Assembly (NCBI GenBank): GCA_025201365.1
Contig: JAIXMF010000009.1
Span: 620,001-684,000, forward strand
Length of the DNA stretch: 64,000 bases
Direction: 5' to 3'
Source: Syncephalis plumigaleata
Taxonomy: Eukaryota > Zoopagomycota > Zoopagomycetes > Zoopagales > Piptocephalidaceae
Part shown: positions 1 to 64,000 of the stretch, in pieces
Layout of the letters: every line of letters starts with the position of its first letter
How positions within the stretch are numbered: position 1 is the first letter of the stretch
Notes under the pieces: generated by a model
What the model was told of the DNA's origin: nothing
The model's input: only the letters and a program-made list of their open reading frames with translations
Databases searched by the model: none
Position numbers and translations under genes: made by a program

Positions 1-249
1 GGCACACACTGAATGGTCTAGTAGTCCACTTAACGAGGAATGGTGGTTGAGGATATCAAATGAATAAAGAAGAGGCCTATTTGTACAAGTGTCTATATCT
101 TTACCACTATTATACCATAAGATATGGTAATAGTAAAGATATAAAGCGTTCTAACAAAATGAAACATGCAATATTAATCAATGAACTGGTTCACATTAAT
201 ATATGTCTATATATATATATATATGTAATGATATCATCATGCCTGCCAT
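1..249. other. AT-rich intergenic, no gene seen
   Basis: This is AT-rich sequence with an ATATAT run near 210-222. It lies just beyond the stop codon of the minus-strand Sel1 gene, so it probably holds that gene's 3' UTR. No convincing coding signal was seen. Confidence 0.5.
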
Positions 250-2223
250 TTAGGCACAAGGTGGCACGTAGGCATGATAACGAGCATGATTGATAAGTTT
301 CGCGCATGCGACTAGCCACATTAGACGCTCACTTGCTTCAGAGTTGCCACGAGCTGCGGCACGTTGGAACCAGTGGGCAGCCTCTTCAAGATCGACTGAA
401 CAGCCGACGCCCTTCTCTAGACATTCGCCTAGATGAAGTTGAGCGGCGACATGATCACGTTCGGCTGCGGCACGGAACCAACGGACAGCCTGAACTTCAT
501 CGCGTTGACAACCAACACCAGCGAGTAGACAACGACCCAGTAGATCCATACCACGGGTGTGGCCACGTTCGGCTGCCTTACGATACCAGGAGACAGCGGC
601 GAATGGATCGCGGGGAACACCACGACCATCGGCGTACATGCCACCGAGATTGCACTGAGCCCAGGCGTTGTCTTTGGCAGCGGCACGTGCGTACCATTTA
701 ACGGCCAACTGATGATTGCGCTCTACACCACGTCCACATTCGTAGGCGTGGCCGAGTGCGTTCATACCGGCGGGATCACCCTTCTCGGCTGCTTTGGCGA
801 ACCAACTTGCTGCACGCACGAGATCAATTGAGCAACCAGTGCCGTCGCGTAGGCAGTAGGCAAGTGCAAGCATTGCGGGTACATGACCAAGATTCGCTGA
901 TCGACGATAGCATCGCACGGCCTCTTGTAGGTCACGTCGCGACACACCCAGACCATGTTGGTAGCAGTAGCCCAGTGAGTGCCAGGCATAACAGTTGCCT
1001 GCTGTGGCACTACGGCGATACCAAGCTACCGCTACCTTCAAGTCTTGTGGAACGCCATTGCCATGTTGATAGCAATGACCGAGGTTGTGTTGCGCTCTAG
1101 CGTGACCTTGCTCGGCAGCTAGACGATACCAACGGGCACCTTCGGCTGGATCGCGTGCCACACCTACGGCATTCTGGTAGCAGTAGCCCAAGTTGCACTG
1201 TGCCCACATGTAACCAGCAGCGGCAGCTCGTCGATACCACGCCACAGCTGCTTCGGGACACTGGGCCACGCCGACACCATCTTCGTAGCAGTAGCCGAGG
1301 GCGTTCTGAGCCACGGCATTACCCAACTCGGCTGCTTGTCGGTAGAGAGCCACGGCACTACTGGGTGAATGACATCCGCCTAGACCGGTCTCGTAGCAGT
1401 AGCCTAGATTGTACATAGCTACCGTGTCACCGAGACGAGCGGCCTCTTTGTAGTGACGCACCGCTTGTACATCCGAGTGCTCGCAACCAAGACCTTCCGC
1501 GTAGCAATAGCCCACGCCAGCAAGTCCTTGTGGCAACTTTTGAGCAGCTGCTCGTGCGTAATATTCAAAGGCACGAGTGGGCGATTTAGGCGCACATAGA
1601 CCGTCGTGATGACACGCTGCCATGCAGTAGTGTGCCGGGGCAAAGTTGTGCTGATCGGCTGCCTTGCGGAACCAATCGAGTGGATGAGGAAGGGCGGCGA
1701 GCGTTTTGGCAAAGTCATCGGCCGAGCGACGATCCGTGGGAACACCAGGACGACCGTATTTCTTCAGGAAGGCAAGACGTGCCAATGCGATGGGTTGATC
1801 ACGACCAGCGGCGACATACCAGTCGACGGCGGTGGAGTAAGCACCAGTCACACCAAGTCCAAATTCGTAGCAAAGGCCGAGCAATGCACAAGCGGGCCGA
1901 TATCCATGAGCGGACGCGGCACGGAACAAGTAGCCGAATGCTAGGCGTAGACTGGCATTTGGAAGACGGCGTAAAAGATGAGCCTCACCAAGTGTGTATA
2001 GTCGTTCCGGTGAGATATTGACGAGTGCGTGTACCGAAGGAATATAAGCATCTATATCGCTCAATTCATCCATAGAGCACGAGTGTTGAACTAGTAATGG
2101 CTCCAAGGAGACGATATGCTTGCCGATCATGATTGAATCAACATATTGTGACATTGCGAGAACACGCGACTTTGGAACTTGAGCGCGTGATCGATGCATA
2201 GGTACCACGGGTAGCGGATACAT
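250..2223 (-). CDS. Sel1-repeat (SLR) protein
   Basis: This intronless ORF encodes 657 residues. From about residue 100 to 640 it is made of roughly fourteen to fifteen tandem Sel1-like units of about 36 residues. The recurring pattern is A-x-x-x-LG-x-CY-x-x-G-x-GV followed by A-x-x-WY-x-x-AA-x-x-G, for example LGYCYQNAVGVARDP and LGYCYEDGVGVAQCP. Sel1 repeats form alpha-solenoids that act as protein scaffolds. Fungal members include chitin synthase activators (Chs4/Skt5-like) and ER-associated degradation factors. No CaaX box, signal peptide or membrane segment is evident, so the partner cannot be assigned. The start at 2223 is the first ATG and precedes a non-repeat N-terminal stretch of about 100 residues. 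GC content is far higher than the flanks, as expected of an expressed exon. Confidence 0.85.
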   Translation of the reverse strand: MYPLPVVPMHRSRAQVPKSRVLAMSQYVDSIMIGKHIVSLEPLLVQHSCSMDELSDIDAYIPSVHALVNISPERLYTLGEAHLLRRLPNASLRLAFGYLFRAASAHGYRPACALLGLCYEFGLGVTGAYSTAVDWYVAAGRDQPIALARLAFLKKYGRPGVPTDRRSADDFAKTLAALPHPLDWFRKAADQHNFAPAHYCMAACHHDGLCAPKSPTRAFEYYARAAAQKLPQGLAGVGYCYAEGLGCEHSDVQAVRHYKEAARLGDTVAMYNLGYCYETGLGGCHSPSSAVALYRQAAELGNAVAQNALGYCYEDGVGVAQCPEAAVAWYRRAAAAGYMWAQCNLGYCYQNAVGVARDPAEGARWYRLAAEQGHARAQHNLGHCYQHGNGVPQDLKVAVAWYRRSATAGNCYAWHSLGYCYQHGLGVSRRDLQEAVRCYRRSANLGHVPAMLALAYCLRDGTGCSIDLVRAASWFAKAAEKGDPAGMNALGHAYECGRGVERNHQLAVKWYARAAAKDNAWAQCNLGGMYADGRGVPRDPFAAVSWYRKAAERGHTRGMDLLGRCLLAGVGCQRDEVQAVRWFRAAAERDHVAAQLHLGECLEKGVGCSVDLEEAAHWFQRAAARGNSEASERLMWLVACAKLINHARYHAYVPPCA

Positions 2224-4740
2224 GATTTGAATTGGGATGTGTGTGTGTGTGTGGAATATATAATAACAAATAACGAATTAACGTGAATGGATAATGTTAT
2301 ATAGACTAGGATAATAATGGCCAGCACTAACTGTATAGCGAATGAGTGTATAAGGTGGATATTGATGAGTAACTATAGATTATATAGATGGATAGATGAA
2401 TAGATAGATGAATAGATAGTGGATATGTATACGTAAATAGCGAAAACACAGTAGAAATTAGACGTCGCACCAACACGAGATCAATACAAGTGATTGTAGT
2501 TGTAGTAGTGATAGTGGTAGTTGTATGCAGTTGACTCGTCGTCGTTCGGTGTTTTTTAGAGCAATATAATAATAGTAATAGTGTAACGATTGATGTTGCT
2601 CTTATTGCTGAGATTGGATCCAAAGACTGTAGAGACGTAAAAGAAAGAAAGAAAATAGAATCTGTGACGAGGAGAGAGTGGTAAGGGGGGGGGAAAGATA
2701 CACAGCGTTATAATAACCAGCCAAATGAAAACAATAGAAACGAGCTATTGTTTATATGAAATCGATGGCTATTACAAGTAATGCTTCTTTGTTATGGTTA
2801 TCCGCTGTTGTTAAGGATCTTTTATAGGCGAAGATACGTGTACGTAAATAAACCAGCAAGGGAGAAGAAAAAGACGGGAGGAGGAGGAGGAGGATGGCGC
2901 GTGTATAAGGGCTTGCAACTAATATGTATGCGTGTATGCGTGTATTAGTGTATGTATGTATGTATGTATGTGACTTGCAATGCAATGTCGTAGACTAGTT
3001 CACTACAAACAAAAGAGATCTATTGATTGTATAGTGTGTGACTAGATGGAATTGTTGTGTGCTACAAGTAAATAAATAAATAAAATCGATTTACAAGTAG
3101 ACTAATCAACAAACAACAACAACAACAACAATACAACAACAAGAGTTGCAAATTAAATACAAATAATGTTATATAAAAAGAACACTATTCCGTGAGAAGA
3201 GACGAATGTCGTTAATGTATCGGAGTTTAGACAACGCGTGGATGCCAGGTAGTTACTATTATAACAATTGAACCTTCGTCGGAGAGAAATCACCGAAAGA
3301 AAGCAAATAATCAAATAGTCAATGGAATCGGATACACGCGTGCAAAAGTGTATATGAGTCAGTGAGCGTGTGTGTGTGTGTATTATATATCAATCACAAG
3401 AGTGTAGATTGGTGGTTACAATAGCTGCTATAATAGCCGCTATAATATGCTTCGTAGTAGGTGGTCAACGCAGAGAGCGAGAGAGCGAGCGAGAGAGTGG
3501 TGAAGAAGGAGTAAGGAGTGACAAGTGGATAGATAAGTGGGCGGATGGAATATAAGTGATACTGCAAGTAAACAACAGAGAGTATTGCAGTTACAAGCGA
3601 GAAATAACAGCAATGTATATAAAAATACGATGACTTGACTATTAAAAAAAACCACTGATAAATGAAATGTGGATGGAGAAGCAAATAGAAAAACTACGAA
3701 GAATACGAAGAATATAGAATACACACGCAGCCTCACACTCAGATTAACGACTGTGTAATAGTAGTAATAGTAGTGGTAGTAGTAGTGTAAAAGTAATGGC
3801 AAGTAACAAAAGACTACAATATGAATGAAGGAGGTACGCGCCTAGTGTTCTGAACGTGCAATAGATGGGGAGACGGAACACTTAGGTAGAAAAGCAAGCT
3901 AGCGAGCAAGCAATAGTGTCCTAGAAACAGAAATAGAGCAGCGAGCGAGCGAGAGAGAGAGAGAGGGATAGAGAAGCTGGTTCGTTTGTGTACGTTCGTC
4001 TACGTTGCGTAAAAGGATGAAGGGAAACCAAGTAGGAGAAAAAGGGGGAATTGTATGTAAACGGCGAACAAGGAAAGAATAAGTCTTTTAGGACCGTAGC
4101 AACAAGCGACGAGAATACTGTAAAGAGTTCAATGTGCAAGTGCGACGCTAAATGTATAAGAAGGGAGAAGAATGAAGAGTAAGAGCATGTGTGTGTGTGC
4201 GTGTGTGATGGGATAAAGACCAACAGAAAATGGATACGAAAAAAGCGCACTTCTCTGTCTGCGTGCGTGTGTGTGTGTGTGTGTGTGTGTGGATATGGGT
4301 GCGTGTATGGATGAATGGTATGCGTGTTTGCGTTTGTGGATGTATGTGTGTGTGTGGATGTATGAATGTGGGTGTGCGGATGGGCAGTCGTGTGAATAGC
4401 GGCCACTTAACAATAAAGCATACTGGGTTTGCGGAGAGATAGAAGGAAAGATTAGAGAGAGATAAAGTGATAGAGAGAGAGATACGCGTATGTAGTAATG
4501 AAGAGAGAAAAGGAGGTTAGTCGTGACTATATTGGCTGAGTGTATCCTATTATTACTATCACTACTATTCTCACTATCTCTTTTAGATATTGATACTTTT
4601 TTATTAATCGATAACATGGCTAGTATTATGGCTACTACTGTCACTACTGTTACTGTCACTGTTGTGATCATCTATTTTCAGTCTCATAGTGCATCGACAG
4701 CAGTACAACGCTGCTGACAACTAGAGCAGGAAAGGAAAAC
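2224..4740. other. Long non-coding stretch rich in simple repeats
   Basis: No conserved coding signal was found. The stretch holds many microsatellites: TGTGTG near 2240, GATAGATGAATA units near 2385-2420, GTATG units near 2935-2970, CAACAA near 3112-3140, GAGAGA near 3950-3966, and a (GT)n tract near 4267-4291. The open frames here are products of these low-complexity runs. The part next to 2223 presumably contains the Sel1 gene promoter. Confidence 0.5.
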
Positions 4741-4751
4741 CATAAATGGAC

Positions 4752-4784
4752 CGCCTTGTGGCAGGGGAGAGGCGTGACAAGGCG
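4752..4784. other. Short GC-rich hairpin in an AT-rich gap
   Basis: The 8-bp arms CGCCTTGT (4752-4759) and ACAAGGCG (4777-4784) are perfect inverted complements around a 17-nt loop. They sit inside a GC-rich island of roughly 130 bp (4740-4870) that has no open frame. It could be a structured RNA or a chance palindrome. Confidence 0.25.
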
Positions 4785-4869
4785 ACAAGCCAGGGCAGCC
4801 ACACTCGTCGTGGTTTCCTTTACACGCGACATTCTCCAGTGTCACGACTGCGATATGATTGGTGGAGCG

Positions 4870-6190
4870 AGTGTTTCTAATGGAATAGAAGGTAACGGGA
4901 ATCGTGTCAATTAGGATATTTACTAGATGTATATTAAATCATTAAAACTAATAAATAATAAATAAATAACAAGAAAAGATACTGCTGTAATGAAAGTAAT
5001 GTTGATCATTATCATTATTATTATGAGTTGCTGCCGTGATGGCTTATGCAATTCATCTTCTTTAGTCTTATAATTCATATAAAAATGGAATAAAACCATT
5101 ATGATCACTGTTACTGTTACTGTTGCTGCTGCTGCTGCTACTACTATTATTATTATTCCGGCTAATGATGATGTCGTCCACGACCAATTGCTGCAATGGG
5201 GTGAATCATCCAAGCATTATGCAGCGAGGTCGCATGGCACATCCCATACCACGCTAAATGGTCCATACGGTAGTACTAATCTCTGTTAAGCGAATCAGCA
5301 TCAAGTACACTTTGTAGACATACTCGTTTCATACAAGATGGCAAACTAGTCAAGTATACCACAACTTTTTAACGTATATTGTCAATATTATCCATCTAGA
5401 CAATGTCAATCTAGACAAACACATTGACACTTGCCAAACCGTAAATGGTGAATGGAGTCACAGGCTAGCAGTGATCAACAATGATGTAGCGGTAGCGGCA
5501 TGGCTCGTGATGACCACACCCTAATCATCAGCACACAATGGTCGTGGTTACACCGGCTGAATGGCACATTGACCATGGCGAATCTTGTTTGCCGCTGATA
5601 CGCGTGTCCCTTCTCGTTCTCGTCGTGTCAGTTTATAGCGCAATTACCCGGCTGTATTAACTGAATACGACACGTGGACATGCATTTACCTTCGTTCACG
5701 CTTAATGTTCTGTTGTTTCGCAATTATAGAAAGAGAGAAAGAAAGAAAGAAAGAAAGAAAGAGAAGATCTTCCATGTTGCATGTTGTATCCGCATGCTTT
5801 TCTAAACATAGTATTGACTTATGATACTACAGATGCTTGATAGTAGATTCCTCGACAGCATAGGATCTACATGCTATCAGTGCATAAATCTATACGAAAT
5901 CCAGTATCCATGGTATGGTTATCTCTAGTAGAATATCTAATTTTAGTATAATTGCATCGTATAAACATATAACGTAAATAAATAGCACGTAATGAGCATA
6001 TTATACATTGTTGATCGATTTAGTATTACGAGCAGATAATTGTTTATTGTGTCAAGATATATAAGTAATTGTACATGGATTAGGCGATCAAGTTGGAATA
6101 CTAAAAAATAAAAATAAAAATAAAAAATGCAAACCTTTTATTGGAATTCATCATTAACTCCTATTTGATTCCATTTACGTTTTGTTGAAC
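4870..6190. other. Intergenic, no gene seen
   Basis: The sequence is AT-rich with a GAAAGAAAGA tract near 5731-5762. A somewhat GC-richer, non-repetitive part at about 5440-5700 shows no sustained frame on either strand. The last part presumably contains the CGR1 promoter. Confidence 0.4.
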
Positions 6191-6800
6191 ATGCCATCCA
6201 CCGAGCAAGCTATGCCAGACACGGCTAATGTCGATCAGAAGAAGATTGGGCTGTCTTTGTCTGAAGCGATACCAACATTGCAAACACGCGTATCAGGTAA
6301 AATGACGTTGTGTGCATATTGATTATGCTAACAGCTATCAACTCAACCATGTATGTAATACTAGGACGTACGTGGAAGAGTATCAAGAAGCCGTCTCATC
6401 GTAGTATGATGGCCAAGGCACTTAAAACTACTTGGTCAGCCCGACAAGCTGAGCGAACTAAAAAGCAAGAGCTGAAGCGACGAGAAGATGAAATTCGAGC
6501 CAAAACCGAAATTGAACGTCAGGTAAATATAGCATCACGAGTGGATGGCGTAAGCAAAACATTATTTGATTAACACGTACATACGTACCTATAGAAACGT
6601 AATGATTCACTTCGACAAAAGCGTTTGGCCAAGGAGGAAAAGGAACGTCTTGAACGACAACAAGCTATTGTAAGTAGTAGAATTGATCTAATGGATCTCA
6701 TACTTTTTATTAATCGCCGCATCCTATTATTACTGTTATCATTTAGTATTCGGCCAAGAAGTTGGAACGTCTTCGTCGAAAAGAGAAAAAGAAAAACTAA
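6191..6800 (+). CDS. CGR1: rRNA-processing protein CGR1
   Basis: There are four exons: 6191-6296, 6365-6522, 6595-6669 and 6747-6800. They are joined by three introns of 68-77 nt with GT/AG ends and consistent phases, and give a protein of about 130 residues. The hallmark SGRTWK motif, matching the SGK-x-WK of yeast Cgr1, is created across the first splice. It is followed by the family's very basic, charged coiled coil, rich in KRREDE and KEEKERLERQ patterns, and a lysine-rich C-terminus ending RRKEKKKN. Cgr1 is a small nucleolar protein needed for 60S ribosomal subunit rRNA processing. The length fits the family (yeast about 120). The start was chosen because no in-frame ATG lies upstream in the exon. 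Some partial single-exon frames exist but are intron read-through. Confidence 0.8.
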
Positions 6801-6919
6801 TTTGCTAAATCTATTATGCTGTTAATTAAATTGATATGAAATAAACATGAAGGCACAGTTAATAACATACATACATACATACATGAAGGCAATAGCTATA
6901 GTATGTGACATTGGATGTA

Positions 6920-7496
6920 CAAGCTTTTTCCATCCAATTTGCGCAGTTAGCCTTTTGTTTTACGAATAAATAATAATTAACACTTACAAGTATTCTACTC
7001 GTATTTTGGTGCTGTGTGGCGACAGGCGGTTGACATACAACCTGGTTAATTTGTTATTTGTTGTTTAGATCCCTCTTGATCTTGATCTTCATTTGTGAAT
7101 CTTTGCGGATGTACTAGGATCAGGAGGAGGAACGGCACGTCGTTGAAATTGTGTTGGAATACCCTTGTCCTTGCGAACACTGCGAATAATCTGAATAAAA
7201 TTCAAACATGCAGCCATATCCCGATTCCATACATGATAATCAATAGCTACTTGTAAGTACATGACATGGCAATATCCAACTATACTAGTACACTTGTATC
7301 GTCCATCTTATAGAATTGATGGTGATAGTTATCGCTATCAATAAATGATCCATTACTAATACTGAATTGTTATTATTATCATGCTGTGTCAAGTGGCATT
7401 TCTATGGTAATAATGATGTTAACAATTGTCTTAATCTATTTATTAATAAACTGCAAATGTTAAAGATAAATGCGCAAATTGGATGGAAAAACACTG
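6920..7496. mobile_element. Tc1/mariner-like non-autonomous element carrying a Fanzor remnant
   Basis: A perfect 21-bp inverted repeat is present at 6925-6945 (TTTTTCCATCCAATTTGCGC plus A) and 7471-7491. Extending outward, both ends read TACA-NNN-TTTTTCC, so the likely termini are CA(AG/GT) flanked by TA dinucleotides at 6918-6919 and 7497-7498. A TA duplication with CAGT-type ends is the signature of Tc1/mariner elements. The element is about 577 bp and has no transposase. Inside it, on the minus strand, lies the C-terminal coding end of a Fanzor/TnpB-like protein. Fanzor1 nucleases are known to ride on eukaryotic DNA transposons, including Mariner types, so this is probably an internally deleted derivative. 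Confidence 0.65.
7089..7240 (-). pseudogene. Fanzor/TnpB-like nuclease, C-terminal fragment
   Basis: The minus strand reads an open segment ending in TGA at 7089. It contains VWNRDMAACLNFIQIIRSVR and then a basic tail. The W-N-R-D-x-A-A-x-x-N motif is the RuvC-III region of TnpB/Fanzor proteins, where the Asp is a catalytic residue. The zinc-ribbon cysteines and all upstream RuvC and bridge parts are missing here, so only the last about 50 codons survive. A closely similar fragment lies at 62.0-62.3 kb. The family call rests on motif recognition only. Confidence 0.55.
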
Positions 7497-7557
7497 TATA
7501 CATATTTTATTGCCATTCACAATGTAAGCGTATAGACTGCAGTTACAAATAATTATA

Positions 7558-8774
7558 CTAAACAGGTAAAGGACGTCGCTCGCTGGATGCCGAGTCATTA
7601 TCGTTCATGTATTGTGTCCAATTCTGACGTAGTGTCCTACTACAATTGATGACGAACACACCACCTAGATCGTAAGCTTCCACCGATGCATTGTAATAGC
7701 GATTCAACTGTTCCTCATAACTATCATCTTGACTATCCGGCAATGTATCCTCTAGTCGTTCATACCGCGCTTGATTACTATGAAATCGCGATGCAGGCCA
7801 TATACGATCTATACCACGCTGTCTAGTATTACTAGTCGAGTAGTCATCGCTGTTTGCACTGTCATTACTATTCCTACTATTATTCCTATTGCTACTGCCA
7901 TTATTATTATTATTATTATGATCACTCGGACTATGTTCCTCTTCTCCAACCATGATCCTCTCCTCATCAGTTGTCGTAGATTGAGGTGAGAATGTCGTTG
8001 CATTCGATGTGGATGCACGATAGTTTGCCAAACTAGCAAGTCTCGCATTCCTTAACGCATCAGTATTACTGCCATTATTGTTACTATTTGTAGATGATGT
8101 ACCATTAGCATCAGTTCCTCTTATATTCGCTGAATCTCTCGATGCTGTTGCTGTCTCTTGATCACGCCTCGAGAATATCCACCATCGATTCACCGGTGTG
8201 GTTGATCTATTCGAATAGCTTGTCAATAAGCTGGATCCATGACTGTAATCATCGAGTTCATTGGTACTTTGATAAATAGAGATTAGCATGAGTAATTGCA
8301 ATATTGCTATTACAATATCGTGGAATAGTAATGATAAACGACCTGAACCAGGTGCTAAATAGAATAAACGAAGAACGTGTAATGATAATGAATTAGCAAC
8401 TACTTGATAATCATCATCATCATCATTATAGTGATATTGCTTACCTATACCAATAAAGTCAATAATAATGCCAGTACCATCAAGTGGTTGCAGTCGACGT
8501 AGACCACAGATTAAAGTCATTGCCGTAATCAGCAGTATGGAGCCACGTAATGTCACCGGTAATGACGGAATGGATAGATTCTAAGCATATCAACCTTTTC
8601 CTTCAGTATCCAGTTACTATTTGTTAGAAATAGACTGCCTACCCATTGCATGTAACCGCGGAATATTAGAAACACCAAGCTAGAGTCGAGATAATAGACG
8701 GCTATCAAGTGGATGCAGATCAACCAGGTCAACGCCTGGTTGAGGTTATGCTTGGCTACTTTAGCTGTATTCAT
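7558..8774 (-). CDS. DUF1746 membrane protein (Dsc4-like E3 ligase subunit)
   Basis: There are three exons on the minus strand: 8774-8643, 8580-8445 and 8354-7558. Introns of 62 and 90 nt join with matching phases into about 354 residues. The N-terminal half has three to four hydrophobic segments and the DUF1746 signature around IIIDFIGIAPGSGRL, which is completed only after splicing. The C-terminal half is Ser/Asn-rich, low complexity and acidic, typical of the cytosolic tails of this family. In fission yeast, the DUF1746 protein Dsc4 belongs to the Golgi Dsc ubiquitin ligase complex, which cleaves SREBP and clears membrane proteins. That role is inferred from the domain. The long single-frame ORF beginning at 8556 uses a non-ATG codon and is not the true start. 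Confidence 0.65.
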
Positions 8775-9311
8775 TCGCAGACCCTATTATACTAGACTAT
8801 TCGTAGTCATAGACCGTCAGCACCTGTTGTACACCAAGACGAATAGTGTATTGTGTTAATGGCTAATGCCGCATAAATATAATTGATAAACAAGAAGAGA
8901 GAATAAGAGAGAGGAAGCAAGAGAGAGAAAGGAAGGAGGAAATACGTTGATGGTCAGAGGACAGTTCTATGTATTACCCTAGGAACGATATCATCATATA
9001 TTCTGTAATAGAGACGACTATTAGTATTACTAGCATTAGCATAATGCAGTATCCTATTTGTATACTGACCTCGATGCCTCTCCCCTTTGATCGATGAGGA
9101 GATACAGAGTGGAAGTAGCAATGAATGGTATGATAACCACACTTACATAGCACCTATCACACTCTCTTTATAATAGTGCGATTCATTTCATTTCATTTAA
9201 TTGCTTCTTGCTTTTTCTCCGCGCACACACTTGACTTTCCCTATTGCATCCACCGTATATAGTCAACTCATTACTCTTTGCTATTATTTGATAGCAGTAT
9301 CACTAGCAACT
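8775..9311. promoter_or_regulatory. Divergent promoter region between DUF1746 gene and SAP30
   Basis: This 537-bp gap separates two divergent genes and so must hold both promoters. It includes a GAGAGAAAG-rich tract near 8897-8940 and a CT-rich stretch just before the SAP30 ATG. A TATA-like TTTATAATAG lies near 9167. No gene was seen. Confidence 0.4.
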
Positions 9312-10104
9312 ATGGGTCCTAAACCACGTACAACTAATACTGGCCGTGGTAATAGTAATAGTAATAGTAATTATGTTACAGGATCACATAATAACACTAC
9401 AACGGGAGGAACAGGTAACGATAGCTCATCCGTGCATAGTCATACCAATGGACATGGTCATAGTAGTACGAGTACACGCGGTAAATCTAAACATCGAGCC
9501 GGTGGACATGGACATGGAGCAGGAGCAGCATCAGCATCAACTGCATCCGTTCATGGTATAGACGACACGTTTACATCCAGTAGTATGAATGGTGCTTCCA
9601 ATATAACAAATGATATGGCAAGTAACTATGGTGCTACCCATGGTGCTACTACCAATGCCAATGTTGCCAATAATAATAATAACAGTAACAATGTTGGCAA
9701 TATGAATAATGTGAATGGTAAACATGATCCAAAAAGTCATACCAATGCACGCGTAAGTAGTTTGTTACTTAATAATAATAATAATAATGAGTAATAATAA
9801 TCGGATTCATTAGCTTGATTTCTCGACATTACCTGCACCAACACTACGTCGATATCAGCGTGTACACAAACTACATCATGGTAAAATACGTGGTGGTCAT
9901 CGTGAGGATTTGGCCAGTGCAGTTGCGAGGCATTTCAACAATCAAATGGTCAATGAAGTCGAGTCAATCGCGTGGTTTATCTACGCAGTTCGTAGTCGAG
10001 GTAAGAAGATATGAAGACACTATAATGTGAATACGCTATCACTGTAGCTAATTCATCATCATTTAGATAATGAACTTAAAATGACCCAGAAACCACCCTC
10101 TTAA
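9312..10104 (+). CDS. SAP30: SAP30-type Sin3 histone deacetylase complex subunit
   Basis: There are three exons, 9312-9752, 9814-10000 and 10067-10104, with introns of 61 and 66 nt in correct phase, giving about 221 residues. The first 147 residues are Asn/Ser/Gly/His-rich low complexity. The second exon encodes the Sin3-binding domain: LDFSTLPAPTLRRYQRVHKL, then a region ending VESIAWFIYAVRSRDNE, close to the human and yeast SAP30 patterns (TLRRYRRHYKL and FIYSVR). SAP30 bridges Sin3 and the Rpd3 deacetylase in chromatin repression. The protein is short after this domain (ends KPPS). It neighbours ILV2 convergently. The low-complexity head is unusual but common in this genome's proteins. Confidence 0.8.
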
Positions 10105-10568
10105 CTTACTGCATCATTGACACGCGTACGTGTGTGTATTTCTCGTTTATGAAACTATTCTCTTTCCTTTTCATCTTCATCATTTGTTTCTATCAATAAA
10201 TCATTATTATTATTATTACGAATTATACGTTTATTAATACGCAGAGGGGAAGGACAAACAGACAGACAGACAGATGAATTTGTACTGAATAGTAGAAGTA
10301 GTAGAAGTAGAAAGTGCAATAAAAGATCAACTCTAGGTACAAATGGAAAGGGAGAAACAATGGTATCTTCATCATCTTCACGTCAACATCAACAATATTC
10401 TTATCTCATTCGTAAAACGAAACAACAACAAAAGTAAACATCCTATTACTCGCTCATATACACAGACAATATCAATGATCCTTGAGATGAATGATCGATA
10501 TTGTAACCTACTCTCTCTCTCTAGTAGTAGTAGTAGTAGTAGTTTGCAAATGATTCTTCCTCTTCTTC
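10105..10568. other. Intergenic between convergent SAP30 and ILV2
   Basis: The 3' UTRs of two converging genes meet here. Simple repeats such as GACAGACA (about 10258-10272) and AGTAGTAGT tracts are present. No gene was seen. Confidence 0.5.
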
Positions 10569-12808
10569 TTATTTAGAGGATGGTGCAAGTACCATTTCAT
10601 GAAGAGCCTTGCCAGCTGGTACCATAGGATAGACGTGTTCAATGGGATCCACCATGGCTTCTAGCACGATAGGTCCATCATGTTGCAAGAATTCCGACAT
10701 GACTTGTGGTAGTTCGGCTTGAGTACGAATGCGCATGGCACGACATCCCATGGCTTCCGATAGTTTGACAAAGTCCGGATTACGCATGGGTGTGCCCGAG
10801 TAGCGTTCCTCGTAGAATAGATCCTGCCATTGTTTTACCATGCCTTGGAAGTCGTTATTAAGCACGAGCACCTTCACGCCAATGTTGTATTGCGAGGCGG
10901 TGGCCAATTCCATGGCTGTCATACTGAATGACGCGTCACCATCAACATCGATGACAATCTTGTCGGGTTGCGCTACTTTAGCACCAATGGCTGCTGGTAG
11001 TCCATATCCCATGGTGCCTAATCCACCGGATGTAACCATGGTACGTGGATATCGCCATCGGAAGTATTGCGCGGCCCACATTTGATGCTGACCCACACCC
11101 GTGGATAGGATCACCTTCTCCTTGCAATGCGAGAGTTGTCGGTTCATCTCAGCTAGAACGGCTTGCGGTTTAAGCTTGGCCGTGGCATCATCCTTGGCCA
11201 CCTTCGGATACGTGAACGGATACTGCTCTTTCCACTGATTTACTTGTGCGAACCAGTCACGTCGTTCCGAGTGCTCGAGCAATGGCAGTAAACGAGCAAC
11301 ATTGGTGATGACATCGCCTTCAATGGCTTCGGTGGCTTGGACAACCTTGTTAATATTCTTGGGCATGATCTCGAAATGAATAATGCCACCACGACCTTGT
11401 TCAGCAGCTAGACGAGCCTGAGGAGCGAATCCTAATAATGATATAGTTATTAATACAAATGTTATTACTATTACTAGTAGTAGTAGTAGTGAAAACACTT
11501 ACGATTGACATCGCCTGTAACTCGATCGTCAAATCGTGCACCTAGAGCGATCACTACATCGGCTTCTTGTATAGCTAGATTGGCATAGGCACTACCATGC
11601 ATGCCTAGCATGTGTAGACTACGTGGATCCTCCTCGTCGAATACACCGAGTCCCATCAATGTGGTAGTGACGGGAATGTTGGCCTGATCCACCAGTTGAC
11701 GCAACAACTGAGGACCTTGTTCAGTGGCAAGCATGCCTTGACCCACATAGAGCAATGGTCGTTTGGCGGCATTGATCAACTTGGCCGAGCGTAGGATCGA
11801 TTCGTGTACACCCTTCTCGCCAATATCTACACCGGCAGTATTGGCTGGACGAGATGGAATGGCACGAGGTGGTGGAATAGGCTTATTAAGAATGGCGGCA
11901 GTCACATTCTTTGGTAGATCAACGAGAACAGGACCAGGTCTACCGGAAGTGGCAATTTGGAATGCTTCATCGATACGACGTGGTAGATCGGCGATATCCT
12001 TGACCATGACATTCCACTATTGAATACCAGTTATAAGTAAATAAGTAAGTAAATAAATACGTAAATAGTATTTGTTGTAGTATTTACCTTGGTACAAGCT
12101 CGTGAAATACCAACAATATCGGCTTCTTGGAATGCATCAGTACCAATGGACGATGTCGGTACTTGTCCACAGAATACAACCAATGGTGTACCATCCGAGT
12201 ATGCATCCTGCATTGCTGTAACAACATTCGTTGCACCAGGACCTGATGTGACAAGTACTACACCGGGTTTACCACTAGATAAATGAAAATGATCAAAATG
12301 AGTAAATAGATACATACATGAGTAATGGTAATGATGCTACTTACGAGGCTCTTGCATAACCTTCTGCCATATGACCAGCACCTTGTTCATGTCGTGGCAG
12401 CACGAATTCGAAATGCTTCGACTGATAGATCGCATCGAATACAGGAAGAATGGCACCACCAGGATAGCCAAAGACATGCTTAACACCATGACGTAGCATC
12501 ATCTCGTGGAATATCTGACCACCGGACATGCCAATAAAACTTGAATCTTCTTGTTCGATCTTGGATCTCACCAAAGGAGTATTACCAACAGAAGCGGTAA
12601 GCTTGGATAATGGTTGTGCAGCTGCTTTACTCGATGTCGATGTCGATGTCGATGTCGACGACTTTAATGCGGTTGCCGTAGCATCACGCGAGGTTGACTG
12701 CCAACGAAGTGCGCTAGCTGCCCATACTCGACAAGGTTGCTGTTGACGAGCAGCAGCAAGTGACGACGTGTAGCGAGTGGTACGAGACAATTGACGTAGC
12801 GACAACAT
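10569..12808 (-). CDS. ILV2: Acetolactate synthase catalytic subunit
   Basis: Four exons (12808-12345, 12274-12088, 12016-11503, 11431-10569) with three introns of 70-71 nt encode about 675 residues, the usual fungal length. The start gives a mitochondrial presequence ([16 protein letters not shown], Arg/Ser-rich). The ThDP domain has [14 protein letters not shown] and the catalytic Glu in [18 protein letters not shown], the latter completed by splicing. The ThDP/Mg motif is GDASFSM with a following NN. FAD-binding and herbicide-site residues are standard ([24 protein letters not shown]). The enzyme joins two pyruvates, or pyruvate plus 2-oxobutyrate, in the first common step of valine, leucine and isoleucine synthesis in mitochondria. 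It sits head to head with ILV5, and its regulatory subunit ILV6 lies 3 kb away. The frame is intact throughout. Confidence 0.95.
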
Positions 12809-13987
12809 GATATACGAATATTGACTAGTTGAATAATGAGTAACTATTAGTGAATGAGTTGTAAAGAGATGAGCGTAGCAAGTAATAGAACAAGGCAAGA
12901 GGAAAGGCAAGAAGAAAGAAGGAAAAGACAAAGACAGCAACGGCTGTGATATTACTACTAATAATTATTGCAACAGACAAACACCAAGTATATGCAGTTA
13001 TAACACTACAACGTGCCCGGTACAAGCAGTAAAGACAAACACACCAGTGTATATATATATACTTGGATAGAGACGTGTAATGAACCAACTGGATGTGAGT
13101 GGGTGTATGCGTAAATAAAAGCCTGTGTCAGTGTGTATAAAACCGCTTGAATGATGATTAGCAAAGTCAATATTTATGGCAAACTTATCCACTGATGCCG
13201 TCGTCTGATTGGTCGGATCTTATCGCAACGTGAGTGTGACTCGGAAGAGCGCGAGACCATTCGGAGTCGAGGCATGGGCATTAATGCTACTGCTGATGAT
13301 GATGATGTTGATGATGATGGATCATCTCATTTCTACTGGTTGTGTCGACTTTTCCCTCATCCAATCAATACGTGACGAGTAAAGCGGAATGTGAACATCT
13401 ATGAGTAAAGATGGAGAGATTAATGTCATGCGCATCGCGTGATTATCATCGATATAGGAAAAGGGTCTACTGATAACGGATAAAGCTATATGAAATATGT
13501 AGATTGTATATGAAATACTAGTGTATTGAGTGATGTATGATAAGTGATCACTTGTTTGATTTAATATCATATTGCGTGTATCATCATTGTGCGAAAGAGT
13601 GAAAGGGAGAGGTGAGATGATCAGCAATCGTGGTATTCCTGTTCCCTTCATCATTGGCAAACATCTAATCATTGATTGGATCCAATCTATTTGTACCATT
13701 TATAGATGCCAACTCATCCAATCAACTACTGACTAGTATCATCGTAGTGTGAACGTGTGTGTGTGTATGTATATCATCCACGTCAATGCTATATTTTCAC
13801 ACTTACAAGTTCGGGAAAGGGTCGCGCGCGTTTGCTTTATAACCGACCGATGATACACGTCGACTAAAGTATTCGTTTCTTCTTCAACTGAACTTGTGCT
13901 TTTCTTTCCTTATTACTTTCACTCTTTCACTCTATCTATCACTCTCTCTTTCTTTATTTCTCTATACTTAGCAATACAATATACAAT
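12809..13987. promoter_or_regulatory. Shared divergent promoter of ILV2 and ILV5
   Basis: The two genes diverge from this 1.2-kb gap. It holds two copies of CTCATCCAATCAA (about 13357-13369 and 13714-13726, each with a CCAAT box). It also has an inverted CCAAT in GTCTGATTGGT (about 13203), followed by CTTATC (an inverted GATA site). A TGACTC half site for Gcn4/Cpc1-type general amino-acid control lies at 13237-13242. TTTATAA at about 13835-13841 is a plausible TATA box for ILV5, followed by a CT-rich leader. Binding by any factor is inferred from motif alone. Confidence 0.45.
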
Positions 13988-15291
13988 ATGGCTTCTCTAG
14001 CTCGTCAACTGCTGCGTACTGCTGCACCACGTACCGCGTCTACACTTACCTCGCGTGTGGTTGCGCGTGCCACTTTAACCACATTGGCGCGTCGTTCTGC
14101 CGTACAAACTATTACACGCTCCTCTCCTACCGCTGTAGGTGCTATCGGTTCGGTAAGTACGACATTATACAAGTCTATTCTATTATGTAGTATCTTTTCT
14201 AACGTATATATGTGTATATATGCATTTAGGTTCGTACCCTAAAGACACTCGACTTCGGCGGTACCAAAGAAACAGTCTACGAACGATCCGATTATCCCAG
14301 TGACAAGCTCAAGAAGATCTTCGCTAATGATACTCTTGCCGTTATCGGTTACGGTCCTCAGGGTTATGGTCAAGCACTTAATCTACGTGACAACGGTCTC
14401 AATGTCATTGTAGGTGTACGCAAGGATGGTCGCTCATGGAAGAAGGCCGTCAACGAGGGCTGGACACCCGGCAAGGACCTCTTCACCATTGAAGAGGCGT
14501 GCGATCGTGGCACTGTCGTCATGAATCTACTCTCTGATGCCTCGCAAACGGAACTATGGCCAACCATGAAGCCATACCTCACCAAGGGCAAGACCGTCTA
14601 CTTTAGTCATGGTTTCTCGGTCATCTACAACGATGACACCAAGATTGACCTACCATCCGATATCGATGTGATCCTGGTGGCCCCTAAGGGTTCCGGCTTC
14701 ACCGTGCGTCGTCTCTTCCAAGAGGGACGCGGTATCAACTCGTCCTACGCCGTCTACCAGGATGTGTCGGGACAGGCAGCGGAGCGTGCTCGCGCCCTCG
14801 GTGTCGCTATCGGTAGTGGCTACCTTTACGAGACTACCTTCAAGAAGGAGGTCTACTCTGACTTGGTCGGTGAACGTGGTGCACTCATGGGCGGCATCTA
14901 TGGCCTATTCCTTGCCCAATACGAAGTGCTACGTGCTCGTGGTCACTCTCCCTCGGAAGCCTTTAACGAGACTGTCGAGGAAGCGACCCAGTCACTCTAC
15001 CCGTTGGTCGGTGAGCGTGGCATGGACTGGATGTACTCGAACTGCTCCACCACTGCTCAACGCGGTGCACTCGACTGGTATCGTCCATTCCACGATGCGT
15101 GCAAGCCAGTGCTCGAGCGTCTCTACGATGAAGTTGAAAACGGCAACGAGACACGTCGTAGTCTAACGGAGAACTCGCGTCCTGACTATCGTGAACGCTT
15201 GGAGGCTGAACTCAAGGAGATCAACGATCATGAAATGTGGCAAGCCGGCAAGACTGTACGTTCATTGCGTCCAGAGAACAACAAGGCCTAA
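13988..15291 (+). CDS. ILV5: Ketol-acid reductoisomerase
   Basis: Exon 1 is 13988-14152 and exon 2 is 14230-15291 (intron 77 nt, phase 0), giving about 408 residues against 395 in yeast. The first about 50 residues are an Arg/Ala/Thr-rich mitochondrial presequence. The Rossmann domain shows LAVIGYGPQGYGQALNLRD (GxGxxG) and a downstream VRKDGRSW, where the Arg/Ser pair favours NADPH. The knotted C-terminal domain has GERGALMGGIYGLFLAQYE and the Mg-binding Glu/Asp residues. The enzyme isomerises and reduces acetolactate or acetohydroxybutyrate in the second step of branched-chain synthesis. Yeast Ilv5 also packages mitochondrial DNA. The frame is fully intact. Confidence 0.95.
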
Positions 15292-15686
15292 ATGATCTAC
15301 ATATGATATAAGCGCACATATAGTTTCCCCCTCTTCATTTCTTGCCAAAATTGATCGTAAATAAATCAGTAGTTTTATAATACTATTATGTTATAAATTG
15401 CCTGAATAGTGTTAGAAGTAGTAGTAAAAACAGTCTGTCATGATATGGACAGGCATTTTCCTTCATCAGTACATCAGAGATCAAAGAAAGATGGATGGAT
15501 CAATGTTGTATCTGATCTCTAATTAATACGGATCAATGATGTACACGCCACATATTAAATAAAATGAAGCGGAAATGAACACACACGTCCGACCTTTGCT
15601 CGCATTCCTTCTTCTCATCTCTCTATTTCTCCACGTCTGCTTCCCTTCTGCTACTTGCTGTTACTGCTGCTTTGTTAATATACGGT
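15292..15686. promoter_or_regulatory. ILV5 3' end and ILV6 promoter
   Basis: This short tandem gap contains AATAAA-like signals for ILV5 (near 15359 and 15558) and a CT-rich leader ahead of the ILV6 ATG. An 8-bp AGAGATCA/TGATCTCT inverted repeat occurs at about 15476 and 15513. No gene was seen. Confidence 0.4.
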
Positions 15687-16906
15687 ATGCTTGCCTCTAG
15701 AACGTCAAGTGCGGTTACGCGTCTGGCGTCTAGTTCACGCATTATTCAGGTAAGCAACACGCGTTTATACGCAAACACACCTTATATACGTGTATTTACC
15801 GTTGAATAACAATAATAGCGTGGTGTACTGTCGTCCCTCGGCCGTATCTCGACTGACTCGACCACTTTAACAAGTGTTAATAACAGTAATACGCAATGCC
15901 GTTGGACCTCGTCGGGTCCGTCTACCTCTGCCATTAACTTTAAGCTACAGCGTCATCGTCGTCATTTCCCGCCTTTACCAACGCCACCTACACCAACACC
16001 CGAGGAAGCAGTGACCAATATTCTCTATAATACACCAGAGACCACATCACAACCATCGCAGCGTCGTGTGCTTAGTTGTTTGGTTCAAGACGAGCCAGGT
16101 GTACTTAGTCGTGTGAGTGGTATTCTAGCTGGTCGCGGGTTCAACATCGAAAGTCTAGTCGTGTCGCGTACCGAAGTACGTGATCTAAGTCGTATGACAA
16201 TTATCGTCAAGGGACAAGAGTCGGTGGTGGAACAGGCTAGACGACAATTGGAAGACTTGGTAAGCATGTGCCTATCATACAATAGTAACCGTAGTAACAA
16301 TAGTGTAATATCAGGTACCAGTATGGGCAGTCATCGATTATACTGGAACACGTCTAGTTGAACGGGAACTATTATTGATCAAGGTGTCAACATTGGGTGC
16401 AGCACAAGAGATGGTACGCCAAAGATTGATGCAAGAAAAAGAAGGCCATGAATTAAGTGAAGAAGTAAGCAACACACACACGTATATATACTACAACATT
16501 GTATTAACTGTATTGATTAGGAACAAGCCAATATGCCAGATCCCACTAGTATGCTACAAGAAACGCAATTCAATCTACGTGGTCTCTCCGAGTTGACAAG
16601 TCTATTCCGTGGTCGTGTAGTCGATGTTAGCTCTGGCTCGGTCGTTATCGAGTTGTGTGCCAAACCAAATCGTATCGATGCTTTTGTAAACTTGTACAGC
16701 CATTTGGTATATTAGAATCTACTCGTAGTGGTAAGTATATTCCAGTGTCATTATTATTAGCTTATAACTTATTCATTCATTCATTCATTCATATCAGGTG
16801 CTATGGCAATGCCGCGTGCACCCATTCTAGGACAAGAGGCGATGATGCTGATGCGGCCATCGATGATACACCAAAGGTTGATGCTACTATGCTTCCACCA
16901 GGATAA
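15687..16906 (+). CDS. ILV6: Acetolactate synthase regulatory subunit
   Basis: There are five exons: 15687-15749, 15819-16259, 16315-16464, 16521-16730 and 16798-16906. A Ser/Arg-rich presequence is followed by an ACT domain (RRVLSCLVQDEPGVLSRVSG, then GRGFNIESLVV) and the C-terminal ALS_ss domain (NLRGLSELTSLFRGRVVDVS, PFGILESTRSG). The subunit activates ILV2 and confers valine feedback inhibition, relieved by ATP in fungi. Two frame steps occur. In exon 4, near 16692, the frame leaves the conserved path just before QPFGILESTRSG. In exon 5, near 16843, it leaves before an acidic tail (DDADAAIDDTPK). Each is explained by one missing base (a G in a GG pair for the first), so they look like consensus errors. 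It shares a cluster with its catalytic partner. Confidence 0.88.
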
Positions 16907-17598
16907 TAATAATCATTATTATTACTATTATACTAGTGCTTTCTACATGAATAAACTACCATTTTATGTATTGAACTACTAGAAGCAGGCTAATTGCAAT
17001 GTATGTGTCGTGATTATGGATACTGATGATGATGATGGAGATGTGAGAGTGGGAATGAGATCGATAGGTTGGCTTTGTCTGATTGGTTCTTATCAATCTC
17101 ATCTATGCATCTGACATCACTTTTGCAAACAATATCACCACTCAGCATCAGCATCAGCATCATCAGCATCATCATCTGCAATCTTGTTCCCATCATCATC
17201 ATAGCGGATATATAAAGCGTGTACACCTGCGTATTACCAGCCAGTAGACACTCTTTTCCATATTCACTTGTTCGTTTGTCCACACACACACACACACACA
17301 CACACCACACGTGTACACGTACGCATATCGTGGTGTATATTCGTGCTTATTCAGATAGTTTCCCTGGGGAAGTTGCGCCGTATTCACTTGTTATTTTATT
17401 GAGTATAATATCCGTTGAACTCGCACGGTATCAGCTGTTCACTCACCACGTTTAATTGAAAAGGAAGCCTCCTACTTCTACTACTTACGTGTTGTTCTAT
17501 TCCCTATCCACTACTACTGCTGCTGCTGTTACTTCTTACTCTCTCTTCTCTTCTCTATACGTACATACATATATACATCAATATATATATATATCAAT
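16907..17598. promoter_or_regulatory. ILV6-LEU2 intergenic promoter region
   Basis: GTCTGATTGGT followed by TCTTATC (about 17078-17095) closely repeats the pair of sites found upstream of ILV2 (inverted CCAAT plus inverted GATA). A (CA)n tract runs at about 17281-17304, and a CT-rich leader precedes the LEU2 ATG. GATGAT and CATCAG simple repeats lie near 17025 and 17142-17175. No gene was seen. Confidence 0.4.
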
Positions 17599-18862
<1,264 letters not shown>

Positions 18863-18885
18863 AACGTCCATCCGGCCGTCGTCCA

Positions 18886-21052
18886 ATGACCCTGTGCGAG
18901 AAGATCATCTGTCATGGTGCTATCGGATTGGAGGCACCGGGACAAGTGCAGCCAGGCGACATGGTTTGCGTTAGCGTCGACTGGACACTTGCCAGCGAGT
19001 TGACCTGGAAGGGAATGGAGAAGACGTACGATCAAATGGACCGACCCAAGATTCGTCGTAATGATCGTTTCTGGCTTGCCATCGATCACACGGTCGATCC
19101 ACGTATCAATGACCAGCCGAAGCCGCAAGAGTTGATCAAGGCCAGCAAGACATTCGCCGAAGAGGCGGAACTAGTTGACTTTTACGAGCCCAACTACACC
19201 ATTCTACACACGGAGTTCTGTCGTGAACGAGCGCAACCCGGCATGATTGTCATTGGCGCTGACTCGCACAGTTGTTCAGCGGGTAATGTTGGTGCTTTCG
19301 CCGTTGGTCTAGGCGCTGCCGACGTGGTCATGCCATTGGTCACCGGTGAGACTTGGTTCAAAGTACCGGAAACTGTAGAAATTCGGTAAGGATAATTATA
19401 ATTTATTTATTTATTGGTTATTGTTAACATTATTTTTATTGTATTAGATTTGTTGGTCGTCCACCATTCGGTATCGGTGGTAAGGACACGATTCTCTACG
19501 TGTTGGGTGAATTGAAACGTAACACGTGGCGTTTGAACGTGCCGTCGAGTTCACCGGTTCGGGATTGCGCCATTTGAGTTGCGATGCACGCTTTGCCATC
19601 TCCAATATGGCAACCGAGTTTGGCGGTATTGCCGGTGTATTCGAGGCTGACGAGGTGACCGCCGCTTACATCGCTAAACGTAAGGATCCACAGCACAAGA
19701 ATAGCGCGCTCTACTTCCGTGCCGATCCCGATGCCGCGTATGCCGAATCGCATGTCATCGATCTTAGCAAGGTTGACTCGTTGGTTGCCCTTTACCCATC
19801 TCCCGATAACGTTGTACCCGTGGATGAAGTCGCAGGAATGCAATTGGATGGTTGTTTCATTGGTGCTTGCACCACAGCCGAGGAAGATCTCATCCTGGCG
19901 GCCCTCATCCTCGAGGCAGGTCTAGCACGCGGTTGGGTGCCATCCGTCAATGGTAAACGTAAGGTGACACCAGGCTCGGTACCGATTATCGCGAAATTGC
20001 GTCGTCTCGGTCTACTTGAGGTGTACGAGAAGTGTGGCTTCGAGGTTGGTGCACCCGGCTGCTCTTACTGTATCGCCGTGGCAGCCGACAAAGCCGGTGA
20101 AGGTGAGGTCTGGCTTAGCTCGCAGAATCGCAACTTCAAGAACCGTATGGGCAAGGGATCGATCGGTAATTTGGCGAGTGCCGCCACCGTGGCAGCCAGT
20201 AGTTTCGAGATGAAGGTGCGCAATCCACGTGAATTGCTTAACGCCATCGATCAGACACGCTATCAACGCATGCTCGAGATCTGGATGGAGAAGGGAGACC
20301 CCATTGTCATCTCTGAGCCTAATCCAGTATTGGCCAATTCGACAGACGCAGCTGCCACTACCACCACCACTGCTGCTGCTGATGTCCCCGCCTTACCTAA
20401 ATTCGAGACAACCATCACGGGCAAGGTACAACGTTTCGATGATCATGTCGACACTGATGCGATTATTCCGGCTGAATTCATGCCTGGTGTCAGTGACGAG
20501 GATCTCGGCACACACGCATTCCAGTATTTCCGACCCGAATTTATTCCACGTATTGCGGAGGGTCGTAACATTATTGTGGCAGGCGTAGGATTCGGTTCGG
20601 GTTCATCTCGTGAAGAAGCACCGCGCGCTCTACGTGGAGCAGGCATTCAAGCGGTCATCGCTCGATCATACGCGTTCATCTATGGTCGTAATCAGCCTAT
20701 GATGTCGCTACTCGGTATCACGATTAATGATGATCGTTTCTACGAGTTGGCTCAAGAAGGTGCCGACATTGTAATCGATGTCAAGGAGCGTGTTGTCGAG
20801 TGTGGCGGTGAACGATTCGGCTTCGGTCTCAGTCTAATGGAGGAACGTCTAATGGCCGGTGGCGGTGTAACCGAAATGTACAAACGCTACGGCGGTCGTC
20901 TATTCCGCGTGGCAATGCAAGATGATGACACGGCTGCCGCTACTCAAGGCAAGGGCGGTTGTGGTAGCGGCGATGCTGCCTCTACATCAATTACAGCGAC
21001 AACAGGTGCAGCCTGCCAAGATAGCCAACAACAAGAACAACTGGCATGGTAG
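18886..21052 (+). CDS. LEU1: Single-chain 3-isopropylmalate dehydratase-like aconitase-family protein
   Basis: Exon 1 runs to 19385 and exon 2 is 19448-21052, separated by a 62-nt intron. The aconitase core shows VIGADSHSCSAGNVGAFAVG and the 4Fe-4S ligands, one Cys in FIGACTTAEEDL and two in GAPGCSYCIAVA. A Thr/Ala-rich linker at about 20341-20390 leads to the swivel domain with RFDDHVDTDAIIPAEFM and GVGFGSGSSREEAPRALRG. Large and small subunits are thus fused, as in fungal LEU1. However, the N-terminus (TLCEKIICHGAIG) and several motifs differ from classic fungal LEU1, so it may be a distinct subfamily. Substrate is inferred from its LEU2 partner and cluster. One frame step near 19523 fits a single missing base (ACC or GG). 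It most likely forms the C-terminal part of a fusion with LEU2. Confidence 0.8.
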
Positions 21053-21211
21053 AGAGATGGATAGATAGGATAGGCGGGATTAATACCTACAACATGTTGT
21101 GATTACACCATACTATAATTTGTAATAAACACATCACATTATTATACTGAATCATAATGAAATGGAATAAATGAACAGCTACTGTCTATTTATAATAGAG
21201 ATGATTAAAGT

Positions 21212-23430
21212 TTAGAATCGACTAAGATCTCGACCGAATAATGATTTGGCAATCCTATTGAATTGAATAAATAACACTAATCGCAATAACTCATATGATA
21301 GTAGTCACACTTACCAGTGCATAGGAATGAGGAACTTGTTACGCCAGGATACGCTATAGGTTAAATAGGCGGATCGCCACATCAACCAGGCAACCAATCC
21401 CGATTGACGTAGACCGGAGAACATCTTGTACTCGGCAATAGCTGATGACACGGTAATATCAATGCAATGAAAGCAATTAGTATAATGAAAATACAAGATC
21501 ATATTTGCTAGTAGTAGCAGTAGTAGCAGCAGTAATTACCTTTATTGCCACCGATATACGCCATCATACCAAGATTATGGAAGGTGAACGTTTGTTGCAC
21601 GGTTTGCACCTCTGGATGTTTCGAATGATTTCGTGCCAACTTATTTAACGCTAATATCAATAGAGATTAGCCATGATATCACTTTATGTGTATAACAATA
21701 TGGATACCTTTACTTAGATAGCCAGCTTCTTGATTAGCCACTTGAGCGGTAGCAGGCAATGGATTATCCTGAATAGCCGAACAATCACCGATGGCATGTC
21801 TAGTCAATGAGATAGCATCAGTATCCGAATACATATCATATCATACGCATATCATTCTACACCTACACATGCTCCATTGGTTTCCCGGTGGCTTTATCAA
21901 TAACTAGCATACGTTGATCGGTAACAAGACGACCACCACGATCGCGTAGCAAGTATTTGTCGAGTGTATTGATGAGAGGATTTGGTGCGAGTCCCGTAGA
22001 CCAAACGAGCATACCAAATGGAACTACATCACAACATAATCTATGTCAATAAAATCGTTGTCTATGACATCGCTTGTCATCTATACCTTTACCGACATCC
22101 TTGATGATAAGACAGTTTTCTTGAACTTCCTTTACAACGGAACCTAGCCATCAGTAGTTTAGCAATACTTGCATCTACTTTGATATGATTGTCATCATCT
22201 TCATCATCATTACTTACCTGGACGAATGTCAATCCCTTGACGAGAGAATTTACGTGTGGCATAATCGCTTAGACTCGCGTCGAATCCACCTAGAATACGT
22301 GGTGCCACGTCGTAGATTGACAAGCGCCACTTATTACTGAGATGCGGTAGCTACGCGTAAGATCTTCACGAACTAGATCGGCCAACTCGGCGGACAGTTC
22401 AACACCAGTTGGACCACCACCCACCACTAGTAACAGTTAGTTAGTCAGTCAGTTAAACCACAAGAACATATAGTTGATGAATACTCACCGGCAAAGTGAA
22501 GTAGATCCCGTTGCTCCTTATCCGATACATTTGGCTGAGCTGCTCGTTCAAAACCTATACGCGTGTATGTGTGTGTGTGATTATAGATGAACAAATGAAG
22601 TCATTAGGAGGATTGTAGGTGTAATATTAATGGGTGAACATGCTACTTACAATCGATAATACGTCGACGAATTTGTCGAGCATCATGAACATCACGTAAA
22701 GCAAGCGCGTATTCATTGACACCGGGTATATTGAATGTATTCGCCTCTGCACCAACAGCAATGACCAGTCGATCGAAATCAACGGTAAAGTTACGATGCT
22801 CATTCTCATGGGCATCCGGTACACTATCAACGCAATGCAACTTGCCCGACGTAAAATCTAGTCAATTGCCGATTAGACCAATATTGCCGTTATTCATCAC
22901 GAATGCTCAGTATAACAATACCTATATCATTACAACGGGCTTCATAGTAGGTGACATTACGACTAAAGGCACGAACAGGTTCGGCTACACATCGAAACTC
23001 GAGTGTACCCACCGCGGAACTGGCGAGTAGCGGTGTGAAACTATAGATCATATTAATATGCGTGGTTATGAATTGAATCGATGATGATGATGATCATACT
23101 TGCCGAAATGATTACGCGGTGATACTAACACGACATCGTATAATTTTCGATTAATTGACCGTAGCATACGAAACCTACGTGTAATTTTTGTTATTTAGTA
23201 TTAGAGCATAATATAGTAGTAGTAGTGGTAGTTATGAGTTGTACCTGCCCAGCCAGAACCTAAAATAACCAGTCGTTCTAGCAAGCAACACGAATAGTTA
23301 GTAAGGTGGTCTGACACGTATGCAACGAGCAATACCTTTAGTACGTGGTTATCAGCAGACAACTGAGTCGAGAACAAACGACGACAAAGAGTAGTCGAAC
23401 GGTTAATGCTCGTCTAACGAGTGAATTCAT
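21212..23430 (-). CDS. Type II NADH:ubiquinone oxidoreductase (alternative NADH dehydrogenase)
   Basis: This multi-exon gene (about ten short introns) runs from ATG 23430 to TAA 21212. A Ser/Arg-rich mitochondrial presequence precedes the FAD motif RLVILGSGWAG. The NADH motif VVGGGPTGVELSAELADLV lies at about 22380-22440. Between and after them are FDRLVIAVGAEANTFNIPGV, LVWSTGLAPNPLINTLDKYL and MMAYIGGNKAIAEYK. The C-terminal membrane anchor shows the family's GLVAWLMWRSAYLTYSVSWR and ends FGRDLSRF. The protein is a single-subunit, non-proton-pumping dehydrogenase on the inner mitochondrial membrane (NDI1/NDE1 type). Internal versus external facing cannot be told, and no EF-hand was seen. One frame step in the presequence (near 23395) fits a missing base. 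It is transcribed towards LEU1. Confidence 0.85.
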
Positions 23431-23871
23431 GTTGTTGTTGTTGTTGTTGTTTAACAAATAACGTATAGTGTCGAGAATGTGTAAATAAAGCGTATAGAAT
23501 AACACAGTCTTCTAGTGGTCTATATATACTGCCTCTATTTATTAAGCGTCGTCATCCTCGGGTAATCTCGGGATATAGTGCAAATATAGAACACCATCTT
23601 TGTGATGAGGTATTTTCGCGGTAATGGCTTATTTACAAGAATGAATCGAGCCCGTACTCGTTCTCCTTTTATCGCATATTATAGACAAATAGTTTATAGC
23701 ACGTTATCGCTAGATCTACATGTAAGCAATTAGTTATTTACTTTTAATAAACTAGAAGATGGTTACTATGCTTATTGTATTATGTCAATCATACCAATAA
23801 AAAATAGACAAACAAATAACAGCATAATAATAAGCATGTTTGTATTAATAATATTTGTATTTTGTATATTG
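23431..23871. promoter_or_regulatory. Promoter region of the NADH dehydrogenase gene
   Basis: The sequence is AT-rich, with a TTGTTG microsatellite right before the ATG and TATATATA near 23521. No gene was seen beyond the short ORF that ends at 23872. Confidence 0.35.
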
Positions 23872-24070
23872 TTAGCTATTCAAGTATTCTAGCAGTTGAT
23901 ATACACGATTTAATTCACTATAAGCTATTAACAACATTTCTGTAGAGTTGCTTGCATCTAATTGTGACTGTTCCACTAATCTATTAATTGGATTCGTCAC
24001 TCGAGTGTACACCGCCTCACATGAACACTTGCACAAAAACCATGTGTTCACTCCTTGGCCTGGAAGAGAA
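23872..24070 (-). CDS. Short unidentified ORF or last exon
   Basis: An open minus-strand segment ends at 23872 with coding-like composition, including INRLVEQSQLDASNSTEMLL and a leucine-rich amphipathic tail ending LLEYLNS. I do not recognise it. The upstream part of the frame is basic and low complexity, so only the last about 60 codons look real. It may be a truncated copy or the last exon of an unresolved gene. Confidence 0.2.
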
Positions 24071-25449
24071 AAAGTCGAGCGTAGAATGTCAATCCTACCT
24101 TTTCTATTTCCTTGTTTTTTCTTTATTCCTCCATTCAACTTGTATATCGGTATATACATTACTTTATCCGTACCATTATTATCATTTCTTATTCATTACG
24201 ACGAGAGAACAGAAAGAAGAAGACATAATTTGCGTAAGTATACTTGTAACATTGAATGAAGTATTAGTAATAGGTGTTACTTGCATCATTTTGCAATAAT
24301 ATTCTATGATGATTATTATTATTTATACATCAATGGCTTGTTTCATTCATATCACTACTATCTCGGTTGATTAGGTTGAATGCAGATATCGTATGTATGT
24401 ATATATATGTATGGTATAATGTGACATGATGTAGTCGGTACAACTTGCGATGTTGCTGTTGCTACAACATGAATGCCACTAAACGTGTGCTTCTTCCGCT
24501 TCCTCTTATTTATTTATTAGCACCTAGCACCATGTGCTTATGCCATCATCTGTATGCGTCAATAGATGTACGTGTTACTAGCGCGTGGATGCATGGACAG
24601 ATGGGTGTGTGCGCGTGGTGTCGTTGTTGGTGTTGTTGCTGGGCGGTGATGATGGTAAACCTTTTGTTCGAGGAGATCAATTCTGGAAATATACAAGTCG
24701 GTCATTTGTAGAGTAGTAGAAGAGGAGTCTCGTGCTAAGAATTCTATGTTTCTCCTCTCTTTGTCCCTCCACCACTTGTTCCTTTATCTTTTTACTTTAC
24801 CACCACCCTTTCAATCATATATCTATATTATATCAATTATATATAATTGTTCAACTCATTTGTAGACGATCGTTACTCTTATTTCCACTTCATTTCCACT
24901 CGAACGGTCTGTGCTTATAAACGACCAATCTATATTAGTCGAGCTTACACCCTTCAAGGTTACCGTAATAGATATTATACGGGAGTGTCTGCTTCATATC
25001 CATTCCATTCTCCGCTTCTCCTCTTTCCTTACTTGGGTCGTCGTGTTCGAGTGTGGTGCTCATCCCATTTGTATTCGTTTCCTACAGGGTTTTCTTTCTT
25101 CATCTCTTATTCAAGCTAATTTATTTAAACTGTGTTGCGAACGTTCGCACTATACGATTACTCGCGTAGATTATCCTTTTCTGTTGGACACACTCCTGTT
25201 GCTAATATTAATCTTTTATTTCTCGGTGTAATACATTGAACCAGAATACGCCTAGACTCGCTTGATTCTATTACGTCCCGTTGTTAACTGCTGTGATAAA
25301 AATGTCGCCAGAAGAAGCATCCATTGTACGTTCGCGCTCACAGCCGATACAGGCAGACCTATCGAGAATAACGATGTAACGCATATCACAATGATGGATA
25401 GAGCACAGACTGCAACATCATCCGCAGCAGCACAGCAGCAGCAACAAAT
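24071..25449. other. Intergenic and leader region before the RGS gene
   Basis: No conserved coding signal was found. The region is AT- and CT-rich. A possible short upstream reading frame, starting ATGATGGATAGAGC at about 25391 and ending TGA 25453, overlaps the RGS start. It is either an uORF or the true N-terminus with one base missing. Polyglutamine-coding CAGCAG lies at about 25431-25446. Confidence 0.35.
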
Positions 25450-26313
25450 ATGACAAACATGACAAACAATGCAACGGCCATCCCTACCGAGATAGCACCT
25501 GAAGGCAGCGCTATATCCGCCATGACCACCGACTCACCGCATAATAGTCATACACCAAAAGATGTGACCATTACCGATATTCGTGATCAAGGACTACGTG
25601 TATTATTACGATCACGACTACCGCTATGCTACTTCCTACGCTTTCTACTCGAGGAGCACAGTTGCGAGAACTTGATTTGCTACTTGGAGATTGAACACTA
25701 CGAGTCGCAACACTACGAGACGACATTGGAGCAACAAACGGCCGCGCTGCAAATCCTCGACGTTTACCTATCGCCCCGTAGTCCGTTCGAGGTTAACGTG
25801 ACAGAGCGTGCACACGCGCAATGTCAAGCGGCCATCGCATCAGATGATCCAGAGAAGATCGCTTCCTGCTTTGTAAATGTGAAACCGGCAGTATTCCAAC
25901 TACTCCTTGATGCCTATATGAGATTCGCCGTAGTGAATGGTGGCGTAGTATGGTGGGTCAACTGGATGGCAAGCATTTCTACTCGGTCGAGGATAGGAAC
26001 GCTACTGTCGGCATCTTATCGGCTACCTCGACCGATTGCACAAGCATGACTTGGTACACGCACCTGATCGTGCTGCATTATTCCGCGAACTAATCGCCGA
26101 TTTCTGTCGAACGGTAGTCGGCGTTGAGATCATCATCACTTCATCTCCACCCGTGACAAATAGAAAGCCACACGTCTCCATGGACAGGGTCAAGGCGTGC
26201 CATCGGGCTATCCCTCTAACGAGGCACTCGATGCTGCTGCACAAGCTGCCATGAGGAAAGCGAAGAGTAATCCATTGATGAAATTGAAGAATAACTTCCG
26301 TAAATGGGGATAA
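25450..26313 (+). CDS. RGS-domain protein (regulator of G-protein signalling)
   Basis: After a Thr/Ser/Asn-rich head of about 45 residues comes an RGS fold. LPLCYFLRFLLEEHSCENLI and CYLEIEHYES match the helix with the conserved E-N-L-x-x-x-L-E pattern. NVKPAVFQLLLDAYMRFAVV is the C-terminal helical bundle. RGS proteins speed GTP hydrolysis by G-alpha subunits at the plasma membrane. The C-terminal tail shows coding-quality segments in successive frames: DGKHFYSVEDRNATVGIL, then LDRLHKHDLVHAPDRAALFR, then EALDAAAQAAMRKAKSNPLM up to TAA 26313. Three frame steps, near 25966, 26017 and 26200, all fit one missing base each. The conserved tail argues against a dead gene. Confidence 0.75.
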
Positions 26314-26645
26314 TTACCTATATCAAGAGTATAGCATTGAATAGAAGTGGTCATCAATACTAACAAATAACTACATAACAACATAGCCATCATTTATATT
26401 CATAATCAATAACAAATAGCGTTTCTTTTTAGATTATTCACGTAGATTGTTGCTATTGACATTAATTAATGTATATGTTATTATAACTATGACCATAGTC
26501 ACATTAATATGAATTGTACAACAGTGATACAGAAGATGAACCATAATTAAGAGCAAGTATAAAGTATTTTGAATAATCTAGTAATAATAATAATGAATTA
26601 TATTTATTGATAAATACTTGTATCGAGTTGTTGCCTCTTGATTTA
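26314..26645. other. Intergenic, convergent 3' ends
   Basis: AT-rich sequence with AATAAA-like elements, and no gene seen. Confidence 0.5.
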
Positions 26646-28457
26646 CTATTTGTTTTGTTTCTTAATACGTTTAGCTATAAGCAAAATGATTAGTATACTC
26701 ATCTCGTTAATCTCGCTACATTCGATTGTTTGTTCGTTTATTTGTTCATCTTTACCTGATCGTTTCGTTGTTTCCATTGCTGCCCATATTTCATCATCTT
26801 CATTACGATCCTGATCCTCCTCCTCTTCTTTCACACTATCGTCCAGTAGTACATGACTCAATCGTTGTTTAAGATAGATGGATTTTAATGGTTTGGGATT
26901 ACCCAGTTCATGAACACGAGCATGACGATCCAACGATACGGTAATCAGATGTTTATCAGTGCATTCAAGAGAAGTGACAGCACCAGAGAAGCCTGCATCA
27001 ATACTTCAATTAGCATAACTAATAGTAGTAATAGTAATGTAAATAGTTACCCTTAAATGAGCATCGTAATTTGCCTGTACTTAGATCAACACAATGAACA
27101 TTACTGTAATTGTCGGCACAATACATCTCCCTATAAATGAATCAATGTATTATATCATTGTATGATTATAACAATTAGATTCAATAGATTAAATGATGCA
27201 TTACTAGTCCCACTTACTTATTACTAGGTGATAGTGTCATTGTGGTGAGTGCACGCTTTCCAATGGAACTATTAATGACTGGTCGACGTTTCTGACGGAA
27301 ATCATACACTTGAACCTGAATGAACATTGTAAATAAATAGATATCAAATACTGCTTACAATTATACACTTGTTACTCACTTCATTATTAGCGGTTATTAG
27401 TGCAACAGATGCGGGATTCGTGTCATCCGTAAATGCCATATCTGTAATGTGCACCGGTCGTTTCAAGTCTAAAAAGTCATTCGGTAACTAATTATGAATA
27501 GGATTAGAGGGTTAGCCATTAGACTATCTACAATCACATCCACTTACATTCTTTGCCTGATACTGATGCTGTGGTTTCCCTGAATCATCCACTCGATTAA
27601 TATCCCAAATAGTAAGATTATTGTCCTTGCCACCCGTTGCTAATAAGTTGTTTTGCGTAGGATGAACACGCATTACTGACACGGACCTCGTACATTCAAC
27701 TTTGTAATCTAAGCATGTAACAATGAGCATTGTATGTTGATCTAGATATTAGTATATGACTTACGGTAGATGCATCATCATCATCATCATCATTAGTATC
27801 TAGCTTTCTATGTTGTATATGACCATTTTTGGTACAAGTAACTAAACAACTATCAATAAATGCACCCATATGATTATTAATACTATATACATGACTATTG
27901 TACAATAGATTGATTGCAATGCTTACTCACTTGTTACCACTCCAGCATCCAACAATTTGATCCTCCAAATCTTTGGCTGTATTCTCTTCTTGATACTCCT
28001 TGACTATCGTTCCATTATCTGATGAGCGATACTCAATCTTTCCGTTCTTTCTCGCTAGCAATATCTACGATTGATTCATTGTTACTACACATATAATAAT
28101 AAAGATAATGATGTAGTTATTTACCAACTTGGAGGTAGAAGAAGAAGAAGAAGAAGAGGACGAGCACCAATCTGTTTGTAGGTTTGTCGCCCAGCTTAGT
28201 TGTTGTACTGAACAACTTCTATCGGGATTGCCCCATTGTTCCATCTCTAAAGCTGGTTTACGTGCACGCTTCGTTGATTCTTGATCAGCTTCTTCATGAT
28301 CACTTTCATTCGCGGGAGTAGCAGGTACGTTGAGACGTACAGTGATAGCTGGAATATGACAGTTAGTAAACGGGTAATTATTACGTTTCCTTTGTTCTAT
28401 TTCGTTCTAGCACATACACCGAAGCAGTCCAAGTTCGTCGCCTGTAAAGAATTTCAT
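26646..28457 (-). CDS. NSA1: NSA1/WDR74 ribosome biogenesis WD40 protein
   Basis: About eight exons run from ATG 28457 (MKFFTGDELGLLR, the family's N-terminus) to TAG 26646. Recognisable parts are NLLATGGKDNNLTIWDI, VHITDMAFTDDTNPASVALI, EMYCADNYSNVHCVDLSTGK and the diagnostic SLDRHARVHELGNP followed by LKSIYLKQRLSHVLLDD. Nsa1/WDR74 is a seven-bladed beta-propeller on nucleolar pre-60S particles, released by Rix7/NVL2. The tail is acidic and then strongly basic (IAKRIKKQNK), fitting a nucleolar factor. A Ser-rich codon repeat (SSSSSSSS) lies near 28140-28165. Introns have GT/AG ends. I did not verify every junction. Confidence 0.8.
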
Positions 28458-29514
28458 AATGAATTGTGTAGTAAAAAAGAAGAAAAAAGAATAAAGAATT
28501 TTGACAATTTCATCATTTCCATTATGCCTATCCTATTCACCCAGAACAACAATGACTGTACTGGTTAATCAAACATTATCGCCATTTCTACTTGGCCTAA
28601 TCGATAGTATACACGCTCATGGATACGATATATCATGTAATAGATTGTTGCTAGCATTAAATAAACATAGTAATGCTAAATAATGCGTTTAGATACGAGT
28701 TCAACACTCGCACATCCAGGAGTAAGTGTTGCTATGTTTCTTCTGTTCGTTTTGGATCTAGCATGCATACACTCATGAATGCAGGATATTACATGCACTG
28801 AGCGTGCTTTAGCAATATTCGTTAGTCTTGCGGTACCATCGGACAATATCAGAAACAATATGCATAGGTATGAGTTGTGTCGATGCATAAGCATTACTCA
28901 TGTAAACTAGATATCGATTGGCGGTGAATCTTTACACGAATGTACACGTCATTATCGTTCAACGAGATAACTCATCCGCTGTCGACTTTCTCAAGATACA
29001 ATCATGGTATTGTAATGCTATTTCTTGTATTGAAATGACCTTACCCGTATGTTTACATCGATGTACAGGTTTCTATCGGAAATACCTAGTATTCAATTGC
29101 ATATGATATACGATGTAGAACAGGTGTCGATACGTGTTATCCAGCTAGTTGGCAATTGCAACTCACTTGAAATGAATAAAGGCAAGTATGGCCAGTTGCA
29201 ATATCAAGTACTAATCATTGAGCGTAGAGGAGCGTCGGCTATTATCATATGAGACAGGACAGGCTGTTCAAGCAATTATGCTCGCTACCAAGTCAGATCA
29301 GCTATCAATGGTATAGTATTGCAATTGAACTGGCACTGATGTTCATTGACATATTCGCTAAAGCTGGTAGAATTATGGCAAATACCGTAGAAAGTATAGG
29401 TCATGTTATGGATATTGCTAAAAAGAACATTGCCGGTACTCGTATATGGCCGGCCATTGCAGCCATTTATAATTTTGTTATACATGAGCAGCAGTTCTAA
29501 ATGTATTTTGCATA
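28458..29514. other. Unresolved stretch with scattered short open segments
   Basis: Short plus-strand segments look coding by composition: 28550-28681 (LSPFLLGLIDSIHAHGYDIS) and about 29235-29315 (YETGQAVQAIMLATKSDQLS). No gene could be assembled or recognised. They may be exons of a decayed gene. The repeat copy at 29515 truncates whatever was here. Confidence 0.25.
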
Positions 29515-30240
29515 GTAATTACAATAAACAATATAATAAACAAGCAGTAAGTAGTAGAATGACTGACTTGTCCCGAACGAGCAAGGAATGAACAAGGAAG
29601 GGTGCATGAACAGTATGCCAGTTTATTGAAGAAGCAGTGTATGCTTGTATGTGGTGAATAGAGTATGTAGATGGCAGTAAACATATAAAATACAAATAAA
29701 GCATGACATAAGGGTGGCATACAAACAGATGACGGAAAGAGTGGTAAAAGTAAAAGATACATACTACAACAGAGCAGTAATGCTTAAACATTGATAAATA
29801 AGCAGGACAGTGATAGAAAACAAAGGATTAGAACGAACAATAAACAAGGCTTATTGGTATATAAAATAACGACAAGTGAGCATGTAGATAGCTTAGAGGA
29901 AGAGGAACACAAAGAGATAAATAAAGTCATAGAGATAGTATGGCAGAATAGCTGCTATTGGGAAGTGTATGCTAAAGTGAAAGATGAAGTAAGTGAAATG
30001 CGAATGACACGAGGAAGACGCGTATTACTGAGAAAGTAAAAGAACTAGCTAGCATATAGTCAAGAGGAAGTAGACGTGTGTTGTTTACTGACAAGTGGAA
30101 TGTAGTTGACACAAAGAAAGCGCGTGCTGTTTATTGATAAGTGGAATGTAGTTGGCACTAAGAAGACAGTATGTGAAAGAAGTCAGCGACAAGTGGAATG
30201 TAGTTAATACTAAGAAGACAATATTGGTAAAGAAGTAAAG
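29515..30240 (-). repeat. Dispersed repeat family, copy A (inverted relative to copies B and C)
   Basis: The reverse complement of 29540-29760 matches 41590-41830 at roughly 90% by eye over about 230 bp. The reverse complement of 29990-30130 matches about 31880-32010 at similar identity. No long ORF, transposase or terminal repeat was found. The unit is CT-rich in the B/C orientation. It may be a non-autonomous transposon or part of a larger element. Confidence 0.7.
30070..30240. repeat. Minisatellite of about 47-52-bp units inside copy A
   Basis: The phrase AAGTGGAATGTAGTT recurs three times (about 30097, 30143 and 30191). Each time it is followed by a variant of GACACTAAGAAGA, so the period is about 47-50 bp. 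The reverse complement, CTACATTCCACTT, recurs in copy B near 31900. Confidence 0.65.
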
Positions 30241-30687
30241 GAAAGTAACAATGAAATGGATACTTAGAAATGGATTAGTAAATCATTAACGTCATTAGAC
30301 ACTAGTAACGAACATGTCAATTAGTATTAGTATTTATTGATTGCTAGTAATAGATGAATAAACTAAATATATTTATTAAGCATCTTCGAATGGTTCTAAT
30401 TGAATAACAGTGCGGTGCTTTGTGTAGTTAACTTATGTTTATAGATTATCACAATAAAGATATCGTTATAATGATGTCAGCATAATGACGTGACATGACG
30501 TGATGTGTTAATTGACGCGTAGATTAGCAATATCAATATATCATTTTATACGAACTATGAAATTCACATATAAAATGAAGCTATACAAGCAGCTAGTAAA
30601 ATAGAACATCTGCTCTTTACTACTTTTATCGCGATGCGTATTGACTACAATACATTTTTACTTACATTAATTAAATCAAAAGGTGAG
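30241..30687. other. AT-rich gap, no gene seen
   Basis: The sequence includes TGACGTGACATGACGTGATG near 30487-30506 and otherwise AT-rich DNA before the kinase fragment. Confidence 0.4.
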
Positions 30688-31508
30688 ATAGGGGTGCTAA
30701 AGAATGCGAATTGGTGCAATATCTATTGCCGACACATATCCACAAAGGATAACTGGCGGTATGGATATTCAAATACCAAAGAGAATATCCAGCGTGCGCA
30801 TCTAGTAATGGCTTCGGCACAGTGTACAAGGGGATATCCTCCACCACTGGAGAGGAAGTGGCGGTTAAACAGCCCCATAACAAAGATACGCCACTGGTAA
30901 AGGAGTGGTATATAATGCATATGTTCCCACAACAACAACATATTCTGCATGGCTTTAGTTTCCATCAGAATGATTATGGAACATTTCTGGTTATGGAGTT
31001 AGCAGAGGGAGGGGACCTCTTAGACTATATTAACGAAAACTTTTCATCTCTCCTCGAAGTCGAGATGAAAACAATTGTCCGGCAAATTCTGCTGGCGGTC
31101 CAAGTAAGTAATACAACTATGACTAATACTAAGCTCTATTAACCCATACACTACTAGGATCTACACGATGTCGACATAGCTCATCTTGGTAAGTAATCAG
31201 TTATGTTTATGGTTAACTAACAGTGTTTATTAATGATAATTTACTAAATGTAATTCAATTACAACTAGACACAAAGGTAAGTTACGAGTACACTAATAAA
31301 ATCAGCTAACTACAATTAATACTGTTTAGGGATTGATTTTATTAACCGCCTTCTTCAGTTGAATCCTATCCAACGAATGACGGTCAAGGATGCCCTACAG
31401 CATCCATGGCTTAAATCTCTGGAGGAAGCCAAGAAGCGCGAACTTGACAGCCTCGCGCAATCCGAGCAATCTGGACAATCGCCAAAGCGACCACGACACG
31501 TTCTCTAG
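30688..31508 (+). pseudogene. Chimeric kinase remnant with an F-box-family head
   Basis: The 5' part (about 30706-30790) encodes WCNIYCRHISTKDNWRYGYS, which matches WYNTYRRRVSTENNWRYGRC in the F-box gene at 62.4 kb. It runs into a protein kinase N-lobe: NGFGTVYKGISSTTGEEVAV with the beta-3 Lys, then FLVMELAEGGDLLDYINENF. The catalytic-loop, DFG and APE parts are absent. The sequence jumps from about LHDVDIAHLDTK to the C-lobe end, FINRLLQLNPIQRMTVKDAL then QHPWLKSLEEAKKRE, and stops at 31508 after a basic tail. Several tiny exons are needed and one frame change lies near 30810. It cannot be an active kinase. A regulatory pseudokinase is possible but decay is likelier. Confidence 0.6.
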
Positions 31509-31599
31509 ATGCCACCACTATTGTACCATACTATTTGTTTAATAAATTTTTCTTTTATCATTAACAATCTAAATTACTGCATACAAACATTCCTATACT

Positions 31600-33290
31600 T
31601 GCTACTCCATTCATTTCACTGTTGCTCTCTTTATTCACTAATTTATTTCCATCATTCTACCTTTCCACTACATATACATGCTTGCCACTACTGCCATTTC
31701 ACACTGCATGTATTCACTATTCCACCTATCGCTCATTCCCCTTGTTATTTACTTCTTTACACAGCACGCGTCTTATTCGTGTCAACTGCATTCCAGTTAT
31801 TTCCCTTGTTTCCCTTTCCCTTTACTTCTTTACCAATATGCGTCTCCTTCGTGCTAACCTCGCTTCCCTGTCATTCAACGACATGCGTCTTCTTCTTAAC
31901 TACATTCCACTTGTCAGTAAACAACACACGTCTACTTCCTCTTGACTATATGCTAGCTAGTTCTTTTACTTTCTCAGTAATACGTGTCTTCTTCGTATTA
32001 TTCGCATTCCTCTATTCCTTGTTTATTGCTTCCGGTTATTCTTTTGTTTACTACTAATCTTAGCTCGTTTATGTGCTCATTTATCTTTAGTATCCTAACA
32101 CCTTTGTTTATTGCTTGTTCTACTCATTAGCATACACTGCCCTCTCTTGTATGCGTAATGTTGCTTATGTGTCTGCTATCCTCGCTGCTACACGTCATCT
32201 CCACCTTGTCTTTCTTCCACTATTCGTTCATATATCACTCCGCTCTATCATAATAATATCTACACGTTGTTATTCCACTACAAGCACACGTTGTTTCTGC
32301 AAGTTGTTCGAGTATGCGTGTCTTTGTACCGAGTACTTATTACTTTATTACTTGTTCCTTCCCTTTCATTCTTAACAATATATCACTTGTCGTTAGTCTA
32401 TTCCTCGGTCTTGTTCCATTCTATTCTCGACTACCGGTAACGTACAACCTGCTAAGCGTACTGATCAGTTATTTATTCGCAGCATTTGCTATTCCTCGCT
32501 ATACTGACAGCGCTGTTTCTTGTCTATACAGTAGCGTGTTTATTTACCTTAATTGCCGCTGATTGCATAATAGGACAGTGCAAATAACTAAACGTGCACG
32601 CTATATGCATTCTTCTCTTCTGCTTCTTCTGCTCATTTTCTACTGTTTCTCTGTGCTTTCCTGCTCTCACATATCACTTACATGTTTAATAAAATGCCAT
32701 GGATTACACCCATCCATTTTAGTTATCTCTCTCTTTGGTCACATACATGTAGACATTATTGTAGTGTTATCAGGTGTAAGCGTATATGTATGATCCTTTG
32801 CCATATACGTGCTAACAACTTATTAATTGGAATGGTTGGTATACTGCTCGTTCTTAATTGTACTATATTGACAGCAAACAGTGTAGGCTCATTTTAGTTT
32901 AATCATTCTATTCTATTGCTGTATTATAATCTTGTCTTGACTGTAGATGGCTTCGTGGCATGGACCTGTGTTTGTATGAAAGTGTTAACGTACCAATATT
33001 GTCTTTATTGTTATATCTCAATGATCATTGAATGCATGATTAATTATGCATCGTTATTATTACTATAACATATCCAGACGTAGAATTCGATAACAACTCG
33101 ATATGCAGCATATGATCATGGAGTATGCGAGTATTTGTAATGTGAATCCGATTTATTTGATATGGTATAATTGACACTGTAAACTATCATTGATGCATTT
33201 GGTAAAATCGAGCATTGCATTCTTGTTGTAAGCATATATGCATATGTGATCATTCCATTCACTAGTTTGCTAACTATTAAATTGTTATTA
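31600..33290 (+). repeat. Dispersed repeat family, copy B
   Basis: CT-rich DNA with inverted copies of the copy A minisatellite lies at about 31760-31990. It ends in a 180-bp segment (33105-33285) that matches 41941-42126 in the same orientation at about 85% by eye, for example TTGACACTGTAAACTATCAT and CATTCACTAGTTTG in both. The central 32.0-33.1 kb has no match found in the window. Open frames here are CT-rich artefacts. Confidence 0.6.
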
Positions 33291-33380
33291 GCATTAGCCG
33301 AATAGGACTACAAGACAGCACAAGACTTACGGATAAGATGATAGCAGAAGACATGTATACAAATCCATTTAATAAATTGC

Positions 33381-34175
33381 ACTAGATTTATTGATTTCGA
33401 ATCGGATGAAGTAGTCCCGGTGGCCATAGCAGCAATGAATGGATTTGAAGTAGGTGACAATAATCTTCATGTTATTACAGCGATGATACCTGGCACATTG
33501 ATCGAAGGCATGAAGGCATTAAAAGGATTGGCACCACATCAAGCATCATCTGCTACGATAGCCAGTACTGCTACTACGAGTACTATGCTCAAAGGTAGCA
33601 TACACGTACATATATACATACATACATACATATATATACATAGCAATCTAAGTATACTATACCAATATCTTGACAGGACAGTCCATGACAATACCATCGG
33701 TGGAACCATTGAATAGCGTATTGGGTGAAGAAAACATCAGCATTATAGGAAGTCAGCGTTACGCGGTAATGCAGAAACTTGCCCAGAATGAAGAGGTAGG
33801 CAACGCGTATGTATTGGTATATCGAGTAACATTGCTGGTGTAGGCAGCTCGTGTTGTACATGATCGTGCACAGAAGAGCGACCACACGGCAACTACTGTG
33901 GTGCGTATAGCTAATGCAGTCACTGCCGGTGAAGCGGACGATGCACTAAATGAAGAGCTCGAGGAGGAGTGTCGTCGCTTTAATGTCGTAACTCGTATTC
34001 ACATTGAAGTAGACGACGATACCGCTGGTGCCGCCTATATATTCGTGCAGTTTGATGATGTGTCTGGTGCACAGCAAGCGGTGAAGATGCTTTATGGTCG
34101 CTGATTCGGTGGATGACAGTTGGCGGCCTACTTTTACAACCAGGATGCATTTATTCGAGACAATCATCGATTAGG
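33381..34175 (+). pseudogene. PUF60-like splicing factor, C-terminal fragment
   Basis: Three exons, about 33381-33596, 33677-33796 and 33844-34175, read as the end of RRM2 (VAIAAMNGFEVGDNNLHVIT). They continue with the linker motif ENISIIGSQRYAVMQKLAQN and a U2AF-homology motif domain (VVRIANAVTAGEADDALNEE, then FVQFDDVSGAQQAVKMLYGR). This matches the order in animal PUF60 (SSARHMVMQKL, VLRNMV, IFVEF). The N-terminal RRMs are missing and the fragment begins right after repeat copy B. The conserved Trp after GR is TGA, and a second TGA follows four codons later, after which the frame continues FYNQDAFIRDNHRL. Loss of the 5' half plus two stops supports a pseudogene. Confidence 0.65.
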
Positions 34176-34759
34176 TATGTAGAATGAAGGAATAATAAAG
34201 TGAATATCTCAATCTGGTACATTCATACGACATATGTTGCCACGATGTGTAGTTGACCAAGTAGTCCATAGAATGATGCATCATTAAACATTACCTACAA
34301 TGGAGTGTCAATTACAATGTGGTATACCTTTACAGCTGGTAATACACTACTAGTATATGATGTGCTAGATGTCGTAGTAGCTGATCGATATGTACTAACC
34401 TACTGAATGATGATGGATTTGATGATAAACTAATGTCTAATAAAAAGTATTAGTAATGTGATATAACTGCATTGTACTTACTTGAATTGTTTGCTTTTTA
34501 GATATGACCAAATGTAAACACGCTTAGACAAGTGTATACAGGAGATTATGAATATTTATTGACAGAAAAAGCAAAACAAACATATTTGATACAGATGGCC
34601 ATACATGGCGCATATTGAATGGAATAGGAAAAGTGTGGCAACGGCCACATTGTTGGTATAACCCGATAGTAGTAGTAGTAGTAATAATAAAAACCTAGTA
34701 GTAATGTTAGTTATTGTATTAGTAGTGTATATTAGTGTTGACTTACCTTATTATTATTA
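34176..34759. other. Intergenic, no gene seen
   Basis: AT-rich, with a TAGTAGTAGTAATAATAA microsatellite at about 34668-34690 and poly-TTA repeats near 34750. Confidence 0.45.
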
Positions 34760-35377
34760 TTATTCATTGGGTATCACACAACGCACGCGACGAACACGTT
34801 TGCGTTGTGGTTCGTCCGTGTCGGTCGACCCTGCCGACACAGACTTGGAGGGAGAGGGGGTGGTAGGTGAAATGGGAGGAGAAGGAAGAGAATGGCGGGA
34901 GGTGCGGCGAGAGCGGAGAGGACGGCTGGGTCGAGCCGTGGTGTTAGGTTTAAAGATGATTGTCAATGGAGCGACGTCCCGTTGGTATTGGACGTCTTCC
35001 ATTGGCATAGGGGTGTTATTGGAGGAGGAGGAGGAGTGGTAGTGGCGGATGAAGCAAAAGTCGGGCAGAGGAGAGGGATTCAAAATAAAGAAAGGATCGA
35101 TAGGAGGGAGAGAGGGAGCGAGAAGAGCGGGGGGAGGCGTAGCGCCAATGCGACTTAGACGCTCGCGATTCCACTGGCGCCAGAGCTTCTTGCGCTCGAT
35201 AGCGCGTTGTTTGATGCGCTCTAGGATACTATCCTTGCGCTTACGCTCGAAATGACGAGCTTTTTTATGCACCGAAGTGCTTTTTAGTTTTAACTCAATT
35301 TCGGAGTAGGATCGTTTACGAACGATCATTGACGCGGACGTGGCTTGCGAGTTATAAAATGGGCGTAAGCCCACCAT
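34760..35377 (-). CDS. Unidentified basic, Pro/Ser-rich protein
   Basis: An intact 205-residue ORF has much higher GC than its surroundings. The N-terminal third is strongly basic and probably helical (KKARHFERKRKDSILERIKQ, then RAIERKKLWRQWNRERL). The centre is Pro-rich (PPPALLAPSLPPIDPF). The C-terminus mixes Ser-Pro motifs (SLPSPPISPTTPSPS) with a final basic patch (QRKRVRRVRC). These are features of a nuclear, phosphorylation-prone protein. There is no recognised domain, signal peptide or membrane segment. It stands alone between pseudogene fragments, so it may be a lineage-specific gene or part of a mobile element. The stop lies in a TAATAATAA run. Confidence 0.45.
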   Translation of the reverse strand: MVGLRPFYNSQATSASMIVRKRSYSEIELKLKSTSVHKKARHFERKRKDSILERIKQRAIERKKLWRQWNRERLSRIGATPPPALLAPSLPPIDPFFILNPSPLPDFCFIRHYHSSSSSNNTPMPMEDVQYQRDVAPLTIIFKPNTTARPSRPLRSRRTSRHSLPSPPISPTTPSPSKSVSAGSTDTDEPQRKRVRRVRCVIPNE

Positions 35378-36672
35378 ACCACACTAAGTGTGACGTATTA
35401 GTAACGCGTTTCAACTGCTAGGGCCATAATCACTTACCGTGACGTGTGGTGGCACAATGTTATTGCCCTGTGCACCGTGCACAGATGGCATAAAGATGGA
35501 TTGGTAAGCTGAAAACATACTGCAGATGAATACAGATGAATACAGATGGATGCTTGTACTATCAATTAATCAGAACAGCGTGAGTAACATAGAACAAGTA
35601 TGCAGTGGGGAGGAGCACATATGGAGCACGTACAATAGAAAGTATTCGAGAAGAGCGCTTGCAGTGCAAATAGCATAGTCATGCACACGAGACTATTACA
35701 CACGAGAGAACATACAACGGGTAGAACAGAGACGAATACGTACAAACAACATACAAGAGAGATAGAGCAGCAACACGGTCAACAATATACTTACCAGTTA
35801 TGGTTTTAGTAAGCTACAAGAAAACGAACAGCGTTTAAAGTTCAAGTGAATAGCTTTTAGTGAGTGCTTTTTAGTGTGAGAAAAAAGAATGAAATGAATG
35901 AGTTGATGATGTAACATTATTTAGTGTGTGGTATAAAAAGGACGCGCACTAAATAAGCAGACAAAATTGCTTGCACATTCTACTACAGCGTAAACACAGA
36001 TTTTATTATGATCAACTCGCTATGATATTCTTGCCAATGCTTTTACGCAATAAACACCCATCTTTACAATAATTATACGTTGATTCTTCGAGCAACTGCT
36101 GTTCTACATTGATGCAAATGGTGTATGTCGTGGATGAATCTATACTAGATGATTAGCCTTGCTGGGTTTGACGATGACTGAAATGGCTAGTCCACCCACT
36201 GACCGAAAATAACATTCGACTCCATTCTAATTACCGAATACTTACTGCGGTGTGTCAGCCATGTGATATGCCCAGTTTTATTTACCGATTGAGATGACGA
36301 TTGCCCATACTCATATGGAAATACCGTCAATGGTAATAATCAAGCGTTCGCTATGCTGGCAGTAATCAATGTAGTATAGATTGCATAATAGCAGTATCGC
36401 GTGTATCAATATCTATAATTGATCATACCGTATGGATGTTTATAGATGATGATGATGATGATGATGATGGTATCATTAGTAGTAGTAATTGCTAGCTGAT
36501 CATTCTAATCCATTCAACTAATAGTAAATATCGAACACGAGTACCATATGATAAAGTAGCAGTTTATAATTGGTATGTGTCTAACAACTTGATTCCATGT
36601 GTTCAGGATGATTGAATGAATCAGGTCGTTATTCAATAGGCCTGCTAGGACACCATCGATGGGATGTTGCTA
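35378..36672. other. Non-coding stretch with simple repeats
   Basis: No coding signal was found. ACAGATGAATACAGATGAAT direct repeats lie at about 35526-35550, and a (GAT)n tract at about 36445-36470. This 1.3-kb region separates the basic ORF from the IleRS fragment. Confidence 0.45.
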
Positions 36673-37915
36673 TTAGTTATATGAATGCATAGCAGTAGTA
36701 ATGACGTGTCCCTTGTTATTGTTCACAACAAGTTGACATCGATTGCATAGGCATTCCGATTGATCAGATCGATAGCTCCAACATCTAGGACATTTATGTC
36801 GTGCCGATAAACGTATAATCATTTGACCAGATGCATCATTCATACTGTCTATTACGTTGCCGATCAATAATCATTATCATGGCACACTCATACTGCATAC
36901 TTCATACTTACTTGGTAATGCTATCGTCTCACTAATAAGGACAGTGTCATTTCTCGTGGTTAATGTCGACTGTGCAGCAACATTAACTGATACACATAAG
37001 AACAGTTCAGGTAGTTGTGATGCTAATGCGTATTGCTTAGTAAACTATATACGACCAATATTACTATCGCTATTGTTATTATTGTCGTCTTACCGTATTT
37101 CTGTAGTGATTGGCCTAGTGGAAACATTGCACTGTCTTCTAGTTCTAGTGTCAGATCGATTTGCTCGCTTGTCTTGATTCCCCTATCAGTCAATGAGATT
37201 TGTAAATAAATCATCTGTTATACTGCAGATAGCACTTACTTGGCCTGTCGCACCTTCTCGACTAGCTGGTAGTACTGACTATGAAGGTGTCGTAGCACTG
37301 TTCAGTCTTGTTCCAAAGCAGTATTATGCCAACGATCATCCTATTCATCACCAATGCTCGAGTGTTAGTCCATACATAGCTCAGTGATTGCAAGTGTTTA
37401 CCAGAGATATCCATTCCGACTGGAATACGCTATCAAGCGGTGTCGATCAACTCGACGAGGAGAAAAGCTGAATCTCCTCGGCTAAATGACAAGTAGTTGG
37501 TGCGAGTGCGCGTGTGTACATCTCAATTATCTATGCGGTATTCCTTGCTTAGCTACAGTTGCATATCAAGTATCAATGGCTTCTTACGCGGTATACGGCA
37601 GTCTGTGCTGATCTTCGTGCCAACAATAATTTGTCGTCAGCGTAAAGCCGCTCCTTGATAGATTGAAAGTAGAACGCCGATAGTTGTGAGTTGGTAGAGC
37701 GATTCAATTCTTGAATAACTACAATAAACAAGGCAAATATTAGTTCTACCGTTGTGTATGCTATTCACACTTCTTATCGACATACCTTTATTGAACGAAA
37801 ATACTTGCTAAGCATTGCTATTAACGTGGCAGAGCAATGTAGTTCATATAAAGTGTATTGGTCTATTAAGTGACGATGAGAATGCAAATAGGTTGACGTC
37901 ATCAATATCCATTAT
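36673..37915 (-). pseudogene. Mitochondrial isoleucyl-tRNA synthetase, C-terminal fragment
   Basis: Minus-strand exons carry the anticodon-binding domain and zinc tail. IDQYTLYELHCSATL lies near 37860 and QLSAFYFQSIKERLYADDKL near 37690-37650. RALAPTTCHLAEEIQ, SVFQSEW, IKTSEQIDLTLELED and LPELFLCVSVNVAAQSTL follow. The zinc finger has CPRCW and CNRC about 15 residues apart near 36770, then TAA at 36673. The order and motifs match bacterial/mitochondrial IleRS. An in-frame TGA follows AEEIQLFSSSS. The catalytic domain (HIGH and KMSKS motifs) is absent upstream, where gag-like DNA appears on the other strand. It is truncated and interrupted. Confidence 0.65.
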
Positions 37916-38429
37916 CACCGTAAAAATGCCAATTGACGGAACGCAACAATGTCAAGCGTAATAATAATGATAAATCAGTGTTAGTCATGCATGCTTCATT
38001 GATAGCGATAACTATTATCATCAATTCTATAAGATAAACGAGACAAGTAGGCATATAGGTCATGATTAAAGCTAAAGCAATTCAATTTAGCATGTATGCA
38101 TTAAAATGCGCGTCCATGCAAGTTGATGAGAATTCATCGATCAGCACTTTGCACATGGCGTAAGGAGCATAATTTATTCACACCATATACGAATGACACC
38201 TATACAAATATTCTTATGTTCTATTAAAGAGAAGGATTCATTAGTCAACATCTCATGTCAATTGTAGTTGGTACACTAGTGGCAACCGTTCTCTCTTTTA
38301 CTGTCACCGTGTTATTGACACCGCTTTCGTCAAAAAGGTTTCAGCAAGTCTATCAGTATTATTGTTTACATATCGCCTTCATTTCCAAGCGTCAGTCACT
38401 TCAGTAAGATATTGCTTTATTGTTATAAT
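37916..38429. other. AT-rich gap, no gene seen
   Basis: This separates the IleRS fragment from the gag fossil. The missing IleRS catalytic region is not found here in any frame. Confidence 0.4.
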
Positions 38430-39640
38430 CAATGGTGCAGACTGATCGATCACCTTTATCATCAGTCTCGAAGTTCACAGGAGAAAGTGGGTTTCCTGTG
38501 TGCCGTTGGTGCGGCCTTGTCGAACAAGTATGGAAAATTAGCGATTACAATGAAGCACAGAAAATAGTTTGGGCTGTTCAGTGATTAGGAGGGTCAGCGG
38601 CAGCTTGGCATCAATCCATGCGTGCTAGTCACAAGGCACCTAAGACCTGGGAACAATTTAGAAAGGGTATCCTCGTACGTTATGGAGGTAATCGATCAAC
38701 TTCCATAGCTCGGTTGCAGTTATCTAGTTTGCAGTGGACGGATAATCTCGATTTAGAAGAACATATTACCAGGTTCATGGTCATTCGTAGTCGTATCCCC
38801 AGCGCAATAGACGAAGAACTCATTGCGGCATTCCGACAAACACTTCCGGTATATGATTTGACTGAGTCCCTTCGAGCAAATCCTTGCAATCTTGATGATA
38901 CATTCCTCAACACACGCGCCCTTTATTATTCTCGGCAACATTGCAGAAGTGCAACGACTCCAAACGAAATAAGAAAGGAAGATAATAGCAATGTCACGTC
39001 TATGGATATTGATACGTTAGTTCAAGCACTAAACAGTTTATGATTCCAGAATAATCGAAACAATAACAACCACAGGTGTAATAACAATAGTAGTAATGCA
39101 CGACGTTGCTATGCGTGTGACGAACTAGGCCACATTGCGAGAAATTGCTTACAGAGGAATCGCAACAATACCTACAGCAATAATCGTCGTCGGCAATACA
39201 ATAACAATAACAATCATCCGCAAAATAGCAATTTAGAAGTATATTGATCAACATAGGAATGTACATACTAGATGTTAATGACATGAACTCGAGAAACGAC
39301 ACTCATTAGTAATGGCTTGTGATACTTCTACTGATGACTGGTTCGTCGTTACATCTCTACCAATAAGGATTCCACCTGGTTTGAGCTGGTCCCACTCATT
39401 CAGGTACGTGCCACTTTAGCGTTACTTACCGTTTCACCTTTGATAAACGGTATATCAGCGCACACATTAATATGCTCTGCTGTCTCGACTAATCTCATTG
39501 ACAAATCATTCGTAATAAAATAATCGTAGATGCTAAACTAGGAAATGAAGTAGAATGTAGCACTATCACTATCAATAAAGCATTTATTGCCAAATACAGA
39601 ATAGCGTGCAATCTAAATGGTTAATAATGGCGGCGCCCTT
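38430..39640 (+). mobile_element. Fossil of an LTR-type retroelement (gag part)
   Basis: The sequence encodes a capsid-like gag segment (AAAWHQSMRASHKAPKTWEQ region) and a CCHC zinc knuckle of the C-x2-C-x4-H-x4-C type at about 39105-39150, set in an Asn/Arg-rich stretch. This is typical of Ty3/Gypsy-like gag. A weak trace of the following protease region may extend to about 39640. No reverse transcriptase, integrase or flanking LTR pair was recognised. The element is broken, with at least a few breaks, and looks old but not ancient. Confidence 0.6.
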
Positions 39641-41030
39641 TGCACATACTAGATATATCTTTCTCTCTCTTTTTAAACGTTGTCATACCTGATTTTATTA
39701 TAATAAACAATATTATGAAACGTTCAAGTAAAAAGATCATATGTAAGAAATAAAATGAAATGAAATACAAGGATATGATCAAGTTGGATTATTGAAGTGG
39801 TTGTTTATCGACATACTAAATTTCAAAATGAATTACAATGAGGCATCATTAATACTTACTTGAATCACCAAATGACGATTAACGACGTCATTTTAACAAA
39901 TAAATAGCGCTCGATTCTACAGCTTGCTTAGCTTCGCTTCTTCCTCGCTACTCTTCTTCTCTACTTCTCTCATTACCTCACCTCACTTAGCTTCTCTTCT
40001 TCTCTTCTTCTCTTCTTCTCTCATTACTTTACTTTTCATTCCTTCATTCTTTACTTTCACTTTCCCCTTTCTTTGTTTAAACATACACATAGTAGAATAG
40101 GTCAGTGCTCTGTAAACTGTTAGCGTGTAGCGTAGCGTTGAGCGCGGTAATGAGCGTAGTTGACATTTTTTCAACTCAGTGTGATGTCGGTACCTGTAAC
40201 GGGTGTCGGTCTTCTACGCTACTTGCTTGCGGACATTCACATATTTGTATAATATGAAGCTACTGCAAAGCAAATGGTGGGCTAAAATAACTGATTGGAA
40301 GGGGGACGTATAAGCTACACAGTAAGGTTAGCTACCACTGTTTCTACAGGTCATTCAGTTGTTAATGTAGCTGGGTAGCCTCTCTATTATATGAGTATTA
40401 TGAAATGTATCGGTTTGCAAATACTTGAACATGTATCTTTATTCTATATAGATATGTGTTTGAGATAGTTTGCCACCATAATATCATTTAAACGACGCTT
40501 TGCCATGATATTTGATCATCATGTTGCTGCCTTCGCTGGGAGAAGGGAGTCTAGTTTACTTGATATGATGGTGACTGACATTATTCAATGATATGTTTTG
40601 TGTATGTTTAATCATTCTTTATTCGCGCTATCCTATTCAATCTGTAATATATCTATGTATTTCTAATCATTCTTCGTTGTATCATTCTATTCCAATACTG
40701 TTTTAATCCAACATATGTTTGCTTATTTCCAATACTTAATGTCTACACTCTTATATTTTATTGCTATTTTTGCTTTATCACGTCTGTGTGCGTTGCTATT
40801 TCTTCTGCTTACGTTATCATATAATCTTTGCTTGTACATCAATATCGTCGCTTTGCATCATTATAATCCATCTATTTATTATGTTATGTCCTATTAGCTT
40901 ATTTATAATTGAATAATTTTGCTTATTTGCTGATCCCTCGTATGCGCTTCGGTTGACTATATCACGAACCGCTACGGAGCGACAACATTAGCAGTGGGTG
41001 GTAATTGGTTGGCCACTGGATAGCCACCCC
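39641..41030. other. Low-complexity intergenic
   Basis: CT-rich tracts (TTCTCTTCTTCTCTTCTTCT near 39993-40020) and AT-rich DNA. No coding signal was found. Confidence 0.45.
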
Positions 41031-41034
41031 CAAG

Positions 41035-41235
41035 CTGCCAATGTGGTGCATGGCCATTTGCAATGAATGGACCATATGCCTGCCTCTGTAGTTTTACTGC
41101 TGAATGTTATCACACTAGCATTCGGCAGTATAGTGGTATACTTGTCGCAAGGCTATCCAACCGATTCAGCATTGTACTTGCTCCCACTATAATGGCAGTG
41201 GTGCGGTGTGGATATGATGGGGACATAACATATCT
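41035..41235 (+). pseudogene. Probable MFS sugar/SV2-like transporter, C-terminal fragment
   Basis: An open frame reads AMNGPYACLCSFTAECYHTS, then IRQYSGILVARLSNRFSIVL and APTIMAVV. This resembles the TM11-TM12 region of MFS transporters (Y-x-Y-x-x-E-x-Y-P-T-x-x-R ... R-x-x-x-x-x-A-P). The Pro of the usual YPT is His here and no other helix was found nearby, so it is an isolated fragment. The family call is by eye only. Confidence 0.35.
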
Positions 41236-41589
41236 TAACACTTTATTATAATCCATTCATTCATAATTATCAATTTCAGGTAAGTTCATTTATTATAATA
41301 CACTAACAATATTACAATTAGAACATCCAAATGTCAATGATATTGACTACATACTATTTCCATTCTATTCGGTAAGTTGACATTTTTATTCATTGCTAAT
41401 GCAAGTGACAACATCCAGACAATATGTACTAATTCCCATTCTAAATGTCAATCAACTAATATTCAACAATAACGACAACATACTGGGATAATCAACCATG
41501 CTAATGCTTACTGCCAACACTCAATGCCATCCATCATTGACAAGTATCCACTAGCAATATTAATAAACATGAATCATTTTGATCTATAT

Positions 41590-42126
41590 CGACGTGCACC
41601 TTTTACTTTTACCACTCTTTTCCGTCATCTGTTTGTATGCCACTATTACGTCATACTTTTATTTGTATTTTCATTTGTTTACTACCATCTACATACTCTA
41701 TTCACCACCTACAAGCATATACTGCTTCTTCAAATAAACTGGCATACGTGTTCATGCACCCTTCCTTGCTCATTCCTTGCTCCTTCGTGACAAGTCAGTC
41801 ATTCTACTAGTTACTGCCTGTTTATTATATTGTTTATCGTGTATTCTATTTGTTCACTCGTTACTCTCTATGCAATTAATCGTAAGTACTATCATCATAG
41901 TTTATTTATCAAATACACGGTTTACAATGCTCATCGAATACAGCATATGATTATAGAGTATGTGAGTATTTGTAATGTGACTCCTATTTATTTAGTATGG
42001 TATAGTTGACACTGTAAACTATCATTGAAGCATTTGGTAATATCGAGTATTGCATGCTTGCTGTAAGCATATATGCATACGTTATACATCATCACGCCAT
42101 TCACTAGTTTGTTAGCCATTAAATTA
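41590..42126 (+). repeat. Dispersed repeat family, copy C
   Basis: The first part (41590-41830) matches copy A inverted. The second part (41941-42126) matches the end of copy B in the same orientation. Copy C therefore links the two halves and shows they belong to one family. The minisatellite is missing here. Confidence 0.7.
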
Positions 42127-42741
42127 CCTTTATCTCCATTACGCCATTCTTCCAAACAATTGTAACATGCATTAAAATAGACCTAGTCTGTTAAAAGGCC
42201 TAAACATCAATTACTGATCTTAGGCCTGTGACTTTTTCTTTTACCAACACATCGGTATTGTTTTCTAGTTTAATGTCATCGCAATATAACGGATCAATAG
42301 AGTCTAACAATTCATTATCCTTTCCAATATCTAATGTACAATAATAGCTACAATACTCAGTAGTGATTACACCATCTAATGTTAATAAACGTAACAATTA
42401 TTAGGTATTATACGCGGTAGTACCGTTAATCTTATAGATCGACTTGTTCATCTATTTCGCCTGATCGGAATAGGCAATCGCGGGAAAAGGCGTTCTAGAA
42501 CAAGAAAGGCATCATAGCATTGTGAGATGCATCTAATCAGCCGAACTAGCAGTTAGCAATATTTAAACGCTCTACAACATGATCAATTTCGCTTGTCAAT
42601 CATCAACCTCCATATCCTATTTACTCAACGCTATTACTTACGAATTACCTATTCCTTTCTTTTCATATTCTATTACTCCAATTATTAACGATTTCCTTAA
42701 CTATCGTGACGCGATTAAATCTATTTTGATTCTCTCTTGCT
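42127..42741. other. Gap with one weak minus-strand ORF
   Basis: The minus-strand segment 42397-42200 (65 codons, containing YCTLDIGKDNELLDSIDPLY) has coding-like composition but no recognised family. The rest is the AT-rich promoter and leader of the next gene. Confidence 0.3.
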
Positions 42742-43158
42742 ATGAAGGCATCATTGATTGCAACAACGCTTTTGGCGTTCGCTGCTGCCAATGCTGCTGC
42801 ACAGAGTCAACAGCCTGTTTCCGAGACTATCGTCCAGAATGCCTACATGATCGAGCTACATCAGGAACCGGGCACGGCCGGTGTAACCATTGAGCAAGAC
42901 CAGCTTCGTAAAGCAATCAAACTTATGAACATTCCGTTCCGTGAACGTGGCACGCTTACTGAGGCCATGAACTCGCTCAGCATCGAAGTGGACGACAACG
43001 ACATCTCGAGGATATCGGAACTGGAACAAGTCAAGCGTGTGTGGCCATTGCACACCGTCTCGCAACCTCGTGTAGCGGTCACTGATACGCCGCAGAATGC
43101 AACGTTTCCCTACTACCATGCAATGACCGGTGTCGAATTATTGCATAACAAGTCGTAG
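42742..43158 (+). CDS. Subtilase prodomain-only protein (I9 inhibitor-like)
   Basis: The 138-residue ORF starts with a clear signal peptide (MKASLIATTLLAFAAANAAA). An inhibitor I9/subtilase propeptide follows: NAYMIELHQEPGTAG, then FRERGTLTEAMNSLSIEVDD and VKRVWPLHTVSQPRVA. It runs into the first catalytic-domain residues (YYHAMTGVELLHNKS) and stops just before the expected Asp motif. No catalytic part follows downstream. It is either a truncated protease gene or a free-standing secreted inhibitor, as the yeast proteinase B inhibitor Pbi2 is an isolated I9 domain. The frame is clean and GC-rich, which favours a gene under selection or very recent truncation. Confidence 0.65.
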   Translation: MKASLIATTLLAFAAANAAAQSQQPVSETIVQNAYMIELHQEPGTAGVTIEQDQLRKAIKLMNIPFRERGTLTEAMNSLSIEVDDNDISRISELEQVKRVWPLHTVSQPRVAVTDTPQNATFPYYHAMTGVELLHNKS

Positions 43159-43278
43159 CATTGATATTAATGATGACATACCAATGCTGCGCATAGAGTA
43201 ATAAACACTGATGTTAAGCATATTAATTGATATTTTTATTTTTTTCTTGTCGTTATACCTTTTTTCATATTGTTTTTC

Positions 43279-45379
43279 ATGGCTAGTTCCTTTGACACAC
43301 TGCCGGCTATTGTCCAAAGTGACGTTGACCGTAAGGAAATGAGAATATACTGAACTCGAATAACGACTAATTGTATACGTGTAGTGTTTGGACCGGCAAC
43401 ACTTACGGTAGAACAGGCTGTTACAAGCTTGCATTCCCCGTCTGTTCAAAGTAATGGTCAACGTTCCTTAGCGAATAAGCAAGTGGAGGTTACTGCCGGT
43501 CTAGACACACAACGACTCTATTGCTCGACATGTAGAAAGTCATTTGCCACGGAGGCAACATGGCAAACACACTTGCGTTCAACGAAGCATATCAATGCGA
43601 TTAAAGCGCAACGACAACCAACGACAGCGGCACGGAAACAACAGCAACAGCAACAACTTAAATCATCAGGTAAGCGGTACCATTCGATATAGATATATGA
43701 ATGTTAACTGATGCTTACGTAGATACTCCCATTAATATTACATTGAATAAAAAGGAAAACAATGCCAAGGTTACTGGTAAGTAGAAGAAGAGGGGTTGCA
43801 CAAATGATACTGTCATTACTAATAATGCCATTAGAGATTGTTAGTAAACGACGACAAGCTGAACGAATAGCCAATACTAAACAGGCCACCGCAGCTACTG
43901 TTTATTTTAATATGGCAAAAGGTAAGCGTTTCACAGGTATATGCACATCGATAATGCTGGAATGATGTATGCTAACGGTCATGCTATAGCGTTATGGCAG
44001 GCCAATGCAGCTAGAGAGACGGCGAAGACCCTTGATATGCTTTACGCATTGCTCAAACAAAATAGTACCACAAGTGAAGAGCAAGAAAAGTTGTCAACTA
44101 GTCAGACACGTAAACTTGCTGGTCTATCGACTGTTGGATTAATGCGTATCTACGCGGTGTCAGGACAATATGCCATAGCAGTAGACAAGGGTATTCTTGC
44201 ATTTACCGAGTATACGGAATTGAATCGAGATGCAATACAACAATTGGCACTGGTATAGTAACCATAATGACATACCTATTTATCTCTATTGTTTATTTAT
44301 TTATGCGAATATAGGCTATTGATGATGATATACCCGTTGTTGATACACAACACAAGTGTAGAACGCTGGCTAAACAGGCCACATTACGTAAATCTACGGA
44401 TAGTTGTCTAGTCGGATCGCAATTGCTACAGGAGATTGCAGGCTATGCGATGATGGAGGCTAGTTCACAAGCGAGACAGGGTAAACTCGTGGATGGCATA
44501 CTAACCTTGGGACTAGCGCTATACATGCTTGCATTTGAATTGAGTCGACGAGAGAAAAGGTGAGGGCATTTGTATGGGAAGGAATACTATGGCGTAATAG
44601 CTCATTACCAATTATCTTGTAATTAGCGATCTTCTCTGGCGTATTATGGCTCTTTATCAAGCCAGTAAAGTAAGCGACATCTCCTTATGGTATAATATTA
44701 ACAATTGCCACTAATCGACGACATGTTTACATAGATTTACGCTGCACTTATGACACCATGGTGTAGGGCGGATGTTTTGCTCCTTGCCATGGAACTTATT
44801 ATTCATTCCGAATACAAGGAACAATTCATCACCAAGCATGCATTATTATGGAATACTATTCTATCCGATTTACTCGATATGTTTTTGGAATCCATTGAGG
44901 ATGGCAAGTATATACCATCATGATTAACAAGATGATATCGCTAATACTCGATCTAATAGAGGATTACGTTCGATGTGAAGCATTTGAACAATTATTCACC
45001 TTACCAACACTACTTTATGCTAATCCCAATGATGAGCATTCATGCAAATTAATGGATATTGAGGTAAGTAACAATTGATGCAAGTAAATACGAATGTAAT
45101 AATACTAATAATAATAATGGTGCGCATTAGTATCTTATTGAGTTAAGTCGTGCTTGTCGTTTAAACGATCAATTATGGCTATTCACGTATGGTCGTATGA
45201 AGTGGCGGCAATTAACGAAGACTTCATCTACTTGTTCATCGTATTCGATGCAACAAGCTATCACTCAACTAGACTGGTCGATATCACGACAACAGCAATA
45301 TCATCGTCGTGTGGAACAATTATTGGATACATTATTAGGGAAAGATATTACCGTCATGACGATTAAACATGTCGTATAG
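43279..45379 (+). CDS. C2H2 zinc-finger protein of unknown role
   Basis: This multi-exon gene starts at ATG 43279 (exon 43279-43330). Exon 2, 43385-43669, bears a U1-like C2H2 finger (LYCSTCRKSFATEATWQTHL then RSTKH), with a polyglutamine run after it. Next come 43723-43776, 43835-43920, and 43990 to about 44258. The later helical part (ALWQANAARETAKTLDMLYA, LSTVGLMRIYAVSGQYAIAV, ILTLGLALYMLAFEL) looks like a TPR-like alpha-solenoid. It ends with LDWSISRQQQYHRRVEQLLD at 45379. The finger type binds double-stranded RNA or pre-ribosomal and splicing targets in other proteins. No family was recognised for the whole. Some late exon joins are uncertain. Confidence 0.6.
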
Positions 45380-45951
45380 CATTTGTTGTAAATTAATAAA
45401 TACCCGCTAAATATGAAATAGATGACATCACTATGACTAGTAGGATAGCATCTCCACAATACTTACTAACTAAATAACCAAGTCATACATGTTTACACAT
45501 TAAACCACTGCTTACTTATACAATGATCGATCAGTAATATAGAACTGCACAATTACACGTCACGTTTAATGGTGGCATGCAATGAATGAAGGAAACAATA
45601 ACGGAAATGATGATAGATGGGAATGTGCCACGTTATAGCGTATAAATCAAATGATAGTATGATTTGTACCCTAATTAGCACATTATAAAGAGAACGATAA
45701 CCCGTAGCGAGCACAAATGACTAGGTGAACGAAATAGAAGAAGGGGAAGTTATAGTGATGATGATGATGGTAGTGGAACGAGAGAGATAATGGTTGTGTG
45801 AGTATATAAAAAAGAATTCAACGTTTGAACATATCATATCGAATATCAATGATAATGATAATGATGATATAGAATATGTTGGTCAAACATCTCCTCAAAG
45901 ATTCAAAAAACGATCATGCCATACTAGCCAGAAATCAACTATTGCTATATC
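45380..45951. other. Intergenic between convergent genes
   Basis: AT-rich, with GATGAT repeats near 45761 and TATAAAAAA near 45805. No gene was seen. Confidence 0.45.
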
Positions 45952-47328
45952 TTAGGCGGTAGCTTTGATGGTGGCAGTGACCGATTTAGCAGCAATACGC
46001 TGTGGCACCTCGACACCCGACCAGATGTTGATACCGTCGCGTTTCAATTTTTCAGCACGAACAGTGGCTAAAAAGTCGCCAAACAAGTACTCAGTATCCA
46101 TGGGTCCACCCTTAGCCTCCGGGTGGAATTGTACCGAGCTGAATAGACCATTCTCATGCCAGATGCCCTCATTGCTGCCGTCGTTAGCATTGACAAAGTA
46201 ACGATGCCAGCCTGATGGCATCTTCTCGTCGCATAAGGCGTAGCCATGATTCTGCGACGTGATCACACATCGACCATCGCGTGTATTCACTACCGGTTGA
46301 TTGTGGCCACGATTACCGAATGGCAACTTCTTCACGGGTAGACCGGCCGCCAAACCCAACAATTGATTACCCATGCAGATGCCGAAGATAGGACGTTGAT
46401 AAGTCGCCATGGTCACTTGTAGATTGGCAATGGCTTCCGTGGCCTTTTCCGGATTACCTGGACCGTTGGAGATAAAGAGACCGTCGTACTGTTGAGCAAC
46501 CTGGTTAAAGTCGTAATTCCATGGTAGTACGGTGACGCACGCACCACGTTTCACCAACGAGCGAATGATGTTATGCTTGACACCACAGTCAAGGAGGGCG
46601 ATCTTGACGTCACCTTGTGAATTGTAGACGACAGGCTCTTTGACGGATACCTTCGCCACCAAGTTGTCGGCATTCGGATCGGTCCACTTGATCTGTTCGG
46701 GTGCACCGTTGACATCGGTCTCACCCACCGCCAATTGACCGAGGGTCGAGCCTTGATCACGTAGCAGATGAACGAGTGCACGGGTGTCGACACCTGTGAT
46801 GGCGGGCACGTCATTACGCGCACACCAGCTGGCCAACGATTCGACGGCATTCCAGTGCGAGTAACGCTGAGCGTAGTCACCCACCACAATACCGCTTACT
46901 TGTACGTGCTCGGATTCAAAGTGTTTCAACAGACCGAATGAATCACGAGTCATACCGGGCACACCGTAGTTACCCACTAGTGGTTGAGTAAATACAAGGA
47001 TCTGACCACTATAGGATGGATCGGTCATCGACTCGGGATAGCCGACGAGTGACGTGGTGAACACGGCTTCACCGCTCACGGTACGAGCAGCACCGAACGA
47101 CTGACCATGGAATACTTGGCCTGTCTTCAACTGGAGTGCAGCGGGTATATTCTGACCGGCAGTCTCATTGTCAGGATTACCCAATTGTTTACCATGAAGC
47201 GGTGTATCAGTAATGGTGGCAAGTCCACGACGGATGGTAGATGCAACGATGCTGTTGTTGCTACCGGCGGTGGCACGGGTTAATCGCAAAGCGTTAGCGA
47301 ATAGAGCGGATTTGTTAAGCATCAACAT
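45952..47328 (-). CDS. CPA1: Arginine-specific carbamoyl-phosphate synthase, small (glutaminase) subunit
   Basis: The single uninterrupted exon encodes 458 residues. A presequence (MLMLNKSALFANALRLTRAT) predicts mitochondrial import, as for Neurospora ARG-2. The N-terminal CPSase small domain shows GQVFHGQSFGA and TSLVGYPESMTDPSY. The class I glutamine amidotransferase domain has the nucleophile Cys in IFGICMGNQLLGLAAG and the His-x-Glu pair in SVQFHPEAKGG. The subunit splits glutamine and passes ammonia to the large subunit, giving carbamoyl phosphate for arginine. The canonical GICLGHQ reads GICMGNQ here. No other ATG lies between this start and the upstream arginine attenuator uORF about 250 nt before it. 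Confidence 0.93.
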   Translation of the reverse strand: MLMLNKSALFANALRLTRATAGSNNSIVASTIRRGLATITDTPLHGKQLGNPDNETAGQNIPAALQLKTGQVFHGQSFGAARTVSGEAVFTTSLVGYPESMTDPSYSGQILVFTQPLVGNYGVPGMTRDSFGLLKHFESEHVQVSGIVVGDYAQRYSHWNAVESLASWCARNDVPAITGVDTRALVHLLRDQGSTLGQLAVGETDVNGAPEQIKWTDPNADNLVAKVSVKEPVVYNSQGDVKIALLDCGVKHNIIRSLVKRGACVTVLPWNYDFNQVAQQYDGLFISNGPGNPEKATEAIANLQVTMATYQRPIFGICMGNQLLGLAAGLPVKKLPFGNRGHNQPVVNTRDGRCVITSQNHGYALCDEKMPSGWHRYFVNANDGSNEGIWHENGLFSSVQFHPEAKGGPMDTEYLFGDFLATVRAEKLKRDGINIWSGVEVPQRIAAKSVTATIKATA

Positions 47329-47577
47329 GATGTATTGAGGATTTTTGAGAGTAGTTTTGTTTGCTTGAAAATGTTAAAGAGAGAGAGAGAGAGAGAGAGA
47401 AGATACGAGTTCAGATAAATTCTTTTTTGTAACACAACCCAATGAAGTGTGTCGCGCGTTAAACGGGGTGGTAATAGTAAAGGTGAAGGTTAAGAGAAGA
47501 GGTAAAGTAAACGAGACGTATATTGCGAGAGTTCAGAAGAGTAATTGTTGGTTTATCGAATATCGATTACCAAAAGC

Positions 47578-47780
47578 TTAACAAGAAGGGCCGAAAGAGA
47601 AACCGGTAGCCTTCCAGACTGTATATACGATAACATAACATAACAATATATCGTGTATAGTTTGTTAGTAGTGAATACGTGATAGATATAGATATAGATA
47701 CATAGTACTAGTCAAATGGCTAACTTACTGTGATCAGAAATGTAGTCAGACGAGTTCTTTTCTTGCGCGTGAGAGTACAT
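47578..47780 (-). promoter_or_regulatory. Arginine attenuator peptide (AAP) uORF, split by an intron
   Basis: In the CPA1 leader, an ATG at 47780 opens MYSHAQEKNSSDYISDH. A GTAAGT donor follows at 47728, one base into the next codon. A CAG acceptor ends at 47619, and splicing yields I-W-K-A-T-G-F-S-F-G-P-S-C then TAA at 47578: 30 codons in all. The core S-S-D-Y-I-S-D-H-I-W-K matches the AAPs of yeast CPA1 (CQDYISDHIWK) and Neurospora arg-2 (SQDYLSDHLW), with the essential Asp at codon 12 as in Neurospora. The peptide stalls ribosomes when arginine is high, lowering CPA1 translation. The start context (CGCATGT) is weak, which suits leaky scanning. Unspliced RNA would give a 22-codon ORF ending SKLAI, without the Ile-Trp. 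Confidence 0.85.
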
Positions 47781-50040
47781 GCGCAATGTGTGTGTGTTAG
47801 TTAGTTAGCTATAGAGCCAGTGGTAAGCTTAAGTTGCAATAGAGCACAAGAGTGATAAAGTAGAGTAGCAGAAGCAGTAGAAGCAGTAGCGAGAAGCTAA
47901 AAAGAAAGAGTCAGTACGAGTGTAAAGAAGTAAAAGTGCAAAGTTTTCAGGTGACAGAGACGGTTTTATTGCATCCGACACAATTAGGAGATCAAAAACA
48001 GCAATCATCATCATAGTAGCAATAAAGAGGAGATCAACAGGCCATGATGATATGAAACTGGATTTTTGATGATAACACTCGTTGATTGGCGGATAAAACT
48101 AGTCTGATCTTTTTTTATCCATCTCCCTCATTGTTCTCCTCATCAGTAATCTGTCCTCATCTGTCCTCATCATCATCATCATCATCACCATTATCTCTTG
48201 TACACATCTGTCATGCATGATCATGTAAAAGGCGAAAGCATCCTACATTAGTATTTACTCACTCAAACCTATTTATAATCCTACTGAATATGTCTATCCA
48301 TCTATACTCTAATTATTATACTAGGTAAGAGTAGTTGTATTATTGTTAAATACATGACAGGCCATACCATTCAACATTTATGGAATAAAATATACATTTC
48401 TTATTATTATTATTAGTCAATCTGTTTATATACTATGCTATACATACATACATATATATGTGTGTGTCTATTGTCTAGACCATGTGTTGTATGTTATAAA
48501 TAAGCAATAGCAGTATTACCCCACATACGAATTGAATCTTGTATGATCGAACTGCTTGCTGCACGGGATCGACTACCATCACTGCACCATTGCCTTTACC
48601 ATTTGTGTCACCTGGCGAAGCACAGTCTTTTCAGACAAGGTCCAATCCCATGCAGACGTGTTGTCTAACACACCACCTTGTACACTTGGAAGAGAAGTAG
48701 AACATCTAGACAAACGTGCGCTTTTTGTCTATTTGAATTACTTGGCTTGGCAATTTGTATCTCATTTCTATTTCCACCAAATAGAATTGGTATGACTACA
48801 TTACTCAAGTTGAAGGATGTTATGATAGTACCCGTTTCGACTTATTCCGTTATGTCTACGAGTGTGTGTATGATGCCTAGCTATTCAAAGTCAGCTCTTA
48901 CTTTTCTTTTACTAATTATCCGTTAATTCCCATTATTGAACAACGAATCATCTCTTTCTTTTATTTTATTGTTCCGCACTTACTCACTTACTCACTCACT
49001 CACTCACCCATTTGCTCATTTGCTCATTTGATTACTCACTGAGTTTTCATTCTCACTGACTCGTCTGTCTCTCACTCGCTCACTCACACTCTTCCTTTCT
49101 ATCTATCTCTCTATCAGTGTGTCTGTGTTTCTGTTTCTCTTCCTCTCTCTCTCTCTCGTTCGCTATCTCATTCACTGTGCGTGTGTGTATATGCACTAGT
49201 TATTCTATACTTTCTACTCCGATTGACTCATTGATTCTCATCGATTTGCATTGATATCCGGTAAGTGGTTCATCTCCTCAACTCCTTGATTCTTATACAT
49301 AGGCGAGTGATCGAGGTGGCACAAATACTCGGGCTTTTTTCACTTTTCCCTTTTTCAATTCACACACACTCGCTCTCACTCACTCACTCACTCGCTTACT
49401 CACTCATACTCACTCTCACTCTCTCGTCACCCACTTACACACACTTGAACACTTACAATATTGTGTGGTTTCGGTTTGTCCTAGTGTAATCGTACCGTTC
49501 GTTCGTTCGTTCGTTTGCTACTATTTCTTCTTCTTCTTCTTCTCATTTTCGCTTTTCTACATTGTTCCAGTGTTGTTCATTGCTTTCGTTCGCGTTCTTA
49601 TTTGCTTCGTGTTAAAGCTTAGTCCTTACTCTACAACTGCTTCTACGGTAGTTTCATTTGCGCTTTTTTACTTCCGTTGGTTCGTTGTATCGGTTCCTTA
49701 GTTTAGGTAAGAATTATTGTTACGGGGCTAGACCTATGAAGTCACCGTTTCTCTATTGCGATTACTACTGTTGTACGTATATTTATTTTTATCTATCTAT
49801 CTATTGATATATATACCATTTATATTGCTACTATGATAAATGAATATATGGATGCATGTATGGATGTATGTATGTATGGTAATAGATAGATTAATATTGT
49901 AAGCCACTATTCTTATACACATTGCTCTTCTCAATCTATACGGCGGTTTATCATGACATCATTTCTGATACAATCACTGGGAGTGATATATATTCGTATA
50001 TACTTGCACATGGTATTGTTATGAATAGGGCGGATAGATA
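47781..50040. other. Promoter of CPA1 and long non-coding stretch
   Basis: Near 47830-47900 (minus strand) there is a CT-rich, promoter-like stretch for CPA1. From 48.9 to 49.5 kb the plus strand is a succession of ACTCACTCACTC, TCTCTCTC and CACACA runs with splice-like GTAAGT sites near 49260 and 49708. This could be the spliced leader of a downstream gene. Frames in it are low complexity. No gene was recognised. Confidence 0.4.
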
Positions 50041-50042
50041 GG

Positions 50043-50050
50043 TATAAAAA
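50043..50050 (+). promoter_or_regulatory. TATA box
   Basis: TATAAAAA lies 31 nt upstream of the first base of the 84-nt hairpin at 50074. That is the usual spacing from TATA box to transcription start, so transcription could begin at the hairpin. Confidence 0.4.
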
Positions 50051-50073
50051 GGAGACAAGTAGTTGCGACATTT

Positions 50074-50157
50074 GCTTACTTTGCCGGAACCATGGAGGGA
50101 TGTCCTGATCAGCATATGATAATCAGGATATTACTCCATGGTACTGGCAAAGTAAGC
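50074..50157 (+). ncRNA. Candidate hairpin RNA (microRNA-precursor-like)
   Basis: A 36-nt left arm (50074-50109) and a 36-nt right arm (50122-50157) face each other around a 12-nt loop. The pairing blocks are GCTTACTTTGCC (12 bp), ACCATGGAG (9 bp) and TCCTGAT (7 bp), separated by two symmetric mismatched patches of 3 and 5 nt. Paired stretches with small internal loops resemble fungal milRNA precursors. It may equally be a small inverted-repeat element. The family is not recognised. Confidence 0.45.
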
Positions 50158-51178
50158 AGGTTGTAATAAGCATCTATCATTCCCTTACAATGAGTATTAT
50201 CCAATCTATTCATTCAGTGTTGTGATGGCGGTTGAGGTCGTTCTCGGGTATTACGCCTTATACACGAAATGGGTTCACTTCTAAAAGTGGAGGATTTAAA
50301 CATGTGAACACTATGTATTTGTATGCTATGTGGCTATGTTTATTTCAATTGTGGTCTATACCCGTTCTATGGCTATGGTTATGCTATATGTATATCGGTG
50401 AAGGTATACTACTCGCACTTATTGACGAGTAAAGAGGAGGGGAGGGAATAATCTTAGATTTATTCCATGGGTTATGTGAATGTAGCATGTGAATACTACC
50501 GATAGGACCACCATCATCATCAATCACCATATGATTATGGAGTAGATACATCTATATCCATTATTCGGCAATATTAGCCAATGATGAAGATGAACGAGGC
50601 TGCGCCATGCCATATTGCATGCAGCGTAACCATACTGTCTGTCAGTGCACCATTGCAGACCAGTTCATAAATGTATACATTCTATTCGCGCATTTACACA
50701 GTTGGCACCATGTGACAACAACTACAACCACTACACGATATTACAAGTGGTATGGTGTAGTAATCATACTACTTACACTTGTGTGTGATATATGTGTGTG
50801 GTCATTATTGTCATTTGTATGGCAAAACAGATATATCTCTATATTTATATATCTATATATATATTTATTGATTCAGACCGGATATTTCTCTTTCCTTACA
50901 TTCCGGTATGTGTCTATTGGTGGGATAGTAGCACTCTGCTTGGCAGCAGTCACAAATGATAATAGTTGCTGTAATGGGATGTATTCACGATAAAGGAGGG
51001 AGAGGTCATTGATATTTCCGAGGGGTTTGACGACGAGGAAAAAGGGGAGATTGTGCATGTTTTGCTCATTCATCATGTGCGCGCACTATGCTGATCAAAA
51101 AGAAATGTGGTCTATTCTTCCACTTACAATGACTCCTACTTTTACTGCTCCTACTTTTACTGATACGCTATGATATGA
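50158..51178 (+). other. Unresolved region with hydrophobic open segments
   Basis: Several plus-strand segments encode hydrophobic peptides: YLYAMWLCLFQLWSIPVLWL near 50316-50375 and YKWYGVVIILLTLVCDICVW near 50739-50798. They might be exons of a membrane protein, but no family, start or splice chain could be supported. Confidence 0.2.
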
Positions 51179-51370
51179 TATGATCAATTGACGATTGCTG
51201 CTCTTTTGCTCCTTTGTCTTGTACCTGAGGATGCGTGATATGTATATATGTGTATCCCAATATTCACACATACATGCATTCATTCTTACATACATACATG
51301 TGTGCGTACGTACACGCATTCTAAATGCAAGGCAAAGGAGCAAAAGAGCAGCAATCATCAATTGATCATA
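51179..51370. repeat. Foldback (long inverted repeat) element, about 190 bp
   Basis: The arms 51179-51237 and 51313-51370 are near-perfect reverse complements. Shared core: TATGATCAATTGA, then GATTGCTGCTCTTTTGCTCC, then TTTG, with a less similar inner part ending ATGCGTG. A 75-nt spacer of TACATA-type repeats lies between. The structure is typical of MITE or foldback elements, or of a long hairpin RNA. No clear target duplication was identified. Confidence 0.65.
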
Positions 51371-51759
51371 TATCCTAGTAATAGTCATAATAGGAGAATT
51401 GGCAGCTGTTTTTGTGCGTATGCGTGCAATAAGCATATCATCATCATTACCATTAGAGCATGATTGATGACTGATGATAATGGTTACACCTCTTTTTGGC
51501 CTGTCACGGATTGACATCTAGCAATGTGTATTTAAATAGACGGCAACTTTCATTGTTTTTCCCCTTGTCTCGTTTATACCGTTTGTTCTCCTGAAGTTTT
51601 AGTCGTTTAGTCTTTTTTCTTCTGTGGCTTTTTTTTACTTATTGCGTTCGTGTTATCTCTCAATCACTTTCTATATCTCATTCTATCTATCTATCTATCT
51701 ATCTCTCTATCTCTCTTTCTCGTTGTCTCTTTCGTTATTTGAAAGTAGTAGTTTTATTG
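51371..51759 (+). promoter_or_regulatory. Promoter and leader of the cold-shock-domain gene
   Basis: TTTAAATA near 51532 is a TATA-like element. It is followed by a long T/C-rich stretch with a (CTAT)n tract at about 51682-51710, typical of fungal leaders. Confidence 0.4.
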
Positions 51760-53225
51760 ATGTTTATTCATAGTATTTCTTCCTTGGGCGGCCTTCAATA
51801 CAGCCACGACTCACCGCCTACGATATCGCATATGTCAATGACTCCAGCAGGCATGCCCACGAACCCAATGGTAGGAGCAAGTGGTGCTCGCAAGACAGGT
51901 CGTGTCAAGTTCTTTAACAGTCAGAAAGGTTTTGGATTCGTAATTCCTGACGATAAGGCTACATTTGGTAACGCAGAAGGTAAGCATGCTCTTTAACATA
52001 ATGATAACTAAGCAAGAAAGCAATCATCATCTATTATCTAAAGTACATCGTATGACTAACAATATGAAATCGTTGTTGTTGCAATTATAGTGTTCGTCCA
52101 TCACACGGCTATTCATAATGATGGTGGTTTTAAAAGTCTAGCTGAGGTATGTAGAAGAAAAAGGAATATAAAGTGAAGAGTGTATATGTGTGATTCTCTC
52201 GGAGAAAAAAGGAGAAAGGCGAAAGACCTTTTAAAAAGCGGGGTATCATCATTGATATAATGGTGTAGCTACTGTGTGCTATTGACTTGTTGCTGTTGTT
52301 GTTGTTGTTGTTGTTTTGATGATCTGATGATGATTTGGTTGTTTGGTTGGCTCTCGGTTGTCGATTATAATGGCTAATGTTCTATTTTTGGTATTGTCAC
52401 ACAGGGTGAAGACGTCGAATTCGATATGGTGAAAGGTCCAAAGGGCTTCCAAGCGGCTAATGTGACAGGTCCAGCCGGTGCATCCGTTAAGGGCGATCCG
52501 AATGCCGGACGCGCGCACCCCAACAATCCGAATAACGGATCGCACGGCGGTCAAATGACATCCAGTCCGCAACTTAACTTCAACGCGTTCGGCGGTTTAC
52601 CCATGACAGGCTACGGCATGCCAGGCCAGACAGCGGCTTTCGGCATTCCCTTCGGACAGAGCCCGCCCTTCGGCAATGCTGCCATGTTCCCAGGCGCGTT
52701 CGGACAAGGCCAATTTCCTGGTAAGTAAACATGTACATGTGCATGTGCTCATAGCTATGAATGTGTATGGCTAATGCATGTGCATGTATGTATGTAATTC
52801 TGTAATAGCAGTATTTAGCGGACTACCCGCAGGTAACTTCCAGATGCAACCAGCTGCAGCCTTTGGTAGTAAGTGTGAAAGGAACAATTGATATGCTTTT
52901 GGTTAGGTCATTAGTTTAACTTCAATAGTGGTAGATTCTTCACAATTCCCCACCTCGCTATCGAACGGGTCGGCAGCGACATTTGCCACTGCAAACATGC
53001 AGAATCCAACCGGGTTCGTTGTGCAACCAGGTCAAACTGCTCCTCAATCATCATTAGCAGGACAAGATCCACTGACTGGTACGTAATAATACTAATAATA
53101 ATAATGCATAATATAATGTTAGTAATAATGTATGACATTTAGGTTTAACACAAACGGATTTCGATCTTACGCCTCATTTTCAAGGCACGGCAGATCAACA
53201 ATTCCGTCGTCCATCGCAGCAGTAA
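51760..53225 (+). CDS. Cold-shock-domain RNA-binding protein
   Basis: About six exons: 51760-51979, 52091-52146, 52405-52720, 52812 to about 52869, about 52930-53079, then about 53144-53225. The cold-shock domain is built over the first three exons. RNP1 is GRVKFFNSQKGFGFVIPDD, RNP2 is VFVHHTAIHNDGGFKSLAEG, and the end is EDVEFDMVKGPKGFQAANVT. After it comes a long Gly/Pro/Phe/Gln-rich tail (NAFGGLPMTGYGMPGQ), a likely disordered, condensate-forming region. Such proteins bind single-stranded RNA or DNA and act as chaperones or translational regulators. The first ATG in frame is 51760, but ATGs at 51831 and 51837 are also possible. The last exon ends RRPSQQ. Confidence 0.85.
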
Positions 53226-54254
53226 TATCTCGCAATCCCTTTCACTTTCCTCGTTCTCCTCCCCTTCTAAACACCTTTCTATGATGGGATAGTATGCCAC
53301 TATCCATTACGTTAATAGTCCGTTGCAGTACTGCGTGAATAAGTCATCATCTCATTATCATCATCGTCATCCTTTTTTATGCTATACATGATATATTTCC
53401 TACTACATCTTCATGTACAGCGTCTATTTCTCTTTGGTACATTGTGTAGTAAGAGCGTGTTATCGACTTTCCACCTACGACGTATACTTTGCAAGTATCG
53501 TGTGGAAGACAATCTTTATCCGTCATGACACATCATCATCATTATCATCACTCGCTGTACCCCTTCTCTCTCTCTCTCTCTACACACACCTGCCTTTCTT
53601 TCCCTTATTTTTCTATACATTCGCATATTGATGTCCCTTATTTCTCTTACTCTCTCTCCTTTCCATAGTATTCATCATTACAACAACAACAACCATCATC
53701 AACATCATCATCACATTTTATTATCATTTGTGTTGTACTCTGTTGTTCATACATACACATCTTCATCATCATCATCATTATCATCAACATCATTCATTAT
53801 CATCATTATCGATTTATACACTTTGGCTTTATTACTTGCTTACTATCATATTAACCTATCATCATCATTCACGCTTTACACAAACACACAAACACGGCTA
53901 TATACATATACCTATAGCAATGGTGGTAATAGATTATGATCACACGTCGTCATCATCATCATCATCGTCTGTCGTCTATGTCATGCTATTCTTCCATTGC
54001 TATAATATATGGCCTTTATTATCGCAAAATGCTATGCTTTAGACGTGTGTGTTTTTGATATTTACATCATTTATATACACATCTGCGTAGTATTGCTAAT
54101 ATCGATCTCATCACATGCATCATTTCCTTCTTCTTCTTCTCTTCTTCTTATTCACATCATGTATATCACTACAACAGACTTGATTTCTCGCGTCTTTGCG
54201 TAGCAACATTATTAGTGTTCGCACTTTTATTCCGTCATCTCTGCCGTTGTCGTC

Positions 54255-54288
<34 letters not shown>

Positions 54289-54527
54289 GTTGTCATAGGT
54301 TTGCCCTTGCATCGTTATTTTCGTTCATTTAACAATATCAACATGGATAGGTCGTGTGTGTGTCAGTTCTTTCTTTCCTTCTTTCCTTCTTTCTTTCTAT
54401 TATCATTAGATCACGTTCGTTAAACACACACATACACATATACAGATATACACACATCCTCTTCTTATACTACTATTGTAGATATTACTTTTATGATGTG
54501 CGTGTGTATCAACATTATTATTGTAGG
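53226..54527. other. Simple-repeat-rich intergenic
   Basis: CATCAT-type tracts occur at about 53696-53715, 53764-53800, 53951-53970 and 54246-54290, with CTCTCTCT at about 53565-53580. Apparent frames are products of these repeats. Confidence 0.45.
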
Positions 54528-54650
54528 AAGCAAGTTGACCAGATACTTTTACGAATACGCGGTGTATTTCCACCTCGTCAATACGTAGATAGTATCCGTC
54601 CTCTTGCGTTAAATATTGATGATACACTCGCATCATACAAAGATAGATAA
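54528..54650 (+). CDS. Orphan coding-like last exon
   Basis: After a TATTGTAG acceptor, an open segment encodes VDQILLRIRGVFPPRQYVDS then IRPLALNIDDTLASYKDR and a stop at 54648-54650. The composition is non-repetitive and protein-like, unlike the surrounding microsatellite frames. The 5' exons and the family are not recognised. Hydrophobic open frames follow at 54790-54955 and may or may not be related. Confidence 0.3.
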   Translation, partial: KQVDQILLRIRGVFPPRQYVDSIRPLALNIDDTLASYKDR

Positions 54651-55079
54651 AGATACATTTAGTATTATTGGATTAGTGGTGATCAATAGGTGTGTGATTA
54701 CGATAGACCGATAATTGATTGATTGATTGATGGATGGATGGATTCAATACAAATACGCATATCCTATATGGTTTTTTCCTTATTTCCTGTCGCTTTCCAG
54801 TGCTAGCTTTGACTGTTATCGTACAATTTTGGCAATATATACCAGATTTACCTTTCTTATTCTACGTGTTGTTATACCATCATGTTATTATTATTATTAT
54901 GTCATCTCGTATATGTACAAACACACATCAGTTTGTAGCGTGTCTAGAGTAGTGTAAGCATTAAGTTGTTACAGTAGTTGTAAACGATATCAACTTACCA
55001 AATAAAATGAAAATAGAACGATGTTAATCCACATGAGATGACATGAATTTATTTTTTATTTTTTATTTTCAATATATCA

Positions 55080-56682
55080 ATGGTATGTTCAAAGCATACG
55101 AATGACTAGTCAGTCTTTAGTAATAGCTCGTTTGAATTACAGGAACCAACCTGCTTGCTACGTGGCCACAAGAAGCCAGTACTCTCGATTGCTGTACAGC
55201 AGAGTAAAGTGGCAAATGCGTCATTAATAGCCACTGGTTCTGGTAATGAGAATGAGACCATAGTATAACATAGGAATAGAACTAGCAGGCTAACTACTAA
55301 CTAGAGGATGCAACTGTCGTCTATGGGATATACGTACGGGTAAGGCATGCACGGGTATACGAGCATTTGACAGCGAGGTAAGACTTGTGTATATGTGTAT
55401 ACAAAAAAGATAATAGAATGGCCTCTAACATGTATGTGTATATACGCATGCATCATAGGTGAATAGCGTATGCTTCTCACCGGTGGATGCTCATACATTG
55501 TATGCCGCATCCAGCAACAAAGTAAGTAGATCGTCATCTACATCAAACACTACTGCTATCTAATGGAATAAGGTGTATACATTTGATTTGAGGAATGCGG
55601 GTATGATTATTACGAAGAGTACGAATTGCTACGAGTTCAGTAAAGATGAAATAAATCAGGTAAATTCATTAATGACGAACATGTCCGTGTATTAAGCTTG
55701 ATGTCTACACGTCAGATTGCTATCGACGAGAAGGGTCGATTTATCGCTACGGCCGATGACCAGGGCGACGTGTACGTGATTGAACTGCAGTCGCAACGAC
55801 TTTACAAGAGGATGCGATCCATTCATAAGAATGTAAGCTTAATGACCAATTAGGATGGACGGTGAATGATATCTAACTACTGCTAGATATGTATGGGTGT
55901 CACATTCCGAGCAAAAGCACCGTATGAAGGTAACGAATGCTACTATCATGATTATCGCGATGTTAACGATGAATGAAATCACGATGCTAGTAATATCGGC
56001 TGGCTTGGATCAACAAGTCATAGTGTGGGATATTGCTCGTGGAAATCCAACTGCCCAGTTTAACATGAGTAAGTAGCGGGATAGCTAGTGTCATTATTAT
56101 TAGGCAATGCAGTGTTTAACAGGCAACTACATAGATACGGAATGGAAGCATTAAAGCAGAAAACAGAGGATAATTCATCGGCAAATCAGTTGGTGAACCC
56201 GCCACTCGCTCATACAGTGGCCACTAGTAAGAATGGTCGTTTATTAGCAGCAGGCATCGGCACCGGGATATACTCTTGTGGCAATCTGTTCGTGGCAAGG
56301 AATGGCGATTACAAGGCAATTGCAGGGGTCATCGTTCTGCCGTAGCATGCATGTAAGGAGGAAGACAAATAGCGACAAGGGCAACTTTCTAATGATGACT
56401 TACCCTAACTGTCATAGAGAATTTGCCAAATACGCACCGGACCTTCTAGTATCCGGAGGCAATGATGGCCAGTTGATGTTGTGGTCGACTAATCAAGTAG
56501 AAGCTAACGTGCAAGAATCCGTTTCCATACCGTCCAGCATTACCACGTGGGAGTGTGGAACATTCAAAAAGATCAACTGGCTCACCACTGGAGATGGATC
56601 AAGACAGGAAAACGTTTTTGTTAGCGGTGTAAGCCACACGTCTGAAGATCAAGGTGTTGTAGCCGCCTATTCCCTGGTGTGA
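55080..56682 (+). CDS. WDR53-like WD40 repeat protein
   Basis: This gene of many exons probably starts with a 3-nt ATG exon (55080-55082) spliced to 55143. Blades include LLRGHKKPVLSIAVQQSKVA, NCRLWDIRTGKACTGIRAFD, VNSVCFSPVDAHTLYAASSN, IAIDEKGRFIATADDQGDVY and ILSAGLDQQVIVWDIARGNP. Further on are LVNPPLAHTVATS and DLLVSGGNDGQLMLWSTNQV. The order and the LVNPPLAHTVATS motif match vertebrate WDR53 (LLNPALAHSISVAS), a probable CUL4-DDB1 substrate receptor. The end reads FKKINWLTTGDG, as in WDR53 EKVNWLLG. At least one frame step (near 55314, before CRLWD) fits a missing T. The segment at 56240-56400 is frame-shuffled and its exon joins are uncertain. Confidence 0.7.
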
Positions 56683-57100
56683 TGCGTTAAGTACTTGACA
56701 TACTTTACAACTAATAAACCGTATATACTGATCACGACAGAAACAAAAGTATGAAGAGCGTATTTATTGTTGCAGCTGACATGTAATAAATGATCAAAAC
56801 TAAATTGTTGCTTACTTTGATTAAAGGACAGAATGTTCTATACGTTCGTTCATTCCTTTAATCAATGATTGTTCTAGGAATAAAACCGCGTGTGTACGAT
56901 GGATTAATTTAGAATGTTACCATCCTATATTGCCTACTATTTATACGATCCTATAACATGAATCATGGAAACGATACCAGACAGGGATATGATGGCAATG
57001 ACATAAATAAATGCAAAATAAAATAGTCAGTGCTCCGTTTGCCTATAGTGTCTTCCATATACGTATCAATACTTCTTATAACGAGAAAAAGAAAAGAAAA
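56683..57100. other. Intergenic, no gene seen
   Basis: AT-rich sequence between the WDR53-like gene and the decayed subtilase. ATTGTTGC and AATAAA motifs are present. Confidence 0.4.
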
Positions 57101-59010
57101 ATGAAAATTATAAAATGTTGCCCAGCTATTGCTCTACTATTGACGCAGTATATCCATGTAGGTTTGGCGCTTGTATGGAATTACAAAATAGACGGTCCAA
57201 AAGATGATCCAGTGGTGGTTTCCGAAATTACCGGGAAACAAATGGATACAATGCCGTATTACGCGGATACCGGTGTGAAGGATGCTCATCTACGCGGCTA
57301 TAGCGGAAAAGGCATACACATCGGGATAATCGACGGCATTAGTCAGGTGCAGTATACATCGACAGCGCAGGATAGTAGGGAGCGTTGGAATGCCGAGGTA
57401 TTCCAGTGTAATAGCTCACCGTACATTTGCCACCATTTGTCGACATCACCATTCATGTTTAATAGCAATAGCATATGCAAACAGTATGGTGCTGAATTGA
57501 CCGGGATTATCAAGGCGAACACCAAATCATTCAAAGGTGTGGCGCCCGCCTCGACCGTGAACATCTACCAGACGGCGTCGTGCACGCAAGAGACAACTGC
57601 GGCGTCAGTGTTGAACGCCTTAAGAATGGCCGCACATCAGCATCATGTCGATATCATCACACTTCCCGAGGTTAGACGTCCAGGGGCAACAATGGCAAGG
57701 GAGCTTCACCTAGAAATTATAAAAGTGTCGCAACTTGGTGTTATTCTACTGGCGGAGGCAACTACAAAGAACAGCATAGATCGGGATTATTTCTCGTACA
57801 AGAATGTTCCCGTTCTTCTCATTGGTGGTGCGAGAATGCCCTTCCGTCCGTCGCATTGGTTTACAGGAGCACAAGGCACCGATCGATACGGGTTTAGTTC
57901 ATTCTGCCTGGGATTAAAGTATAATATGGATCCGGTACAAATAGTGCCCGTTACACTCACGGAAACACCTAGTGGAATAGTAATTAGCGATAATGTGGAG
58001 GGAAAGATTGCCATGGTAATCGAGCATCAAGTATCTACCGTCAGCCTAATGTACACAATGAAGCAAGCGAAAGCCATCGGTCTTATAATAACGCACACCG
58101 AAATCACTCGAAATATACATTGTAAAATACCGGTGTTTCGAATCGATACGACGAATGCAAACCAAATTAGACGCAAGTACGCTATGCAGCCTGATTAGAT
58201 TATTTATTCAAAGGAGCTAGCGGGAATATCGAGGAAAATAACATGATCACTATCGACACGATGGCACAAATAATACGCCGTTCCAACCGTTTATTTACCC
58301 GGACATTGTAGTACCGAGCACGAATTTATTTACTACAATAAGCGACAGCAATGCGAAATACGGCTACACCGATGGTTCATACGCGGCAGTAGCTTATGCT
58401 GCCGGTGCAGTTGCCTTGCTCCTCGAAGCCACCATGCGTAAAAGACCGGGTATTGATTTCGTACGGAGATCATTGCAAAATACCGCATCTCCAATCAAGA
58501 TTCCAAGTCATAATGACTACATACCAATTATTTATCAGGGTGCAGGCCTACTAAACGTGAATAAGGCCATACTAAATGAATTAACCGTTGCACCATCGGC
58601 CGTTCATTTTAAACGACACAATATGAATCGGATACGACGCTTGATATTTCCAGTTTACATACGGGTACGCAGTATCGCCTATCGCATACCGTATCCCCGA
58701 TAATCGTGTCTGATATGAGAACTGGCGCGATACTAAAGAGATAAACGTCTCATTCCATCATCCTACAATGAGATATCCAAAGTTACTCACGTCATCTTTG
58801 CAATTTACGACTCGAGCGAGTGGCAATTCAGTCATAACAGATGTTGCTGAAGTAAAAATTGGCATAGTTTTACCACAAATCGTGCCACCCAATGAGGAAT
58901 GGCACTACTCCGGCTACTATGTAGTTAGCAAAGTGCGACAAGCTAGAAATAAGGTCTACCAAACTGCCTACATTCCCTATTATACATCGATACGAGGGAG
59001 TTTACACTAG
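57101..59010 (+). pseudogene. Subtilase (S8) relative with lost catalytic residues
   Basis: The start at 57101 gives a signal peptide (MKIIKCCPAIALLLTQYIHV). There is a subtilase body but no prodomain: AHLRGYSGKGIHIGIIDG, then YGAELTGIIKANTKSFKGVA and PASTVNIYQ. The expected H-G-T-H-V-x-G reads Q-Y-G-A-E-L-T-G, so the catalytic His is lost. The expected G-T-S-M-A-x-P reads G-S-Y-A-A-V-A, so the Ser is lost. The first 366 codons from 57101 are open to a stop at 58196-58198. The rest (YPDIVVPSTNLFTTISDSNA, AGAVALLLEATMRKRP, and an Fn3-like end EEWHYSGYYVVSKV at 58768-59010) needs frame changes. It is a decayed gene or a pseudoenzyme whose frame is partly hidden by sequence errors. Confidence 0.6.
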
Positions 59011-59095
59011 CGTGTTTAGTCATTATAATAAACCTATATTATTATTAACACTCGCTATTACAATTGTGTGCGTTTGTGTGTTCAACTCTAGTTTA

Positions 59096-59955
59096 TTATA
59101 TGAATGGCAAGGGAGGTGGTAGTGAAGTGGCCTTTTCCATATTTTGAATAAAGGCCACACAATGATTAACGAGCACATCGCTGGATAGCATTAGGACGTG
59201 CGAGCCCATAGATCCCATGTCTAGTTGAACTGCATAGTTGAGCTCCTTCAAAGTCTGAACAAATCGATCAGCTTGTTCGCAATCCACAAGCTCGTCCTCC
59301 AAACTATGAATCACCAGAAATGGTGTGGCAGCGCCAATAGCGGTCGTCTTCCTAATACGAGTGGACGAGACTGTCTCCCAGTGTTGCTCATCCGATCCAA
59401 ACGCCGTTGTAATAAAGTCGATAGTGTCCGGATGCGCACGCACACAATCTGGAATGTCATAGAGACCAGCAATGCAAATAAGACCACGTAATCCCGTAAG
59501 ACGCGCCGCTAATACGGGACTCGATGGTTTATGCTGCACCATAGCAAGCATACTGATCAAGTGAGCACCAGCTGAATGACCCGCTAGGTAATATCGTGTT
59601 GATCATACGCCAGTTGATTGGTGTTTGCCTCTAGGAAAGCGATACCACTAGCGACATCTTCCAAATGTCGAGGATAACGCGTCTCGGGTCTGTCCACCTC
59701 CGATAAACGATATCCAATGCAAGCCACTGCAATTGGCGTACCCACTTCAATGCTCCGCTTTATAATCAGAGGCGCCGTCTCTCTATATTCCTCCTCGTCG
59801 TGGACACGCCACGCACCACCATGAACGAATATCAGCAACGGTGGCAGGGCAGTGTCGCCACTCGAGTCTACCTTAGGTAGATAGACATCAATAACTAGCT
59901 TTGCACCTTTATTAGGTGTATAAGTAGGCTGAAATGCTATGTGTTCATACGACAT
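59096..59955 (-). CDS. Alpha/beta hydrolase (kynurenine formamidase/carboxylesterase-like)
   Basis: ATG 59955 to stop 59096 gives about 286 residues. The oxyanion motif is FVHGGAWRV and the nucleophile elbow is AGHSAGAHLISM. The acid is Asp in HSLEDELVD and the base is His in GSMGSHVLML. HGGAW plus GHSAGAH is the pattern of arylformamidases, which hydrolyse N-formylkynurenine in tryptophan breakdown and NAD synthesis, and of related isoprenylcysteine methylesterases. Without alignment these cannot be separated. No signal peptide is present, so it is likely cytosolic. A frame step just before the nucleophile (near 59583) fits a lost T in TTT, restoring a tyrosine before LAGHSAG. Confidence 0.75.
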
Positions 59956-60388
59956 ACTGCAATTACAACAATAGAGCTAAAGAGAAAGAACTACAGTAAT
60001 GAAAGGGTATACGTAATACTTGTCATAACCATAGGACTACCGCGCTATTCGATATTCTACGAGCTTGTAACGTAAGCCCCCAATCATAGTGCCCCATTTT
60101 CCCTTAACGATCTATATTTGAGCGGGTGTGTGTGTGTGTGTGTTAAGACGACACATCATTATGCATGAACAATCGTCCTGCTAAATTGTAAAAATGGCAA
60201 CCTTGCCTCCTTCCCCCTTTGTGTCGAGAATTCTAAGCACATCGCTTGCTATTAACCATTTTAGTGGAGTGCTTCTTCCTACTTTGACCTCACCTTCACT
60301 GTTGCTTCTTTTTCCCAGCCAATAACCGATACATCATAGCTATCCACGGCCATTATTATTGCTATTACTGCTATTACAATTTGCCGGC
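59956..60388. promoter_or_regulatory. Divergent promoter between hydrolase and STIMATE-like gene
   Basis: This 430-bp gap between divergent genes contains a (GT)n tract at about 60125-60141 and a CT-rich leader near 60265-60310. No gene was seen. Confidence 0.4.
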
Positions 60389-61791
60389 ATGCGTGAGCCA
60401 GTGATTGCCGTACCTATTGAAATGAAATATACAGAAGCACCAGCTTATGGTGGAACAGGTTTAGGTGATGCCGGTAGTATTAACTGCAAGCTGACCGATA
60501 ATTTTGCCATTGCCGTACAACTTCTTATGGGACTTATCGTGTGTTCCTCTCTATTGATAAAACGACAACGGGAGTATCCACGCCGTCCACTTGTCATATG
60601 GTAGGTAGGGTATTCTATGTGAAGCAAGCAAGCGCTAAAGTATTGATATCGACAACGTACCACACACTCGATGCTATTCGATAATGTAGGTTTTTCGATG
60701 TGAGCAAACAAGCAGCGGGTGGCATCATGCTACATACACTAAATTTAGTGGGATCATTATTCACGGGACATGATAGCGCCGATAGCGGCGATACTAACCC
60801 GTGTGTCTGGTAAGTAGACGAAGCGTTTTTTTAATGAACTACATTCGGTATTATCCATGTACTTGTTCATTGCATCAACTAATACCGTCAACGTATTACT
60901 AGGTATTTTTTGAATATTCTATTAGATACAACGGGTGGCGTTTTTATCATTTATATTTGCATGCAAATGTACGTTAAATTCGCAATTCGTCTCGGTGTAC
61001 CCGATATGCGATCGGGCTATTATGGCAGGCCACCACGCGTTACCGCTTGGTTACGACAACTTGTTGTATTTGTAATGGCACTGGCCAGTATGAAACTACT
61101 AGTACTTGTCCTGCTGCGTATATTCCCATTCTTCTTTTTGTTCGGCAAATGGGCCTTGGCTCCTGTTGAAGCCATCGGTGATACTCGAGTTCAAGTGGTC
61201 GTGGTCATGCTCATCTTTCCGCTCATAATGAATATCATTCAATTCTGGCTTGTAGACGGTGTAATCAAAGGTGGCGGTCGACTACGCTCCAAGAGTTACA
61301 CGCTCATTACGGCGGACGATGATGCGAGTAATTACGAGGAAGGCGGACAAGCCCTAATTCATGGCGATCAATCATCACCTCGCAATAGAGGAGTCAGCCG
61401 TATTGGCACGCCTGCATCCGATGACAGCCATACCGGACTACTTGAACAGCAGAACTACGACTCTACCATTGTCGTTGATATGGAGCGGGGACGTGGGTTC
61501 GCCAAACATATCGACTCGGATGATGAAGAGAAATTCAGAGGTAATAATAGTAATGCCAATGTTATCATCAATGGATTGGATAACGATGACGGCGAGCCAC
61601 CCGCCATTGCATGGGCCTCAGGACGTACACGCTGGACTACGGCCAGTAATCCACATAGTCCAAATACAGATGCGATTGACACTATTTCTCCGGTCACCGT
61701 ACGTGCTAATCTGAGTGCTCGTTCAACGGATGGACACTCGGACAAAGCATCTTGTCATACACTAGTAACCGATATACGTCGAGACGATTAA
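60389..61791 (+). CDS. STIMATE (TMEM110)-family membrane protein
   Basis: Exons 60389-60600, 60690-60809 and 60903-61791 join in phase, each junction rebuilding a Trp codon. About 406 residues result. There are several membrane spans: FAIAVQLLMGLIVCSSLLI, GGIMLHTLNLVGSLF, GGVFIIYICMQMYVKF, VVFVMALASMKLLVLVLLRI and VVVVMLIFPLIMNIIQFWLV. The family motifs WFFDVSKQ (first junction) and C-V-W-Y-F-L-N-x-L-L-D-T-T-G-G (second junction) are clear. Relatives include human STIMATE, an ER-plasma membrane contact protein that promotes STIM1 signalling, and fungal vacuolar or ER proteins such as yeast Ypl162c. The last about 150 residues are a Ser/Asp/Asn-rich cytosolic tail. The ATG at 60389 is the first in frame. 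Confidence 0.8.
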
Positions 61792-61922
61792 ACGGAAACT
61801 ATTATTATTATTAGTGATCTTATGTCAACATAGTTAATAAAAAAGTTAACATCTTACGATGTTAGAAACTAAGTGTATACGTATGTGTGTTTATGTATGT
61901 GATTGCGTCGACTTCTGAATTA

Positions 61923-62344
61923 CAGGACTTTTCCAATCGATTAACGCAGTTAGCATTTTTGTTTTTACTAATAAATAATAGTAACGATAATACGTATTTA
62001 GATATGAAAGCAATAGCATCACAACTAAGTTATTATTTGTTGTTTGGTTCTCCTTGTATTGAACGTTTAGAAGCAATGGCACTTTGATGTAGTTGTGTTG
62101 GAACACCGTTTCCATTGCGAAGACTGAGAATAATCTGAATGACATTCAGACATGCTGCCATATCCCGATTCCATACACGATACTCGAATCCTTTACCATT
62201 CATGTCATCTTTACAATTCTGATGTGTGCATCTAATAGAATAATGAATTAGTATATTGTTATAGATTGTACTCATATTAAGAAGGCATAACAAGTGACAG
62301 TAGGATATCTCGTCAATTAGAAATACTTGAACACCATGCTTCAT
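61923..62344 (-). mobile_element. Second Fanzor/TnpB relic with one transposon end
   Basis: The end TA-CAGGACTTTTCC (61921-61934) followed by ACGCAGTTAGC matches the end of the 6.9-kb element. Inside, minus-strand codons ending at 62033 give WNRDMAACLNVIQIILSLRN, preceded by a C-x4-C pair (CTHQNC) and, upstream of a probable intron, FLIDEISYCHLLCLL. That resembles the Fanzor D-E-[FY]-x-T-S-x-x-C zinc-ribbon segment. The opposite terminal repeat was not found, so this copy is truncated at its other side. Confidence 0.5.
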
Positions 62345-62443
62345 TATTATCCATGCTTACGTATGATTTATCTGTGTATTCTTGATTAAAATAACGTCAT
62401 CCTATTTCTCTACCACATATCGCCTTTCTTATTCCATTTCACC

Positions 62444-64000
62444 ATGTCTACTACTACTACTACTACTGAAATATCGAGTAATTCCAACTCGTCTTGTAGA
62501 TTACTAGTTTGTCTAAGCAGTATTCCGTTTCATGATCAGCGTGTCTTCCGTAGTCTACTTGGTCATACCGAATTATTGCGTTTATCAGCATGTTGTCGCT
62601 CGTTAAGGAGCAGTATTCGAAATGATACAGTATTATGGCAAGCACTATACCATAGGGATTTCCTATCGGGAATTTATTACGCTAAAGAAATGGATTTTGT
62701 ATTGTGGTGTATACGCACGGATGCCAACAATCCATGTACATCGGATAAACGAGCCGATCTACTAGAGAATGTGGATTGGTACAACACATATCGTCGACGA
62801 GTGAGCACCGAGAATAACTGGCGATATGGACGATGCAACACCACGCATATCGATATGGAAGTTGACAATGATGGATCATGTTATAGTGTAGAAACTGAGT
62901 ATAATAGTTTAGTCACCATACATCAAGATCGCTCAGACGAAACGCCAGAGCATAATTATACTTTAGAATATCTACCGCATTCAAATTTTAGATCAAGCAA
63001 CAATACTGTGTATAACAGTACGTTATCAACATCGCCAAATATTCTTTCTCTGGGTAGCGGTACTGATGCTCAGTGTATTTATATTGCGGGCGACCATTAC
63101 ATAGCTGTACGTCCTGATATATTCGAGGGTGATACCCACTATACTGTAAAAATACTTACTCGCAAGCATGGTGGCGTGTTCACTACATTCAATGTCCCAA
63201 TACCATATGAAATGATGACAGTCGAAGGGAAATGGATACTATTAGTGTATGAGAGAGAGGATTTATTTCACGATTCACCAGTTTGTATAGGTAAGCGTAG
63301 TAACTATACAACGATGCAATATAACTAGTACTAATAATCAATGAATTTAGTCGATATAATGGTATTCGATATAGATAACAGTATCATGTGTCCAGGAAGC
63401 ATCGATGATACATGGCATGCAACTCGTTTCTACAAAACAATCAGTGATACAGCAATAGTATACACGGCAAGACTAGTCAAAGATGATGATGTGGATCGTA
63501 TTGAATGGGCATTATACGAGTTCTCGAGCAATAATCCTGTTATACAATTGCGAAATGGCTGGTTTCATCTACCTGAGAGGGTAACGGCTACGTCAATGCA
63601 TCTTGCTCGTAATCCATGCAATTCGCATATGATAATTGAATTTGGTGGTCAGCGTGGTTATAAGCTATGCATAATCCATAGCATAACATCTAGTGATCAA
63701 AGTCATACTCCACGTCATTGCTACACTACATCTAACCAACATATACCTACCCCATTGTTAAGGATTGGATGCAGATATTTAATGTTTAATTTCAAACCAA
63801 GAAAAGTATGGACAGACTTATCCTATAGTGACGATCAAGTATTACGAATACCGGATGTGATTTTCGGCATAAATATTATCGGGGATATCTATGTTTTCAT
63901 TGCAAGAGATCATAATCGTAGGGGAAGTCGATTGCTTGTCGACATCAATACAAAAGAAATAATACGTAAATTGGAAGCTCCAAATATGAGCTGGGAATCG
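62444..64000 (+). CDS. F-box protein, 3' end beyond the window
   Basis: Exon 1 is 62444-63290, then a 60-nt intron, then exon 2 from 63351 open to the end of the window. After a Thr/Ser-rich start comes an F-box: SIPFHDQRVFRSLLGHTELL then RLSACCRSLRSSI, followed by VLWQALYHRDF. The next region has VDWYNTYRRRVSTENNWRYG, shared with the kinase chimera at 30.7 kb. The remainder is beta-rich with no repeat I can name (a possible degenerate propeller). F-box proteins link substrates to SCF ubiquitin ligases. The target is unknown. The 3' part is missing because the window ends. Confidence 0.7.

Follow-up and report, generated by a model that had tools for sequence, protein, structure and literature searches.

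The CPA1 gene of Syncephalis plumigaleata, encoding the small subunit of carbamoyl-phosphate synthase, is preceded by an upstream open reading frame (uORF) that very probably specifies a genuine arginine attenuator peptide (AAP). The conserved core of this peptide is split by a predicted intron that would be removed constitutively, and the product is predicted to stall ribosomes at high arginine and to repress CPA1. Among eukaryotic nascent-peptide sensors, the AAP is a textbook case. S. plumigaleata is a member of the Zoopagales (Zoopagomycota) and lies outside the Dikarya. The features discussed here (Table 1) belong to one stretch of 64,000 nucleotides of genomic DNA, the whole of which is referred to as the window.

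Table 1. Features of the CPA1 locus, with positions numbered along the window
Feature	Position	Strand	Description
AAP uORF exon 1	47729..47780	minus	codons 1-17 (MYSHAQEKNSSDYISDH) and the first base of codon 18; ATG context TTGCGC-ATG
Predicted phase-1 intron in codon 18	47619..47728	minus	110 nt; donor ACA/GTAAGT, TACTAAC, acceptor TACAG; from sequence only
AAP uORF exon 2	47578..47618	minus	rest of Ile18, then WKATGFSFGPSC and TAA
Inter-ORF leader	47329..47577	minus	249 bases, without ATG
CPA1/arg-2 type carbamoyl-phosphate synthase small subunit	45952..47328	minus	458 aa, one uninterrupted ORF; Pfam CPSase_sm_chain and GATase

Read on the minus strand, the uORF opens with the ATG at 47780 and its TAA is completed at 47578, and the next ORF is CPA1, starting at 47328. 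With the predicted 110-nt intron taken out, the product is MYSHAQEKNSSDYISDHIWKATGFSFGPSC-stop, a peptide of 30 amino acids with Asp at codon 12, compared with 24-25 codons in known AAP uORFs, and the stop codon lies 249 bases upstream of CPA1. The unspliced frame reads MYSHAQEKNSSDYISDHSKLAI-stop and closes after 22 codons (...SDHSKLAI-stop); the core D-Y-[IL]-S-D-H-[IL]-W with its critical Asp is present in the spliced reading only. An earlier note on this DNA had proposed that splicing at 47728/47619 joins DYISDH to IWK with Asp at codon 12, and that the unspliced uORF ends SKLAI and lacks the Ile-Trp; coordinates, frame and splice sites were re-derived from the sequence and agree with both statements. 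Three ATGs occur between the uORF ATG and that of CPA1 and all are intronic (47728-47619), and in the spliced leader, from the uORF ATG onward, the next ATG is the CPA1 start. A further 16 ATGs are found upstream of the uORF, at 48191-47974, and would be relevant if transcribed.

The GTAAGT donor begins at 47728, directly after the first nucleotide of codon 18, and the first AG past the TACTAAC branch motif, the A of which lies 46 nt from the 3' end of the intron, ends at 47619. At 9.14 bits, this donor is the highest scoring of the 1-kb leader and stands above five of nine control introns, whose donors range from 4.22 to 10.55 bits when scored leave-one-out. The controls were chosen by eye in neighbouring amino-acid-biosynthesis genes, and all of them, the one in ILV5 included, were checked for a coding sequence that runs on through the junction. 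The uORF intron is longer than any of these controls (110 nt versus 56-77 nt), none of which contains TACTAAC. Four AG acceptors are available 40-330 nt downstream of the donor, and the one at 47619 is both the only YAG and the only one to restore Ile-Trp. Taken alone, a branch motif so spaced is no proof of an intron, because the long-spaced pattern GTAAGT-N40-70-TACTAAC-N25-55-CAG is not enriched genome-wide (46 matches versus 68 for the backward control). With GT-AG ends, a branch motif and a sensible product upon removal, the element has the features of an ordinary spliceosomal intron, the splicing of which would assemble the two halves of the AAP core.

Whether splicing itself could act as a switch deserves consideration, with the spliced fraction of the leader varying with conditions and deciding whether the CPA1 mRNA senses arginine. 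The intron is indeed the longest of the ten examined and sits between His17 and Trp19, such that its retention loses the sensing residues and gains three ATGs; any intron within this core would, however, carry the same logical consequence. The RNA fold of the uORF region is unremarkable (z = +1.04, with 166 of 200 shuffles folding equally well or better) and, together with the strong donor, the TACTAAC motif and the single usable YAG acceptor, it points to constitutive removal and makes such a switch unlikely. Of the interpretation offered in the earlier note, the identity of the AAP, the intron and the placement outside Dikarya stand, all on sequence grounds, while the control of arginine sensing by regulated splicing finds no positive sign in these same features.

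The identity of the peptide was examined by a search of 177,635 distinct PDB sequences, in which the best match of the spliced peptide is the Neurospora crassa AAP (PDB 2XL1, E=0.029), with residues 9-22 aligning on residues 9-22 and 8 of the 14 being identical. The remaining rows are three matches at E=1.4, all to one unrelated phosphatase, and a search of the same sequences with the unspliced peptide retrieves nothing at E<=10. The restriction of the alignment to residues 9-22 and a uORF tail longer than that of N. crassa could also be expected of a relic, in which the uORF was inherited and the arginine response was lost in this lineage, leaving a mild constitutive uORF. This seems very unlikely since the core, the codon-12 register and the splice signals are all intact, where decay would be expected in the absence of selection.

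The likeness to the N. crassa peptide was furthermore weighed against chance by scoring all ATG-initiated peptides of the 1-kb leader, both unspliced and in one-intron versions (GTRNGY donor, YAG acceptor, 50-200 nt), against residues 9-22 of the N. crassa AAP in ungapped BLOSUM62 comparisons. The observed score of 55 is reached by none of 1,000 dinucleotide shuffles of the leader (mean 9.2, maximum 34). Among 252 half-overlapping 1-kb tiles covering both strands of the window, a score of 55 is confined to the two that contain this uORF, and the best of the others scores 26. While the peptide is short, these figures and its location before CPA1 leave practically no room for a chance resemblance combined with a spurious splice.

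A degenerate DNA pattern for contiguous DYxSDH has three matches in the 32.6-Mb genome, one of them being the present site; as for the other two, L005 contains an in-frame TGA and L006 is an unrelated stretch, by eye antisense to an acetyl-CoA-carboxylase-like gene. The AAP motif is found in none of 240 proteins (the best 120 matches of the CPA1 search and the best 120 of the LEU2-LEU1 search), and a search of annotated CPA1-sized proteins for the peptide gave no candidate with three words in common. ARAGORN, run with bacterial settings, and Rfam at gathering scores returned nothing on the window.

The CPA1 ORF starts in the context TACATC-ATG, and its N-terminus looks like a mitochondrial presequence. 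An A is found at -3 of CPA1 as well as of ILV2, ILV5 and LEU2, whereas the uORF has a C, hence no purine, at this position, a difference that fits leaky scanning. CPA1-like stretches elsewhere in the genome are confined to one place, where three pieces on contig C340 share 52-63% identity; these presumably belong to the enzyme of pyrimidine synthesis, and an arginine-specific role for the CPA1 considered here would be in keeping with this. The protein is 87% identical to one from Syncephalis fuscata, and Dikarya are absent from the named organisms among the best 120 of 7,999 scored matches, a good part of these 120 carrying no name. Scans of other contigs gave a single viral locus (50% identity) and at least 586 prokaryotic relatives, the best 80 of which all carry bacterial titles; no CPA1 leader of a fungus was among the loci obtained. 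These 80 (L009-L088) are mostly labelled Bacteroidota and are 49-54% identical.

Other genes of the window can be mentioned here. Branched-chain amino-acid genes occupy about 10.5 kb (10569-21052), with ILV2 on the minus strand, ILV5/KARI, an ILV6-like ACT-domain subunit, and LEU2 followed by LEU1, these names being given partly by reading. LEU2 and LEU1 (17600-21052) read as one fused protein. This fusion is not a novelty, since among the matches listed its three Pfam domains occur at similar length in many early-diverging fungi, as well as in some Fusarium and other Ascomycota. Four frame breaks interrupt its reading, at about 18116, 18494, 18850 and 19527 (positions by eye). The S. plumigaleata protein P0121 matches the joined pieces at 94% over the whole query, with differences located largely, by eye, at the frame breaks; its gene model skips these breaks, pointing to either decay of the gene or errors in the assembly. 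In addition, the translation of a long ORF on the minus strand (250-2277) looks, by reading, like many Sel1-like repeats.

The function of known AAPs, their requirement for the Asp and the involvement of nonsense-mediated decay are described in PMC7969011, PMC7049704, PMC11550727 and PMC8370653. By analogy, the following sequence of events may be proposed for S. plumigaleata. The intron would be removed constitutively, and the weak start of the uORF would often be bypassed by scanning ribosomes, which would then translate CPA1. At high arginine, ribosomes having translated the uORF would be arrested by the newly made core within their exit tunnel, blocking scanning and exposing the mRNA to nonsense-mediated decay, and CPA1 would consequently fall. 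An RNA that escapes splicing would carry a 22-codon uORF devoid of Ile18-Trp19 along with three extra ATGs, and is expected to be both CPA1-poor and arginine-blind.

The site of the stall may differ from that of known AAPs. Trp19, a residue important in AAPs, is followed by 11 residues here versus 5 in the 24-residue N. crassa peptide; should the distance from the core to the peptidyl transferase centre set stalling, the stall would be expected near codon 24-25, before the stop codon is reached, in an elongating ribosome whose P site holds roughly codon 24. Known AAP stalls sit at the uORF stop codon (PMC7969011, PMC11550727), which would favour codon 30, the stall site of the earlier note.

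Examples of fungal AAPs in the literature come, as far as the accessible text goes, from Dikarya (N. crassa, S. cerevisiae and Cryptococcus; PMC7969011, PMC7049704, PMC11550727). Our literature search, sparse for subscription papers, found no AAP reported for a fungus outside Dikarya and no intron in an AAP uORF, and it found nothing on uORFs in Syncephalis. The AAP is thus a known kind of uORF for which no earlier report from the phylum Zoopagomycota turned up in the literature searched. The earlier note had suggested that the AAP extends to a lineage distant from Dikarya, and this view gains from the host being in Zoopagomycota and from the match of the spliced peptide to the N. crassa AAP. 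If an AAP clearly precedes CPA1 in Zoopagomycota, the origin of this device would shift to a far more ancient ancestor among the fungi. The finding also has a practical side: where an intron interrupts the AAP core, a search that leaves the leader unspliced can overlook the peptide, and the apparent absence of AAPs elsewhere may therefore be an artefact. Furthermore, the longer tail makes this a natural AAP variant with which stalling during elongation could be told apart from stalling at termination. A far-reaching and rather doubtful extension would be that the AAP-CPA1 switch predates the split between Zoopagomycota and the line of Dikarya and that the Syncephalis core, assembled only by splicing, constitutes a splicing-licensed nascent-peptide sensor, with intron retention leading to a repressed and arginine-blind CPA1 mRNA.

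Several known systems can be compared with the Syncephalis peptide. The AAP of S. cerevisiae CPA1 has an identical DYISDHIWK, is 25 aa long, is intronless and stalls at the stop codon. AAPs act by arginine-dependent stalling within the uORF, and in yeast CPA1 the response is lost with Asp13Asn (PMC7969011). Initiation at the yeast uORF is inefficient according to the same source, in line with the C at -3 of the Syncephalis uORF. In Cryptococcus, a basidiomycete, the CPA1 homologue CND01050 likewise possesses an AAP uORF; ribosomes occupy it strongly, and the mRNA increases upon upf1 deletion and is sensitive to nonsense-mediated decay (PMC7049704). The arginine-responsive uORF of Toxoplasma TgApiAT1 encodes an AAP-like peptide with a critical Asp and, unlike the Syncephalis uORF located before CPA1, precedes a transporter gene; its authors consider convergent evolution with the AAP if the function is shared (PMC8370653). 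With the 24-aa AAP of N. crassa arg-2 (2XL1), the Syncephalis peptide shares the DY[IL]SDH[IL]W core in the same register, with Asp at residue 12, and the location in the leader of the orthologous gene for the small subunit of carbamoyl-phosphate synthase (PMC7969011, PMC11550727). It differs from it by a length of 30 aa with a tail six residues longer, by Ile in place of Leu at positions 14 and 18 and Lys in place of Arg at position 20, and by the intron that splits its core in codon 18.
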